Positions 1 to 64,000 of a DNA stretch of 64,000 nucleotides are shown here, piece after piece. The notes beneath the pieces were generated by a model. The model made no database searches, was not told the DNA's origin, and was given only the letters and a program-made list of their open reading frames with translations. Each line of letters begins with the position of its first letter. Within the stretch, counting starts at the first letter, position 1. This DNA comes from Diospyros lotus (Eukaryota; Streptophyta; Magnoliopsida; Ericales; Ebenaceae), in NCBI RefSeq assembly GCF_014633365.1, contig NC_068341.1, forward strand, positions 23,294,339-23,358,338, written 5' to 3'. Position numbers and translations under genes: made by a program.

Positions 1-1269
1 GCTGATTTTTGGCCAGGAAAGAGTGATTTGTGGTACAAATGGGATTGCGAATGTTAATCAGGTTTCATGAATGTATTGATCAGCTGATAAATCCATCCAG
101 ATATTCAACGTCTTCAACAAACGACATATATCCTACCAAGTTTATCTTCTGTGCCTCAGGATTTCTCCCCTGCTACTGTAAAAAATCTAATGTTCAGCCC
201 CAAAGGAAAAGGGAAATAAGTGAGGAAAAAAAAAATTCAACAGCTTAAAAGCATTTAAAACTTCATTAATTTCGCTAAAGCTAAAACATAACTCCAAAAC
301 AATTTGTAAGCATATAATTTCAAATTTTGGAGATTTCAAGAGCCAAAGACAGCCATGACCTAGCAGTCTAAACTATCTCCTTGTACGGAAGTAAGATCAC
401 CAGTAAATAATCTGCTTAACTGATGTACTTATAGAAAAGCCACAAAAGTTCTACACTTCGTTGAGAAGAACAAAAGGTGAAAAAACCATGAAGGACTACA
501 TTGTATGAATGCTTTTTAGCATAACACTAGCTCTAACAAAAATAATTCATGACAAATTCAAAAATATACTTATCTGTCAATGATAATCACTTGTCAACAC
601 ATAAAAAGAGATATGTGATGAACAATCAAATAAATTGATGCTTGAAAGTAACCTAATGTGGAATCACATTTTTCCAATGAGAAAAAATTGGAAAAATTAG
701 GCCAACCTGAAGGGCAAGAGTCCTTTCCTGCTAGTACTAGGTATTCGGCTATAGGAATTTTCCAAGAAACTGATGAGAATTTTTCCCAGTGGGTTTAGGG
801 GAAGTTCAGCTTCTTCAAAGATAAAGAAGCACGATACAGACAAGTGAGTCGATTCGGGAAGAGGAGTTCTTGGGCGGCTAATGGGATCAGGGATGTAAAT
901 TGGGTGGGTTAGGTCAGGTTTCCAGGTTGCTGCCCATTGTGCAACTAAACAATTTTGGGTAAATTACGATTGATGTTTTTTGAGATTTAGTGAAAATATT
1001 GTTGACATCTTTATGTTTTTGAAAATGGCAAGACCTCCTCCGGCCGTTTGTTAACATTCCTGAAATTATGCCTTGATTTCCTATTATAAAATTAGAGATA
1101 ACTTCAGTTTAGGAATCAATCTCTTTGATTGTTGTATTTCCTTGTATGTGTTGTTCCCTAAATTGCTTCTTTCCTTGTAATTAGAATCCTGTCCACGTTT
1201 AGAATAGGATTTCTTCTATATAACATACAGCTCTCTTTATATTGAAAAAAGTAGAAATTTTACCAAGAA
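1..1269. other. A/T-rich non-coding stretch, no gene identified
   Basis: I see no recognisable protein, RNA gene or complete repeat here. A short frame on the minus strand around 700-880 stays open for about 60 codons and ends near an AG/GT-like junction, so it could be an exon of a host gene running leftwards, but nothing in it is recognisable. The chromovirus at 1270 interrupts whatever sequence this was. Confidence 0.4.
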
Positions 1270-1577
1270 TGTCACGACCTAAGGGTCTAACTGTAATTTT
1301 TTCAAAATTTTGAATGTAGAGCAGTAGCCCAACTGAATCTGTTAGCTGTAATTTCCTTTCTACCCTCGATATGGCTCTAACCGCAGGGGATAGCCCATAA
1401 AGGGCTCAAAACGCTCAAGGATGAGAATTCATGCATGATAATAACATTGAATTCTTTCCCTCCAAAACTCTATCTCAATTCTCCCTCCAAATTCTCTCTT
1501 TCTCTCTATTTCTTTTCCCCCTCTTTCTATTCTCTTAATTGTTCTAAAAATTCAAATCTCGATCGAGAGGCTTGACA
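1270..1577 (+). repeat. 5' LTR of the chromovirus
   Basis: This 308-bp LTR starts TGTCACGACCTAAGGGTCTA and ends TTGACA. The copy at 7052-7358 matches it with scattered substitutions. The pyrimidine-rich block near 1455-1545 (runs of TCTCTCT) lies before the 3' end in both copies and probably belongs to the transcribed part of the LTR. Confidence 0.88.
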
Positions 1578-1579
1578 TT

Positions 1580-1592
1580 TGGTATCAGGGCC
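1580..1592 (+). other. Primer binding site of the chromovirus
   Basis: TGGTATCAGGGCC lies two bases after the 5' LTR. It matches the usual initiator tRNA-Met primer-site pattern TGGTATCAGAGC except for one base. Confidence 0.8.
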
Positions 1593-1682
1593 GATCATTC
1601 TCAGTTGTGATTCGGCACTAGTAGGAAGTGAGGTAGGTGGAGTAGATCGGTGGAATTGAGGTTGATCCATCGGTGATTCAAA

Positions 1683-2970
1683 ATGGCAGAGGGCATGAGA
1701 TTGAAGCAACTGGAGAACCAGACGAAGGTGATAGAGTTTGGCCTAACTCAAACTCAGGAAACGATAACTTAGAGTAGGGAGGAAGTGCAATCAATTCGTG
1801 AGGAGCTACGGGAGGATATGGCAGCTTCCCAAGATGGAGTTTTGAGGGAGTTGATGAGGCAAAAGGAGTCTATGGATCAACGGCTCAACAGCGTGATAAA
1901 CATGCTATCCACACTTCTGCAATTCCGGTTACCATCAGAATTTCCTCCCCAATCAGTTCCAGAGACGGGGACATCCGGCCAAGGAATTCTACTGAGGCCT
2001 CAAGAAGCAGCAGAAGCTGGTAATTCGCACTTTGAGGAGACCAGTGACTAGATAAGGGAGTTGAATTCCACTAGATCTAGCCAAGGACCCATGTCAAGGC
2101 TAGATACCTCTGTTTAAAGGATCTAAACCACGATGGCGGATCTGTAGGTGCGAGAGGTATTTCCAATACTATAATATCCCTTAGAACCAAAGGATAACCC
2201 TGGCTACAGCATATCTAGATGATGTGGCTGATTGTTGTTACCAAGGATGGTCCAGATATAGGGGCATGGGGGCAAGGTGGATTGATTTTGTAGAGGAATT
2301 GTGTGTTCGATTTGGGGAAAGGAATATGGCCGATGTTATTGAGTTTAACAAACTTAAACAAGAGGGGATGGTCACTGAGTACCAGGTGAAGTTCAAGGAG
2401 TTGGAGGCACTAATGTGGAGTGCTCAACCCACTCTTATGGATCAATATTTCGTTTCAAGTTTCATCAACGGCCTTAAGGAAGAATTAAGGTCCATGGTGA
2501 AGATGATAACGCAGGCCACAATGAAGGAGGCAGCAAAGAAGGCCAGGCTACAAGAGCTAACTCTAGATGCCATCTTCAATAGGAATAAGAGAGTAGCACG
2601 GACATTCACTACGGGAGGCCCCTTGATTGGAGGGAATTCTAAGGCTCTAATGCCAAGTGGGTACAAGGGGGGATCTAATGCAATAGCCAACAGAAACACA
2701 ACAATGGAGCAAATGAGGGTGATGGAGTTATGTTTCAAGTGCAGTGAAAAATACAACCAGGGGCATCAATGCCGAAGGCACCTACTCAACATGGAAGGGG
2801 AGGATGAGGATGAGGAAGAAACGAAGGATAATGATGAGGAAGAAGAGGAGAAGAAAGGTGAGGAGTCAGTAGAAATACCTGAAGAGGAGCAGGGTCAGGA
2901 AGGGGGAGAGATCTCCTTCCACGCTCTAAAGGGAGGTCTTACAAGGAAGATTATTAAAGTTAAGGGCTAA
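1683..2970 (+). pseudogene. gag: Chromovirus gag remnant
   Basis: The likely start is the ATG at 1683, about 90 bases after the primer site. The frame reads through a stop before 1785, continues to 2049, then changes frame. The main open part, 2224-2970 (248 codons), contains a gag-type capsid region from FVEELCVRFGERN to about residue 110 and a zinc knuckle CFKCSEKYNQGHQC near residue 170. A strongly acidic run (many Glu and Asp) follows. Gag would package the element's RNA. At least one stop and one frameshift make it non-functional. Confidence 0.85.
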
Positions 2971-2988
2971 CTAGGGAAGAAGAAGCTT

Positions 2989-3420
2989 ATGGTTCTTATT
3001 GATAATGGCAGCACCCATAGTTTCTTAAATGAAGCTACGGCTAATGAGTTGAAGTGTAAATTGACCCACACTACCCCTCTGTCAATGACCGTGGCCAACG
3101 GACACAAAATACACAGCCATTATAAGTGTGTGGATTTTACATGGGTGATGCAAGGACGTGAGTTCAGGTCTGACCTGAGGATTATGGAGTTGGGGGGTTG
3201 CGATATTGTGCTCAGGGTGGACTGGATGAGGACAGTCAACCCATTAACCTTTGATTTTAACAAGCTAAAGGTGACAGTGGAAATGGAAGGCAAGAAACCG
3301 ACGCTAGTGGGTAGTTTGGAACAAGGAGAGTGCAAAATGATCAAGAGGAGTAAGTCACAGAAGCTGTTGAAGAAGGGGGGGGGGGGCAGATATCCCAGCT
3401 TTACTCAATCCATGCAATAG
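2989..3420 (+). pseudogene. Chromovirus aspartic protease remnant
   Basis: This 143-codon frame begins near the retropepsin active-site motif, seen as LIDNGSTHSFLN. The usual DSGS/DTGS has become DNGS, but the catalytic Asp remains. The second conserved block, seen as GCDIVLRVDWM, normally reads DIVLGMDWL, so the flap-side Gly is changed to Arg. A run of ten G at about 3377-3386 precedes the end of the frame. The enzyme would have cut the Gag-Pol polyprotein. Confidence 0.8.
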
Positions 3421-3510
3421 AAGGGGAGGAATCAGAAAAGATGGCAGGGGCTCAATCAAAAGAGAAGAAGGATCCCCACTCAACCTATTCTCGTAACTAC
3501 TTTAGATAGC

Positions 3511-3799
3511 TTGCATGTACTTTTGGAAGACTTTAAGGACCTGTTCAATGAGCCAAACTCCCTACCTCCTCGAAGGCCATTGGATCATGTCATACCCCTT
3601 AAACCCCATACCACCCCAGTAAATATTCGAGCCTATCACTATTCACCCACACAAAAGGCAGAGATTGAAAAACAAATCTCTAGCATGTTAGCTACTTCAT
3701 TCATACAACCTAGCCAAAGTTCTTTTGCATCCCATGTTTTGTTGGTCAAGAAAAAATATAGTTCTTGGAGATTTTATGTTGACTATCATCAACTCAACT
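3511..3799 (+). pseudogene. Chromovirus reverse transcriptase, N-terminal piece
   Basis: This carries the start of a Ty3/gypsy reverse transcriptase, including PLDHVIPLKP and the block ending FYVDYHQLN, which corresponds to the family's RxCVDYRxLN. It is cut off exactly at the SINE insertion at 3800. The rest of the domain resumes after the solo LTR at 4522. Confidence 0.85.
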
Positions 3800-4114
3800 A
3801 AGTGATGGAACACAACTATATCAATTATCTTCATTCACCACCATCTCATGAAACTTCTCCATATGAAGATGGTGTTAAAACTTTATTTCACCATTACTCC
3901 GCTAGGGGATATTATCCACTGCCGGTCCCAAACCCGGATAAAGGAGAAGGGTTGCGTTAAGTAGCCGACAGCCAGCTTAAAATCTAGTCAGATCCAAATA
4001 TGAATTCTAGACAAATTATCTGTTGGGATGTAACCCACATAGAAGTTTAGAATTCATGTAGCCAACCCCACATAGTGGGATAACGACTGGATATGTTGTT
4101 GTATGTTGTTGTTG
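3800..4114 (+). mobile_element. Au-like SINE inserted in reverse transcriptase
   Basis: A 315-bp insert is flanked by a perfect 16-bp duplication, TATCATCAACTCAACT, at 3784-3799 and 4115-4130. Its 3' end has the hairpin CCCACATAGTGGG followed by a TTGTTG-rich tail, as in Au-type plant SINEs. The middle contains CCGGTCCCAAACCCGGATAA, a sequence I have met as a dispersed plant repeat. I cannot confirm a tRNA-derived head. A related copy lies at 9011-9150 in the other orientation. Confidence 0.82.
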
Positions 4115-4149
4115 TATCATCAACTCAACTCTTACACCATCAAGAACAA

Positions 4150-4521
4150 TGTCATGTACTAACCTGTAAGGGGGAGGTAACTGTAATTAAATATAGTAGA
4201 AGGGAAAAATAGTATATGCTATAAGTATGTTGTAATGGGTTGTACCAAGTTTGTTGCTGCATCAACAGCTGGTACATTCCCAAATGCATGTAAGCAGTTA
4301 CCCGCACGTGGGGGAGGTTAAGATCAGCTATAAATATAGCTAGCTTCCTTCCACGGATGATTATGAAAATTCCCAAGAGAATTCTAAATTTCTCTCTCCC
4401 TGTTCTCTCTTTCTCTCTAACTCTGCATTCTTCTCTTCCAAATTCTCTCAATTTGTCTCTCCCTTTCTCACTCAGTCCGTCTATTGATCGAGACTACCGT
4501 CAAACCCTTAGGGAGCTGACA
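4150..4521 (+). mobile_element. Solo LTR inside the chromovirus RT
   Basis: This 372-bp sequence starts TGTCATGTACTAACC and ends GGGAGCTGACA, with the duplication AACAA at 4145-4149 and 4522-4526. It contains a TATA-like CTATAAATATAG near 4330 and a pyrimidine-rich 3' part with many TCTCTC. TG...CA ends plus a 5-bp duplication show an LTR retrotransposon insertion reduced by LTR-LTR recombination. Its last part reads in frame into the RT sequence, producing a fused open frame from 4357. Confidence 0.85.
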
Positions 4522-5560
4522 AACAAATTCCCCATTCCCCTCATCGATGACTTGCTAGATGAATTGGCAGGAGCCAAGATTTTTTCCAAGCTAGATCTCA
4601 GGTCCAGATATCACCAAATCTGGATGAAACTCACAAACATCCCAAAAACAACCTTTTGCACTCACCAGGGCTTGTATGAATTTGTTGTTATGCTCTTTGG
4701 GCTTACAAATGCCCCAACCACCTTTCAAGCCCTCATGAACCAAGTCTTTGCCCCTTACCTTCAAAGGTTCATCCTAGTATTCTTTGACAATATTCTCATT
4801 TACAGCCCAAGCCTGGAACAACACCTAACCCACCTTCAAACCGCGTTTGAGGTCCTTAGAGCTAATCAATTGTATGTCAAGCTATCCAAATGTATTTTTA
4901 CCGAGAATGAGGTGGGATATTTGGGGCATATTTTTTCAAGAGAGGGAGTCAAAACTGATCCCAGCAAGGTCACAGCAATAGTGAAGTGGCCTAGACCCCT
5001 ATCAATAAGAGAGCTTAGGGGATTTCTAAGATTAACAAGTTACTACAGAAAGTTTATAAGGCACTACGGAGTAATTAGCAGGCCATTGACAAATCTTCTA
5101 GAATGAGGGATTTCATTGGAACCCTTAAGCCAAAGCAGCCCTCTTGGCACTAAAGAAGGCCATGACACAAGCCCTTGTGCTAGCCCTTTCGAACTTCACC
5201 AAACAATTTGTAGTGGAGACAATAGACATATGCTTGTGAGAAGGGAATTGGTGTAGTGTTGATGCAAAGGGGAGACCTATAGCTTATATCAGCCAAGCTT
5301 TGGGACCTAAGCACCTGGGTTGCAACGTATACAACAAGGAATTACTAGTTGTGTTGAAGGCAATGGACAAGTGGAGACATAATCTAGAGGGCAACCCATT
5401 CATGATCAAGACAGATCATGGGAGCCTAAGGTTCTTGTCTTAACAAAGGTTGCGATCCCAATTACAAAAGAAGGCGGTATCCAAGCTGATGGGCCTAGAC
5501 TACACCATCCTCTACTGCAAGGGAAAGGAGAATGTAGTTGCAGATGCCCTATCGAGGAGG
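4522..5560 (+). pseudogene. Chromovirus reverse transcriptase and RNase H, C-terminal piece
   Basis: RT resumes with NKFPIPLIDDLLDEL and continues to about 5106 with typical blocks (FSKLDLRS, GLTNAPTTFQALMN, VGYLGHIFS). The polymerase active site reads FFDNILIYS: the second Asp of the expected DD pair is Asn, so it would be inactive. RNase H follows in broken frames to about 5560 and ends with KGKENVVADALSRR. A stop at 5104 and several frame changes confirm a pseudogene. Confidence 0.87.
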
Positions 5561-6852
5561 AAGGACAGTGAAGATGGGGGCCATTGCCATGGAATTACTG
5601 CAATAGAGCCAAAGTGGGTGAAGGAAATGGAGCAGAGTTATGAACAGACAGAATGGGTGAAAGACCTTCTAACTAAATTAGCAGTTCAAAAAACAGGAGT
5701 GCAAGGATACTCACTGTCCAATGGTCTCATCAGATTTCAAGGGCGTTTGGTAATAGGAGATGACAAAGGGTTAAAAAGAAAAGATCTTGAAGTCCCTGCA
5801 CTGCTCACCCCTAGGGGGCCATTTAGGAATCAGGGCCACTTATCACAAGATCAGGCAACTATTCTTTTGGCTAAGACAGAAGAAGGATGTGGTGGAGTTT
5901 GTTCTAGCATGTGAGACATAGCCTACTACAACCCATGGAAGTGCCGGAGCAAGCATGGGAAGGGATCTCAATGGATTTTGTGGAGGATCTGCCTAGATCT
6001 AAAGGTAAATATGTGATATTGGTAGTGGTGGACAGGCTGACAAAATTTGAACACTTCCTCAGCCTAACGCACCCCTTCTCAGCCCAAGAGGTGGCCAGGG
6101 TGTTTCTGGATTCGGTGGTAAAGCTGCATGGTGTTCCTAAAACAATTTTGTCCAATAGAGATAAAATTTTCACTAGCAACTTATGGCGAGAGCTATTTAA
6201 GAAGCTGGGCATGGGATTGCACATGTCAACTGCATACCACCCTCCATCCGATGGCCAAATGAAGAGGGCCAATCAATGCCTAGAGGCTTATCTGAGGTGC
6301 ATGTGTTTTACCAAATCAAGGAGTTGGAACAGGTAGTTGCCACTGGCCCAATGGTGATATAACTCATGTTTCCATAGTGCAATCAAGAGAAGCCCATTTG
6401 AAGCAATCTTTGGGTACAAGCCTCCTCTCCTACCAGCCATAGCTAGCTGTTCTTCTAGTCTAGCAGCCGTGGAGCAATACTTACAGCAGAGAAGGGAAAT
6501 ACTCTCTATTCTTAAGAAGGAGTTAGCTAGTGCCCAAAATAGAATGAAGCAGGCAGCGGACAAAAAGAGGAGTGACAGAGCTTTTGAAGTAGGAGACAAG
6601 GTGTTTCTTAAGGTGAAAAGGTTCCTGCAACAACCTTTCACACCCACACTTGTATCCAAGCTCAGCCCCAAGTATTTTGGGCCCTATGTCATCGAAGCCA
6701 AGGTAGGGAATGTGGCATACAAACTAAGGCTACCTGCGAGGATAAATGTGCACCCTGTGTTCCATGTTTCTTTGCTCAAAAGATCCATTGAACCGCACTG
6801 TCCACGAGTCAACAACTGTCGGTCACAGAAGATGAATTGGAGGAAACCCTAG
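5561..6852 (+). pseudogene. Chromovirus integrase remnant
   Basis: The core is open in 5911-6336. The first catalytic Asp is present in GISMDFVEDLP. The second site reads LSNRDKIFTS where SDRD is expected (Asp to Asn). The third reads SDGQMKRANQ where QTERVNQ is expected (Glu to Lys). Two of three catalytic residues are therefore lost. The C-terminal part at 6469-6852 includes KYFGPYVIEAKVGN (GPY/F motif) and VHPVFHVSLLK, the usual junction before a chromodomain. Confidence 0.87.
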
Positions 6853-6991
6853 AGCCGAGAGCTATCCTAGACAAGAGGGTGGTTTACCAAGGAGCAATGC
6901 CCTTAATCCAAGTTTTGATCCAACAGTCACAACTCTAGCCCGACCATACCACTTGGGAAGACTTTCCTGAGCTGTTGAAGAAGTTCCCATG
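6822..6991 (+). pseudogene. Chromodomain remnant at the end of chromovirus pol
   Basis: In the frame shifted from the integrase end, the sequence reads LEPRAILDKRVVYQG, then VLIQ, a stop, and TTWEDFPELLKKFP. This is the layout of the chromodomain found at the integrase C-terminus of chromoviruses (P..IL..R ... TWE....L...FP). The family uses it to target integration to marked chromatin. A TAG stop at about 6935 lies between the two halves. Confidence 0.75.
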
Positions 6992-7051
6992 AGCTACCAG
7001 TCTACTCTAAAGAATTCTTGGGGACAAGAATGTTTTTGAAGGGTAGGAAAG

Positions 7052-7358
7052 TGTCATGACCTAAGGGTCTAACTGTAATTTTTTCAAAATTTTGAATGTA
7101 GGGTAGTAGCCCAACTGAATCTGTTAGCTGTAATTTCCTTTCCACCCTCAATACGGCTGAAACCGCAAGGGATAGCCTATAAAAGGCTCAAAACGCTCGA
7201 GGATGGGAACTCATCCATGATAATAACATTGAATTCTTTCCCTCCAAAACTCTCTCTCTCAATTCTCCTTCCAAATTCTCTTTCTCTCTTTCTCTCTATT
7301 TCTTTTCCCCCTCTTTCTATTCTCTTAATTGTTCTAAAAATTCAAGTCTCGATCGGGA
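7052..7358 (+). repeat. 3' LTR of the chromovirus
   Basis: It starts TGTCATGACCTAAGGGTCTA, preceded by a purine-rich GAAGGGTAGGAAAG tract (about 7039-7051). It matches the 5' LTR up to CGATCGGGAG, where the copies part: the 5' LTR continues with CTTGACA, while here TATCAGAGTAG follows. The last ~15 bp of the LTR are missing or replaced. Confidence 0.85.
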
Positions 7359-7700
7359 GTATCAGAGTAGTTTTTCTAGGTTTTCTATTGGTCTTAATTG
7401 CACCAATACTTCCTGCCTTCATTTCTTAATCGGCCTTAGTAGCCCTTTCTTCCTGCCATTGTTGCAACTATCCCAAACCCTCAACCTGAAGATGTTGATA
7501 GTCTCCACTGATGCATTCTCACCCAATGCACCCTTTGCTACTATGGGCAAACCTCCTACTACCACTACACCTTTTAAAGTAACCAACCACTCCTCTACCA
7601 GATTAGCCAGCGAACTCTAAAGCATGAACCCATTCCACAGCCTTGATGGAACAAATTATCTACAATGGAGTCAGATTGTTCAAAAGTCACCATTCGATTT
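7359..7700 (+). pseudogene. Scrap of a Ty1/copia gag
   Basis: From the ATG at 7624 the frame reads SLDGTNYLQWSQIV, the conserved start of copia-type gag proteins (LDGTNYxxWSQ). The rest of the domain is not recognisable. Upstream, TATCAGAG at 7360-7367 resembles a tRNA-Met primer site, so this may be the 5' internal end of a copia element joined to the chromovirus LTR. Confidence 0.6.
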
Positions 7701-9010
7701 TTTAGCTCCAAGACATCTACTTTGAGAACCACCTCTCTAGGAACCCCAATTTTGAAAGCAAACACCCTGGTTTTGAAAACCAAACTCCATTCCAACATCC
7801 TATTCGCCCCGATTTCAGACCACCTCAGTTTTGAAATCTTGTTACAAATTTTGAAAACTCGATTTTCCAACACTAATTTTCATCCAAAGATTCACTCTTA
7901 ATCCCCTTTTATCCAACTCAAAAATTCTCCACATTTACTTATTTGATAAAATAGATATATGTAATTATTATTGCGGGAAAATGGGCATAATTAGTGATTA
8001 AAGCAATTCAAGGAACCAGACATGAGCTTTTGCAAGAGAGCTATACAAAGGTGCAAACTGATCTTTGACTGTTTTTCTTTCACATGGAAAGCAACAGATG
8101 AAAACACGAGCATTCAACACAGATATCACTAAAATTTGTTACAAATCTTAATAACTTACAATGATCAAAAGGACAGAAAAATCTTAATATGTAGAAATCC
8201 CTGCTTATCAAAGCAAACTAGAAGCTTTATAAGTTGAATCAAAACTACAGTGCATGAAGAAGCAATTGTATTCTCCTGTAACTGAAATCAGATTTCTTAC
8301 TAGCTAAGCATGTTCTTGGTGTTCCTATGGCAGTCTAATTAACTAAAGCAATTATACCTATGGCTTCTCCAACCTTATGAATAATTTCACTATGCTTCAC
8401 AAAAATTACATCTTCTTGTTGTTGATAATTCTGAGAGGATATCATCAAAAGCTACACTTGTTTCCAAGGAATTATTCCCTTGACTTTTAATGGCCAGTAA
8501 TGCTGAACGGGCTATTCAAACAAGAAAATAAGATCATTTTCAGAGGGGCTTTGACTTCCAGAAGTTCTTGCAAAGAAAATATGCTCCACTTTTATCAATT
8601 ATCACTCAAGTCATCATAGACTGAAGAAGTTTCTTCATTTGATGGGAGCCATGCCCATTTGTCCAAAAAGCATACAACTCATTGTAGAAAGAAGATAAGA
8701 AAATGACCAATTCCAGAGTCATTTTTGGCCATCCCAAATTCCAAACTACATAAAAAATTACTTTAGGGATTTGATGTTCTCATAGAATCAGTTTTATACA
8801 GAAAGTATTACAGCATCCAGTGAGCATTTAGGGTTGTTTATGAAGAGTGGGGCTATAATCATTTTGATAAAAATCAAAAGGTCTCATCAAAAACCATATG
8901 GTACTATTGTAAGGGTGTAAAAACCGGACCAACTTAATAATAGATAGAATGAAAAAACAAAAACAAAAAATGAACAAAGAAAACATTAAATAGCCCATTC
9001 TTGACATATA
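7701..9010. other. No gene recognised (intron-like A/T-rich sequence)
   Basis: I see no coding or repeat signature here. Composition and lack of long frames would fit intron or intergenic DNA. Confidence 0.4.
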
Positions 9011-9150
9011 ACAACAACAACAACAACAACATATCCAGCTTTTATCCCACTATGTGGGGTCAACTACACAACTACATAAATTCTAGACTTCCATGTATTT
9101 CTATCTTTTGTCAATCTTCATTTAGCCCATACACTTCATATCAAACTTTA
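9011..9150 (-). mobile_element. 5'-truncated Au-like SINE
   Basis: The left end is (ACA)n, the complement of a TTGTTG tail, followed by the same CCCACATAGTGGG hairpin as in the SINE at 3800-4114. A 26-bp duplication flanks it with one mismatch (8985-9010 and 9151-9176; visible part TAGCCCATTCTTGACATATA). Only about 140 bp of the 3' end is present, so it was truncated on insertion or represents the shortest family form. Confidence 0.8.
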
Positions 9151-9704
9151 ATTAAATAGCACATTCTTGACATATAAGCAAGAAAATTGCAGTAATAATA
9201 GGAAACACTGATATTCACACAAAAAGAAAATTAGGGTTTCCTCATTCACACATCCCTCTCCTCTAAAACCTGAGAACTTAATTAGGAAACCCGACAGAAT
9301 CCTATAAAATAGCTTCAGGCACCCAGAGATTCTGAATTGGACCACAAAAAGAAGCTTAAGAACCCATAAACTCTCCAGAAGAACCGGCGAAGAACCAACA
9401 GGACGTTAAACCGAACCAGAACAATGAACAACCCCCCATCATTGACCCAAACCCAAGCAACCACCACCCCTACGATCACTCTGACCCCATCCCCAAAAAA
9501 ACAGAATCGACATTTAAGCCCGAGTCTCACAGAAAAACCTCTTAAAGGGTATATAGCCATTACATAACAAGCTAACAAGCCCTTATGCCTAAACCCCCCA
9601 AAAATTCATGACTATCTGCTATCCTCAAGCTGAAGAAACAGAGAAGGAGAAGAAACCAGGGGGGAAGAAGAGAAGAAATAGATGAGAGACACCTGAAGCC
9701 GGAC

Positions 9705-9861
9705 GATCTGCTTGGACTGTCGTCAAGCTCGTGACCGAGGTGCTGTGACCGGAAGAGATGGTGGGCGCCGGACGAACTGCTTGATCTATCTCTGTCACTC
9801 TCGTTCGATTTGGGGATTCAATTAGGGATTTTGTCAAATTAATTCGGGCATCCCACGCCAT
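9705..9861 (-). CDS. Possible first exon of an unidentified host gene
   Basis: On the minus strand an ATG at 9861 opens a frame starting MAWDARINLTKSLIESPN. It has balanced composition and is G/C-richer than its surroundings. After about 50 codons a CAG|GTGTCT splice donor can be drawn near 9704, followed by pyrimidine-rich intron-like sequence. Leftwards there are only TEs and intron-like DNA, so the gene, if real, would have its introns filled by the SINE and chromovirus. I do not recognise the peptide. It may equally be a leader or chance frame. Confidence 0.25.
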
Positions 9862-9899
9862 CCGTGCAGTTTCGTTTATTCAGGGGATTCATTGATTTG

Positions 9900-10500
9900 T
9901 GTATTTGTTATTTGTATTTTTATATTAATATTAATAACATCTTTATATTCTTTTGTGAATATAATTTAATATTTTCTTTAATAATGACAAAAAATAAGAA
10001 AATAAGAAAATAGTCAATAAATTAGTAACCAATTCGTTCCAAAATCACTGTCGATTACATCATGTGAAATTTATCATAAAATCAGCAACAGCTATAAATT
10101 ATAATCATCATAAAATTATAAAAAAATTATTATAAAGTGTCATTTTTTTAATTAATTTCTTTGCCAATCCTCATGGTCAAAAATTATATTTAATGAGTTA
10201 GTTCATGAAAATATACACTATATCATTATCTATTAGTATAATTATAAATAATCAAATACTGAAATCTAAGGATAACTTAAAATTTTAGAGATAAAAGTCT
10301 CACCTTAAATTATAGATCTTTAATTAATTACGCTCATGCTCCCATTCTTCTACTACGAATTGCTCACAACTATCAAGTTGCTCCAATTACCATTGTAACC
10401 TTCAACGACCATATTTTTGCGTCAAAAACCACTATTCACCTTTATCTTGCATCGTTAACAATAGTAAGCCATTCTTTTAACATAAAATTTGCCAAAAAGT
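9900..10500. other. A/T-rich spacer, nothing recognised
   Basis: Very A/T-rich sequence with short direct repeats and no open frames. It could hold the promoter of a leftward gene at 9861 and the start of the copia LTR that ends at 10885, but neither can be shown. Confidence 0.35.
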
Positions 10501-10885
10501 GTTGTCCATTGCCATTACTTCATTATAAACTACCTTTCACCCATTGGAATATCTTCAAATTCCCTCAAACTCATTATTGTTATATTTCGAGTGTAATCTA
10601 AATTCCTTATTTATTGCAGTTGAAGGCAGTTACAACTTTTATTACTTAGCTTATTTTCCTTTCTCGTATATATATACACATACATACATGTATATTGGCT
10701 TGGTACTAAAAAAATTGTTCTTGTAATCTCCATCTTTATAATGAAATCTTCTTATTTGTTTATGTTTTTTTATCTCGTTTTTTAGGTTTTTCATGTAGAT
10801 CATTATGTTGATTGTTCATTGTCCATGTATATGTTGCTTTGATTGTTGCTTGGATGATTTACACAATGTGCCTATGGATGTATCA
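10501..10885 (+). repeat. Probable 5' LTR of a copia element (left end not defined)
   Basis: The right end is placed at 10885 (ATGTATCA) because a tRNA-Met type primer site follows three bases later. A TATA-rich run near 10667-10690 would suit an LTR promoter. I cannot find the matching 3' LTR because the element is cut at 16260, so the left boundary is a guess. Confidence 0.4.
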
Positions 10886-10888
10886 AAC

Positions 10889-10902
10889 TGGTATTAGAGC
10901 CA
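10889..10902 (+). other. Primer binding site of the copia element
   Basis: TGGTATTAGAGCCA matches the tRNA-Met pattern TGGTATCAGAGC with one C-to-T change. Copia-type gag sequence follows downstream. Confidence 0.7.
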
Positions 10903-11189
10903 TCTTGATCTTTAAAAAGCAATAAAATAGTAACACAGTTGCCTTGCGATCGTCGATGCCAGTTTGTCTCTATGGTTGCCGATGTCGAAACTCCTCTTTG
11001 TCATCATGTTTCTCTTTATGAACGTAACACAATCTTTATGTTTGCTTCTACAATTTCTTTGTTTTGGGTGTGAGCAACTAGTGTTGCTGTTGTCATCATT
11101 GTACTATTTAGATTTGGGTCAAGTTTTGATTTCTACTTGTGCTAGCTTCTACTAATCTAATTGTTTTGATTGTTGTTGAAATTGGTGAA

Positions 11190-12006
11190 GGCTTTGTGTT
11201 TTGATTTTGGTAATGACAGTTTTGAAACATGATATTCCTTTGTTAGACTATAGTACTAGATTTTCGTTATTATTGGTTAAGATGCAGGCAATTCTTGCAC
11301 AAATAGATTTATATAATGCATTGCTAAGATGTGATAAGATTCATCTGTCTTGGAGTGATAAAGAAAAACAAAGCAAGGATCGCAAAGCTTTGTCTCATAT
11401 TCATTTACATTTATCAAATCAAATTTTGTAAGATATTTTAAAGGAGAAAATTGCTATTGTGTTATGGTTAAAATTGAAAAAATTATGTATAACTAAAAGC
11501 CTAACCAACAAATTGCATCTAAAGCAACTATTATATTCTCATTGTATGTCATAAAGTACATATATCAAAAATCATTTAACAAACTTTATGGAAATTGTTT
11601 TTGATTTAGAGAGCATCGAGGTTTGGTATGATGAAGAAGATTTAGGATTAATTATGTTATGCTCTTTGCTAGCTTTGTAAGCCACTTTTAGAGATACTAT
11701 ATTGTACAGTCGTACTACTCTTACTTTAGATAAAATTTATGATGTCTTTTCTCAAATGACAAAACTGATAACTAGTTAATAGCCAATTCAAAGGCTAACG
11801 CAGAGGGCTTTTTTGTTAGGGGAGACACAATAGAGAAAAAAATGTGGCAAAGGAAAAGTTAAATTAAAGTTTTGAAATAAAAATAAAACTTATAACTATT
11901 GTAAGAAAAAAAAAAAAAACACATCAAAAGTGAGTGTTTTAAGCTGCAAAATAAAAATAAGAGACATGAAACTGACTAGAAGGAAATTAACCAGATAATT
12001 AAGGTG
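11190..12006 (+). pseudogene. gag: Ty1/copia gag remnant
   Basis: Recognisable copia gag blocks occur in order: STRFSLLLVKMQAILAQ near 11255, SWSDKEKQSKDRKALSHI near 11350, then after a stop LKKLCITKSLTNKLHLKQ near 11475. Near 11885-11960 is a zinc knuckle, seen as YNYCKK ... HIKSECFKLQ. Several stops and frame changes interrupt it. The gene is then split by a 2-kb LTR insertion and the polyprotein resumes at 14052. Confidence 0.82.
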
Positions 12007-12011
12007 AAGCT

Positions 12012-14046
12012 TGTAATATTCTAGAATTTTGAAAATAATAATAATTAATTTTATATTTAATATATTTTTGGCATCCATTAGAGATAATAATTGAGAAATG
12101 TGGGAGACAAAGTAGGGTATTGACAAATAATCAAAGATAATGAGTAAAATAATTAAGAAATGTTGGAGACAAAGTAGGGTGTGGACAAATAATTAAAGAT
12201 TTTTTTTTGTAAATAAATAATTAAAGATTATGTGTGAGATTTAGTGAAAAATAATTAGGAAATATGACAAAATAATTAAAGATAATGGGTGAAATAATTG
12301 AGAAATGTGAGAGACAAAGTAGGGTGTGGACAAATAATCAAAAATAATGAGTGAAATAATTAAAGATTATGAGTGAGATTTAGTGAAAAATAATTAAGAA
12401 ATGTGACAAAATAATTAAAGATAGTGGGTCACTACAATTATGCTAAGCTTAATTCAACCTCCTATAAATAGAGGAAACTTGAAAGGTTTGATGACTTAAA
12501 TTAGAAGGAGAAATGTTGAAAAAAAGATTTGAGAGTGAGAGAGAGATTTGAAAAAGAGAAAGAAAAAATATATATATATATAGAGAGAGAGAGAAAAATA
12601 CCAAAAAAATTCTTAGAAAAATCCTATATGCTAGGTTTAGTAGTTTGTGCAAAAATTTATGGCAGAAGGCGTTGTTGGATGTGCAAATCGAGGCTTCGTT
12701 GCAATATAAATGAATACCGAATCGCTTCACGGGAAGGTGAGTTATCTTCAAAAAAAATTTGAAAAATTTCAGAAATATGAGAATGATATTTTAGAATTTT
12801 TGATGATGAAATTGGAAGAGAAATGCATAATTGGTATTTATTATGGATTTTTGAGGCAATAGATGCTTGAAAATCAAAGAAAAAATGAGAAATAAATAAA
12901 ATATGAATTCTGAAAGTTATGAGAAAATTTCTATGGCTTAGGACTATTATTTTAGAAATTATTGTGAAGAGAAATTGAGAAAAGTATTTATTTCATAATC
13001 TTGAGGAAATAATAAGAGGAAATGGGAGAAATTAGGAAAATTAGAGAAAATTATAAATTTGATTTTCTTAAGTAATTATGATGCCCAGGATACGTCAAGG
13101 TTCATAATTGAGTACGATTTGAAGTCTGGCATTAATTTTAAGGTAAAATTATGCAAGGGGCAAAATTGTCTTTTTGCAAGGTAAGTGGTACTTCCAACTA
13201 TATTTAGTTTTATGAAAATGTTTGGTTTGTAAGTGATTTTTCCAAAACCCAATTTTATGTAAATGGTTTTATCATGTTGTCATGTCTTGATGTGAATATG
13301 TTCATATAGATTGCATTTACATGTATTGATGATGAGATATGCATATGAACATGATGATATTATTGATCATGCATTGCATAAGGGTTTGAGAGTACGAGTT
13401 GGGATCGCTGCTCTACCAATGGTGCACCCATACACCTTAGTCTGGTAAGGAGGCTGTGAAAATGGGGAGTAGCAATAAGGTACGGTCGGCTCAAACAAAA
13501 AAAAAAATGAAAAATGACATTTTGTATTTTACATTTATGCACGAAATATGTTTATTGTTTCCTTACTTAGATGATTCATCATCTAACTTGAGCTTTGCCC
13601 CTGGAATATTCAAACGTTCCAGATGGAGATTGTAGTAGAAATGAAGATGAATGAGACATGAAATGGCACTTAGCAAAGTGCATAATGAATTGTATGATGA
13701 GTTAAATGTATGTTATGTAGCCCATGAGTTTAAGTTATGCTATTTTGAATTATGAATGTTTTGAGAATTGATGATATATAGTCTCATTTATAATTAATGA
13801 TGATGTATAACCTTAATCAAGGTTAATGAGAATGTAAGAACTGATTTATGATTAATGTTAAGATGTTAGGTTCGATTTTAGTTTCCGCATTTAATGTTTA
13901 TGATGATTCTCTTTCGAGAAAATGTATGAAAATTTTGGGATGGATAAGAGCAATGATATGATTTAGTTTTAATAGTATTGAAAAAAAAATTTATTATCCC
14001 GAAATTGTCCTAAGTTATAACATGCCCAAGAAAACGGGGCATTACA
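12012..14046 (+). mobile_element. Solo LTR (2,035 bp) inside the copia element
   Basis: It begins TGTAATATTCTAGAATTTTG and ends ACGGGGCATTACA, with a perfect AAGCT duplication at 12007-12011 and 14047-14051. It is non-coding. Near its left part (12085-12420) a phrase like GACAAAGTAGGGTGTGGACA recurs at least three times. A hairpin at 13567-13586 and the motif ATTCAAACGTTCC at 13608-13620 recur in the LTRs at 34926 and 38310, marking one Tekay/Del-like LTR family. Confidence 0.87.
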
Positions 14047-14051
14047 AAGCT

Positions 14052-14440
14052 AGTGTTATTAAATACACAAACAATTATGGGAAACTTTTGGTTGTGACTA
14101 ATGAAATTTCCTAACCCAATGAAGATTGGATTCTTAATTCAACGTGTACGTTTCATATGTCTCTTAACCGGTATTAGTTTCGAACATATGAAACTCTGTT
14201 TATAGGTGATGTGTTGATGGGAAATAATGCCTCATGTGAAACTGCCGGTATTGGAACAATTAAGATTAAAATGTTTGATGGTGTTGTTAGAACTTTAGTT
14301 GATGTCAAACATGTTCCCAATCGTAAGAGGAATCTGTTTTCTTTGAGTACCCTTGACTTAAATAAGTACAAGTACATTAGTGAATGCAGAGTTGTTAAGT
14401 ATGTAAAATGCTCTTATTGTGATGAAAGGTAAGAAACAAT
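14052..14440 (+). pseudogene. Copia protease/pre-integrase remnant
   Basis: The protease block reads WILNSTCTFHM where D-S-(A/G) is expected, so the catalytic Asp is Asn. It continues in the open frame 14211-14432 with LMGNNASCETAGIGTIKI and LVDVKHVPNRKRNLFSL, typical copia sequences between protease and integrase. Stops occur before and after. Confidence 0.82.
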
Positions 14441-15560
14441 CTAGAAAATTATATGTACTACAAGGTTCCACAGTTATAAGAGATGCTACTGTTACTACTT
14501 TTTTGTCAGATAATGATATTACAAAGTTGTGGCATATGTCTTAAACATATGAGTGACGAAGGCATGGTTGAATTAAGCAGAAGATGACCACTTGAAGGTC
14601 AAAGTACAGGAAAACTTGAGTTCTATGAATGATGTGTTTTTGGGAAGCAAAAAGCAAGTTAGTTTTAGCAAGGTCATTCATAACACAAAGATGACTCTAG
14701 ACTATGTTCATTTTGATCTCTGGGGATTGCCCAGAGTGCTTTATAAGGGTGGTGTTAAATATATGTTAACTTTAATTGATGATTTCTCTAGAAAAGTTTG
14801 GGTGTTCTTTTTAAAACAAAGAAGTGAAGTTTTTACTACATTTAAACAATTGAAGACTATGATTGAAAAATAGACAGAGGCAAATAAAACACCTTCGCAC
14901 TAATAATGACTTATAGTTTTATTCAAAGGAATTAAATAATTTTTGTAGAAAAGAAGGAATTATCAGACATTTAATAGTTCCGAGTACCTTACAATAGAAT
15001 CATGTAGCTAAGTGGATAAATACAACTTTGACGGAGAAAGTGCATTGCATGCTTCCCAATTTTGGTTTACTAAAGTCATTTTGGGTTGAGGTTTCAAGTA
15101 TTGCATACTTTTTGGTTAACTATTCTTTTATTGTTATTGACAAGAAAACTCTAGAAGAGATATAGTTTAATACTCGTGCAAATTATTCTGATTTAAATTT
15201 TTTTGGATGTCCTATATATGTACGTGTCGATGAAGGAAAATTGGAACTAAGATCTAGAAAATGTATTTTTTCTTGGTTACAAATTTGGTGTGAAGGGTTA
15301 TAAGTTATAGGATCTAAAAGTATTTAAAGTTATAATTGTGGAAATTTTATATTTGACAAAATTGTTATATTCCGTTGTTTGTCTCCAAAGGACATAGTGA
15401 CACAGGCCTGTAGAAATTGGGGCAAGAATTACATTAGAGCCCTCATCACAGTTTAATTTAGGTCTTCATTCGAGTTCTAAGTTGGGTGTGTTCTATCATA
15501 ATATTTTATTACAAAAGAAAGACCCAAAAGAAACATTAGACCTCCTCAAAGGTGTCCTAA
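14441..15560 (+). pseudogene. Copia integrase remnant
   Basis: The open part 14592-14873 contains LDYVHFDLWGLPRV and YMLTLIDDFSRKVWVFFLK, the first half of a copia integrase core with its Asp residues. Downstream, fragments of the second half are readable only with repeated stops. It is clearly dead. Confidence 0.8.
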
Positions 15561-16260
15561 TGTGGATCTTGTTACTTATGCTCTAAGTGTGGCCAAAGGT
15601 ATTAATTATAGTGAGGAACCTTCTACTTATTCAAAGGTAGTTAATTGGGTTAATTTTGGGAGATGGATGATTACCATGCATGAAGAGATTGAATTCTTAT
15701 ACAAAAATGGTACTTCAAGTTTAGTGAAATTACCAAAGGGTAAGAAAGTTGTTTAGTCAAATAGGTATTTAAGAAGAAAGAAAGTACACTATGAGTTGAA
15801 GAAGAAAGGTATAAGGTGAGGCTAGCTACAAAAGGTTATAGCTAGATTCCAAGTCTTGACTTCATAGATGTATTTTTCCCAATTGTGAAACATAGTTTAA
15901 TTCGAGTATTACTGTGTATTATGGCCATTCAAAATCTTGAACTCAAGCAGTTGGATGTGAAGATGGCATTTCTACATGAGAAACTTGAGGATAATATTTA
16001 TATAAAGCAACTAGAGGGTTTTGTAGTTATTGGTAAGGAAAACTATGTGTGTTCACTAAAGAAGTCTTTCAATGGCCTAAAATAATCACCTAAACAATGG
16101 TATAAAATGCTTGATTCTTTCATGACCACTCATGATTTTAATAGAAGTAATTATGATAGTTGTGTCTATTTTAAGAAGACTAAGGATGGATCAGTTATAT
16201 ATGTTTTTATATATTGATGACATGTTGATAGCATCTAAAGATAAAGATGAGATAATAAAG
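15561..16260 (+). pseudogene. Copia reverse transcriptase remnant, cut at 16260
   Basis: Blocks seen are LKQLDVKMAFLHEKLEDNIYIK (quoted in part: LKQLDVKMAFLHEKLED) near 15935 and, in another frame near 16210, the active-site region YIDDMLIASKDK. One extra base breaks the frame just before the YIDD block. The sequence stops at 16260, where LTR-like sequence begins. RNase H and the 3' LTR are absent. Confidence 0.82.
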
Positions 16261-16449
16261 TGTGAGAAATAAAAGACACATGTTGAGTTTTCTATTATGT
16301 TCTAAATGTTTTGATGATGATTGCATTACTGTCAAAACTTTAATATCCTCTCATGTTATGTTCTCACAACTTTATTGCTTGAGGATATGCTAAGCTTATC
16401 TTGATAGAATATATGTATAAGGTCAAGGAATCTTCATTACAAGAAAAGT

Positions 16450-17420
16450 AATTTTTAGTGGCGGCCAAAAGATATTTGTCACAAATACAACTATTAGTGG
16501 CGCCCATAAATTACTTGTCAATAAAAAGGCATGTTTAGTAGCAGCTGAAAAAAATGGCCACTAAAGAGCTCATTATTTGTGACGACCACGATTTGTGGCC
16601 ATTAAAGGTGCACTATTGTGATAGCCGATCATGGCAGCCACTAAAAGTTTTGAGTGTTGATCATGTTTATTTTGTGAGGGGCGGCATTGACAGTTACTAA
16701 AAGTGGATTATTTGTGACGGCCATGTGTGGTGGCCACTAAAAGTGGATTATTTGTGACGGCCGAACATGGCGATCACAAAAACAAGCAAGCTTATTTGTG
16801 AGGGTCGGTATGGGCGGCCACCAAAAGTACATTATTAGTGACGGCTACGGGTGGCGGCCACTAAAGGTGGAGTATTCGTGGAGGCCACTGTAAGAGGTGT
16901 TGATCATGTTTATTTTGTGAGGGGCAGAATTGATAGTCACTAAAAGTAGATTATTTGTGACGGCTTTGTGTGGCGGTCATTAAAAGTGGATTATTTGTGA
17001 TGATCATGTGTGGCAGCCACTAAAAGTGGATTATTTGTGACGCCGAACATGGTGGACACAAAAAGCTTGGGGATGTGGGAGAGACTCAAACAAGCTTATT
17101 TGTGACGGCCGCAAAAGGCAACCACTAAAGGTTCATTATTTGTGACGCCCAAAATTGGCAATCACTAAAGTGTATTATCTGTGATGACTAGAAATGCCCG
17201 CCACTAAAAGCTTGGGAGAGTGATTTGAATCATTATGCTTATTTGTGAGGGTCGGGGGGTGAGGCTACTAAAAGATGACTATTTGTGATGACCAAACGTG
17301 GCAACCACTAAAGGTGGATTATTTATGACAAGCGAACATGGCCGCCACTAAAACTTTTGCTATAACTTTAATTTCAGTATACTTATTTGTGACGGCTAGC
17401 TTTGACAGTTACTAAAAGTG
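16450..17420 (+). repeat. Left subterminal repeat array of the CACTA element
   Basis: About twenty degenerate copies of GTGGCGGCCACTAAAAGTGG and TTTGTGACGGCC occur in alternating orientation at irregular 20-60 bp spacing. In En/Spm-type elements such arrays are the binding sites of the TNPA-type protein that brings the ends together. The C+G in the core is much above the surrounding A/T-rich DNA. Confidence 0.85.
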
Positions 17421-17940
17421 AATTATTAATACAGAAAAGTACAATAATATAAAATATAATTAATAAAAAAAACATTTTCATTTTTAATAACATTCTTCTA
17501 TTATGTTTTTATTTTTTAATAACATTCTTCTTTTGATATTCTTAAAAAGTATATATTATAATTAATTATTAATAATATACTTATTCTGAAAAAGTATATT
17601 TTTATATTCTTAAATTATAAAATATAAAATATAATTAATAATTAAAAACAAAGTATGTTTTTATTTCAATACACTTTTATTTCATTCTTCTTTAATATTC
17701 TTAAAAAGTATACTTTTTACTACTAAAAAATTTACAAAAAAGAAAAAAATATTTTGTTTATTTTTCTTTTCCTTTAAAATATAAACAAAAGTTAAAAAAT
17801 ATCTAAAATTTTCAAAAACAGAAAAAGATATTTTGATTATTTTTTTCTTTCAAAATATAAATAAAATTTAAAAAATAAAATTTAAAAATAACTTTTAAAA
17901 TTTTAAAATTATTTATAAAACTTTAAAAATAAACAAAATA
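17421..17940. other. A/T-rich spacer of the CACTA element
   Basis: Extremely A/T-rich, with runs of AAATATAA and TTTTTA and no open frames. It separates the subterminal array from the presumed leader. Confidence 0.5.
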
Positions 17941-17943
17941 TAT

Positions 17944-18264
17944 TTTTATGTTACCCCTTCATTTCCCTCCCTTATCTCTCCCGCCTCCTTCATTTCTCTC
18001 TATCTCCCTCTTTGTCTCCTTCTCTCCTGCCTCATTCATTTCCATCGCCTCCGCCACCTGACTGTCACACGCGCATCTCCTTCTCTGTCTCCTTCTCCAG
18101 CTTCGACTCTTTCTTTGTCTCCTTCTCCAGCTTCGGCTCCTCCTCCGTCTCCTTCACCTTAACATCTTGCCTCCGTCTCCTTTGCCGCAACATTTTGCCT
18201 CAATCTCCTTCTCTCTCTCCGGCTCCAGCTTCGGCTCCGTCACAGCCTCCTCCAGCTCCAACAG
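17944..18264 (+). promoter_or_regulatory. Pyrimidine-rich leader exon of the CACTA genes
   Basis: A C/T-rich block with many TCTCCTTC repeats ends in CTCCAACAG|GTATAT, a good 5' splice site at 18264/18265. Position just inside the subterminal array and the composition suit a non-coding first exon of the transposase transcript. The downstream intron would hold the nested retrotransposon. The transcription start is not identified. Confidence 0.45.
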
Positions 18265-19683
18265 GTATATCTCTGATTTTGTTACAATAGAGAACATATT
18301 TTGTTTTTGGTGCTTAGAGAATAAATTTCGCTTTAGGTTTTAGCTTGGGGATGTACAAGGTCGTGAGGATTTTATTCGGTTTTTCTTCTTCTTCTGATGG
18401 TTGATTTGAATTGCCTTTGGTTTGGTCTATGCTTAGTGTTGATAGAGCAGAAGACGGTCGCCAAGGAAGGCAAGATCAATCAGCTCATGCCTGAGTATTA
18501 AGCTGGATATTTGGAGGAAAAAAGGGGGAAATATTAATTAATTTAAGTAGCTGTCTCTTCTATGTTTTCTCTCTTTCTTTTTTTTGTTTTTAAATTTTCT
18601 TTTTGGTATATATCTACATGAGACAACGAGTTTTTTCAGATTGTTGTCTTTTTATTGGTATTAGTAATCTTTGCAAAAATCAGTTTTTAGTTTCTCTCTT
18701 TTGCCATTTCCCCCTTTTTCCCGTTTTCTTTCCTCCTCCACATCCTCTGCCTCTGGTGTCTATCGTTGTTGCCTCAGGATCCTGATCACGAGTTCTATTA
18801 TTAATAAAATTTATTACAAAAAATTATCTGTCTTTAGCTTGCTTATTTCATTTATAGTCGTATATCCTTGTCATGCATAATTTCTAAGTAGCCAAATGGT
18901 AGGTTGGTTTGCGGTAATCTTCTTGTAGGCTAGTATTTTTTTTGTACTTAATTTTGATAAGATTAGTATTTTGGAGAAATGAAATTGAATTAAGTTGTTC
19001 ACGTATATAATTGTACATGAGGAAGATGGCTGCAATCTGGAGGATTTATATATGTACTTGTGTATGTATTAGGAAATTGTTATTTTTAATTTTTGGATTT
19101 AACTCATTCTCTGTGTTGATTTACAAGATCATTGTCTTGGCATATGCTTGCAATTATTGTCCTTGGTGAGAATTGGATTAGTTTGGGCTGTTTGGTTTGG
19201 TTTGCTTTACTTTCTTTTCTTTTTTTATATTCTTTGTCCTGTCTCCATTTTCCATCACATTATATTTTTAGGAAATAGTTTTCATCTCTTTCGTAGTTTA
19301 CTTGGCATATGAAATGCTTCCAAGCTAATAGTGGAGTATTAGTTCTGTTGCCCTTAATGTTTGTGTTTGTTGTTGATCTGTTTCATTTGCATGCATTTTA
19401 ATACTTTGATATTTTATTCAAAGGCTTTGGTATTGACAATTATGTTCTAAAATATGTAACCTGGTTAGAACCGTGGATTTATTTGAGTACTAGGTACTGC
19501 TAAAGTAATTTTCATAAAATAATTAGACTTTTAATATAATAAATAGTCATGTTTACTACAAATTAGTCATGTAAAATTTCATTATGATGACTATTTTCAC
19601 CCCTCCTGAAAACTCTACTATTTGTAGGTACAAATTTGTCCTATTTGATTTTTCTGCCTATCGTTAGGCAGAAAATATTTAAT
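18265..19683. other. Intron-like CACTA sequence, no gene
   Basis: T-rich sequence without recognisable coding content; probably part of the first intron of the transposase gene, interrupted at 19689 by the gag-only retrotransposon. Confidence 0.4.
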
Positions 19684-19688
19684 GTAAT

Positions 19689-22283
19689 TGTAACGGCCCG
19701 CCTCCCAGAGCCCCTATCGCGCATAGATGATCCGTGAGAGGGTCATTATTTGAGTGATACCAAACAATAACACAACTACAACTCTCACACAACCCTTATT
19801 AAAATCATAATCTTTCTTCTATATAACATCTCATAATCGTCTTTACACAGCTGATAACCGCGTGCCCATTTGGCTTACACAACATTTATCTAACTCAAAA
19901 TTATATAACATTACACAATGACACCTAGGACCTATGTTCGGGAGAGCTCTGCACTTGCTATCATGACTCAACGATCGGGACCCAACTTTGTCAAGCGCGC
20001 CAGTAGAACTTAGGGCTCTTTTACCTAGAATGATGGAAAACAAACGTGAATCACAAGACTCAGCAAGCTCATGAAAGAAAGGTTGAAGGGTATAGACAAG
20101 ACTCTTCCCATAACACCCCATGCAATTCGTGCCAATGCAACGTCATGTCATGCCATGTCCAATACCTGTCTTATTTTCATATGCATATAATAAACTTCAC
20201 ATAAACGATCCTTGGGGCTCACATTAAACACACATTAGCACCCAAATCCCACATACATACCTGTCGGCAGCCTTCTATAGGCTACCATTCAATTTCCCTT
20301 ACACGTTCATTTCCTTGTCACTATCGTCTTATCTTGTCGTTGTCGTGGGACTCTAACCCCTGGTCTTGTTATTGCCGTGGGACTATAATCCCCAGTCTTG
20401 TTATTGCCGTGGGAATCTAACCCCCGGTCTTATTGTTGCCGTAGGACTCTAACCTCCGGTCTTGTCGTGGACCACGCCGCCATGGGTCTCACCCCAAGGT
20501 CTTACCGTGGCCACGTCCACCACCTATACTGAACACTTAAAACCGCATATTTTCACCATGCAGTGCAACAAATAAGAAATGCAACGGCTTTTGTAGCATA
20601 AACGTGATGACAAGGCCCCCATAAACTAAGCATCAAGCCATACTACACCCACATAGGAATACACACATGTAATATGCTCTAAATGCACCGGCTCACCTAG
20701 GGAACCCAAGTTGGCTCTTAGACCGACCGGGTCATGCAAATGCTCACACACCCCGTCACACACAAAGCATGTCCCAACAGTGAATGCAACCCAAGCCCTA
20801 TGTAGCACACACATCATGATATGCACAAGGCAAGGCGGGAATCTGGCAGTACCAGCTCTTTCGGTCCGTCTAACGCTTATCGTAACAGCTAATGACTGGC
20901 GCCCATACATCCAGCCATCAACGGCCACGACCTACGGTCGATAGTCAGTGGCTTTGTACCCCATACCCTTAGACACACTTACTGACAACATCAAACTTAT
21001 ACACTTAAACTCATCATTTCATACACTTTATTTATGACAACATAGACACCATTATGTCATTCACGTTCTCATCTCTTCTCATACACATGAAATCATCTCC
21101 ACGTTCAATAATAAATTATTAACATAACCCCACAATCTTGATCGCATCTATTTTCTAAGATTCTAGCCCCAATGGGTTCGGCATCATTCCCAAGGAAAGC
21201 GGAGCGATATGAAGCTCCTTGACGGATGGAATGAGTGACACCAAAACATCATTTACTTAACTTATTTAATCACCAATAGACCCATTATTAACATACAAGT
21301 TATGGAATGGTTGCCATGCGGATTAGCGTTATTAATGCGTGGAACCGAGTCACGGTGAGAGAGGGTTTAAAATATGAAAAATAACGAAGACTATCGCAGG
21401 AAATGAAGAACAGGAGGAGAGGGTTAGGAGCTTGCTTGAAAACAGTTGATTCTAGACTTTTCTACGATCCTGATGCGAAGTAAAACGTTCTACATAAAAT
21501 AATAAGTTAACCGCTCAAATTAATTAAATTTAACCGCATAATCGACATAATCCAACTGTGAAAAATCTATGATTTGCATATATAACACCTTTAGTAATTT
21601 AACCTACTTATTAGAATATTTTTAAACACTGAATAGCATCAAAAACCCCTTATTTTCTTCACTTTTCTTCTCTTTTTTCTTCTATTCCTCAGCTGTTGTG
21701 CGCCTCTTTTTTCTTCTCCTTTATTTCTCTCATTCCTCTCTCATTTCCTTTTCCATTTTCTGCCTTTACCTTACCCAAATTGGGCTTCTAGAATGGCCGA
21801 ATTGGCCTTAAAAATGACATAGTGAAGGAGCTTGGAGGCCAAGGCAATTTCGGTGGCCCTCAGCGTGCCACGCGTCCCACACACACACACCATATCACAC
21901 ACACACACACATATATATATAATGCTTGGGCTCCCTCTCTCTCTCTCTCCTCTGATTTTAACAAAATGATGCCCCCCTGCGCACCTATACCTATATATAT
22001 ATTTATATACTAATTCATTCATTTAAGTTAAGTTAATATAATTTACACATTTGTTATTATTATTAGCATTAACCCTATTATTGTTATTATTATAACTATT
22101 ATCATTATTATTATTATTATTATCTCTTTTATTAGTATTATTCTTACCATTATTATGATTTCTATTATTATTGGTATTATTTTTACTATTATTTAATTAC
22201 CTTAAATCCTCGAATATTCAATACGGACCTCAAATACCGGAATTTAATAATTATTATCGTCTCCAAAATTTTAGAACGTTACA
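19689..22283 (-). repeat. 3' LTR of the gag-only element
   Basis: On the plus strand it starts TGTAACGGCCCGCCTCCCAG and ends TTAGAACGTTACA (2,595 bp). It resembles 24142-26604 with a few percent differences by eye. It has four copies of a ~30-bp unit (GTGGGACTCTAACCCC) at 20345-20470, a compound CA/TA/CT microsatellite near 21880-21950, and a TTA/ATT-rich microsatellite at about 22050-22200. Confidence 0.88.
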
Positions 22284-22297
22284 TTTCTCCCCTCCTT
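22284..22297 (-). other. Polypurine tract of the gag-only element
   Basis: On the minus strand AAGGAGGGGAGAAA directly precedes the 3' LTR. This is the expected second-strand priming site. Confidence 0.75.
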
Positions 22298-22639
22298 AAT
22301 AGAATTTCGTTCTCGAAATTCGCGCTCGGTCCATTTCCTGAAGACATGCTCACAACTCTCATGATATTACTCAACATCACTTCTGAAACATTCCATATCA
22401 TCATTTTCCAGTATCTGTCTGGGCGTCTCGCCCCACGGGTTACTCCCTAGGTTTTGTCCATGTCGGGTTCGTTTCATGTCATGTTTATCGAGTCAAGTAC
22501 CAAACTTATCATAAAACAAACTCCCATTTCATTCACATTTACCTATTTTTACATATATAGTGCCTGATATATTTTCGTACACGTACACAACGAGCAACAT
22601 CAAAACTAAGTAAGTTAGGGAGGTTTATACATATCATAT

Positions 22640-23990
22640 ATGCCCATTCAACCTCTTACACGATTTCTTTCTCATTTCCCTTTTCGCCATCGGTTGCTGT
22701 GAGAGCGAATGCTCGTCCCCGACCACGGGGCTTGTCATACGCTGCCTCTTGCGGTGCTGGCGGCACCATTGGTTGCCGAGCGGCTTCTCCTTGCAATCCA
22801 GGTGGTGGAGGTCTTTAGTCAAACCTCGATCCTTGACCACCATAACAAGATTGAGGGGCTTACGGGCAACTATTTGCTCGATGACCTTTCTGTCCACACC
22901 GAAAACATGTTATACCTACATCTTTCCCTAGGTTCATCGCCCCCCGTTACTGAGGGCAATCCCGTTGCCGATGCCCTACCTGTCCGCACAAATAACATTC
23001 AATACTACCCAAGTGATAGGTTCATCCATGCCTTTTCCCACAAATGTTGCATGCTAGAGGACTTGCCACATTACCATCCGTTCGCATCTCTCATTTTCTT
23101 TTCTTACTGTCGCTAGGTCCTTGAGAGAGTTCTGTCCCTTTCCGGGATGTCTGACTGTTCTTGAATTCATTCTGATCTTTTTCAATGGCATAGGCCCACT
23201 GCACAATAGTTGCAAAGTTGAGGATCCTCGCTCCTGCCAAAGCATACCGGATTTCTGCTCGAAGACCCCTTTGAAATTTTACCGCTTTCATGTCTTCTGA
23301 AGATACCAGGCCTGGGGCGAACCGAGCTAAGGAGGTAGACTCAGCCTCATATTGTGCCACTATTCTATCTCCCTGCTCGAGTTCGATGAACTCGTATGTC
23401 TTCTGCTCCCGTACCCAATCGGGAAAGAAATGCTCATTAAAGGCCATATGAAATTCTGGCCACAAGGGCTCTCGGATTCCAAATTGCTAACGAGTAGTTT
23501 CCCACTAGCGTTCAGCGTCTCTTCTAAAGAGAAATGTAGCTAACCGTACCTTCTGCATGTCTGCACATCCAATCATCCGGAGATGTTTTTCCATAGCCAT
23601 CATCTAATTCTCGGCCGCAATCGCATCAACGCCACCACAAAACTCAGGAGGGTGGTTTGCCATGAAATTCTTGAGTAGCTTGCCAGTTGCATTAACTTTA
23701 TCCCCGCTTCTCTGAGCCTCAGAATTTGGGGTCTGTTCTTCATTACTGCCAATGGGGTTTCCCCCGGTCTCTTGACTCGCTGGTTCCTGCCTTGCTTGAT
23801 TTGCTACAAGCATTTCTATCGTTCTCATCATTCCTGCTAAGGTACCACGCACCTCTGCCATCTCCTGGCGCCAATCTCTGTTTGGCTCCCCTGGAGTCTC
23901 TGGTGCGGGTACCACTCGTCCTCGACCCTGCTTGCGAATTGGTGGCCTTCCACTGTGGGCACTCATCATTCCATCACATCCCATATACAC
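22640..23990 (-). pseudogene. gag: Gag of the non-autonomous Tekay/Del-like element
   Basis: A single frame runs from the ATG at 23990 to beyond 22870. It contains a basic-to-neutral N-terminus with EMAEVRGTLAGMMRTIEML, then NFMANHPPEFCGG, the capsid region (WPEFHMAFNEHFFPDWVREQ) and three Cys motifs: CNICGKRH, CYLCGQVGHRQRDC and CFRCGQKGHRANSC. The last two are perfect CX2CX4HX4C knuckles. At least three stops stand at positions where Trp (TGG) is expected in the family, including near 23603. No pol follows. Confidence 0.85.
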
Positions 23991-24126
23991 AAGAATTCAA
24001 TGCCAAGACTACACTCAACCCTAGTCCAAACTCTCATCACTATAACCTCGCGGAAACCCATGACATAGAGCCTAGCTTCACCCGACAAACCTATGTGTGC
24101 AGAGTAATCTCCCTTAAACTTAAATT

Positions 24127-24138
24127 GCTCTGCTACCA
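24127..24138 (-). other. Primer binding site of the gag-only element
   Basis: On the minus strand the sequence is TGGTAGCAGAGC, three bases from the 5' LTR. It matches the tRNA-Met pattern with one change. Confidence 0.75.
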
Positions 24139-24141
24139 AAC

Positions 24142-26402
24142 TGTAACGGCCCACCTCCCGGAGCCCCTACCATGCATAGAGGATCCGTGAGAGGGTCATT
24201 ATTTGAGTGATATCGAACAATAACACAACTACAACTCTCACACAACCCTTATTAAAATCATAATCTTTCTTCTATATAACATCTCATAATCGTCTTTACA
24301 CAGCTGATAACCGCGTGCCCATTTGGCTTACACAACATTTATCTAACTCAAAATTATATAACATTACACAATGACACCCAGGACCTAGATTCGGGAGAGC
24401 TCTGCACTTGCTATCATGACTCAACGATCGGGACCCAAATTTGTCGAGCGCACCTGCAGAACATAGGGCTCTCCTACCTAGAATGATGGAAAACAAACGT
24501 GAGTCACAAGACTCAGCAAGCTTATGAAAGAAAGGTTAAAGGGTACAAACAAGACTCTTCTCATAACACCCCATGCAATTCGTGCCAATGCAATGTCATG
24601 TCATGCCATGTCCAATACGTGTCTTATTTTGATATGCATATAATAAACTTCACATAAACGGTCCTTGGGGCCCACATTAAACACACATTGGCACCCAAGT
24701 CCCACATACATACCTATCGGCAGCCTTCTATAGGCTACCATTCCATTTCCCTATCACTATCGTCTTATCCTGTCGTTGCCGTGGGACTCTAACCCCTAGT
24801 CTTGTTGTTACCGTGGGACTCTAACCCCCGGTCTTGTCGTGGACCACGTCGCCATGGGTCTCACCCCAAGGTCTTACCGTGGCCACGTCCACCACCCATA
24901 CTCAACACTTAAAACTGCACATTCTCACCATGCAGTGCACCAAATAAGAAATGCAGCGACTTTTGTAGCATAAACGTGATGACAAGGCCCCCATAAACCA
25001 AGCATCAGGCCATGCTACGCCCACATAGGACTATACACATGCAATATGCTCTAAATGCACCGGCTCACCTAGGGAACCCAAGTTGGCTCTTGGACCGACC
25101 GGGTCATGCAAATGCTCACACACCCCATCACACACAAAGCATATCCCAACAGTGAATGCAACCTAAGCCCTATGTAGCACACACATCATGATATGCATAA
25201 GCCAAGGTGGGAATCTGGCAGTACCAGCTCTTTCGGTCCGTCTAGCACTTATCGTAACAGCCGATGACTGGCGCCCATACATCCAGCCATCAACGGCCAC
25301 GACCTACGGTCGACAGTCAGTAGCTTTGTATCCCATACCCTTAGACACACTTACTGACAACATCAAACTTATACACTTAAACTCATCATTTCATACACTC
25401 TATTTATGACAACATAGACACCATTATGTTATTCACGTTCTCATCTCTTCTCATACACATGAAATCATCTCCACGTTCAATAATAAATTATTAACATAAT
25501 CCCATAATCTTGATCACATCCATTTTCTAAGATTCTAACCCCATTGGGTTCGGCATCATTCCCAAGGAAAGGGGAGCGAAACGAAGCTCCTTGACGGACG
25601 GAATGAGTGACACCAAAACATCATTTACTTAACTTATTTAATCACCAATAGACCCATTATTAACATACAAGTTATGGAATGGTTGTCATGATTAGCGTTA
25701 TTAATGCGTGGAACCGAGTCATGGTGAGGGAGGGTTTAAAATATGAAAAATAACGAAGACTATCGCAAGAAATGAAGAACATGAGGAGAGGATTTGGAGC
25801 TTGCCTGAAAACGGTTGATTCTAGACTTTTCTACGATCCCGATGCGAAGTAAAACGTTCTACATAAAATATCAAGTTAACGGCTCAAATTAATTAAATTT
25901 AACCGCATAATCGACATAATCCAATTGTGAAAAATCTATGATTTGCATATATAACACCTTTAGTAATTTAACCCACTTACTAGAATATTTTTAAACACTG
26001 AATAGCATAAAAAACCCCTTATTTTCTTCACTTTTCTTCTATTCCTCAACTGTTGTGCGCCTCCTTCTTCTTCTCCTTTATTTCTCTCATTCTCCTCCCC
26101 TTTCCTCTTCTATTTTCTGCATTTACCTTGCCCGAATTGGGCTTCTGGAATGGCTGAATTGGCCTTAAAAATGACACAGCGAAGGAGCTTGGAGGCCAAG
26201 GCAATTTCGGCAGCCTTCAGCGCGCCACGCGTGCCACACACACACATATACATATATAATGCTTGGGCTCTCTCTCTCTCTCTGATTTTAACAAAATAAT
26301 GCCCCCCCTGCGCACCTATACCTATATATATATATACTAATTCATTCATTTAAGTTAAGTTAATATAATTTACACATTTGTTATTATTATTAACATTAAC
26401 CA

Positions 26403-26444
<42 letters not shown>

Positions 26445-26604
26445 CTCTTTTATTAGTATTATTCTTACCATTGTTATGATTTCTATTATTATTGGTATTA
26501 TTTTTACTATTATTTAATTACCTTAAATCCTCAAATATTCAATATGGACCTCAAATACAGGAATTTAATAATTATTATTGTCTCCAAAATTTCAGAACGT
26601 TACA
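24142..26604 (-). repeat. 5' LTR of the gag-only element
   Basis: On the plus strand it starts TGTAACGGCCCACCTCCCGG and ends TCAGAACGTTACA (2,463 bp). It has only two copies of the ~30-bp GTGGGACTCTAACCCC unit (24778-24838), against four in the other LTR, which explains part of the 132-bp length difference. It contains a long ATT microsatellite at about 26400-26455. Confidence 0.88.
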
Positions 26605-26609
26605 GTAAT

Positions 26610-27286
26610 AGCTGATTCAGGTCTTTGATTCATTTCATTAGTTTCTTGCTTTCCCAACTCAAAATTTTCTTTATTGACTTGCTATTATGGATGAGTACAA
26701 GAAATTAGATTGACTTTATTATTGATGTTTGTTAATCTAAATAGAGGTGCAATGTGCAATGTGAAATAATTTCTTTGATCAAATCCTTAATATTAAGTTT
26801 AAACTTGAAGACAACAAAAACTTAATATTGTCACCTTTAATTTTGTTGAAACAAGACAACTTAATTTCAAGAAAATTCTTATTACTATAAGCTTTGGGGC
26901 TACTAATATTGTTACCCTTCTCATTTCCCTTATAGTGTTGGTTTGTTTTCAAATCGTTGCGTTATTTGGGATTGTATTTGCATCGTAAGAGGTATGTATC
27001 CCGTGAGTGATGGGGATTTATCACTCCCTCTGGGTGGTGGGAGATCACCTTAATTTATAAGTATGGAATATTAGTGAATATATATATATATATATACATT
27101 GACATTGTGTATGTACATACCCTGTGAGTGATGGAGATTTTATCACTCCATCTGGGTAGTGGGAGATCACCCTAATTTATGTGTTTATTTGTCCATTATG
27201 TACCTTACATTTGTTGTAGTTTCCTTTATTAGTTTTTTGAATAGGAATATTAATTTTTTTATTAATATTTATTTTTAATTAGTGTG
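26610..27286 (+). other. CACTA sequence upstream of TNP2, with a tandem duplication
   Basis: Two diverged copies of a ~70-bp phrase stand at 26992-27058 and 27109-27180; each contains GTGAGTGATGG ... TATCACTCC ... GTGGGAGATCACC. A TA microsatellite lies between them. The repeat may be an intronic or leader duplication in the transposase transcript. No coding content is seen. Confidence 0.6.
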
Positions 27287-28816
27287 ATGGATAGGAGTTG
27301 GATGCAATTGGATGACAGACTTTGTGACCAATACTTGAATGGAATTAATGATTTCCTTGAATTCGCGTTCAGAAACCCACGCATAGATGGAAAAATTCGG
27401 TGTCCTTGTGTGCAATACAACAATACATATTTTGTTGGTTAAGATGATGTCAAGTTTCTTCTAGTTAGGTATGGAATAGTTAAGAATTATGTTAATTGGT
27501 ACTATCATGGGGAAGAGGTATTGGTTGAGGTAGAGATTAGTGATGAGGATGATGACAATAATAATAATGACGGTATGCGTCCTATGTTGGAAGAAGCCTT
27601 TGGGATGCCACATGTTAATATTGATATGGGTCATGATTCATCTAACGAGAATGAGCCGAACTCGATTGCAAATTTTTTTTATGAATTATTGCATGATGCT
27701 AAACAACCTCTATTTTCAGGATGCACCCATGTGTCAAAGCTTTCGTTTCTTGTGAAACTATTGCATTTGAATTGTTTAAGTGGGTGGAGTAACAATTCAT
27801 TCAACATGCTACTTGAGATAATAAGATCTACATTTCCAATGAGTGAAACTGTCCCATCTTCTTATTATGAAGCTGGGAAATTCATTCGAGCTTTAGGACT
27901 CGATTATGAAAAGATAGATGCTTGCCCAAATGATTGCATACTTTTTCGAAAAGAATATGCAAATTGTCATGAATATGTGAAATGTGGTGCTCCTCGGTGG
28001 AAGTCAGTGGTAGGATAAAAAGATGTAACTAAGAAAAAGGTACCTACAAAAACCCTGAGGTATTTTCCATTGACCCCAAGGCTTCAAAGGCTATATATGT
28101 CATCCAAAATAGCTTCAGATATGCGATGGCATGAAGATAAACGTGTTAAGGATGGATTATTACGTCATCCAACTGATTCTGAAGCTTGGAAAAAGTTAGA
28201 TGAGCATTATCCTTCATTTTCAATTGAACCTCATAATGTTAGACTTGGATTGGAAAGTGATGGATTTAATCCATTTGGCTCAATGAGCATTGCTCATAGT
28301 ACATGGCCTATGGTTGTAGTTCCATATAATTTTCCCCCCTGGATGTGCATAAAGCAGCCTTATCTCATATTAACCTTACTTATTCCTGGTCCAAAAGCCC
28401 CTGGAAACCACATTAATGTTTTCTTGCAACCTTTGATTGAAGAATTGAAGGAGTTATGGGAGGCCGATGTTCAAACATATGATGCCTCAAAGAAACAAAA
28501 TTTTCAGATGTATGCAGCTATTTTATGGACTATTATTGACTTTCCTGCCTATGCAAATTTGTTTGGATATAGTACAAAGGGAAAATGGGCTTGTCCTTGT
28601 TGTAACAAACACACTGAGTCTATATGGGCCACTGTCGGTTTTTACCTAGGAACCATAAATGGCATAATAATAAAGTTCATTTCAATGGAAAGGTGGAACA
28701 AAGGGGCCGATGCTGACAGGGATAGTGTGAAAACAATTGATGGATTATCTGTGTTTACTCAAACAGGTCGTGCTTTAAGAAAAACAACTCAATGTGAGCT
28801 TGGAAGAGAGGAATAG
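27287..28816 (+). pseudogene. TNP2-type CACTA transposase, N-terminal and catalytic part
   Basis: From the ATG at 27287 the frame starts MDRSWMQLDDRLCDQYLNG, the standard start of plant TNP2 proteins, followed by IRCPCVQYNN, GIVKNYVNWYYHGEE, then CPNDCILFRKEY. The TNP2 core is evident in GLESDGFNPFGSMSIAHSTW, YNFPPWMCIKQPY, LIPGPKAPGNHINVFLQPL and WACPCCNKHTES. The frame is broken by TAA at 27440 and 28016, both likely former CAA or similar codons, and shifts at about 28630, after which the correct continuation (RFLPRNHKWHNNK) is in another frame. The transposase would cut and join CACTA ends; this copy cannot. Confidence 0.88.
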
Positions 28817-29179
28817 TCCTAAGCTCGATTATATGTCCTTAAAAATTATGATGAAATCCAATCATTCATAGAGTAAGTGATAATTTTGACATATTTTATA
28901 CCAATTAATTTATAACAATTATTTTTCCATGGAATTTTTCTTATCGCTTTTGTGTGTAATTTAAAATAGAGAACACAAACAATTGGGGGTCCAATCTCTA
29001 GCCATTCCCATCCCAGAAATGTAGAAAACATGCACAATAGAGAATTCCCAAGTTAGTTTGAGCATCAAGTAAGTATATTAAGATCCAATATGTATCATTT
29101 AAATGTTTTGTGGTTACATGTTCAATGCCATCCATTTGAACTATATTGTTATTTAACCTATTTCCCTTTAAATGGATAG
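28817..29179 (+). other. Collapsed middle of the TNP2 gene
   Basis: The long middle of a normal TNP2 protein is missing. Only short matches remain, such as EHKQLGVQSLAIPIP near 28972 and a GTAAGT splice donor near 29068. An internal deletion is the simplest explanation. Confidence 0.55.
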
Positions 29180-29944
29180 GTGACACAAATGTATAATTTA
29201 GAAAATGGCAAAGTCACCAATCATTTGTTATCACTTGCTCGAGGGACAAATCATAGTGCATTGTTATACAAAGGCTACATTGTTAATGGTTTTCAGTTCC
29301 ACACCCGAGATCGAGAGAAAGAATTGAAAACTCAAAATAGTAGAGTTTTCGTGAGAGGGGAAACTAATAGTTTTGTGACTGCAAGAGATGGTAACCCAAC
29401 CCTTGGTAATGTGGATTATTATGGCGTGTTAATGAATATTATCGAATTGCAATATCTTTGTGGTTTACAAGTAATACTATTCAAGTGTGATGGGAGAGAT
29501 GTATGTAATAAAGGAAGAGGAATCAAGACAGATAATTACGGGTTCACTTCCTTAAATTTTGATAGATCATTGCAAACTAATGAACCATTTATACTTGCTT
29601 GCCAAGCTGAATAGGTGTTTTATGTAAGGGAAATGGGGGAACATAATTGGTATGTTGTTCAACGATCACAACCTCGAGACTTTTTGTGATATGGATGCCT
29701 ATGAAGCCACTAGTGATGAACCATTTCAACAAAATGATCTGTCAAACATCGGCCAATGTTCAACCCAAGATGCGGATCTAAATGACCGTGAGTTTTCATG
29801 CCATAGAAGTGACATTCCACTAGAGATTGCATTTGAAGAAGGGACATCAAGACAACGAAGGAAAAGAATGTATCGTTCAGTAAAGGGAAAGAAAAGGACT
29901 AGAGGAAAAAGGAAACAAAAACCAATTTTAAGTGATGATGATTG
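29180..29944 (+). pseudogene. TNP2-type transposase, C-terminal domains
   Basis: The frame 29180-29614 has the usual late TNP2-ORF blocks: LSLARGTNHSALLYKGYIVNG, FHTRDREKELKTQNSRV and VDYYGVLMNIIELQYLCG. These are the DUF4216-type C-terminal region. After one stop it continues in 29652-29944 with FYVREMGEHNWYVVQRSQPRD bridging the junction (quoted in part: MGEHNWYVVQRSQPRD) and ends in a basic tail rich in KRKRTRGKRK. Only a TAG stop at about 29612 separates the two parts. Confidence 0.8.
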
Positions 29945-30062
29945 ATTGTTTGCTTAGTTTTGATATGTTTTTTTTTTTTCCTCTATTTTTCTAAAGCTTA
30001 GTGTATTTTAGTGTTTCTTTTTTCTTTAGTCACTTTCTACATATAAGTCTATGTTGTAGCCA

Positions 30063-31604
30063 ATGGAGGGTATAGCTGAAACCAACGAACAAACTCTCGT
30101 CACACCACCTAATTTTGATCCATCTACAAGACAAAGTTGTGCTGGTAAGAAATAATTAGCTATGTTTTAATAGTTTGGTTCTCTCATATGTAAAATGATA
30201 AAAAAATTATTAGTTTTTATTTATCATATATTTATTGTATAGGATCATCATCATCTAATGCAAGAAAAAGAGGTTAAGGGAAAACAAAGAATAAAATACT
30301 AACATCTTTGGCTCCTAGTAAAAAATTGCCATTGGAATTCAATAATTATGGTTAAGCCATTGGATCAAATGCTAATGTGTTTGCAAGTCATATTTGCATG
30401 ATTGTTAAAGTATGTGAAGATGCACCAATATCTTGCAAGCGTTGGGAAGATGTTTCACAAGACAATAAGAATAAAATGTATTCTTATGTACTGGTAAGAT
30501 TATTAATTATTCTATATTATACTTATATGATATTGTATTAAATCATTCTTCATGACTTATAATGTTTCAAACAACTTTTTCTTTTAACTTGTGTAGGAGA
30601 AATTTGAATTTGAAGAAAACGAGGTAAGAAAAAATTGGATCTTAAGAAAGATGGGAAGGGCTTTTGCAAACCATAGATATAGGTTGAAGGCTGACTATTA
30701 TGATGCATATGACAATGATGATGATCAAATTAAGTTTGCTCCAACAACAGTCGACCAAGGACAATGGAGACAAGTTGTCACTTGGTTGAGCTCACATGAG
30801 TTTCAAGTATTTTATACCTTTGTTTTTTTATGCACAAGTCATTTTAATTATTTAAAACATGATTATTGTATTTGGTCTTACATATAGGTTGCTTGTGCTC
30901 GTAATAAATCTAATCGGTCAAAGCAAACAATGACTATAACTACAGGCACTAGAAGTTTTGCTCGAGTTAGAGCTGAACAGGTATAATTTAAGTCATTTAT
31001 ACATCTTTCTCTTTAATTTTTTTTTTTGATTAACTAATTGTCTATTTAATATAGGCTGAAATATTAGGACTTGAACCGTCTGCATGGGAAATGTTCAAGG
31101 TGACACCTAAGAAAAAAGACGGGTCAATGGTTGATTCCATGTCAAAACAAATAGTTGTAAATTTTATTTTAAGCAGTTTATGTTGTTATTGTGATATATA
31201 TTTAAGTATTATGTTACAACATATCTATTTTATTTATTATCAAATTTTAGGACAAAATTCAATCTTTAGTAACCCAAAGAGCTGAGGAAGGACCTTCTCA
31301 AGCTATTGATGAAAATGAAATTTGCTCTGAAGTAATGGGAAGAGAAAGACATGGACGTGTTCATGGGTATGGATTCAGACCAACTCCTTCTTCTGTCCCT
31401 GAAAAGATTCCATCTTGTAATGAGCTCATTACAGAACTAGAACAAATGCGATAACATAATAATGGTTTGAAAAATGAAGTGCAACTTTTGAAAGAGAAAA
31501 ATGAAGCGTTGTCAACAGAATTGGACCAAGTCAAAGAAAGACAATCAATTTTTGAAACTTTTATGGAAGATATTAGGGCAGGAAGGATTAGAAATAACAA
31601 TTGA
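30063..31604 (+). pseudogene. Second CACTA gene (TNPA-like, Transposase_24 type), six exons
   Basis: Exons can be drawn with GT-AG borders: 30063-30144, 30243-30493, 30597-30806, 30888-30980, 31055-31156 and 31251-31604. They sum to 1,092 bases, exactly 364 codons. The protein contains KVCEDAPISCKRWEDV, WILRKMGRAFANHRYRLKAD, WRQVVTWLSSHEFQ and FARVRAEQAEILGLEPS, matching the Ptta/En-Spm family. It ends in a coiled-coil-like segment (NELITELEQM ... LLKEKNEALSTELDQVKER). Three TAA stops (30275, 30353, 31452) interrupt it, probably all from CAA. Such proteins bind the subterminal repeats. Confidence 0.82.
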
Positions 31605-31884
31605 CTAGACTTAATTGGTTGACTAGATATATACTTAAATGTAAATGTAAAGTGCTAGATGTATTTTTTTGATAACAATGTGAATGGAAATTGCTAAATG
31701 TCTTTTTTTGATGACAATGTAAATGTAAAGTGCTAGTCAATTATTAATTGACTAGAGTTGTTTCCTTAATTGTCACTAAGTTTTAAATTAGTGTTACGAA
31801 GTTTCTTGATGATTAGAATGATGTTTATTTTGGATGCAATGTATTAAATTAATAGGGTTTAAAATATAGAAAAACAAGCTAAAA
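31605..31884. other. Non-coding spacer after the TNPA-like gene
   Basis: It contains two or three near-copies of AAATGTAAAGTGCTAG and TTTTTTTGATGACAATGT (31640-31740), which look like a duplicated 3' untranslated segment. Nothing else is seen. Confidence 0.5.
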
Positions 31885-32345
31885 AACACTTTTTGTGGTG
31901 GTCAACAAAAAGTGGTTACTAAAAATGTTCATTTTGTGGCGGCTAAAACTATCACTAAAATCTTATCATTTGTGACAACGGTGGCCCTCACAAAAAAAAA
32001 AAAAAATTAATAGTGACGGTCACTAGTGGCCGTCACTGAATAGTGATTACTTGTGACAGCCATGACCATTAGCCCTCACAACGGTGGCCCTCACAAAAGA
32101 AAATTAATAGTGACAGTCACTAGTGGCCGTCACTGAAGAGTGATTACTTGTGACGGCCATGACCGTCACAAAAAATGATATTAGTAGCGGAGGACTATGG
32201 TTGTCACTAAAATTTTTTTTGTGACAATCAATCTCGGTCGCCACTAAAGGGGTATTTTTAGTGACGACCAGCTAATAATCTCCACTAATACTATTTGTGA
32301 CAGACTTTTTAGTGACAGCTTGTGGTGGCCAATTCGGCGGCCACT
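31885..32345 (+). repeat. Right subterminal repeat array of the CACTA element
   Basis: Many degenerate copies of CTTGTGACGGCCATGACC and AGTGGCCGTCACT occur. A ~90-bp unit containing GTGACGGTCACTAGTGGCCG is duplicated (about 32010 and 32110). The array continues after the nested solo LTR at 34104-34165. It mirrors the left array. Confidence 0.82.
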
Positions 32346-32350
32346 AAAAC

Positions 32351-33961
32351 TGTAACGGCCCACCTCCCGGAGCCTCCTCGTGCACAAAGAGGATCTGTGA
32401 GAGGGTCATTATTTAAATGATACCGAACAATAACGCAACTACAACCCAAACACCACCCTTATTTAGACCATACCTTTTTAATCACATAGCATCTCATAGT
32501 TGTTCTTACATAAACATATATCTAACTGAAAATTATAAATGTTACACAATGACACCCAGGACCTAAGTTCAGGAGAGCTCTGCATTTATTATCATGACTC
32601 GACGATCTGGACCCAACTCCGTTGAATGAACCTGATACATCGGATAATTCTCTTACTTGGAATGATGGAAAAATAAATGTGAGTCACAAGACTCAACAAG
32701 CTCATGAAAAGAGGGTTGTAGGTTAAAGACATAACTCTTCCCATAACACCCCATGCAATTTATGCCAATGCAACGTCATATCATGCCATGCTCAATACCT
32801 GCCTTATTTCTAGATGTATAAACATATAGTAAACTCCACATAAACAATCCTTGGGGCCCACTTAAAACACACATTGGCACCCAAGTCCAATATACCAACC
32901 TGTTAGCAGCTTTTTATAGGATACTTTATCATTATTCCAAACATGTAATCTCATGTCATCATACCGTCCTATCATGCCGTTGCCGTGGGACTCTAACCCC
33001 CGGTCTTGTTGCCGTGGGACTCTAACCCCTATCTTTCCGTGGGCCACGCCACCATGGGTTTTACTCCCAAGATCTTACCGTGGGCCACGTCGCTGTGGGT
33101 TTCACTCCCAAGGTCTTACTGTGGGCCACGCCTACCACACATACTCATTACTTAAAACCACACATTTTCACCATGCAATGTAACAATTAGGAGATGCAAC
33201 GGCTTATGTAGCATAAACGTGATGACAAGGCCCCTATAAACCAAGCATCAGGCTATATTCTGCATCCACATAGCATCTCATATTTGCATAATCTAACCAT
33301 ATAAAATTCATAATTTAAACATATAAAATTCATAATTTAAACATATAATATTTATTCTAATTTTACCCACTTACCTGATCACTTGAAATCTTGATAAAAT
33401 TCAATATTTCCTTCAATTTTTTGCATTTTTCCCCCTTTTAAATTGGTGGCGCACCCAATTCCTCACCCCCAATCTCGCTTCCTATTTGCTCTCTCGAGAA
33501 TGGCCAAAATTAGTCATTAAATAGGCTTAAACGAGCCTTGGCAGCCAAGCAAAAATGGAGGGACCAGTGTGCGCCACATGGCGTGCGGCTGGCCGTACTG
33601 GGCCTACTAAAGGCGCCCCTAAACGGCATCATTTTGGCGCCTGCCTGTTAGGAAAAATTCCCAGCTTTTTCCCTCGCCCCAGCAGCGTTTCGAACCCCTG
33701 ACCTGTCGCACACCCCTCCTCTCATGCGACCGCCCGCGCTACCACTCGCCCCCGTTATATAGCACGTAATTACATTTAAAGTGACTCACGCCTTTCTTTC
33801 CCGAATTACACCAGCGCCCCAGATTTTTCGAAGACTTGCACTTAGACCCCCGCATTATAAAACTGCCTATTTCACTTATACCCACAACTTTTCAGAAATC
33901 AACCCAATGTAATTTAATTTTTCCCATTTATTATTATTATCCTTGCTATTATTATTAGTTC

Positions 33962-34009
<48 letters not shown>

Positions 34010-34103
34010 ACGAAACGAACTATCATTTATATTACTTACACTCCGAAACTTAACGCGTAGGAATTAATGCCAAAATGATTGGACCCATTATTGGGTCGTT
34101 ACA
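32351..34103 (-). mobile_element. Solo LTR inserted in the right CACTA array
   Basis: On the plus strand it starts TGTAACGGCCCACCTCCCGG and ends TTGGGTCGTTACA (1,753 bp), with a perfect AAAAC duplication at 32346-32350 and 34104-34108. Its first ~900 bp are related to the LTRs of the gag-only element, including the GTGGGACTCTAACCCC units and the GAGTCACAAGACTC hairpin. The remainder is different, and it carries a long ATT microsatellite at about 33960-34010. It is a sister LTR family. Confidence 0.87.
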
Positions 34104-34800
34104 AAAACTTTTAGTGACGAGTTTTTATGCTTTTAGTGATGGTCCTAGCTGCCACTAAAAGTCATTGATAGGTTTATCTTTTAGTATAATTTATCTATTA
34201 ATTCTCTTATATGTGCTAAACTTGTTTTAGCTATATGCTTTATTGATATATCTTTTATGTTTCTCTTTGGGGTCATTCTAAAGATCATGCATGGGTGCTT
34301 TGTAGAGCTCATGATATGTTTAGTGCTTTATGTGGCAACATTACTCAAGTTTAAGAGTAATGTATTCTATTCTTCATATTTGATGTTTAAGTGCTAGACA
34401 TCAAGATTGTTATGTACATAATCATATTCTCAAGAGTTGGTTCTTGAGATTTGATTTATAGAATTTAAGTTGTTTTATCCTTCATGATAAGGTTATACTA
34501 ATGATCTTACTATGTTTGTAATTAATCTTGTTTGTTAATATGCTTGAATGTTGATAGGTTGCACTAGGATCTTTAGAAATATCCTAAGTATCGTAATGCA
34601 TTAGTGTAATGGATAAATGTCATATATCGTTATGACACTTAGAGTAAGCTTGAGGTTGAAAAATATCTTAAGTACTCTAGACTCAAGTCTAAAAGTAGTG
34701 TATTTTAGTTGATGCTTTTGTATCAATCTTCTTTGCTCTTGAGTATATGCTTAGGTTGTGATTCTAAAGCTTTAATTCATAAAGCCTTCATTGCCTGTGT

Positions 34801-34925
34801 TGTAACGACTCGTTAGCAAGTTTAGGTCGTTTAATCATTATTATTGTGAGTGTGATATTTTTTGATTAATGCTTTTGAAAGGTTATATATGATGTTGGGA
34901 AATAAAAAATAAATGAAATTATAAT
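34801..34925 (+). repeat. Fragment of an LTR left end
   Basis: TGTAACGACTCGTTAGCAAG at 34801 looks like the start of another TGTAAC-type LTR. Only 125 bp remain before a second LTR begins in the other orientation at 34926. No partner was found. Confidence 0.35.
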
Positions 34926-37065
34926 TGTAACACCCCAAATTTTTCGGGCATGTTATAACTTAGGATTTCAGGAATTCTTTTTCCTTTTCACATCGCAACC
35001 ATCAATACACGACATACAATTCCCAAAAATCCCAATTTCACCTTCTCAGCCTAAAAAGCCCAATAAACAAATAGCTAAGATAGGTGATATAATTACGAAT
35101 ATGGAAGCTAGATCGAACCTGATATGGTACACAACCATAATGCTTTATTGATCATATAGGAAATTGTTCAAGATGTCTACAAAATATATTACATGGATAT
35201 CATTTCTCGGAAGCGATAACCAAATGCCTCAAACATAACCAAGACATACTAAGGCTCACATCAACTAAATTTCTCATACATACTTAAAGATATGTTGAAA
35301 CATGCTACACACAACAAAACGAACTTATCCTTCAGCCATCTCTTTTCCCTTAAAGCCGCTTGTCGAACTTGGAACGTTTGAATATTCTAGGGACATAGTC
35401 CAATTAGAAGATGAACCTTCTAGTGAGAACTCCAAAACAATTTATAGTAATGTATGAACAAGTATAAAACATATTAGGAAATAACAAGAACTATTCTGAA
35501 GTACCTCGTGAACACGTCAGCCTCCTCCAACGAGAGCTTTCTTAATGGCGCACACATAGCACATCTTAGGAGGTCCTTAACCATGTCATCTCGACCCAAC
35601 CTCATAGAACTTATGCAAACACCACATCTGTAGTCCCTTAGGCTCATGGTCTTCCCCATGAGAGCTTTTTCAATGGCGCACGCACAACGCCTCTCGAGGG
35701 ATATCCTGACTTTTGCCCTCGAACAACAACAAATAGGTACAACAGTATGGCCACACGAATTTTTATAAATGCAACAGTTGAAAACCAATGGCATATATTT
35801 TCCAAGAAAACACATTTCATATATGTAACATGATTTCACTAAAAGAACAATAGGATTTTGCGTACAAGAACGTTACACAAAACACGTTTCATGTAATAGA
35901 AGTCTCTCATAAGACAATAAAAAATAGGATCTGGAGTATAGGAGTCTCACATAAGAGAACAAAAATAGAATTTGGAGTATAAGAGTCTCACCTTGAACTT
36001 AATTTGGGATATCTCAAAATTCGTGCAGATCCCCAAGTCTTTTGACCAAACCATCTCCTCACATGCCCTTACGTGTTGCTTAAGTGTTTCTTATTTTCTA
36101 GGAACAAAAGTATTCTCTCCACTAAGCTAGAAGCACTCTCGTCTAGTACGAATTTATCGCAACTTAGAATGAGGAAACCCTTGACCATGAACACCCTATT
36201 TATAGGCTTTGAAACTTGGCCACCAAGTAAGTCACAATCATTTCAAATCTTTTCTAAATCTTCCAAGATATTCCAATCATTTCACATCTTCTAAAATATT
36301 CTCTAATTGTTCCAAATCTTTTAAGATATTCTTTAATCGTTCCTAATGTTCTAAAATATTCTCTAATCATTCCAAATCTTTTAAAATTTTCTGCAATCAT
36401 TCTTATCTGAATCAAATCACATCCAATCAAATCTTATCCAAATCAAATCACATCCAATCAAATCTTATCAAAGAAGTCATCATGAGGCTTTATCCTTAAT
36501 CTCCCATATGCCCATAAGAAAAAGGTTTCAAGAATAACATTTTAGCCCAAACTTTTTGGATAATTGCACTTAGACCCCTTTCAACTTGGTCCTTGGTCCA
36601 TTTTTAATTCCATTTTAGTCTCTAAAGAAAGGACTAATTACGCTAATACCCATTATTTTTAGGTAAATTATACTTTTACTCGAACTTCAATATTTACGAT
36701 TTTGCCCCTGGCTCAAAAATTGAATTTACCTCTCAAGACATTCATAACCCTTTTGTTTTATCTCGAAACCACTTAAGGGTTATTCTATTCACAAAATTAG
36801 AGCCTCCTCAGGGTTCCGTGGATTTCCCGAAAGCCCTTCACCATCATTCGATCTTTTAAGCCGACTCACAGCTGTACCGAAAATCATATCTGATTTGATT
36901 TCTTTCAGTGTCATAAATCTCGTCTTGAGACGCTCATCAAAGACATACCTTTGTCCTTAGGTATCTAAGGTCTAGGGATCTCCCTGCAACTAATTCGACA
37001 ATTTCAAACTAACTTTTCGATATTTTAAACTCACTTAAAATACGTTGCAACCATACGAAAATATG
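34926..37065 (-). repeat. Truncated minus-strand Tekay/Del-like LTR
   Basis: The left end TGTAACACCCCAAATTTTTC is the complement of an LTR 3' end. It shares CCTAAGTTATAACATGCCC with the end of the LTR at 12012-14046, and has GGAACGTTTGAAT (35371-35383) and a hairpin at 35405-35422. The other end is lost at the junction with a plus-strand LTR near 37065. It contains a run of related ATTC...TTCCAAATCTT phrases at 36240-36480. Confidence 0.72.
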
Positions 37066-38264
37066 AGAATGATGCCAAACCAATATGGGGCTAGGTTCTT
37101 AGAGAATCGAGGGGACTCAGGTGATTATGGCAATATGATGTGTTTGTACGGTTGTCCTATAGGTCCATGGTGGTCAACTGACTAGCCTCTCTTTAATATT
37201 TAATATTATCGAATATGATGAATCAATCAATAATGTGAGTAACAGCGGGCGATATCCCTAATCTTGAAGACGAGGTAGTACAAATATTTATCCATATGAG
37301 GGATTCATAATTGTATATTAGAATCATGTCAAATAGAAACATGTTGACTTACGAATATTGGGCTAAAGCCTTATGCCATAAATGTGTTCGGGAACATACT
37401 AATATGCGATCAATGATGTGATTTGCATAACGTAAAACATGTGGGCTTTTGCCTAGAATTATCAAAAAAAGTATTCCCATAACAACTGTGTAAAGACCCT
37501 TGCATACACATGGTGATATGAGTTTCATATGATCATGCATGGCATTGTATATATGATTATCAAGGGAGGTTTATGATGGGTATTTGTACCCTCGGCCTCT
37601 GAGCGAGGGCACTACTATCACTATGCCGGTGACGTCAGGGCAGGTTAAGCGTGTGTTGCCAAGCTAAGGAGGGTGACATATGGTTGATGAGTATTATGGG
37701 CTTTGATGTTATATATGGTAGTATTGAGCATGTGCATGTGTGAGCCTAAGAGCTATTTGTATTTTATTGATCATGTGCATGTGTAACATTATGATATGAA
37801 ACCTTTCATGGGCATATAATGTAAAGCATAATGAATATATGAAATAACTTGAGAGATGACGTGTGAATGAATGTGGGAAGCCTTATTAATGCTAGTCGTG
37901 GTGATTGATGCCCCATTTACTTCAGATGTGCTTGCTGAGCCTTGTGGCTCACTTTGTTTTAACATAATTCCAGGTTATGGAAGGGGAAGCTTGAGGTCAG
38001 AATCAGGGGTGTCAGATCCTTGTAGATAGCTATGTGTACGGGCCTCTCCCAATAGAAAAGATCTTGAGGGTGTGTTGGAGATAGGGGTGTTGGTTTCATG
38101 TTTTATTATGGTTATCAATATGTTTTAGTATAGTGCTACCCTGAGTATGTATTAATGGTTATTTGAGCTTCCATTGTTGTGAAAGAAGATTGGTATCAGA
38201 ATATTGTGTCTATTGTGTAGGAATAAAAGAATTTATTTGGTATGGAAATTTTTCGATCATTACA
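37066..38264 (+). repeat. 5' LTR (left-truncated) of the outer element
   Basis: It ends TTTTTCGATCATTACA just before a primer site. It matches 56605-57110 closely. Features include the hairpin GAGCCTTGTGGCTC at 37937-37950. The left part of the LTR is missing; the inverted LTR 34926-37065 abuts it. Confidence 0.75.
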
Positions 38265-38267
38265 AGT

Positions 38268-38279
38268 TGGTATCAAAGC
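38268..38279 (+). other. Primer binding site of the outer element
   Basis: TGGTATCAAAGC, three bases after the LTR end, matches the tRNA-Met pattern with one change. Confidence 0.75.
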
Positions 38280-38309
38280 GGAGGTTGGGATAAGTTCCTG
38301 TACACGTAT

Positions 38310-40765
38310 TGTAATATTCGAAAATGATTTGAGGATATAAACGGTATTTAATGAAGGGTATAAATGGAATTTTTGAAAAAATGAGACTCTAGGGTTCACC
38401 AACGTAGCTTTAGATGACCAAATTAGACAAAGGGAGTACCCCGGACCCTAGATAGCCAAGGAAAATGGTATAGTAAGGATAAGTGATTCAAGTTATGATT
38501 TTAGGAATCAAAAGAAATGAGATCAAGAAAAGTTTTCGGTATAGTTGTCAACCGCGCTTAAAAAATTGAATTAACGTAGGAGATGTCCGAAAGGTCAATG
38601 GAGCATGTTGAGGACCAATATTTTATGTGTAGAACAACCTTTAAGTGATTTCGGGTTGAAATGAATGGATTTAAGGTCAAAACGATCAAGCGGGCCTAAG
38701 TGCAATTTTCTAAATTTGCCTGAGAGAGGTTTAAACGATGGTTTTATGGAAACTTTGAGGATGAAATGAGAAGTACTAAACTTGTAGGATTTAGTGGTAT
38801 AGTTGTATAGTTCAGGGGTGCTTGGGAAAGGGCAGAATTGTCATTTGAAGAAAATAGGGGGTCAAAGTGTAATAAATGGAATTTTGTGGTGTGAACACAA
38901 AGGAAGAAAAATAGCTGCCGCTTCCACCGCATGTGGCCGCCGTTTTCGGCGATGGGGAAGGTTGTATATGGTCGAGGGAATGCTTGCGGGCCAAGCTTGG
39001 CTGGTGATTGGCCGAAATCTGATCGAAATTTGTTATAAAAGGGGGCCGAGGGTTTCAAAATTTGGCAAACAAATTGGCCTCGTTTTGGTGTGATTTTGAG
39101 AAAGTGTTTAAGGGGTTTTTGATCCTTGCCTCGAGGAGAAGATTTTGGGAGCATTTTGGTGAGCATTTGAAGCTGTTATGAGCTTCATCGGAGTCGGGTG
39201 GCGAACCGCTTATCACCACCTGCAACTCAACTTTTTGGGTGTTTTTCGGTGAGGTTTCAGGCTCCAACCAATGCCATCGTGATCGAATTTAAGTGGGCTT
39301 CAAGGGGGTACCTTTAGATTGGCCATCGGAGACATCGGAAGTGGCAAAAAATTTGGGGAAGAAGGTGGTGCGTGGTTACATGCGCCGCACACCACTCACA
39401 CCTACGCGCTAGGAGCATGAGGGCACGTGACAAGGGGCAATTCAGTAATTTCAATTCCAGTATTTTTATTGAATTATTTTAGGATTTATCATGTTAAAAT
39501 ATTTGAGAAAATATTTGAGGAGATAATTATTTTGGAATTATCAAGGTGAAAATTGGGAGAAAAATAGAGAAAATTATGAAAAATTGAGGAAAAATGGACT
39601 TTGATGCTCTTTAATTAAATACGATGTTTAAGGAGTATCATGGCTCGAGGTTGAGTATAAGTTCAAGAGTTTGTGATTTGGCATGCAAATCGATGTAGTG
39701 CACGAGGATCGAGGCGATCCGAATACGTTCAAGGTGAGTGATTTGATTCTAATCTTACTCTTGTTTGGAAGTGTGTTGGTGTGTGTATGGTGGGTTCAGG
39801 TGAGCGGTTTTACCCTCCCAAACTTAGGTTGCATGTGATTGAGCCAGTTCAAGTGAGCAGTCATACCTTCCGGAACTCGGGATGTTATGCTTATGCGTTT
39901 TACTTATGTAATTTTGGCATCGTATGCATATTGAACATGTGGTATATTGCATCAACTATTTTTACTTGCAAAAGAGTTGGTGCATGGCGTGTGATTTTCA
40001 TATCATCGGGGCATTGGTTTTCGTGTCGATGTTGTGTCATTGGGGGACGGGATGGGGTCTTTTTGAGAATGGGACAAGGTTAATCCAAGTGAATGAGTGA
40101 TATGGTAGGGCACTCGAGAGATTAAGTATGTCGCGGCAGGGTCAACCCCAACGGTGTGTGGAATGGATTTTTCGCAGGAGGTTGAGTATGTCAGGGAGAT
40201 TTCTCAAGTTAGACGTGTTGCATGTTTTGTCTGTATATGCCATGCTTGTATGTTTTTATGCATTATGTAAACTATTTCATGCCATCACTTAGATGTATTA
40301 TCATCTAATCTGGGTTATGCCCCTTGAACATTCAAACGTTCCAGCCAGGGACCGCTGCGAGGGCGAGAACGTGGCCAGTTGAGTGCCAATGGTGTTTAGT
40401 TTGATAGTCATTGTATCTTTCTGGAGGCTTTAGTATGTAATTCAGTTTATGTATGAACAATTGTAAGATAATAATGTTATTATTTGGTAGTTTGCAATAC
40501 GTAGTTTGGTGTAGAAACACCTTGTATGGAACTCGTGGTTGGCCACGGTATTTTGATGTTAATGTATCCGCTATGTTATAATATGTCTCGTTTAGTTGTT
40601 AAGATTATTTATCTTGTTAGTTAAACGGGCAAGACTGGGGTTCTCGGGATTCGTTATCTGTATGTGAAGATGGTTCTTGAAATCATCGCGTGTGATGAAC
40701 TTGAAAAAAAAAAGATTCTCGAAAATACCCTTATAGTGACATGCCTAGCGAGGCGGGGTGTTACA
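38310..40765 (+). mobile_element. Solo LTR (2,456 bp) in the outer element
   Basis: It starts TGTAATATTCGAAAATGATT and ends GAGGCGGGGTGTTACA. The flanks are CGTAT (38305-38309) and CATAT (40766-40770), a duplication with one change at a CpG. It carries the hairpin TTAGATG...CATCTAA (40289-40308) and ATTCAAACGTTCC (40330-40342), shared with LTRs at 12012 and 34926. Frames seen inside it are not recognisable proteins. Confidence 0.8.
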
Positions 40766-41070
40766 CATATGGCATGTTGGGTAGTGAATCAGGAATTTCT
40801 AGCAATTGGATGATAGTTGGGCTAAGAACTTTGTAGTCAAGGGGTAATGATATGTGGCAAGCTTTGAGTGTATGCCGTGAGGTGGCATAGATTTACTTGG
40901 AATATGTGTTGCGCATTTAAGCTAAGAAGGAAGTGAGTTGTATCCTTCCTCAATTATTTCATCAGTCAAGTATGAGGAAAACTACCTAATTCTGGCAATG
41001 ATAGTATAGGCGAATGCCTTACTTATGTGACAAGATGGTTAAAGAACTAAATATGAGATAGCAAGGGTAG
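40766..41070 (+). other. Internal remnant of the outer element, left of the Athila insertion
   Basis: About 300 bp with no recognisable coding content. Its end GGTAG (41066-41070) is one copy of the duplication flanking the Athila-like element. Confidence 0.55.
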
Positions 41071-43138
41071 TGATTAGTGGTTAATTTTATAAAAATTTTG
41101 TTATAATTATACCCTTCTTTTGATCTTAAAAATAGTTTAAATTAGATATTAATATATATTTTATGGTTATATGCAAGTTTAAATTGAAAAATGAATGAAA
41201 TGAAATTTTAAATAAAATTTAATAATAATAATAATAATATATAAAATTATATATAATACATATACATCATTATATGCATTCATGTAATATATATAATATA
41301 ATATAATATATATATATATATGTGCCATGTGTAATACATATATATAATATATAATTTCTTAATAATATTAAATTATTTTTATTTTTTTAGGCATGAAGAA
41401 TTAAAGCCCATGAAGACTTAAAGTCCATGAAGAATTCAAGTCCATGAAGAAATCAAACCCATGGAGAAATCAAGCCCATGAAGAATTCAAGTCCATGAAG
41501 AAATCAAGCACATGAAAAATTAAAGTCTATGAAGAATTTAAGCCCATGAAGAATTAAGGCCCAATTTGAGCAACCCATGGAAGATATTATTTGGAGAAGG
41601 CCCAAGGATTATTTTTAATCCTAATGAAGATTAAAAATCAATTTATAGAAATCTATTTTTATTTTTTATGTGAGAGCTTTATTAGGTGTGTTTTTTAGCT
41701 AAAATCCACTTAACTATTAGGTGGATATTATAGCTAAAATCCATTTAACTTTATGAATGCTTTATTAGGTATGTATTTTAGCTAAAATCCATTTAATATT
41801 AGGTGTGTATTATAGCTAAAATCCATTTAACTTTAAGTGTGTGAGTGCCCATTAGATATAATTATGTCTAGTTGAATAATTGAAATTGTGTGGTTTGTAT
41901 TGCATCTTGTGGCCTATAAATAGATCACTTGATTGCATTTGTAAGTGTGATTATTATTCTTGAATCAAAGTTTAGTTGTTTCCTTATAATTCTCTCTTTG
42001 AGAATTGTTTTTGTTCTTTCCCCTTTTCTTTAGTATTTTCTCTTGTGATCTTACTTCCTTCCTTTCTTCTTTTAAATTCTTATGTCATTTATTATTACTT
42101 TATTATTCACCGCCTAAATGGCCGGTTAATTTGTGCCTTTAAATTTCTGCAATTTTCATTCTTGTCATTTAATTGTTCACCGCCTAAATGGACGGTTAGT
42201 TTCTTGCCTTTAAATTCTTGCAATTTTAATTCTTGTATTTTAATTATCTACCGCCTAAATGGCCGGTTAGTTTCTTCTATTTTAATTCCTGTCATTTAAA
42301 TTCTGTTATTTAAATTATGTCATTTAAATTGTTGTCAATTAATTTAATAGAGATGAGTAGCTAAATCTAATCTTGGGTTAAGGCAAGGACAGTGTCTAAC
42401 GCCAATGATTCCCAAAGAAAGCTACGCTTTAAATGAGTAACATTGGTTTAAACTTCAATATGAGTGTGTTTTGATTATTGAAAAATCACTAGGTTTGGAT
42501 TGGAGCGTAAGCCTAACTTAGAGCTTTCATGTCACGCATGAGAGTTACTAGAACTGGAAACGCTATCATACCCAAACCCGGATGATTAATTTAGTTGTTT
42601 TGTGTATTAATTGTAATTGAATTTATGGTAGTTTCTTAAATTAGAATCCCGCATATCATGTATGGGGATTGCTTAAACTAGAGCTATCATTATCTTTAAT
42701 TGCATTTAATAACAAATCCTCATATCTGAAATTAAATTAATGTTGCTAATCTTTTATGCTAATATTTGGGAATCAACGGGTTGGCACTGAAATTGTCTTA
42801 ACTCAAGTACTTTCCAATTTCATATTCTCACGTTTAGTATTTATTTCAACTTCTGTCTTGCTTTATTTTCTAGTATTTCTTATCTAAAAAAATCATAAAA
42901 AATCATGTTATCAATCCATCTAAATGCGTGTGCGTGTGTGTGACATTCTTTTTTTTCTTTTGCCATAAATAAATCTCTCAGTGGACGACTTGGATTTATC
43001 CAGAAAGTATAAATTTAAATTTGAACTACAACTGCACTCGTACACTGACGAGTATAAACCTCTCGCCTAAATAAATAAAATATAAAATTTTTATTGTGTT
43101 TTGTTTTGTGTTTTAATTGCAGGGTGAGAGTGCAGTCA
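41071..43138 (+). repeat. 5' LTR of the Athila-like element
   Basis: The LTR is 2,068 bp, from TGATTAGTGGTTAATTTTAT to GAGAGTGCAGTCA. It has an A/T-rich start with TA and AAT microsatellites, a run of ~20-bp repeats of the type CATGAAGAATTCAAGTC (41395-41560), and repeats of TAGCTAAAATCCATTTAA. A TATA box TATAAATAG follows at 41915-41923, then three ~70-bp tandem copies containing CACCGCCTAAATGGCCGGTT (42109-42290) in the presumed transcribed region. Confidence 0.93.
41915..41923 (+). promoter_or_regulatory. TATA box of the Athila-like LTR promoter
   Basis: TATAAATAG in CTATAAATAGATCACTTG is a strong plant TATA box. The same sequence is kept in the 3' LTR at 53721-53729. Transcription would start roughly 30 bp downstream. 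Confidence 0.7.
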
Positions 43139-43142
43139 AATT

Positions 43143-43160
43143 TTGGCGCCGTTGCCGGGG
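43143..43160 (+). other. Primer binding site of the Athila-like element
   Basis: TGGCGCCGTTGCCGGGGA follows the 5' LTR by four bases. This is the tRNA-Asp type primer site common in Athila and Tat/Ogre elements. Confidence 0.88.
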
Positions 43161-43268
43161 AGATTGAGGCAAAAAACAAAAAGGAAAAACAAAATATAAG
43201 AAGAAGCATCTCCTGATAAATTCGGTAACTCTGTTTCTTTTTACTTTATTTTTATTTTTGCATAGTGT

Positions 43269-46200
43269 ATGATACTTAGGTCAGGTAAAACTGTAGAAAA
43301 TCAGTCACTCATGTCTCAACACAATGAAAACATGCCACTTCCACAGAACATGTCTGCACGTGGTAGTGACCACGGTGACCCTGATCCCATTGATCAGGAG
43401 ATGATCAGACCCCTTAGGGAGTATCTTCATCCTCCTAGGCAGACAACCCCCTCATGCATTATTCTTCCCATCAATCAGCATAGGTTTAACTTCAAACCTG
43501 ACACAATCCAATTGTTGCCAACTTTTCATGGCATGGATTCTGAAAATCCATATACTCATATGAAAGAATTTGAGAAAGTATGTAGCACTTGCATGGACCA
43601 TACAGCAAATGAGGATGTCATAAGATTAAAACTCTTTCCATTCTCACTGAAAGATAAGGAAAAAATATGGTTAAGCACTCTCCCACCTAGATCTATAGGA
43701 ACTTGGAGAGAAATGCAAACAACTTTCTTAAAAAAATACTTCCCTGCCAACAGAACTGCTACTCTTCAAAGACAAATCATGAACTTTGCTTGTAAACCAA
43801 ATGAGAATTTTGCGCAAGCGTGGGAAAGGTTTAAAGACCTTCTTCACACTTGTCCGCACCATGCTTTTGAGCAATGGAGAGTGGTCAGTTTCTTTCATGA
43901 TTCACTCACTCCCCAATTGAAAATGCTAGTTTCTACAATGTGCAATGGAGAATTCTATGGGAAGACTCCAGAAGAAGCTTTCCACTTCTTTGACACATTG
44001 GCTGAGAATACAAGGAACTGGGAAGTTGGTCCAACATCTGCTCTTGATTCAAGAGAAAATCCACAACCTAGAGGGAGATACCAACTGAGTGAGAGTGACG
44101 ATTTAAATGCAAGATTAACTGCTTTAACAAAGAAAGTTGAAAACATGCAACCCAAAAAGGTGCAATCTGTTAATCAAGTGGAAGTAAAGTGTGCTGTGTG
44201 TGATACAACAGATCATTCAACTGAAGAATGTCCTACCCTACCTGCTTTCAAGGAGGTATTGTATGGGCAGACTAATAACAATCATTCACATAACTTTGAG
44301 GGGAGACAAAATCAAAATCAGAGTGGAGCCTATTATGGGAATAATCAGAACTACAATTCATACCATCCCAATAATAGAAATCACCCCAATTTTTCTTGGA
44401 GAAATGATTCTGGAAATCATTCTCAACCTCCCTTCCCTACACAACAACATACCTTCCAACAAAATCAAGGTTCTTCATCCAATACTTACCAACCTCCTCA
44501 TAGGAGATCTTTGGAAGATACCTTGCACCAGTTCATCCAAAGTCAAACAGGTATCAATAATCAGGTTGCTCAGCTTGTCAAAAATCAAGACCAAACAAAC
44601 AGAGCCATAGAAGACATTAGGAGCCAGTTGACCAAGATAACACAAACATTGAGTGTGAGAGAACCCGGGAGGTTTCCATCCCAAACTAATCCTAACCCAA
44701 TTAGGCAAACCAACCAGGTAGAAGCTTCAAATAGTGAAACCAACACTCATGAACAAGTGCAAGCAGTGACTGCCTTAAGAAGTGGAAGAATAATTGAGAA
44801 ACCAACTGATCCTAGGATAAACCAACATGTTGATGAAGAAAAAGAACCAAAAGATCATGAATCCACCGTGAAAAAAAATGAAAAAAATGAGAAAAATGAG
44901 AAAAATGAAAAACAAAAAGAAGATGAGAAAGAAATTCAATACAGGCCCAAACCACCTTTTCCACAAAGGTTGAATCATTTGAAAAAAGAGCAACAAAATG
45001 CAGATATATATGAAGTGTTTAAGCAAGTGAGAATCAACATCCCGCTGTTGGATGCAATCAAACAAACACCTTCATATGCAAAGTTTTTGAAAGATCTGTG
45101 CACTGTCAAAAGGAAAACAAATGTGCATGAAAAGGCATTCTTGACTGAACAAGTCAGCGCCATTCTCCAATTGAAAACTCCTCCCAAATACAAAGATCCA
45201 GGCTGTCCAACCATTACATGCATCATAGGAAGTCAAAAGGTTGATCGGGCACTCTTGGATTTAGGAGCTAGTGTCAATTTGTTGCCATACAGTGTGTATC
45301 AACAGTTGGGATTAGGTGAGCTTAAACCCACTAGAGTGACCCTTCAGCTGGCTGATCGATCAGTCAAAGTTCCACGAGGAATTGTGGAGGATGTTCTGGT
45401 ACAAATCGATAAGTTCTACTTTCCAGTGGACTTCATCGTTTTGGAGACCCAGCTGCATCAGGGGCCTCAACCTCCTGTGCCAGTCATCTTAGGTCGACCA
45501 TTCCTTGCCACATCAAATGCCATCATCAACTGTAGGAATGGTGTGTTAAAGCTATCTTTTGGGAACATGACTGTAGAAATGAATATCTTTAGGGTAGCCA
45601 AACATCAGGACACTGAGAGTGAAGTGGAGGAGGTAGACTTGATCCAAACACTGACCAATGACTGTTTTGAAGAGTTCATGAGAAGACCCAAAGAAGGAAA
45701 TCAAGATCTCGAAGAAATAAAAGAAGTGGAAGTCATAAGCAAAGAAAGTGAGAAGCCTACATGGATGCCTGGTTTAGAGCCATTAAGGAACTTGGACAGT
45801 AAGCTCATGGCTCCTGATAGCCATCAGTCCACGCCTGAGAGAAAGCCATTGCCCAGTGATTTGAAATATGTCTTTCTAGGAGAAGGGGAAGCATTCCCAG
45901 TGGTGATCTCTTCAAGTTTGACACCTCAGCAAGAGCAACAACTGATAGAAGTTCTAAAAGCACACAGGAAGTCATTAGGATGGACCATTTCAGATTTGCA
46001 AGGTATTAGCCCTTTGATCTGTACTCATAAGATATTCTTGGAAGAAGGAGCAAAACCAGTTAGGCAAATGCAAAGGAGATTAAATCCCAACATGAAAGAA
46101 GTTGTCAGAAAAGAAGTGCTTAAGCTATTGGATGCTGAAATAATTTACCCAATCTCTGATTCTAAGTGGGTAAGTCCAACACAGGTAGTACCCAAAAAGT

Positions 46201-46625
46201 CTGGAGTCACTGTTGTAAAAAATGAGAACAATGAACTGATTTCCACGCGCATCCAGACAGGATGGCGTATGTGCATTGATTACAGAAAGCTCAATTCTGT
46301 GACAAGGAAAGATCATTTTCCTTTGCCTTTCTTGGATCAAGTTCTGGAGAGAATAGCAGGCCAAGCCTACTATTGTTTCTTAGATGGCTACTCAGGGTAC
46401 AATCAGATAGAAATTGCACTAGAAGATCAAGAGAAGACAACTTTCACATGTCCATTTGGGACATTTGCATACAGGCGCATGCCATTTGGGTTATGCAATG
46501 CTCCAGCCACCTTTCAAAGGTGTATGATGAGCATTTTCAGTGAAATGGTTGAGCAGATTGTTGAAGTATTTATGGATGACTTTTCTGTTTATGGAAGTAA
46601 CTTGAGGCCTGTTTGGAGAATCTGA
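43269..46625 (+). CDS. gag-pol: Athila-like gag-protease-RT polyprotein, first part
   Basis: The 1,118-codon frame starts [12 protein letters not shown]. Gag capsid sequence covers about residues 75-260 ([39 protein letters not shown]). A perfect CX2CX4HX4C knuckle, [14 protein letters not shown], stands at residue 308. The retropepsin motif is [13 protein letters not shown] at residue 661, with Leu after the Asp as in Athila. RT begins near residue 930, with MCIDYRKLN and [14 protein letters not shown], and the active site FMDDF at 1101-1105 is intact. The frame ends early because one base, probably a T, is missing near 46602; pol continues in the next frame. One base is the only defect seen, so a sequencing error is possible. 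Confidence 0.93.
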
Positions 46626-48757
46626 AAAAGGTTTTAGCAAGATGTGAGGAAACAAATCTGATACTCAATTGGGAAAAATGTCACTTCATGGTGAAACAAG
46701 GCATAGTCTTGGGGCACATCGTTTCATCTAGGGGGATGGAGGTAGACAGGTCAAAAATTGAAACAATTCAAAAACTCCCCATCCCTAGGAATGTGAAAGA
46801 CATCAGAAGTTTTTTGGGACATGCAGGGTTTTATAGGAGATTCATTGCTTCCTTTAGCACCATAACAAGACCCTTGTGCCATTTGTTGTCTCAAGATGTT
46901 CCGTTTGAATGGAGTCCTGCCTGTCAAAATGCTTTTGATAAATTGAAAGATGCACTCATTTCAGCACCTATCATTCAGTCCCCTGATTGGTCCCTCCCGT
47001 TTGAACTTATGTGCGATGCTAGTGATTATGCGGTAAGAGCTGTGTTAGGGCAGAGGAAGGATAAGAAACCTCATGTGATATATTATGCTAGCAAAACTCT
47101 TAATGAGGCACAAAAGAATTACACCACTACAGAGAAAGAGTTACTAGCAGTTGTCTTTGCCCTGGACAAGTTTCGATCTTACCTCGTAGGGTCACTAGTG
47201 ATCATTTTTACTGATCACGCTGCTCTGAAGTATTTGTTCACAAAGCAAGATGCAAAACCCCGTCTGCTCCGATGGATCTTACTCCTGCAAGAGTTCAACA
47301 TTGAAATCAGAGACAAGAAGGGAGTAGAAAATGTGGTGGCTGACCATTTGTCAAGGATTCCAAGTCAAGATCTCACACAATTTGATGAACCAATTCATGA
47401 CAATTTCCCTGATGAGCAACTGTTTAAAGTGAATGTTATTCGTGCATCATCTGTTGTCCCTTGGTATGCCGACATTGCGAACTACCTGGCAACTGGTCTG
47501 ATCCCAGACCATTGGAGTAAGCAAGATAGGCATAAATTCTTCAGAAAAGTCAGAACATTCTTTTGGGATGAGCCCTACCTCTTCAAGTATTGTCCTGACC
47601 AAATCATCCGTAGATGCATACCCGATCATGAGCAACAAAGTGTCATCAATTTCAGTCATACTCTTGCATGTGGAGGCCATTTTTTTGTCAAGAAAACAGT
47701 TGCAAAAATTTTTCAGAGTGGATTTTATTGGCCGAAACTGTTCAAGGATGTGTACAAGTTCTGTTCAAATTGTGATCGATGTCAAAGGTTAGGAAGTCTG
47801 TCAAGGAGAAACATGATGCCATTACATCCGATCCAAGTGTTAGAAGTTTTTGACTGTTGGGGTATGGATTTTATGGGCCCATTTGTCAATTCATTTGGTC
47901 ATGAATACATCTTACTTGCTGTTGACTATGTGTCCAAATGGGTAGAAGCAATCCCGGCCAGAACAAATGACCATAGGACTGTCGTGAAATTTTTGAAAGA
48001 AAACATATTCAGTCGATTTGGGATGCCACGAGCAATCATCAGTGATGGGGGTTCCCATTTTTGTAATAAAGTTGTGGCAGGATTAATGAAGAAATATGGT
48101 GTACTGCATAAGGTTGCAACACCATACCATCCCCAAACCAATGGTCAAGCCGAGCTAGCCAATAGGGAGATTAAGCGCATATTGGAAAAGACTGTTGCTG
48201 CTAATCGTAAGGATTGGTCCTTAAGACTAGTAGACGCTCTTTGGGCATACAGAACAGCTTACAAAACAATTTTGGGAATGTCTCCCTATAGGCTAGTATA
48301 CGGTAAATCTTGTCATCTGCCGGTGGAAATTGAGCATAAAGCATATTGGGCAATTCATAAGATCAACAAGAGTCTAACTGAAGCAGGCTTATCCAGGAAG
48401 CTCCAATTGAATGAACTTGAGGAAATTCGGAATGAAGCATTTGAAAATGCACGATTGGCCAAGGTTCGCATGAAAGAGTTACATGATCGGCACATCATTC
48501 GAAAAAGCTTTCAGGTAGGGCAACGGGTACTCTTGTATGATTCTCGATTGCATCTATTCCCAGGAAAATTGAAGTCTCGATGGGTCGGCCCCTTTGTAAT
48601 CAAGTCCATCTCAGGATATGGGGCATTTGAGATAGAAAATCTGGAGTCAGGACAGCTTCTAACAGTCAATGGTCATAGGTTGAAACCATACCAGGGTAGT
48701 GTTGAGGAGAATGAAGGAGTTGTGGATTTAGATGATCCATCATCATCTGATGAGTAG
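46604..48757 (+). CDS. pol: Athila-like RT end, RNase H and integrase
   Basis: This continues pol after the one-base shift, with [16 protein letters not shown] and [10 protein letters not shown]. RNase H acidic residues are in [18 protein letters not shown] and [10 protein letters not shown]. The integrase zinc-binding part reads [14 protein letters not shown] and [11 protein letters not shown]. The core has all three acidic residues: [18 protein letters not shown] and [13 protein letters not shown]. The GPY/F-type end reads [17 protein letters not shown]. The stop is TAG at 48755. Everything needed for reverse transcription and integration is present, apart from the frameshift upstream. Confidence 0.93.
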
Positions 48758-49378
48758 GGAAAGTTTCCTATCGTCTGGGAATCTGACGTTAAAAGACCAC
48801 CTTTCCATTTAGGTTAAATGGATGTTTATAGATCTGAAAAAAAAAAATAAAAAAAAAATAATAAAATTAAATAAAAAAAAGAAAAAAATAAAATAAAATA
48901 ATAAAGAATTATATATATAAGTTGTTCATTTTCTGCATTACTTAATTAACTTTGATTCAAATAGTGTTTCTCTGTGTGCAGTCTAAATAAATTTTTTTTT
49001 TTTGCATACGAGTTCATGCATTGAAGACCACCAGGTATGCCTATCTTCTATCATTTTATTGTCGATTGAGGACAATACGCAATTTAAGTTGGGGGGTAAG
49101 GTGTACTTGATTTTATTGGTGTTTGAAACTGATCTATTGTGCAAATAATTTTGTTAGACTCGATAATATTGTCTTGTGTGGTATGTATGATTTTATTGGG
49201 CCCCTAAAACAAAACATTTATTAACAAAAAAAAAAAAATCAAAAAAAAAAAAATAATAATAATAAGAATAAGAATAAAAAAAAAATTAAATTAAAAAAAT
49301 AATAAAATAATAATAATAAAAAAAAAAATTTTGAATTGAGAGAGACAGAATTGACGCTGGTGGTAGCTATCTTTTGTT
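48758..49378 (+). other. Spacer after pol, with hairpin and A-rich tracts
   Basis: Just after pol, GGGAATCTGACGTTAAAAGACC is followed by the hairpin CCATTTAGGTTAAATGG (quoted in part: GGGAATCTGACGTTAAAAG). A related segment follows the cysteine-rich ORF at 50155. A-rich tracts lie at 48837-48905 and 49219-49335. A polypurine tract copy is at 49083-49097. Confidence 0.6.
49083..49097 (+). other. Internal polypurine-tract copy 1
   Basis: TTTAAGTTGGGGGGT, preceded by GATTGAGGACAATACGCAA, is identical over 15 bases to the true tract at 52862-52876. The TTGAGGACAAT...TTTAAGTTGGGGGG phrase normally marks the end of the coding region in Athila/Tat elements. Confidence 0.8.
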
Positions 49379-49538
49379 GGGCAGTGCAATCACACTGCCC
49401 TATAAAGGATAAGGCACACTGCCAAATGTTGAAAAATGAGGCACCAAGCGTTGAAAAAGAGACGCCAAGCATAACCCTGTAATTATGGCATGCCTCGAGC
49501 CGAGTGTAAAATAGTGATGGTCATTGCTCTATAAGAGA
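49379..49538 (+). promoter_or_regulatory. Candidate internal promoter upstream of the two extra ORFs
   Basis: A perfect inverted repeat, GGGCAGTG (49379-49386) and CACTGCCC (49393-49400), directly abuts TATAAAGG (49401-49408). A second TATA-like box, TATAAGAG, follows at 49531-49538 in GCTCTATAAGAGACTCC. Both lie 145-285 bp before the ATG at 49684, as expected for a promoter serving the extra genes. A splice donor CAG|GTACTC (49610) and acceptor TTTTTTCTTAG (about 49660) may mark a short leader intron. Function is inferred from position only. Confidence 0.45.
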
Positions 49539-49683
49539 CTCCATATCTGTATAAGGCAAGCCACCCTTCTTGAGCTCAGTCTTCTCTCTTTTGTGTTATT
49601 CTCTGATCAGGTACTCTCATCCCTTTTGTAAAGTTTATAGTTCTTTACTTTTTTTTCTTAGTATAGTTAAAAAAAAAAAAAAA

Positions 49684-50124
49684 ATGGATCTTTATCTCTC
49701 AAAAATTCACAAGTACTATCCATCTCTCCCGCAGAATGATTTGAAAAAAATTTATGTTGCTAGGTGTGAAAGACTTAGGTTGTTGATGCTTAATAACATC
49801 CCTGAAGATATTCGTTGGCTGATCGAAGCAAAAGTTCGATTAGCTGGTGAAACTTCACCTAGTTTTAAGCATTTTCCAGGCTTAGGGAAGAGTAGTTTTG
49901 CGAAGAAAAGAAGAGCGAAAAGAGTGAATGGTTGTTACAAATGTGCTCGATGGACCTGTAACACACGATGCAAATCTGTGGGGTTTACGTCCATAAATCG
50001 AGAAGATAAAATTAGTTTCATAAAGGATGGACTGAGTAAGGAGTCTCTGGATGATATCCGATTGACTCTTGAGACGCATCCGTGTGGAATAGTGCAAAGA
50101 GAACTTCTTGCTTTATGGACCTAG
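49684..50124 (+). CDS. Basic cysteine-rich zinc-finger-like protein (146 aa) of the retrotransposon
   Basis: The ATG at 49684 follows a run of 16 A with only a few bases before it; the frame is also open upstream but without another ATG. The protein starts MDLYLSKIHKYY. It has a helix-rich first half, a basic patch KKRRAKR at residues 74-80, and directly after it a CX2CX4CX3C cluster (Cys 84, 87, 92, 96 in CYKCARWTCNTRC). The tail SFIKDGLSKESLDDIR is mixed in charge. A basic patch followed by a Cys cluster is the layout of small nucleic-acid-binding or silencing-suppressor proteins of plant RNA viruses such as carlaviruses. That resemblance is my inference from layout, not a homology search. 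It has no stops or frameshifts. It lies in the env position of Athila elements but has no signal peptide or membrane segment. Confidence 0.75.
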   Translation: MDLYLSKIHKYYPSLPQNDLKKIYVARCERLRLLMLNNIPEDIRWLIEAKVRLAGETSPSFKHFPGLGKSSFAKKRRAKRVNGCYKCARWTCNTRCKSVGFTSINREDKISFIKDGLSKESLDDIRLTLETHPCGIVQRELLALWT

Positions 50125-50396
50125 TTCAGAAGTGACCACCAACGCTATAGTCTTGGGAATCTGACTAAAAACGACCCTGTTTGCCAATCTATAAGAAAAT
50201 TGGATGGGAAGCTTATCCCCACTTCATAGAAAGTGTTTAAGCCATTTCTGGACGTAAAACCAGAGGAAGATGTGAGCCACAATCACAACTACTTATACAT
50301 ACGCAAGATTTTTGTTTGTATTTATTTCTTGTTGAATTGTTGTATAGCTACTTTTGATCTCCAAACTTCTTTTCAGGACATACAAAAGAAACAAAC
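50125..50396 (+). promoter_or_regulatory. Leader between the two extra ORFs, with a splice acceptor
   Basis: It starts with a repeat of the post-pol segment (GTCTTGGGAATCTGAC, then CCAAT...ATTGG hairpin at 50186-50205). Before the LOG ATG is a strong 3' splice site, ACTTCTTTTCAG|GACATAC (50375), preceded by T-rich sequence. This suggests the LOG ORF is translated from a spliced transcript. Possible donors are GAT|GTGAGC (about 50270) or CAG|GTACTC (49610). Confidence 0.4.
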
Positions 50397-51056
50397 ATGG
50401 AAGGGCAGTTCGTTCGTCAAATTAAAACCATATGTGTACTTTGTGGCTCTCAACTTGGGAGTGATATTTGTTACGCACTTGCAGCGAACGAACTTGGTAA
50501 AAAATTAGGAGAGAAAAAAATTAATTTGGTATATGGAGGGGGAAGTCGTGGATTGAATGGTTATGTTTCACAAGCTGTACATCTTGGAAATTCATCTGTG
50601 GTAGGTATAATGCCAATCCCTTTAGCTGAACCACATATTTCCGGGATTACACGCGGTCAACTTATAGAAACGACTTCTATGTCTGAGCGCATGGCTTGTA
50701 AGATTTATCAGTCAGATGCCTTCATTGCTTTACCAGGAGGTTTTGGAACACTTGAAGAAATCTTTTGTATAATCTCCTGGGCCAGGAGTAATCTCCATAC
50801 CAAACCCATTGGACTTTTAAATGTTAACCATTTTTTCGATGGGTTACTCTCTTTTCTTGATCAGGCTGTGGACCAACAGTTCATTTCTCGTTCAGCAAGA
50901 AAGATTCTCATTTCTGCATCCACCATTGATAAGCTGTTAGAGAAATTACATGCTTATGTTCCACAGTACGATCCTCATGAGCCTCGGATAGACTGGTCTA
51001 AGGCAATTAGTAACAAGCGCCCAAGGGGTCTGATTAATTTAGATTTATCACTGTGA
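50397..51056 (+). CDS. LOG-like: LOG-type cytokinin riboside 5'-monophosphate phosphoribohydrolase in a retrotransposon
   Basis: This 219-residue protein is full length for a plant LOG. It has the nucleotide-binding start ICVLCGSQLG, YGGGSRGLNGYVSQAVH (residues 46-62), and the family signature PGGFGTLEE (113-121). The catalytic Arg (Arg98 in SMSERMA) and Glu (Glu121) of the family are present, although the usual Lys after that Arg is Met. The C-terminal half (WARSNLHTKPIGLLNVNHFF, LSFLDQAVDQQFIS, YVPQYDPHEPRIDW) follows plant LOGs throughout. LOG enzymes release free, active cytokinin bases from their ribotides in the cytosol. Host LOG genes have several introns; this one has none, so capture from an mRNA is likely. 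Many residues differ from host LOGs yet the frame is intact, suggesting long maintenance in the element. Confidence 0.92.
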   Translation: MEGQFVRQIKTICVLCGSQLGSDICYALAANELGKKLGEKKINLVYGGGSRGLNGYVSQAVHLGNSSVVGIMPIPLAEPHISGITRGQLIETTSMSERMACKIYQSDAFIALPGGFGTLEEIFCIISWARSNLHTKPIGLLNVNHFFDGLLSFLDQAVDQQFISRSARKILISASTIDKLLEKLHAYVPQYDPHEPRIDWSKAISNKRPRGLINLDLSL

Positions 51057-51075
51057 GAAATGCTCTTTATTAAGA

Positions 51076-51273
51076 TGGCTGAGTAAGGAGTACTTTTTGT
51101 ACTCTTGAGACGCATCTAGTTATTGTACAACTTGCAGGATTTTTTTGGTTGTGTTCTTGAAAAAAAAAAAAACAAAAAAAAAAACAAAAAAAACAAAACT
51201 GTGGAATGTTGTTAGCAAAGTCTTTGATAAGATGGCTGAGTAAGGAGTACTTTTTGTACTCTTGAGACGCATT
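51076..51273 (+). repeat. Two copies of a hairpin repeat derived from the cysteine-rich ORF
   Basis: AGATGGCTGAGTAAGGAGTA occurs at 51076 and again at 51231. Each copy continues with a perfect hairpin GAGTAC-TTTTT-GTACTC and then CTCTTGAGACGCAT. The end of the cysteine-rich ORF (50026-50082) reads GGATGGACTGAGTAAGGAGT ... ACTCTTGAGACGCATC. The two repeats therefore look like copies of that coding segment with the middle removed. Confidence 0.7.
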
Positions 51274-51435
51274 TTACTTATCTTATGACTTGCATGAAAT
51301 TTTTATTTTGGTGTGAAAATATAAATATATATCTATATGGTGTGCTCATTTGTTGTTTAAGTTTTAGCAGTTCACAACAAATCTATGGACTTGTGGAGTT
51401 ACAGGTATTCTTAACAACCCTAATTTATTACTGCA

Positions 51436-51451
51436 ATTCAAGTTGGGGGGT
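51436..51451 (+). other. Internal polypurine-tract copy 2
   Basis: ATTCAAGTTGGGGGGT differs by one base (C for T) from the other two tract copies. It stands 380 bp after the LOG stop. Confidence 0.7.
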
Positions 51452-52861
51452 GTAAGGTTTAGTTATGAATTATTTGGTTCATATTTAACTGTGAGTTTGC
51501 TATTGCTAGTTTGTAGTCTTATGTGAATTGATTATCTTTATCTGCTCTTATTAAAAAAAAAAAATTGTGTTTTAAATAACGCTATTCCTAAAGTTTTGAA
51601 GTTATGCACTGATAGCCGGTTAAGTTTGCAATACGAAACATGAATGCATTGATTTCTCATTTGAAAACGTTTATGCATGAGAATAAGTAATTTACATTCA
51701 TCAGGGATTCAAAATTTAGAAATTGGTTATCGGTCATAAAGTCAAAGGTAATAGTAATTAGCTGATTAGTACACTGTATGATCCCTCAACAGAAGTGGAG
51801 ACTATTACCCAAGCAAGTGTTTGAGCCTAATAACCGTTAATTCTGAGTGAAATAACACTTACTCTAAATATGCTCTCTTGTTTATCTTATCTTTTCAATG
51901 GCTTCAAAATATCAATTCGCTTTGAATGTCTAGTATGATAGCGGATGAATTTGACTGGTTTCAAACTATGAATTAGATGACTGAGAAGCATGATAGGGGG
52001 ATCAATTTCTTTCATTTTGAGTCTATTTTTTTTCTTTAAATCAACCTCTTGTTAGCCCATTTGAGCCATTTGTAGTACAACTTCTTTCGTTACCCTTGTT
52101 TAACCCATAACCATATGAATTTTATCCAACCTGGTGTGATTTTGGGAATTAGTCTGTTTATCTATTTTCATATTTAAAAAGAAAAAGAAAAAAAAAGAAA
52201 AAAAAAAGAAAAAAAAAAAGAAAAAAAATGGGGCAAATTCTCTTAGTTATTCAGCACAACTGTTTCAAAATGAATGCTAAAAAAAAAAAAAAAAAAAATC
52301 CCGACACACCCTTTGCACACTCTACCTTTTCTTTGACAACCCGTATTAACCTTATAGCCCCATTACAACCTAGTCTGGTCCTTTTTTATGCTATAAATCA
52401 TGTGATCTCAGAATTCGAGTTTGGAGTAGGGAATCATGTTTAAATTCAGAAGTTACTCATCTAGAGCATTATTCCAATCATGAAGCTATGTCAATTTCCT
52501 TATTCTTTCATGAAAATACGTTCCTTGTATTTGGGATGGCACCGAGTTTTGAACTTGTTCTGCATTTACTCTTATAACGGTGCACCCCCTTGTGTGTACA
52601 CTTGAGGAATCCTTTTTATTGGAGAGAAAATCCATAGTAAGATTTGAAGTCAAAACTTCGAGGGAGTAAGTCTCTGTGTTGGTTATCCTAATTTCCATTC
52701 CTGAGATTGTATGACCTTTAACCAAAAATCTGATTTAGAATGCTAAATTATTTATTTAATTTTATGCATTTCGGTTTCGAATTTGAAATTTTTACATTCA
52801 TACAGTTATTGTGAATAAAGTTTGGCAGGTGTATAATCTGATTGCTAAGGGACTAGCAATG

Positions 52862-52876
52862 TTTAAGTTGGGGGGT
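52862..52876 (+). other. Polypurine tract next to the 3' LTR
   Basis: TTTAAGTTGGGGGGT is separated by one A from the 3' LTR start at 52878. This is the functional position for plus-strand priming. Confidence 0.85.
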
Positions 52877-52877
52877 A

Positions 52878-54944
52878 TGATTAGTGGTTAATTTTATAAA
52901 AATTTTGTTATAATTATACCCTTCTTTTGATCTTAAAAATAGTTTAAATTAGATATTAATATATATTTTATGGTTATATGCAAGTTTAAATTGAAAAATG
53001 AATGAAATGAAATTTTAAATAAAATTTAATAATAATAATAATAATAATAATATATAAAATTATATATAATACATATACATCATTATATACATTCATGTAA
53101 TATATATAATATAATATAATATATATATGTGCCATGTGTAATACATATATATAATATATAATTTATTAATAATATTAAATTATTTTATTTTTTTAGGCAT
53201 GAAGAATTAAAGCCCATGAAGACTTAAAGTCCATGAAGAATTCAAGTCCATGAAGAAATCAAACCCATGGAGAAATCAAGCCCATGAAGAATTCAAGTCC
53301 ATGAAGAAATCAAGCACATGAAAAATTAAAGTCCATGAAGAATTTAAGCCCATGAAGAATTAAGGCCCAATTTGAGCAACCCATGGAAGATATTATTTGG
53401 AGAAGGCCCAAGGATTATTTTTAATCCTAATGAAGATTAAAAATCAATTTATAGAAATCTATTTTTATTTTTTATGTGAGAGCTTTATTAGGTGTGTTTT
53501 TTAGCTAAAATCCACTTAACTATTAGGTGGATATTATAGCTAAAATCCATTTAACTTTATGAATGCTTTATTAGGTATGTATTTTAGCTAAAATCCATTT
53601 AATATTAGGTGTGTATTATAGCTAAAATCCATTTAACTTTAAGTGTGTGAGTGCCCATTAGATATAATTATGTCTAGTTGAATAATTGAAATTGTGTGGT
53701 TTGTATTGCATCTTGTGGCCTATAAATAGATCACTTGATTGCATTTGTAAGTGTGATTATTATTCTTGAATCAAAGTTTAGTTGTTTCCTTATAATTCTC
53801 TCTTTGAGAATTGTTTTTGTTCTTTCCCATTTTCTTTAGTATTTTCTCTTGTGATCTTACTTCCTTCCTTTCTTCTTTTAAATTCTTATGTCATTTATTA
53901 TTACTTTATTATTCACCGCCTAAATGGCCGGTTAATTTGTGCCTTTAAATTTCTGCAATTTTCATTCTTGTCATTTAATTGTTCACCGCCTAAATGGACG
54001 GTTAGTTTCTTGCCTTTAAATTCTTGCAATTTTAATTCTTGTATTTTAATTATCTACCGCCTAAATGGCCGGTTAGTTTCTTCTATTTTAATTCCTGTCA
54101 TTTAAATTCTGTTATTTAAATTATGTCATTTAAATTGTTGTCAATTAATTTAATAGAGATGAGTAGCTAAATCTAATCTTGGGTTAAGGCAAGGACAGTG
54201 TCTAACGCCAATGATTCCCAAAGAAAGCTACGCTTTAAATGAGTAACATTGGTTTAAACTTCAATATGAGTGTGTTTTGATTATTGAAAAATCACTAGGT
54301 TTGGATTGGAGCGTAAGCCTAACTTAGAGCTTTCATGTCACGCATGAGAGTTACTAGAACTGGAAACGCTATCATACCCAAACCCGGATGATTAATTTAG
54401 TTGTTTTGTGTATTAATTGTAATTGAATTTATGGTAGTTTCTTAAATTAGAATCCCGCATATCATGTATGGGGATTGCTTAAACTAGAGCTATCTTTATC
54501 TTTAATTGCATTTAATAACAAATCCTCATATCTGAAATTAAATTAATGTTGCTAATCTTTTATGCTAATATTTGGGAATCAACGGGTTGGCACTGAAATT
54601 GTCTTAACTCAAGTACTTTCCAATTTCATATTCTCACGTTTAGTATTTATTTCAACTTCTGTCTTGCTTTATTTTCTAGTATTTGTTATCTAAAAAAATC
54701 ATAAAAAATCATGTTATCAATCCATCTAAATGCGTGTGCGTGTGTGTGACATTCTTTTTTTTCTTTTGCCATAAATAAATCTCTCAGTGGACGACCTGGA
54801 CTTATCCAGAAAGTATAAATTTAAATTTGAACTACAACTGCACTCGTACACTGACGAGTATAAACCTCTCGCCTAAATAAATAAAATATAAAATTTTTAT
54901 TGTGTTTTGTTTTGTGTTTTAATTGCAGGGTGAGAGTGCAGTCA
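52878..54944 (+). repeat. 3' LTR of the Athila-like element
   Basis: This 2,067-bp copy of 41071-43138 differs by about eight substitutions and by microsatellite lengths near the A/T-rich start, as judged by eye. Single changes include TCTATG against TCCATG and GACTTGGATTT against GACCTGGACTT. The end GTGCAGTCA is followed by the GGTAG duplication. Confidence 0.93.
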
Positions 54945-55296
54945 GGTAGGTGGAGTTTACTCAAGGACTATATCAATGTTATGTTACCGGGAGCATGCCA
55001 ATGAAATGACTGATGCATTAAGTGGGGAATATGCCTACTAATATGACCGAGTTAATGGCCTGTAAATGGCATTTGATAGAGGTTCTTAGCCTATTGATGA
55101 TGATGGTAGTATCTATCAACTTGAGGAAAAAGCCAATGGCTATAATTTGTTCTCACATAATTATTTGAAATAAGGTAATGCAGTATGTTTTTTCTCAATT
55201 ATTTGTTCAGTTAAGTGCTAATTTTGAAGATAAAATTTTGAGATTTAGAATATATGACAAATTTTGAGGACGAAATTTATGGTGGGGGCGGGAGAA
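54945..55296 (+). other. Internal 3' end of the outer Tekay/Del-like element
   Basis: It starts with the GGTAG duplication. It ends in TTTGAGGACGAAATTTATGG and then GGTGGGGGCGGGAG, the typical end of Tekay/Del internal sequence: a GAGGACGAAATTT phrase followed by a polypurine tract (55281-55294). No open frame of pol remains. Confidence 0.75.
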
Positions 55297-57312
55297 TGTA
55301 ATATCCAAGAATTTCTAAAAGGACTCAAGTGTAATTTATCTTAGGCTATAAGTTCATTTTTTAGATAAATTGGGGTTATATAATTTTCTACAATTATCAG
55401 TACCGAATAGATTGTAGGGAGTGCCCTGGAGCCTAGATGTCTAAGAAAAATGATATGGTATTGACGAGCGTCTCGAGTCAGGATTTATAATATTAAAAGA
55501 AATCGAAATATAAACAGTTTTCGGTACACCTGTGTTTCAGGATGAAAAATCGAATTATCGTAAGGGACCTCCAGAAAGTCAATGGAACCCTGATGGGACT
55601 CTGATTTTTCGTAAAGATCAACTCTGAGGTGATTTTGGGATGAAACAAAGGTCCTGTGAGGGCTCAAGGATGAAATCGACCTTATTGAGTAACCTTAGAT
55701 TATTAATTTTGGGTTAATAGTTTAATCCAAATAAATTTATATTCAAGGGTGTAATTGCAAAGTAGAATCATTCAAGTGAGATTAAGGATCTAATTTAGGG
55801 ATTTATATATATTTAATTTTCATAATTTTAAGTATATAATATAAAGATATAATATATATGTGTGTATATTTGTGGGCCGAAAACTATGGGTGGAAACCAG
55901 GGGGTCAATCCAATGGGCCAAAACTTGGTGCCCAAGTCAAATTGCCTATATATATGAGAAGATTTGAGAAGCCACGTGTCTAGCTTTTTCAATTCAAAAT
56001 GCAATTACTTTGTAATTTAGAATGATTAGCTTAGGGATATGGGAATGGCGTGGCTGCCGAGGCATGAAATGCCGATAAATAGGAAAGGAGAAATTGTGGG
56101 GAATTAAGGGAGAAGAAGGCATCACACACAGAGGAAAAAAAGAGGAGAATGAGGAATTCAGCCAGCAGCGGAGGAAGAAGAAAAATAGGAGAAAAGTAAG
56201 AAAAAATAATGAGATTTTGGAGTTTATTGGCATTTAGAATATTCAGGTAAGTGGGTAAAGCTAAATCATGTGTTTTGCGTAATTAGATCTGATTATTATG
56301 ATTCTTAATTTTATTATCTTCCTATCAAATATTTTACTTCGCAGCACGAAGGCAGAAAATGCAAGATTTAGTTGTCTCAAGGCAAGCTTCCAACCCTCTT
56401 TTATGTTCTTTAATCCCTACGCAAGTTTGCATTGTTTTTCATAATTTATTCCCTCCCTTACCATGATTCGGTTCCACGCATTAATTATGTAAATACACGT
56501 GGTAACCATTTTATAATATGTGAGTTGTTGGGCGTAAACTAAATATGTGACTCCTGGTGATGTTTATTTCTAACCAGCACGTGACTTTGTATTGCCCCTA
56601 CTTCTTTGGGAATGATGCCAAACCGATGTTGGGCTAGGTTCTTAGAGAATCGGGGGGACTCGGGTGGTTATGGCAATACTAATGTGTCCGCACGGTTGTC
56701 CCATAGGGCTATGGCGGTCAACTGACCAGCCTCCCTTTAATATTTAATATTATCGAATATTCTAGATCAGTCAATAATGTGAGTAACAACAGGGTGATAT
56801 CCCTAATCTTGAAAGTGAGGTAGTACAAATATTTACCCACATGAGGCATCCATAATTGTATGTTAAAATCATGTCAAATAGAAATGTGTTGACTTACGAA
56901 TATTGGGCTAAAGCCTTATGCCATAAATTTGTTTGGGAACGTACCAATATGGGATCAATGATGTGATTTGCATAATGTGGGACATGTGGGCTTTTGCCTA
57001 AAACTATCAGAATAACTATTCTCATAACAACTTTGTAAAGACCCTTGCATACGCATGGTGATGTGAGTTGCATATGGTCATGCATGGCATTGTATATATG
57101 ATTATCAAGTGAGGTTTATGATGGGTATTTGTCCCCTCGGCCTCTAAGCAAGGGCATTGCTATCGGTGTGCCGGTGACGTCTGGGCAGGTTAAGCGTTTG
57201 CTGCCATGCCAAAGAGGGTGACGTATGGTCGATGAGTATTATGGGTTTTGATGTTATATATGGTAGTATTGAGCATGTGCATGTGGTAGTATTGTGTAGG
57301 AATAAAAGAATT
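55297..57312 (+). repeat. 3' LTR of the outer element (right end rearranged)
   Basis: It starts TGTAATATCCAAGAATTTCT right after the polypurine tract. From 56605 it follows the 5' LTR until GTGCATGTG (about 57283), skips roughly 450 bp, and resumes with GTATTGTGTAGGAATAAAAG. There the sequence folds back into an inverted LTR copy. A block of 55985-56250 is purine-rich (GGAAGAAGAAAAATAGG). Confidence 0.75.
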
Positions 57313-57347
57313 TATACAATTAAATTATTTTATTCCTACACAATACT
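57288..57347 (+). repeat. Near-perfect palindrome at the LTR inversion point
   Basis: The arms 57288-57314 and 57321-57347 are complementary at 26 of 27 positions (outer 20: AGTATTGTGTAGGAATAAAA), with the 6-base loop TACAAT. The palindrome marks the switch from a plus-strand to a minus-strand LTR copy. Confidence 0.85.
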
Positions 57348-58790
57348 CTAATACCAATCTCTTTTCACAACAACGGAAGCGCAAATAATTGTTAATACAT
57401 ACCTCATGGAAACACTATACTAAAACATATCGATAACTGTAATTAAACTTGAAACCAACACCCCTATCTCCAATACACCCTTAGGATCTTTTCGGTTTGG
57501 GGAGCCCTGTACACATTGATATCGACAAGGATTTGATACCACTAAACTTAACCTCGAACTTTCCTTTAACAAATCTTGAATGATGCAAGCAAATATGAGT
57601 CACAAGGCTCAGCAAGCATATCTGAAATAAATGGGGCATCATTGGAAATTATATCCCGATAGAATCACACGACTAGCCATAACGAGGATTTCCACATTCA
57701 TTCCCACATCATGTCCCAAGTTATTACATATATTCGTTATACTTTACGTCACATGCCCATGTCAGGTTCCACAGGCTTATATAACACATATTCATGATTA
57801 TGGGAATTGCTAATCAGGCCCAGTTCATACTGTGTGTCGTGCACCATCATGCACATGCTTAATAAACTACAAATAGCCCTTATGCTCAATATGCTCAACA
57901 ATATCATATGCAATATCATAATCCGTAATAGTCATTAACCATACGTCACCCTCTTTGGCATGGAAGCACACGCCTATCCTGCTCGGACGTCACCAGTACA
58001 GCGATAGTAGTGCCCTCGCTCAAAGGCCAAGGGGATAATTACCCATCACAATCCTCACTTGATAAACATACATACAATGCCACGCATGGTCATATGTAAC
58101 TCACACCACCATGTGTATGCAATGGTCTTTACACAATTGTTATGGGGATATTTATTTGAATAGTTCAAGGGCAAAAATCCACATGTTCCTTGTTATGTAA
58201 AATTGCATCATTGATCCCATATTGGTACATTTCTGAACACATTTATGGCCTAAGGCATTAGCCTCATATTCGTAAGTCAACAAGTTGATACTTGACAGAA
58301 TTCTAACATACAATTATGGATCCCTTGTGTGGGTAAATATTTGTACTACCTCACCTTCAAGATTAGGGATATCGCTTGTTGTTACTCACATTATTGACTG
58401 ATCCAGCATATTCGATAATATTAAATATTAAAGGGAGGCTGGTCAGTTGACTGCCACAATCAAATCTAGTTTCCCTGACTGTCTAAGAACCTAACCCACA
58501 TCGGTTTGGCATCATTCTCAAAGAAGTAGGGGAAATACAAAGCCCCGTGGTGATTAGAAATAAATATCACCAGGAGTCACATATTTAGTTTAATCCCACC
58601 GTTCACAGACTCAACAACAACTCAGATATTATAAAAGGGTTACCACGCGTATTTACATAATTAATGCGTGGAACCGAATCATGGTAAGGGAGGGAATAAA
58701 TTATGAAAAACAATGGAGACTTGTGTAAAGATTATAGAGCATAAGAAGAGGGTAAGGAGCTTGCCTTTATTTGGCCGATTTTTGCCTTTC
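57328..58790 (-). repeat. Inverted partial LTR copy
   Basis: Read on the minus strand it follows the LTR of the outer element from about 56390 to its 3' part, including the ~450 bp missing from the left arm (compare 37740-38200). The hairpin GAGTCACAAGGCTC is at 57597-57610. It lacks both LTR ends. Confidence 0.78.
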
Positions 58791-58861
58791 TCGTGCTCCA
58801 CTGTGAAATAGAGAATGAAGAGTTTGACTTGTTTTTCTATTTTTGTGAGAGGAGTTGTCAC

Positions 58862-59128
58862 TTGTTAGACGAACTGAATGAAGAAATAGTCGAAGAAGAA
58901 CCCATGGAGGAATCAGAAGAATAAGAAGATCCTAGTGAGGATGAGGAAAAAGAGAATATGGTCGAAATCGAGATTGAAGATGATCCCCCTGAGTTCGAGT
59001 ATAACAATTCTAATGATGAAATGGATTTAGAGGAATCTCATAGTAATCATGAGGGACCTGCTTTCGAGTCTAAAGATGAAGTTGATGCATGGATTTGGAG
59101 TTTCGCCAGTCCTAAGGACACATAGTAG
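58862..59128 (+). pseudogene. Short acidic coding remnant of unknown origin
   Basis: One frame reads DELNEEIVEEEPMEESEE, a stop, then EDPSEDEEKENMVEIEIEDD and on to DAWIWSFASPKDT before a stop at about 59128. Runs of Glu and Asp codons alternate GAA/GAG/GAT as in real coding DNA. The protein is not recognised. It sits just before an LTR-like end (TGTTACA at 59309), so it may be coding sequence captured in or next to an LTR. Confidence 0.35.
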
Positions 59129-59309
59129 TTGTAATAGTTTTGTGAAATGTTGTATCAATAGTGTTGTACCCAAATATTTTGATAATTTATGAGAGATATG
59201 CTTCGCTGTTTTGAATTAATGATAAGTTAAATTTGGGTGAATGAGAAATTTTTTAGGATTAATGTGCGATAGAGGATAATGTTGGGGAGTATCACAAGGG
59301 GTGTTACAC
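59129..59309 (+). repeat. LTR-like 3' end
   Basis: The sequence ends TATCACAAGGGGTGTTACA, like the TGTTACA ends of the Tekay/Del-like LTRs in this window. There is no matching start or duplication. Confidence 0.4.
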
Positions 59310-59468
59310 CATAGATATAGATCATAGACTAAGTACCCAAAATATGACATTCAATCCATTTATTCAATACAATTATAAGAGATCAACCATGATGTGATAC
59401 AATTACTCAAAAAGTTAAATCATAGAAACTAATTCACCCACGTTGATAGTTTTGAATGTCGCCGATGC

Positions 59469-60103
59469 TCAGTGCCGATGTTGATTGCCAAATATGACGG
59501 GTTCAAGCTCATCGACATCTTCTTGGAGTGGCCACTGACTACTACTAGTTTCCACGGGGTAAGGTAGAGAAGTAGCCTCTACGAAACTAGGAAACTAGAC
59601 ATTTTCTGGGATGATAGAATATTCATAGCTGCAGATTGGATTTGGATCATCCATGGGTAATGATCCATGCGAGATAGGTCCAAGATTATAGGCAAAGCTC
59701 GGATCAAGTTCTGGAAGAAGATTTGGGTTAGGTTGTGGGTGAGACTAATTTGGAATAGATTGAGGATATGCAAAAAAGTTTGCAAATTCTTGCAATAAAG
59801 CTAGATAAGCTTGCAGATTGCCAACCTACTGTTGGAGGGTAAGAATATGGGATACACAGTCGTAAACGAGATCTTGAAGCCGAGCTTGTGCTTTAATAAA
59901 GAGTGTAACGGCAGCCCTATACTGGTCACTTACCAGAAGCTGGGCCAGGAGGTTGGAGGCATTTCTGGCACAAAAAACGTAATGGATGGCAGCAAAATGA
60001 GTAGATCCTTCTTCATGATAGAAGTAAGGGGAAAGTTGCACAGTGGGGTACATTGTCTTCTTAAGACTCTGTAGGCACCGCATCGAGACTGAGTTCTTGG
60101 CAT
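59469..60103 (-). pseudogene. LOB-domain (LBD) transcription factor pseudogene
   Basis: From the ATG at 60103 (MPRTQSR) the zinc-finger-like C-block reads CGAYRVLRRQCTPLC, the family's CX2CX6CX3C with the second Cys changed to Tyr. One missing base right after it shifts the frame. The rest follows the LOB domain: SPYFYHEEGSTHFAAIHYVF (family APYFP...FA.VH.VFGAS), LLAQLLVSDQYRAA, ARLQDLVYDCVSHI and a Leu-zipper-like LTLQQ-stop-VGNLQAYLALL. Stops stand at 59826, 59745 and 59595. The total length of about 210 codons is normal for the family. No intron is visible, so a retroposed copy is possible. LBD proteins regulate organ development in plants. Confidence 0.8.
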
Positions 60104-61298
60104 GATAGATCTGGGTACTAGTTAAGATCTAACCAGCTCGGGTATTGGCCGAATCTAGTTAGACAGGTCGAGTCAGATTTAATAGGGTCGGGTTAAACCA
60201 GATCTGATTTTAGATCTAAACTATAATGGCTACAATGGGAAACGACGACGTGGTTGGATTTGGAGGCTGGCGGAGCAACAACTGGTGGCGCAAATGGTTG
60301 TGATGAAGGTCAGGCAGCAACGATGGTCGTTTGAGTGGGCGATGACTGATGAAGGGTCGGATCTCAGCGGTGGCAGCCTGATCTGATAACGGCAGCCGAT
60401 GGTGAGGCTGAGTGGTAGCGACGACCTGGTTCAACAGAAGAGACTGAGATCTAAAAGGCGGTCATTGGTCGATGCAGATCTGAAGATGTGTGGGACGACG
60501 ACGGTTAGAGAGAGGAGTAAGGGTCGTGGGTCCGATTGGCGAAGGCTCGGGAGGTAGCAAGCTTGGGCGGTGGTAGTAGGTGTGCATGGGTGTAGCGCGC
60601 ACAAGTGCGGGCGAGCGAGGAAGAAGAAGAAAGAAGAAGAAGAAGGAACAAGAAGAAGGGAAAAAATAAAAATAAAAATAAAGAGTAAGAAAAAGGAAAA
60701 GAGGAAAAAATTATGGAAAGATAGGAAAACGTGTTTTATTATTATTTTGGAGATCTAGGCTGGTACTGAGAGAAGTATTAGAAGTGGCAGGAGTAGAGAC
60801 AATTACAACTCTCGAAGATGGGATAAAGAGGCTCTGGCATGATGATAACATCATGGGTGTGTAGCTTGTAATAGCGGATCTGAGCCTAAGGACCAAGGCA
60901 GAGGACTAGTGATGAGCTCGTGACTAACGACTGGAGTAGCTGGGTTGGCTCGCAGTACAGGTCTAGGACCCATGGGTCAGAGCTACATAGTGAATTGCAG
61001 AGACGGTCAGATGCCAAAGTTTAGGTAACACCACGACTGTTATGTTTTAACTAGAATCCAAATCCCAAAGGACTGGAGCACTATGATAGGATCCCCAACT
61101 GTCTAAAGATGGTTGGAAAATTGTTGTCAGAAAGTCGTGATAGGACACTCTGAAAAAGTTATGTCCATGGAAGGACTCGTGAGGAGAGTCAGGTAAGAAT
61201 GATCTGCCGGATGTAGGTAGAGCTTGTGATAGCTCAAAGGACCAGGCTATGTGAACGAATGATTGTGCTAAGGCACCAGAGTGAACTACCTGATGCAA
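60104..61298. other. Unassigned sequence with purine-rich tract
   Basis: G/C-richer than most of the window up to 60600, followed by a strand-biased purine tract (GAAGAAGAAGAAAG and AAAAATAAAAATAAAG, 60618-60720). Frames seen on either strand are not recognisable. It may include the LBD pseudogene's former upstream region or an LTR leader. Confidence 0.4.
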
Positions 61299-61560
61299 GG
61301 CAGTGGCGGTCAAATGACCATTTTCTGTCTAATTTTCAATATTATCAAATATGTTGGGCCAACCAATAATGTGAGTAACAATGGGCGGTATCCTTAATCT
61401 TGAAAGTAAAGCGGTACAAATATTTATGTCATATAGGGGTTCATATGCTGACCCCAAAATACCAACATGTTGACTTGTGCATATTGGGCTAAAATCTTAT
61501 CCCATAAATGTGTTGGGAAACGTATAAATAAAAGTTTAATGACGTGATTAACATTCTAAC
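61299..61560 (+). repeat. Fragment of the outer element's LTR family
   Basis: Phrases such as AATAATGTGAGTAACAATGG, CTTAATCTTGAAAG, GCGGTACAAATATTTATG and CATAAATGTGTTGGGAA match 37150-37400 and 56720-56950 in order. The flanking LTR parts are not recognisable. Confidence 0.65.
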
Positions 61561-62796
61561 TACCCGTTAATGGGTCTAGAAGTTTATTAATATTTTAATT
61601 ATGAGAATTTTGAAAATTGCCCTATTAAATTAAATGTTGGAAAATATTCTTATGTGTTAAAATGTATGTAAATGAACGTATGTATTTAAATTAATGGATT
61701 GGGTTGTGTTTTAATTAAATGGGAAGGATTTGATTGGGCTTAAGCCACATGTTTTATGATGTGTTTAAAGTAAATGAAAGTGGGCTTAGGCCATGTGTTT
61801 AAGGCCAATGAAAGTGGTGGGTTAAAGAAAACCCATGGGCCTAAAATGAAAGTGAGTAATTTTATTTAATTGAGCCTAAGCGTATTGTGATATGTTTAAT
61901 TGAATTGAAATGGAATGGGTTGTGTCCCAAGTTGAAAGAATGCCCATTGGGCCCAAGAATGTGTTGGGCTATTGATTTGGGCTTAGGCCCATATGCATAA
62001 TGTTTTTTTTTTTAAATAAATGGAATTATTTATATATTTTGTGTAATATGTGGATTAAAAGAAAAGAAGAAAGAAAATGTAAAATGCAAAGTGACCAAAT
62101 GGTCCTTGCTTTATTGAAAAAAGTGATGGTAATTAGGGAATTTTATAATGGGATGGAATAAAGAAAATGGGAAAGAAAAATAGAATATGGCAAAAGTCTA
62201 AAAGAGACACGAGATATTTTGTGATTTGTGTGTGTATATGAGGGCATTTTGGTAATTTCTGTGGGGAGAGTGGTTGGCTTCATGCCCCTTCTTCATTTTT
62301 CCTTCTCCTCCTGGCAGATCCTTCTTCATTTTCATCTTCTTCCTTCTTCTTCTTCTATTCTCATTTTTTCTTCTTCCATTTATCTCCATGTTTGAAGCTT
62401 CAAGAAGTGGGGAGGTTAGCTTCATCGAAAGGATCTTCTTCTCTTTGGTTTTCTTCAACAAGGCAAGCTCCTCTTGCACTATTTTTTCCCATGTTGTGCA
62501 AGTTTTTCTCGCTTTTGGTTGTGTTGTCGAAGATATATCTTGGTATTGCATCCTTTGATGTTAAAATGATTTTTCGTATTGAGGAAAGATGTTATCTTCA
62601 TTTTCGTTCATATTTCAAGTTGTGTCAAGCTGTTGTTGGGTCCCATTCATGGTTTTGTTGGGGCTTGATCACCCCATATTTTTCTTTCATGGAATGACAT
62701 TGTGGGTTAGGAAGCTAGTTTGAGAGTTTTTGGAGGTTTAGTGGCTATTTTGAGTGTTTTTGGTGGGTTTTTGGCCTTTTTTGTGCGTTCTTAGCC

Positions 62797-62900
62797 AAGT
62801 CGACTCGCCCAGGTGGTCAAGACGACTCTGGTCGAGTCGACTCAGTTTTGGGTGAGTCGACTCTAGCCAAGTCGACTTGAATTTCCGCCGAGTCGACTCA
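62797..62900. repeat. Cluster of GAGTCGACTC palindromes
   Basis: GAGTCGACTC occurs at 62834-62843, 62854-62863 and 62890-62899. AAGTCGACTT, also a perfect palindrome, lies at 62869-62878, and a partial copy AAGTCGACTC at 62797-62806. Spacings of the last four starts are 20, 15 and 21 bp. Confidence 0.85.
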
Positions 62901-63671
62901 GCCGCGGTTTTGACTACTCTGCGCATGCTTCATTTTTTTGCCATAACTTTTGATGTAGAACTCAGATTTGCGATCCGTTTAAAGTGTCATAAACTAGACT
63001 CCAAGAGCTTCAATTTGATATATAATATCATATATTTTGGTTATGATTTTAATGGGTTAAGGATCTTCTTAATCCAAAGCATGTAAGATGGCTAAAGTAA
63101 AATGTTTTTAAATGCTTCCATTGAAATCCCTCAATCCTCTATAATGATAAAATAGGGTTGAAGGCACCTATATGTATATTCTTAGGGTTAATAAGATAAG
63201 AGTGATTGAGTTGCATGAGGAAGCATGATGATAATCCCTTGGGAAGTTAATAAGAAGTGATCTTGGTTGGCATGTCCAAGTAACTCATGCTTGATGCATG
63301 ACTATCGTTATATGAATAATTGCCCTTAATCAATGTGAAATGTGTGGAAGATCCAAGAGCTCTAATGGGAAATCAAAGTGAGGATGTGTGAATGCCATTT
63401 ATTATAGCATTGCATGTGATTGTGTTACATGGCATTATGTTTCTATATTGCCTCACTTTGTGATGCTGGAACATGGGTTACAATCATTGGGGGGTCATGC
63501 TTTGTATTCGATGGGAGCATGAGCATTAGCATGACACGATTGGCCTATGAGTGCTGACTTGTGTATTAAGCAAACATATGCATAAGAGCCATTGCATTCC
63601 TTATATGCTGCATTGCATGGTTCCTTTGCGTCGGGGGGGTGTTGGTGGTGGAAATTGGCTTGTGTTGGTGG

Positions 63672-63800
63672 TGCGTAAGACTGTGGGTGGAGGCCCACAA
63701 CAACTAGATCCTGTGATGCGTAAGACTATGGGTGGAGGCCCACAGCAGCTGGATCCTATGATGCGTAAGACTGTGAGTGGAGGCCCACAGCAGCTTGTGA
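63672..63800. repeat. 45-bp tandem repeat, almost three copies
   Basis: TGCGTAAGACTGTGGGTGGA starts copies at 63672, 63717 and 63762. Each has a GTGGG...CCCAC inverted repeat (GTGGGTGGAGGCCCAC), weakened in the third copy. The unit is a multiple of three, so a frame stays open through it, but no protein is recognised. Confidence 0.85.
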
Positions 63801-64000
63801 CATTGATGAGATTATGAGTGATGTGGTACATGAAGATGATGTGATGGGTGTGAGATGAGAGCCTCAGGCTCACGTTCTTATTTTGGTAGCTTGTCATTGG
63901 CTACAATAGGTTTGTGTACAGGGTCTTGGGCACCATTATGTGCATTTTCTTATGTGGGCCTAAGGACCATATGTGTGCATCCATGCATTTATGTTATGAT

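Follow-up and report, generated by a model that had tools for sequence, protein, structure and literature searches.

The window analysed here, i.e., the whole stretch of 64,000 nucleotides on contig C4 of the 630 Mb Diospyros lotus genome, contains a 13.9 kb LTR element (41071-54944) with a gene of the LONELY GUY (LOG) family and a second, virus-type gene between pol and the 3' LTR. The following features were assigned:

41066..41070 (left) and 54945..54949 (right), no strand: target-site duplication GGTAG, from sequence reading
41071..43138, + strand: 5' LTR, from repeat pairs and LTR-LTR comparison
43144..43161, + strand: primer-binding site, starting with TGGCGCC, from the sequence
43269..46625, + strand: gag, protease and the first portion of the reverse transcriptase (RT); the frame stops within RT (ORF list, domain search)
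46613..48757, + strand: remaining pol in a different frame, with RNase H and integrase (ORF list, domain search)
49684..50124, + strand: NABP-like ORF of the carlavirus nucleic-acid-binding family, 146 aa, shorter than its relatives of 181-182 aa
50397..51056, + strand: LOG-like ORF, 219 aa, with a basic C-terminus followed by INLDLSL (LxLxL)
52865..52877, + strand: polypurine tract adjoining the 3' LTR, from the sequence
52878..54944, + strand: 3' LTR, from repeat pairs and LTR-LTR comparison

Structure of the LOG-bearing element

An earlier note on this DNA had described the element as young and the LOG gene as part of the GGTAG-flanked unit, and both statements hold: the two LTRs were found with GGTAG on each side, and of the 2,060 sites compared between them 8 are mismatched, with gaps in a further 17 columns. 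With the plant substitution rates that we assume, the insertion would be at most a few hundred thousand years old. We take the primer-binding site to be of the tRNA-Asp type, and the name Athila-like, given on the layout of the element, is likewise our presumption. Pfam models recognised gag, protease, RT, RNase H and integrase, and pol is broken into two overlapping frames that are split inside RT (43269-46625 and 46613-48757), so that this copy of the element, young as it is, is not intact. A chromodomain was looked for in the element with Pfam (E <= 0.001) and none was found. The RNase H matches in this Pfam search were to RT_RNaseH models; an additional RNase H is a mark of the Tat lineage (PMC6317226). 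An Rfam scan gave three matches in the element, all sub-threshold, and a search of the window for tRNA genes found none.

A LOG protein with an altered substrate pocket

The LOG ORF is open throughout its 219 codons. Its product matched PF03641 in Pfam (E 5.8e-33) and TIGR00730 in NCBIfam (E 7.6e-43), and the closest solved structure by sequence was that of At2g37210 (2a33, E 8.4e-53). The AlphaFold model had a pLDDT of 88.4, with the last nine residues disordered, and its top Foldseek matches were 2a33, 1ydh and 5zbk, which represent Arabidopsis LOG3, LOG8 and bacterial type-I LOGs; it also matched the fold of the nucleosidase PpnN (6gfl). The protein has the LOG/Rossmann fold and the PGGxGTxxE motif of type-I LOGs. 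The open frame, both family databases and the structure matches thus agree with the description of a full-length LOG without a stop in a retroelement, and a residue alignment confirmed that Arg98 and Glu121 are kept. Against the cytokinin-LOG equivalog NF058542 the protein scored 90 bits, far under the 300-bit cut-off.

To describe the pocket we used the residue numbers of the Corynebacterium glutamicum LOG (CgLOG), in which catalysis is proposed to depend on Arg99 and Glu122, the adenine is held by Met96, Lys100 and Glu121, and the inferred prenyl site comprises Met96, His97 and Lys100 together with Glu125 and Trp129 from the partner subunit (PMC4979012). We compared 119 element-type LOGs, defined as the database matches of the window LOG minus P0105 and P0107, whose motifs marked them as hosts, with 121 host LOGs that were obtained from one LOG7-like query and are mostly LOG7-like, so that the host clade is thinly sampled. 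All six positions examined are invariant in the hosts (121/121 each). The catalytic residues are also retained in the element-type proteins (Arg99 in 115/119 and Glu122 in 116/119), as is Trp129 (117/119). In contrast, Lys100 is found in 10/119, replaced by Ile (40), Met (35) or Leu (32); Glu125 in 9/119, replaced mainly by Gln (53), His (44) or Cys (5); and His97 in 53/119. The window LOG has Met, Cys and Ser at the positions of Lys100, Glu125 and His97, respectively, and the Xanthoceras sequences retain Lys100. The description of the enzyme as cytokinin-activating is therefore weakened by the pocket, where two residues kept in every sampled host are replaced in most element-type proteins. 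Mycobacterial LOG likewise deviates at the prenyl site (PMC4979012), so an altered pocket need not mean that cytokinin activity is lost; nevertheless, judging from these residues, activation of cytokinin by the element LOG appears doubtful.

A basic, leucine-rich C-terminal tail

The element-type LOGs also differ from those of the hosts at the C-terminus. An LxLxL motif lies within the last 14 residues of 95/119 element-type proteins, against 0/121 host proteins and 1.7 in shuffled sequences, mostly at the extreme end and behind a basic stretch (e.g., KKRKLDLTLRL); a basic motif within the last 22 residues is found in 107/119 element-type proteins and in 1/121 hosts. The 24 of 119 that lack an exact LxLxL include models that are cut short or fused as well as proteins with a single residue replaced, and the Xanthoceras tails have the basic stretch but end short of the leucines. 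In the D. lotus loci, 71/73 LOG ORFs have the LxLxL end, a count in which some loci overlap and the copies are not all independent. LxLxL is the consensus of the EAR motif (PMC9956375), which the INLDLSL end of the window LOG fits, and pathogen effectors are reported to exploit TOPLESS (PMC7446885, PMC8126959), although so short a motif may serve some other purpose. Compared with the plant LOG phosphoribohydrolases AtLOG3 (2a33) and AtLOG8 (1ydh), the element LOG has the same fold, length, catalytic Arg and Glu and PGGxGTxxE motif; it differs in the replaced pocket Lys and Glu, in the gain of the basic stretch and LxLxL, and in being encoded by a single open frame in a retroelement.

An NABP-like gene accompanies LOG

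A second gene, absent from the list of the earlier note, lies between pol and LOG (49684-50124). Its 146-aa product scored 36.3 bits against PF05515 (cut-off 23) and 21.0 bits against PF01623, just above the cut-off of 20.9. The database held 512 relatives at E <= 0.001; the 120 that were listed include proteins of Orobanche, Striga, Populus, Rhamnella and Xanthoceras, and of 30 aligned members 26 matched PF05515 and 25 matched PF01623 (E <= 0.001). These relatives share a basic stretch of the KKRRAKR type, a cluster of Cys residues and a strongly conserved NREDKIxFIKDGLSKESLD block. As in the carlavirus nucleic-acid-binding proteins (PF05515, PF01623), the retroelement NABP combines a basic stretch with a Cys cluster and scores above the Pfam cut-offs, but it sits on a retroelement and its conserved C-terminal region is longer. 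Among the viral relatives of NABP there are suppressors of silencing, and one protein of this kind, from a chrysanthemum carlavirus, acts as a transcription factor and stimulates cell proliferation. The structure model of NABP was poor (pLDDT 56.5).

The window copy stops early, at 146 residues (stop at 50122-50124). In 39 D. lotus loci (38 plus the window), the NABP ORF has 181 residues in 32, 177 residues in one, and is short or missing in six. Several relatives of 145-151 aa also end near the stop of the window copy, while the sequence that follows is conserved in the longer ones; this shared early end may reflect read-through or recurrent decay.

LOG copies in the D. lotus genome

Three genome searches returned 926, 1,115 and 1,058 LOG candidates, of which the best 150 were scored in each, so the scored loci are best matches and biased to intact copies. 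Among the 39 best-scoring loci that were examined, the LOG frame is full in 37 and broken in two. To avoid selecting by LOG, we used integrase DNA as a query and scored the best 40 of 871 candidates. A LOG sequence was present ~2.4-2.6 kb downstream of the integrase in all 40, which are the nearest relatives of the window element and no random sample of Athila-like elements. These comprise the window, 32 copies that correspond to entries of the LOG lists, of which two have a stop within the part that matched, and seven copies that were fetched, in which LOG is open over its full length in three and broken or cut in four (L047, L049, L051 and L052). Among the 39 loci with examined frames, four subfamilies were distinguished: A (window, L001), B (L002-L008), C (L009-L022, L024, L025) and D (L023, L026-L038).

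Several LOG copies are regularly spaced, namely those at C12:24636185 and 24642975 (~6.8 kb), at C11:16479440, 16486702 and 16494151 (7.3-7.4 kb) and at C7:5468327, 5481711 and 5493461 (11.8-13.4 kb). This spacing suggests tandem elements with shared LTRs.

Element-type LOGs form one clade across eudicots

A tree was built from 34 element-type LOGs picked from the 119, 15 plant host LOGs (from D. lotus, LOG7 included, Populus, Reevesia, Pterospermum, Actinidia, Nyssa, Arabidopsis and others) and one bacterial LOG. The element-type proteins formed one clade apart from the sampled hosts (bootstrap 97, SH-aLRT 94), which was recovered in 95% of 200 bootstrap trees, and a quick tree of 118 rows concurred (94). 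Members of the clade come from Diospyros, Rehmannia, Populus, Malvales and Xanthoceras, i.e., from both rosids and asterids.

We infer that the members beyond Diospyros also reside in elements, because the clusters in a genome are numerous (20 rows for Reevesia) and have up to 327 members (P0063), because the Xanthoceras models P0006 and P0007 fuse LOG to a stretch that resembles the gag-protease linker of the window, and because of a published report on Citrus and Populus and five LOG/NABP pairs. The latter are exact matches between equal-sized contigs of at least 1,500 bases in other plants, the two members of each pair also sharing a source, against 0.48 expected (2,000 jitters, largest 4). 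When contigs of all sizes were considered, 9 pairs were observed against 3.4 expected, with a largest jitter of 11, so that the linkage of NABP and LOG in other plants is suggestive only. No relative was found when viral contigs were scanned with NABP P0134 and LOG P0023 for element DNA of other plants.

In D. lotus, Populus nigra and P. trichocarpa, three element-type LOGs (P0002, P0039 and P0041) bear the name of an ordinary gene, 'LOGL10'. Annotators should be aware that the proteins so named in these three species group with the element-type clade, away from host LOGs.

LOG and NABP are under purifying selection between subfamilies

In all six pairs of subfamily representatives the dN/dS of LOG was 0.23-0.32 (Fisher p 7e-4 to 8e-8), and it reached up to 0.35 across all pairs with dS > 0.08. 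For NABP the values between representatives were 0.05-0.22 when L001 was left out; its predicted frame starts elsewhere, and values of 0.52-1.07 arise if it is included. Thus, both genes are under purifying selection between subfamilies. Within type C the copies differ by at most seven codons with a mixed outcome, and the changes are too few to show selection. The RNase H-integrase region gave a dN/dS of 0.24 in the sole computable pair, window-L041; for the diverged type-B pol, segment identities were taken because the synonymous sites were saturated.

None of the three sequence-level outcomes that the earlier note named as counter-evidence was seen. In concordance with that note, LOG is found at the same place in other copies (40/40 of the relatives ascertained by integrase), the window protein lies outside the sampled host LOGs, LOG7 of D. 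lotus included, and a dN/dS well below 1 between copies points to selection on the element LOG. A one-off capture of a host LOG was ruled out by copy number, by the clade and by dN/dS.

Probable exchange of the NABP-LOG module and its persistence on elements without pol

The identity between type B and the window differs along the element: 75.3% in pol, 93.8% in NABP, 94.6% in the non-coding spacer between NABP and LOG, 91.5% in LOG and 88.3% in the non-coding DNA after LOG. Type D shows the opposite pattern, with 99.0% in pol, 99.6% in NABP and 95.0% in LOG. Since non-coding DNA is more alike than pol, recombination of the 3' module is the best explanation, and NABP and LOG are best explained as a 3' cassette exchanged between diverged pol lineages.

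Type C LOGs occupy two backbones. In 11 of 25 loci (16 typed by sequence and 9 by the 219-codon open frame), a gag remnant takes the place of pol; another 11 have pol, and neither was found in three. A search of the genome for the gag remnant gave 454 candidates, of which the best 40 were scored (95-100% identity). In 25 of these 40 a listed LOG, with a stop in two cases, lies ~2.2 kb downstream, which leaves no room for pol. Five of the other 15 loci were fetched, and LOG was present in all five, stop-free over the aligned part in four. Three of these five are of type C and two of type B (98.6-99.1%), so that the same backbone carries both LOG types. Elements that have lost pol and most of gag still keep LOG. 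The pol-less backbone also retains an open gag-derived ORF between the primer-binding site and NABP in L039, L040 and L055 (243 aa at L055:691).

A possible effector role for the element LOG

Our preferred reading, to which we give a little less than an even chance, is that the captured LOG was neofunctionalised into a nuclear, effector-like protein that acts beside a virus-type NABP and would be kept by selection on transposing elements. A host LOG would have been captured once, early in eudicots, and would then have been neofunctionalised, and selection on the transposing elements of the Athila-like lineage would retain NABP and LOG as a 3' cassette. The basic stretch suggests that the element LOG is probably nuclear. 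It is predicted to still bind, and perhaps cleave, a ribonucleoside monophosphate, because it retains the phosphate loop as well as both catalytic residues, Arg and Glu, and to no longer prefer the usual cytokinin nucleotides, because the pocket Lys, Glu and often His are replaced. The EAR-like end is predicted from its motif to engage TOPLESS-type corepressors, and NABP, if it works like the viral proteins it resembles, would be a nucleic-acid binder that may dampen silencing. LOG and NABP could jointly form an effector pair that tilts host transcription or silencing to the benefit of the element. A bolder form of this reading, which we regard as possible and no more than tentative, is that of a pathogen-like effector pair in which a nuclear, TOPLESS-recruiting nucleotide sensor or hydrolase derived from LOG would act with NABP, as a recombining cassette carried across eudicots and also by pol-less elements, and would reshape host silencing, immunity or meristem state.

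Four other explanations were weighed against the effector reading. A canonical LOG would free cytokinin from its ribotides and, in cells expressing the element, stimulate division or meristem activity, and it would account for the retained LOG fold, catalytic Arg and Glu, PGGxGTxxE motif and phosphate loop as well as for purifying selection. We consider it unlikely, since Lys100 and Glu125 are replaced in 109/119 and 110/119 element-type LOGs and in 0/121 hosts, alanine mutants of the CgLOG AMP site are nearly inactive, S19A excepted (PMC4979012), and the nuclear-type basic stretch and LxLxL end are left unexplained.

The chance is smaller still that LOG serves nucleotide housekeeping, as a nuclear or particle-associated nucleotide hydrolase or a nucleic-acid-binding accessory used in replication, with the tail making another contact. 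The fold shared with PpnN (6gfl), the basic tail and the joint retention of LOG and NABP by pol-less elements, whose replication proteins are borrowed, fit such a role; the LxLxL end does not find an explanation in it, and the many Ty3/gypsy lineages that, to our knowledge, do without such a gene count against it.

We find it improbable that the protein is a dominant-negative decoy that dimerises with the LOG subunits of the host, in which the active site is at the dimer interface, and thereby lowers cytokinin activation. The partner subunit does supply Glu125 and Trp129 in CgLOG (PMC4979012), and here Glu125 is changed and Trp129 kept, but the interface is far diverged from that of the hosts (~50% identity), the tail is unexplained and a decoy would have no need to keep catalytic residues. 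Finally, a passenger captured once and carried without use to the element, with which the broken LOG copies (2/39, and 4/7 of those fetched) would be compatible, is equally improbable and already disfavoured by the dN/dS of 0.23-0.35 between subfamilies, by the survival of LOG on pol-less backbones and by the deep clade with its common new tail.

Relation to known elements and proteins

The earlier note knew of no described retrotransposon carrying LOG; this must be corrected, as a YgdH/LONELY GUY-family domain has been reported in Gypsy consensuses of two Citrus species, C. sinensis and C. clementina, and also of Populus trichocarpa when one filter was switched off (PMC9289625), a finding that agrees with Steinbauerova et al. 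(2011), cited there. Those elements likewise carry a LOG-family domain in plant Ty3/gypsy elements, and Populus sequences belong to the clade described here. In its accessible text, PMC9289625 describes the domain alone; the NABP partner, the pocket change, the tail, the selection test, the pol-less carriers and the cassette exchange are features from this analysis. Thus, the presence of a LOG domain in plant retroelements was known before, while the NABP partner, the EAR-like tail, the pocket change and the cassette exchange appear to be new, as no report of them was found in the open-access literature searched.

The element resembles Athila/OTA elements with extra 3' ORFs in its non-chromovirus Ty3/gypsy layout and in having additional sense ORFs in the interval that separates pol from the 3' LTR, but the ORFs of those elements are described, in the accessible parts of PMC7264820 and PMC6317226, as env-like or of unknown function. 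A captured enzyme domain is likewise kept in the Gypsy lineage of Phalaenopsis that carries AlkB; the latter is an RNA demethylase active in vitro (PMC9289625), whereas the element LOG is known here from its sequence. The effectors HaRxL21 and Jsi1 may share with it the use of LxLxL to reach TOPLESS; they are secreted by pathogens and their interaction was shown (PMC7446885, PMC8126959), whereas the element LOG has the motif alone.

Most extra ORFs of plant retrotransposons are without an assigned function. Here, a well-studied hormone enzyme appears to have been captured, selected and altered in its pocket, to have gained a tail of the corepressor type, and to have a virus-type protein as its partner. 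The altered pocket and the repressor-like tail hint at manipulation of the host by the element, and the LOG/NABP case makes the effect of retrotransposon extra genes on their hosts testable by simple protein assays.

Other repeats in the window

The polypurine tract motif AAGTTGGGGGGT occurs three times in the window, at ~49084 (after pol), ~51440 (after LOG) and ~52866 (before the 3' LTR), so that the NABP-LOG cassette is bracketed by two PPT-like tracts. A hairpin with common flanks (GAGTAAGGAGT...ACTCTTGAGACGCA) is also present three times, within the NABP ORF (50026-50082) and 3' of LOG (51076-51116 and 51231-51271). In six aligned rows, 90% and 93% of the positions are invariant in the two non-coding copies, against 44% in the DNA between them, and the folding z-scores of the three hairpins are only -1.6, -2.6 and -1.8. 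The repeated hairpin is possibly a site for RNA export, packaging or protein binding. Outside the element, other direct and inverted repeats of ~170-300 nt, 79-89% alike, flank it at 37168-38145 and 56796-58456 and are probably older elements.
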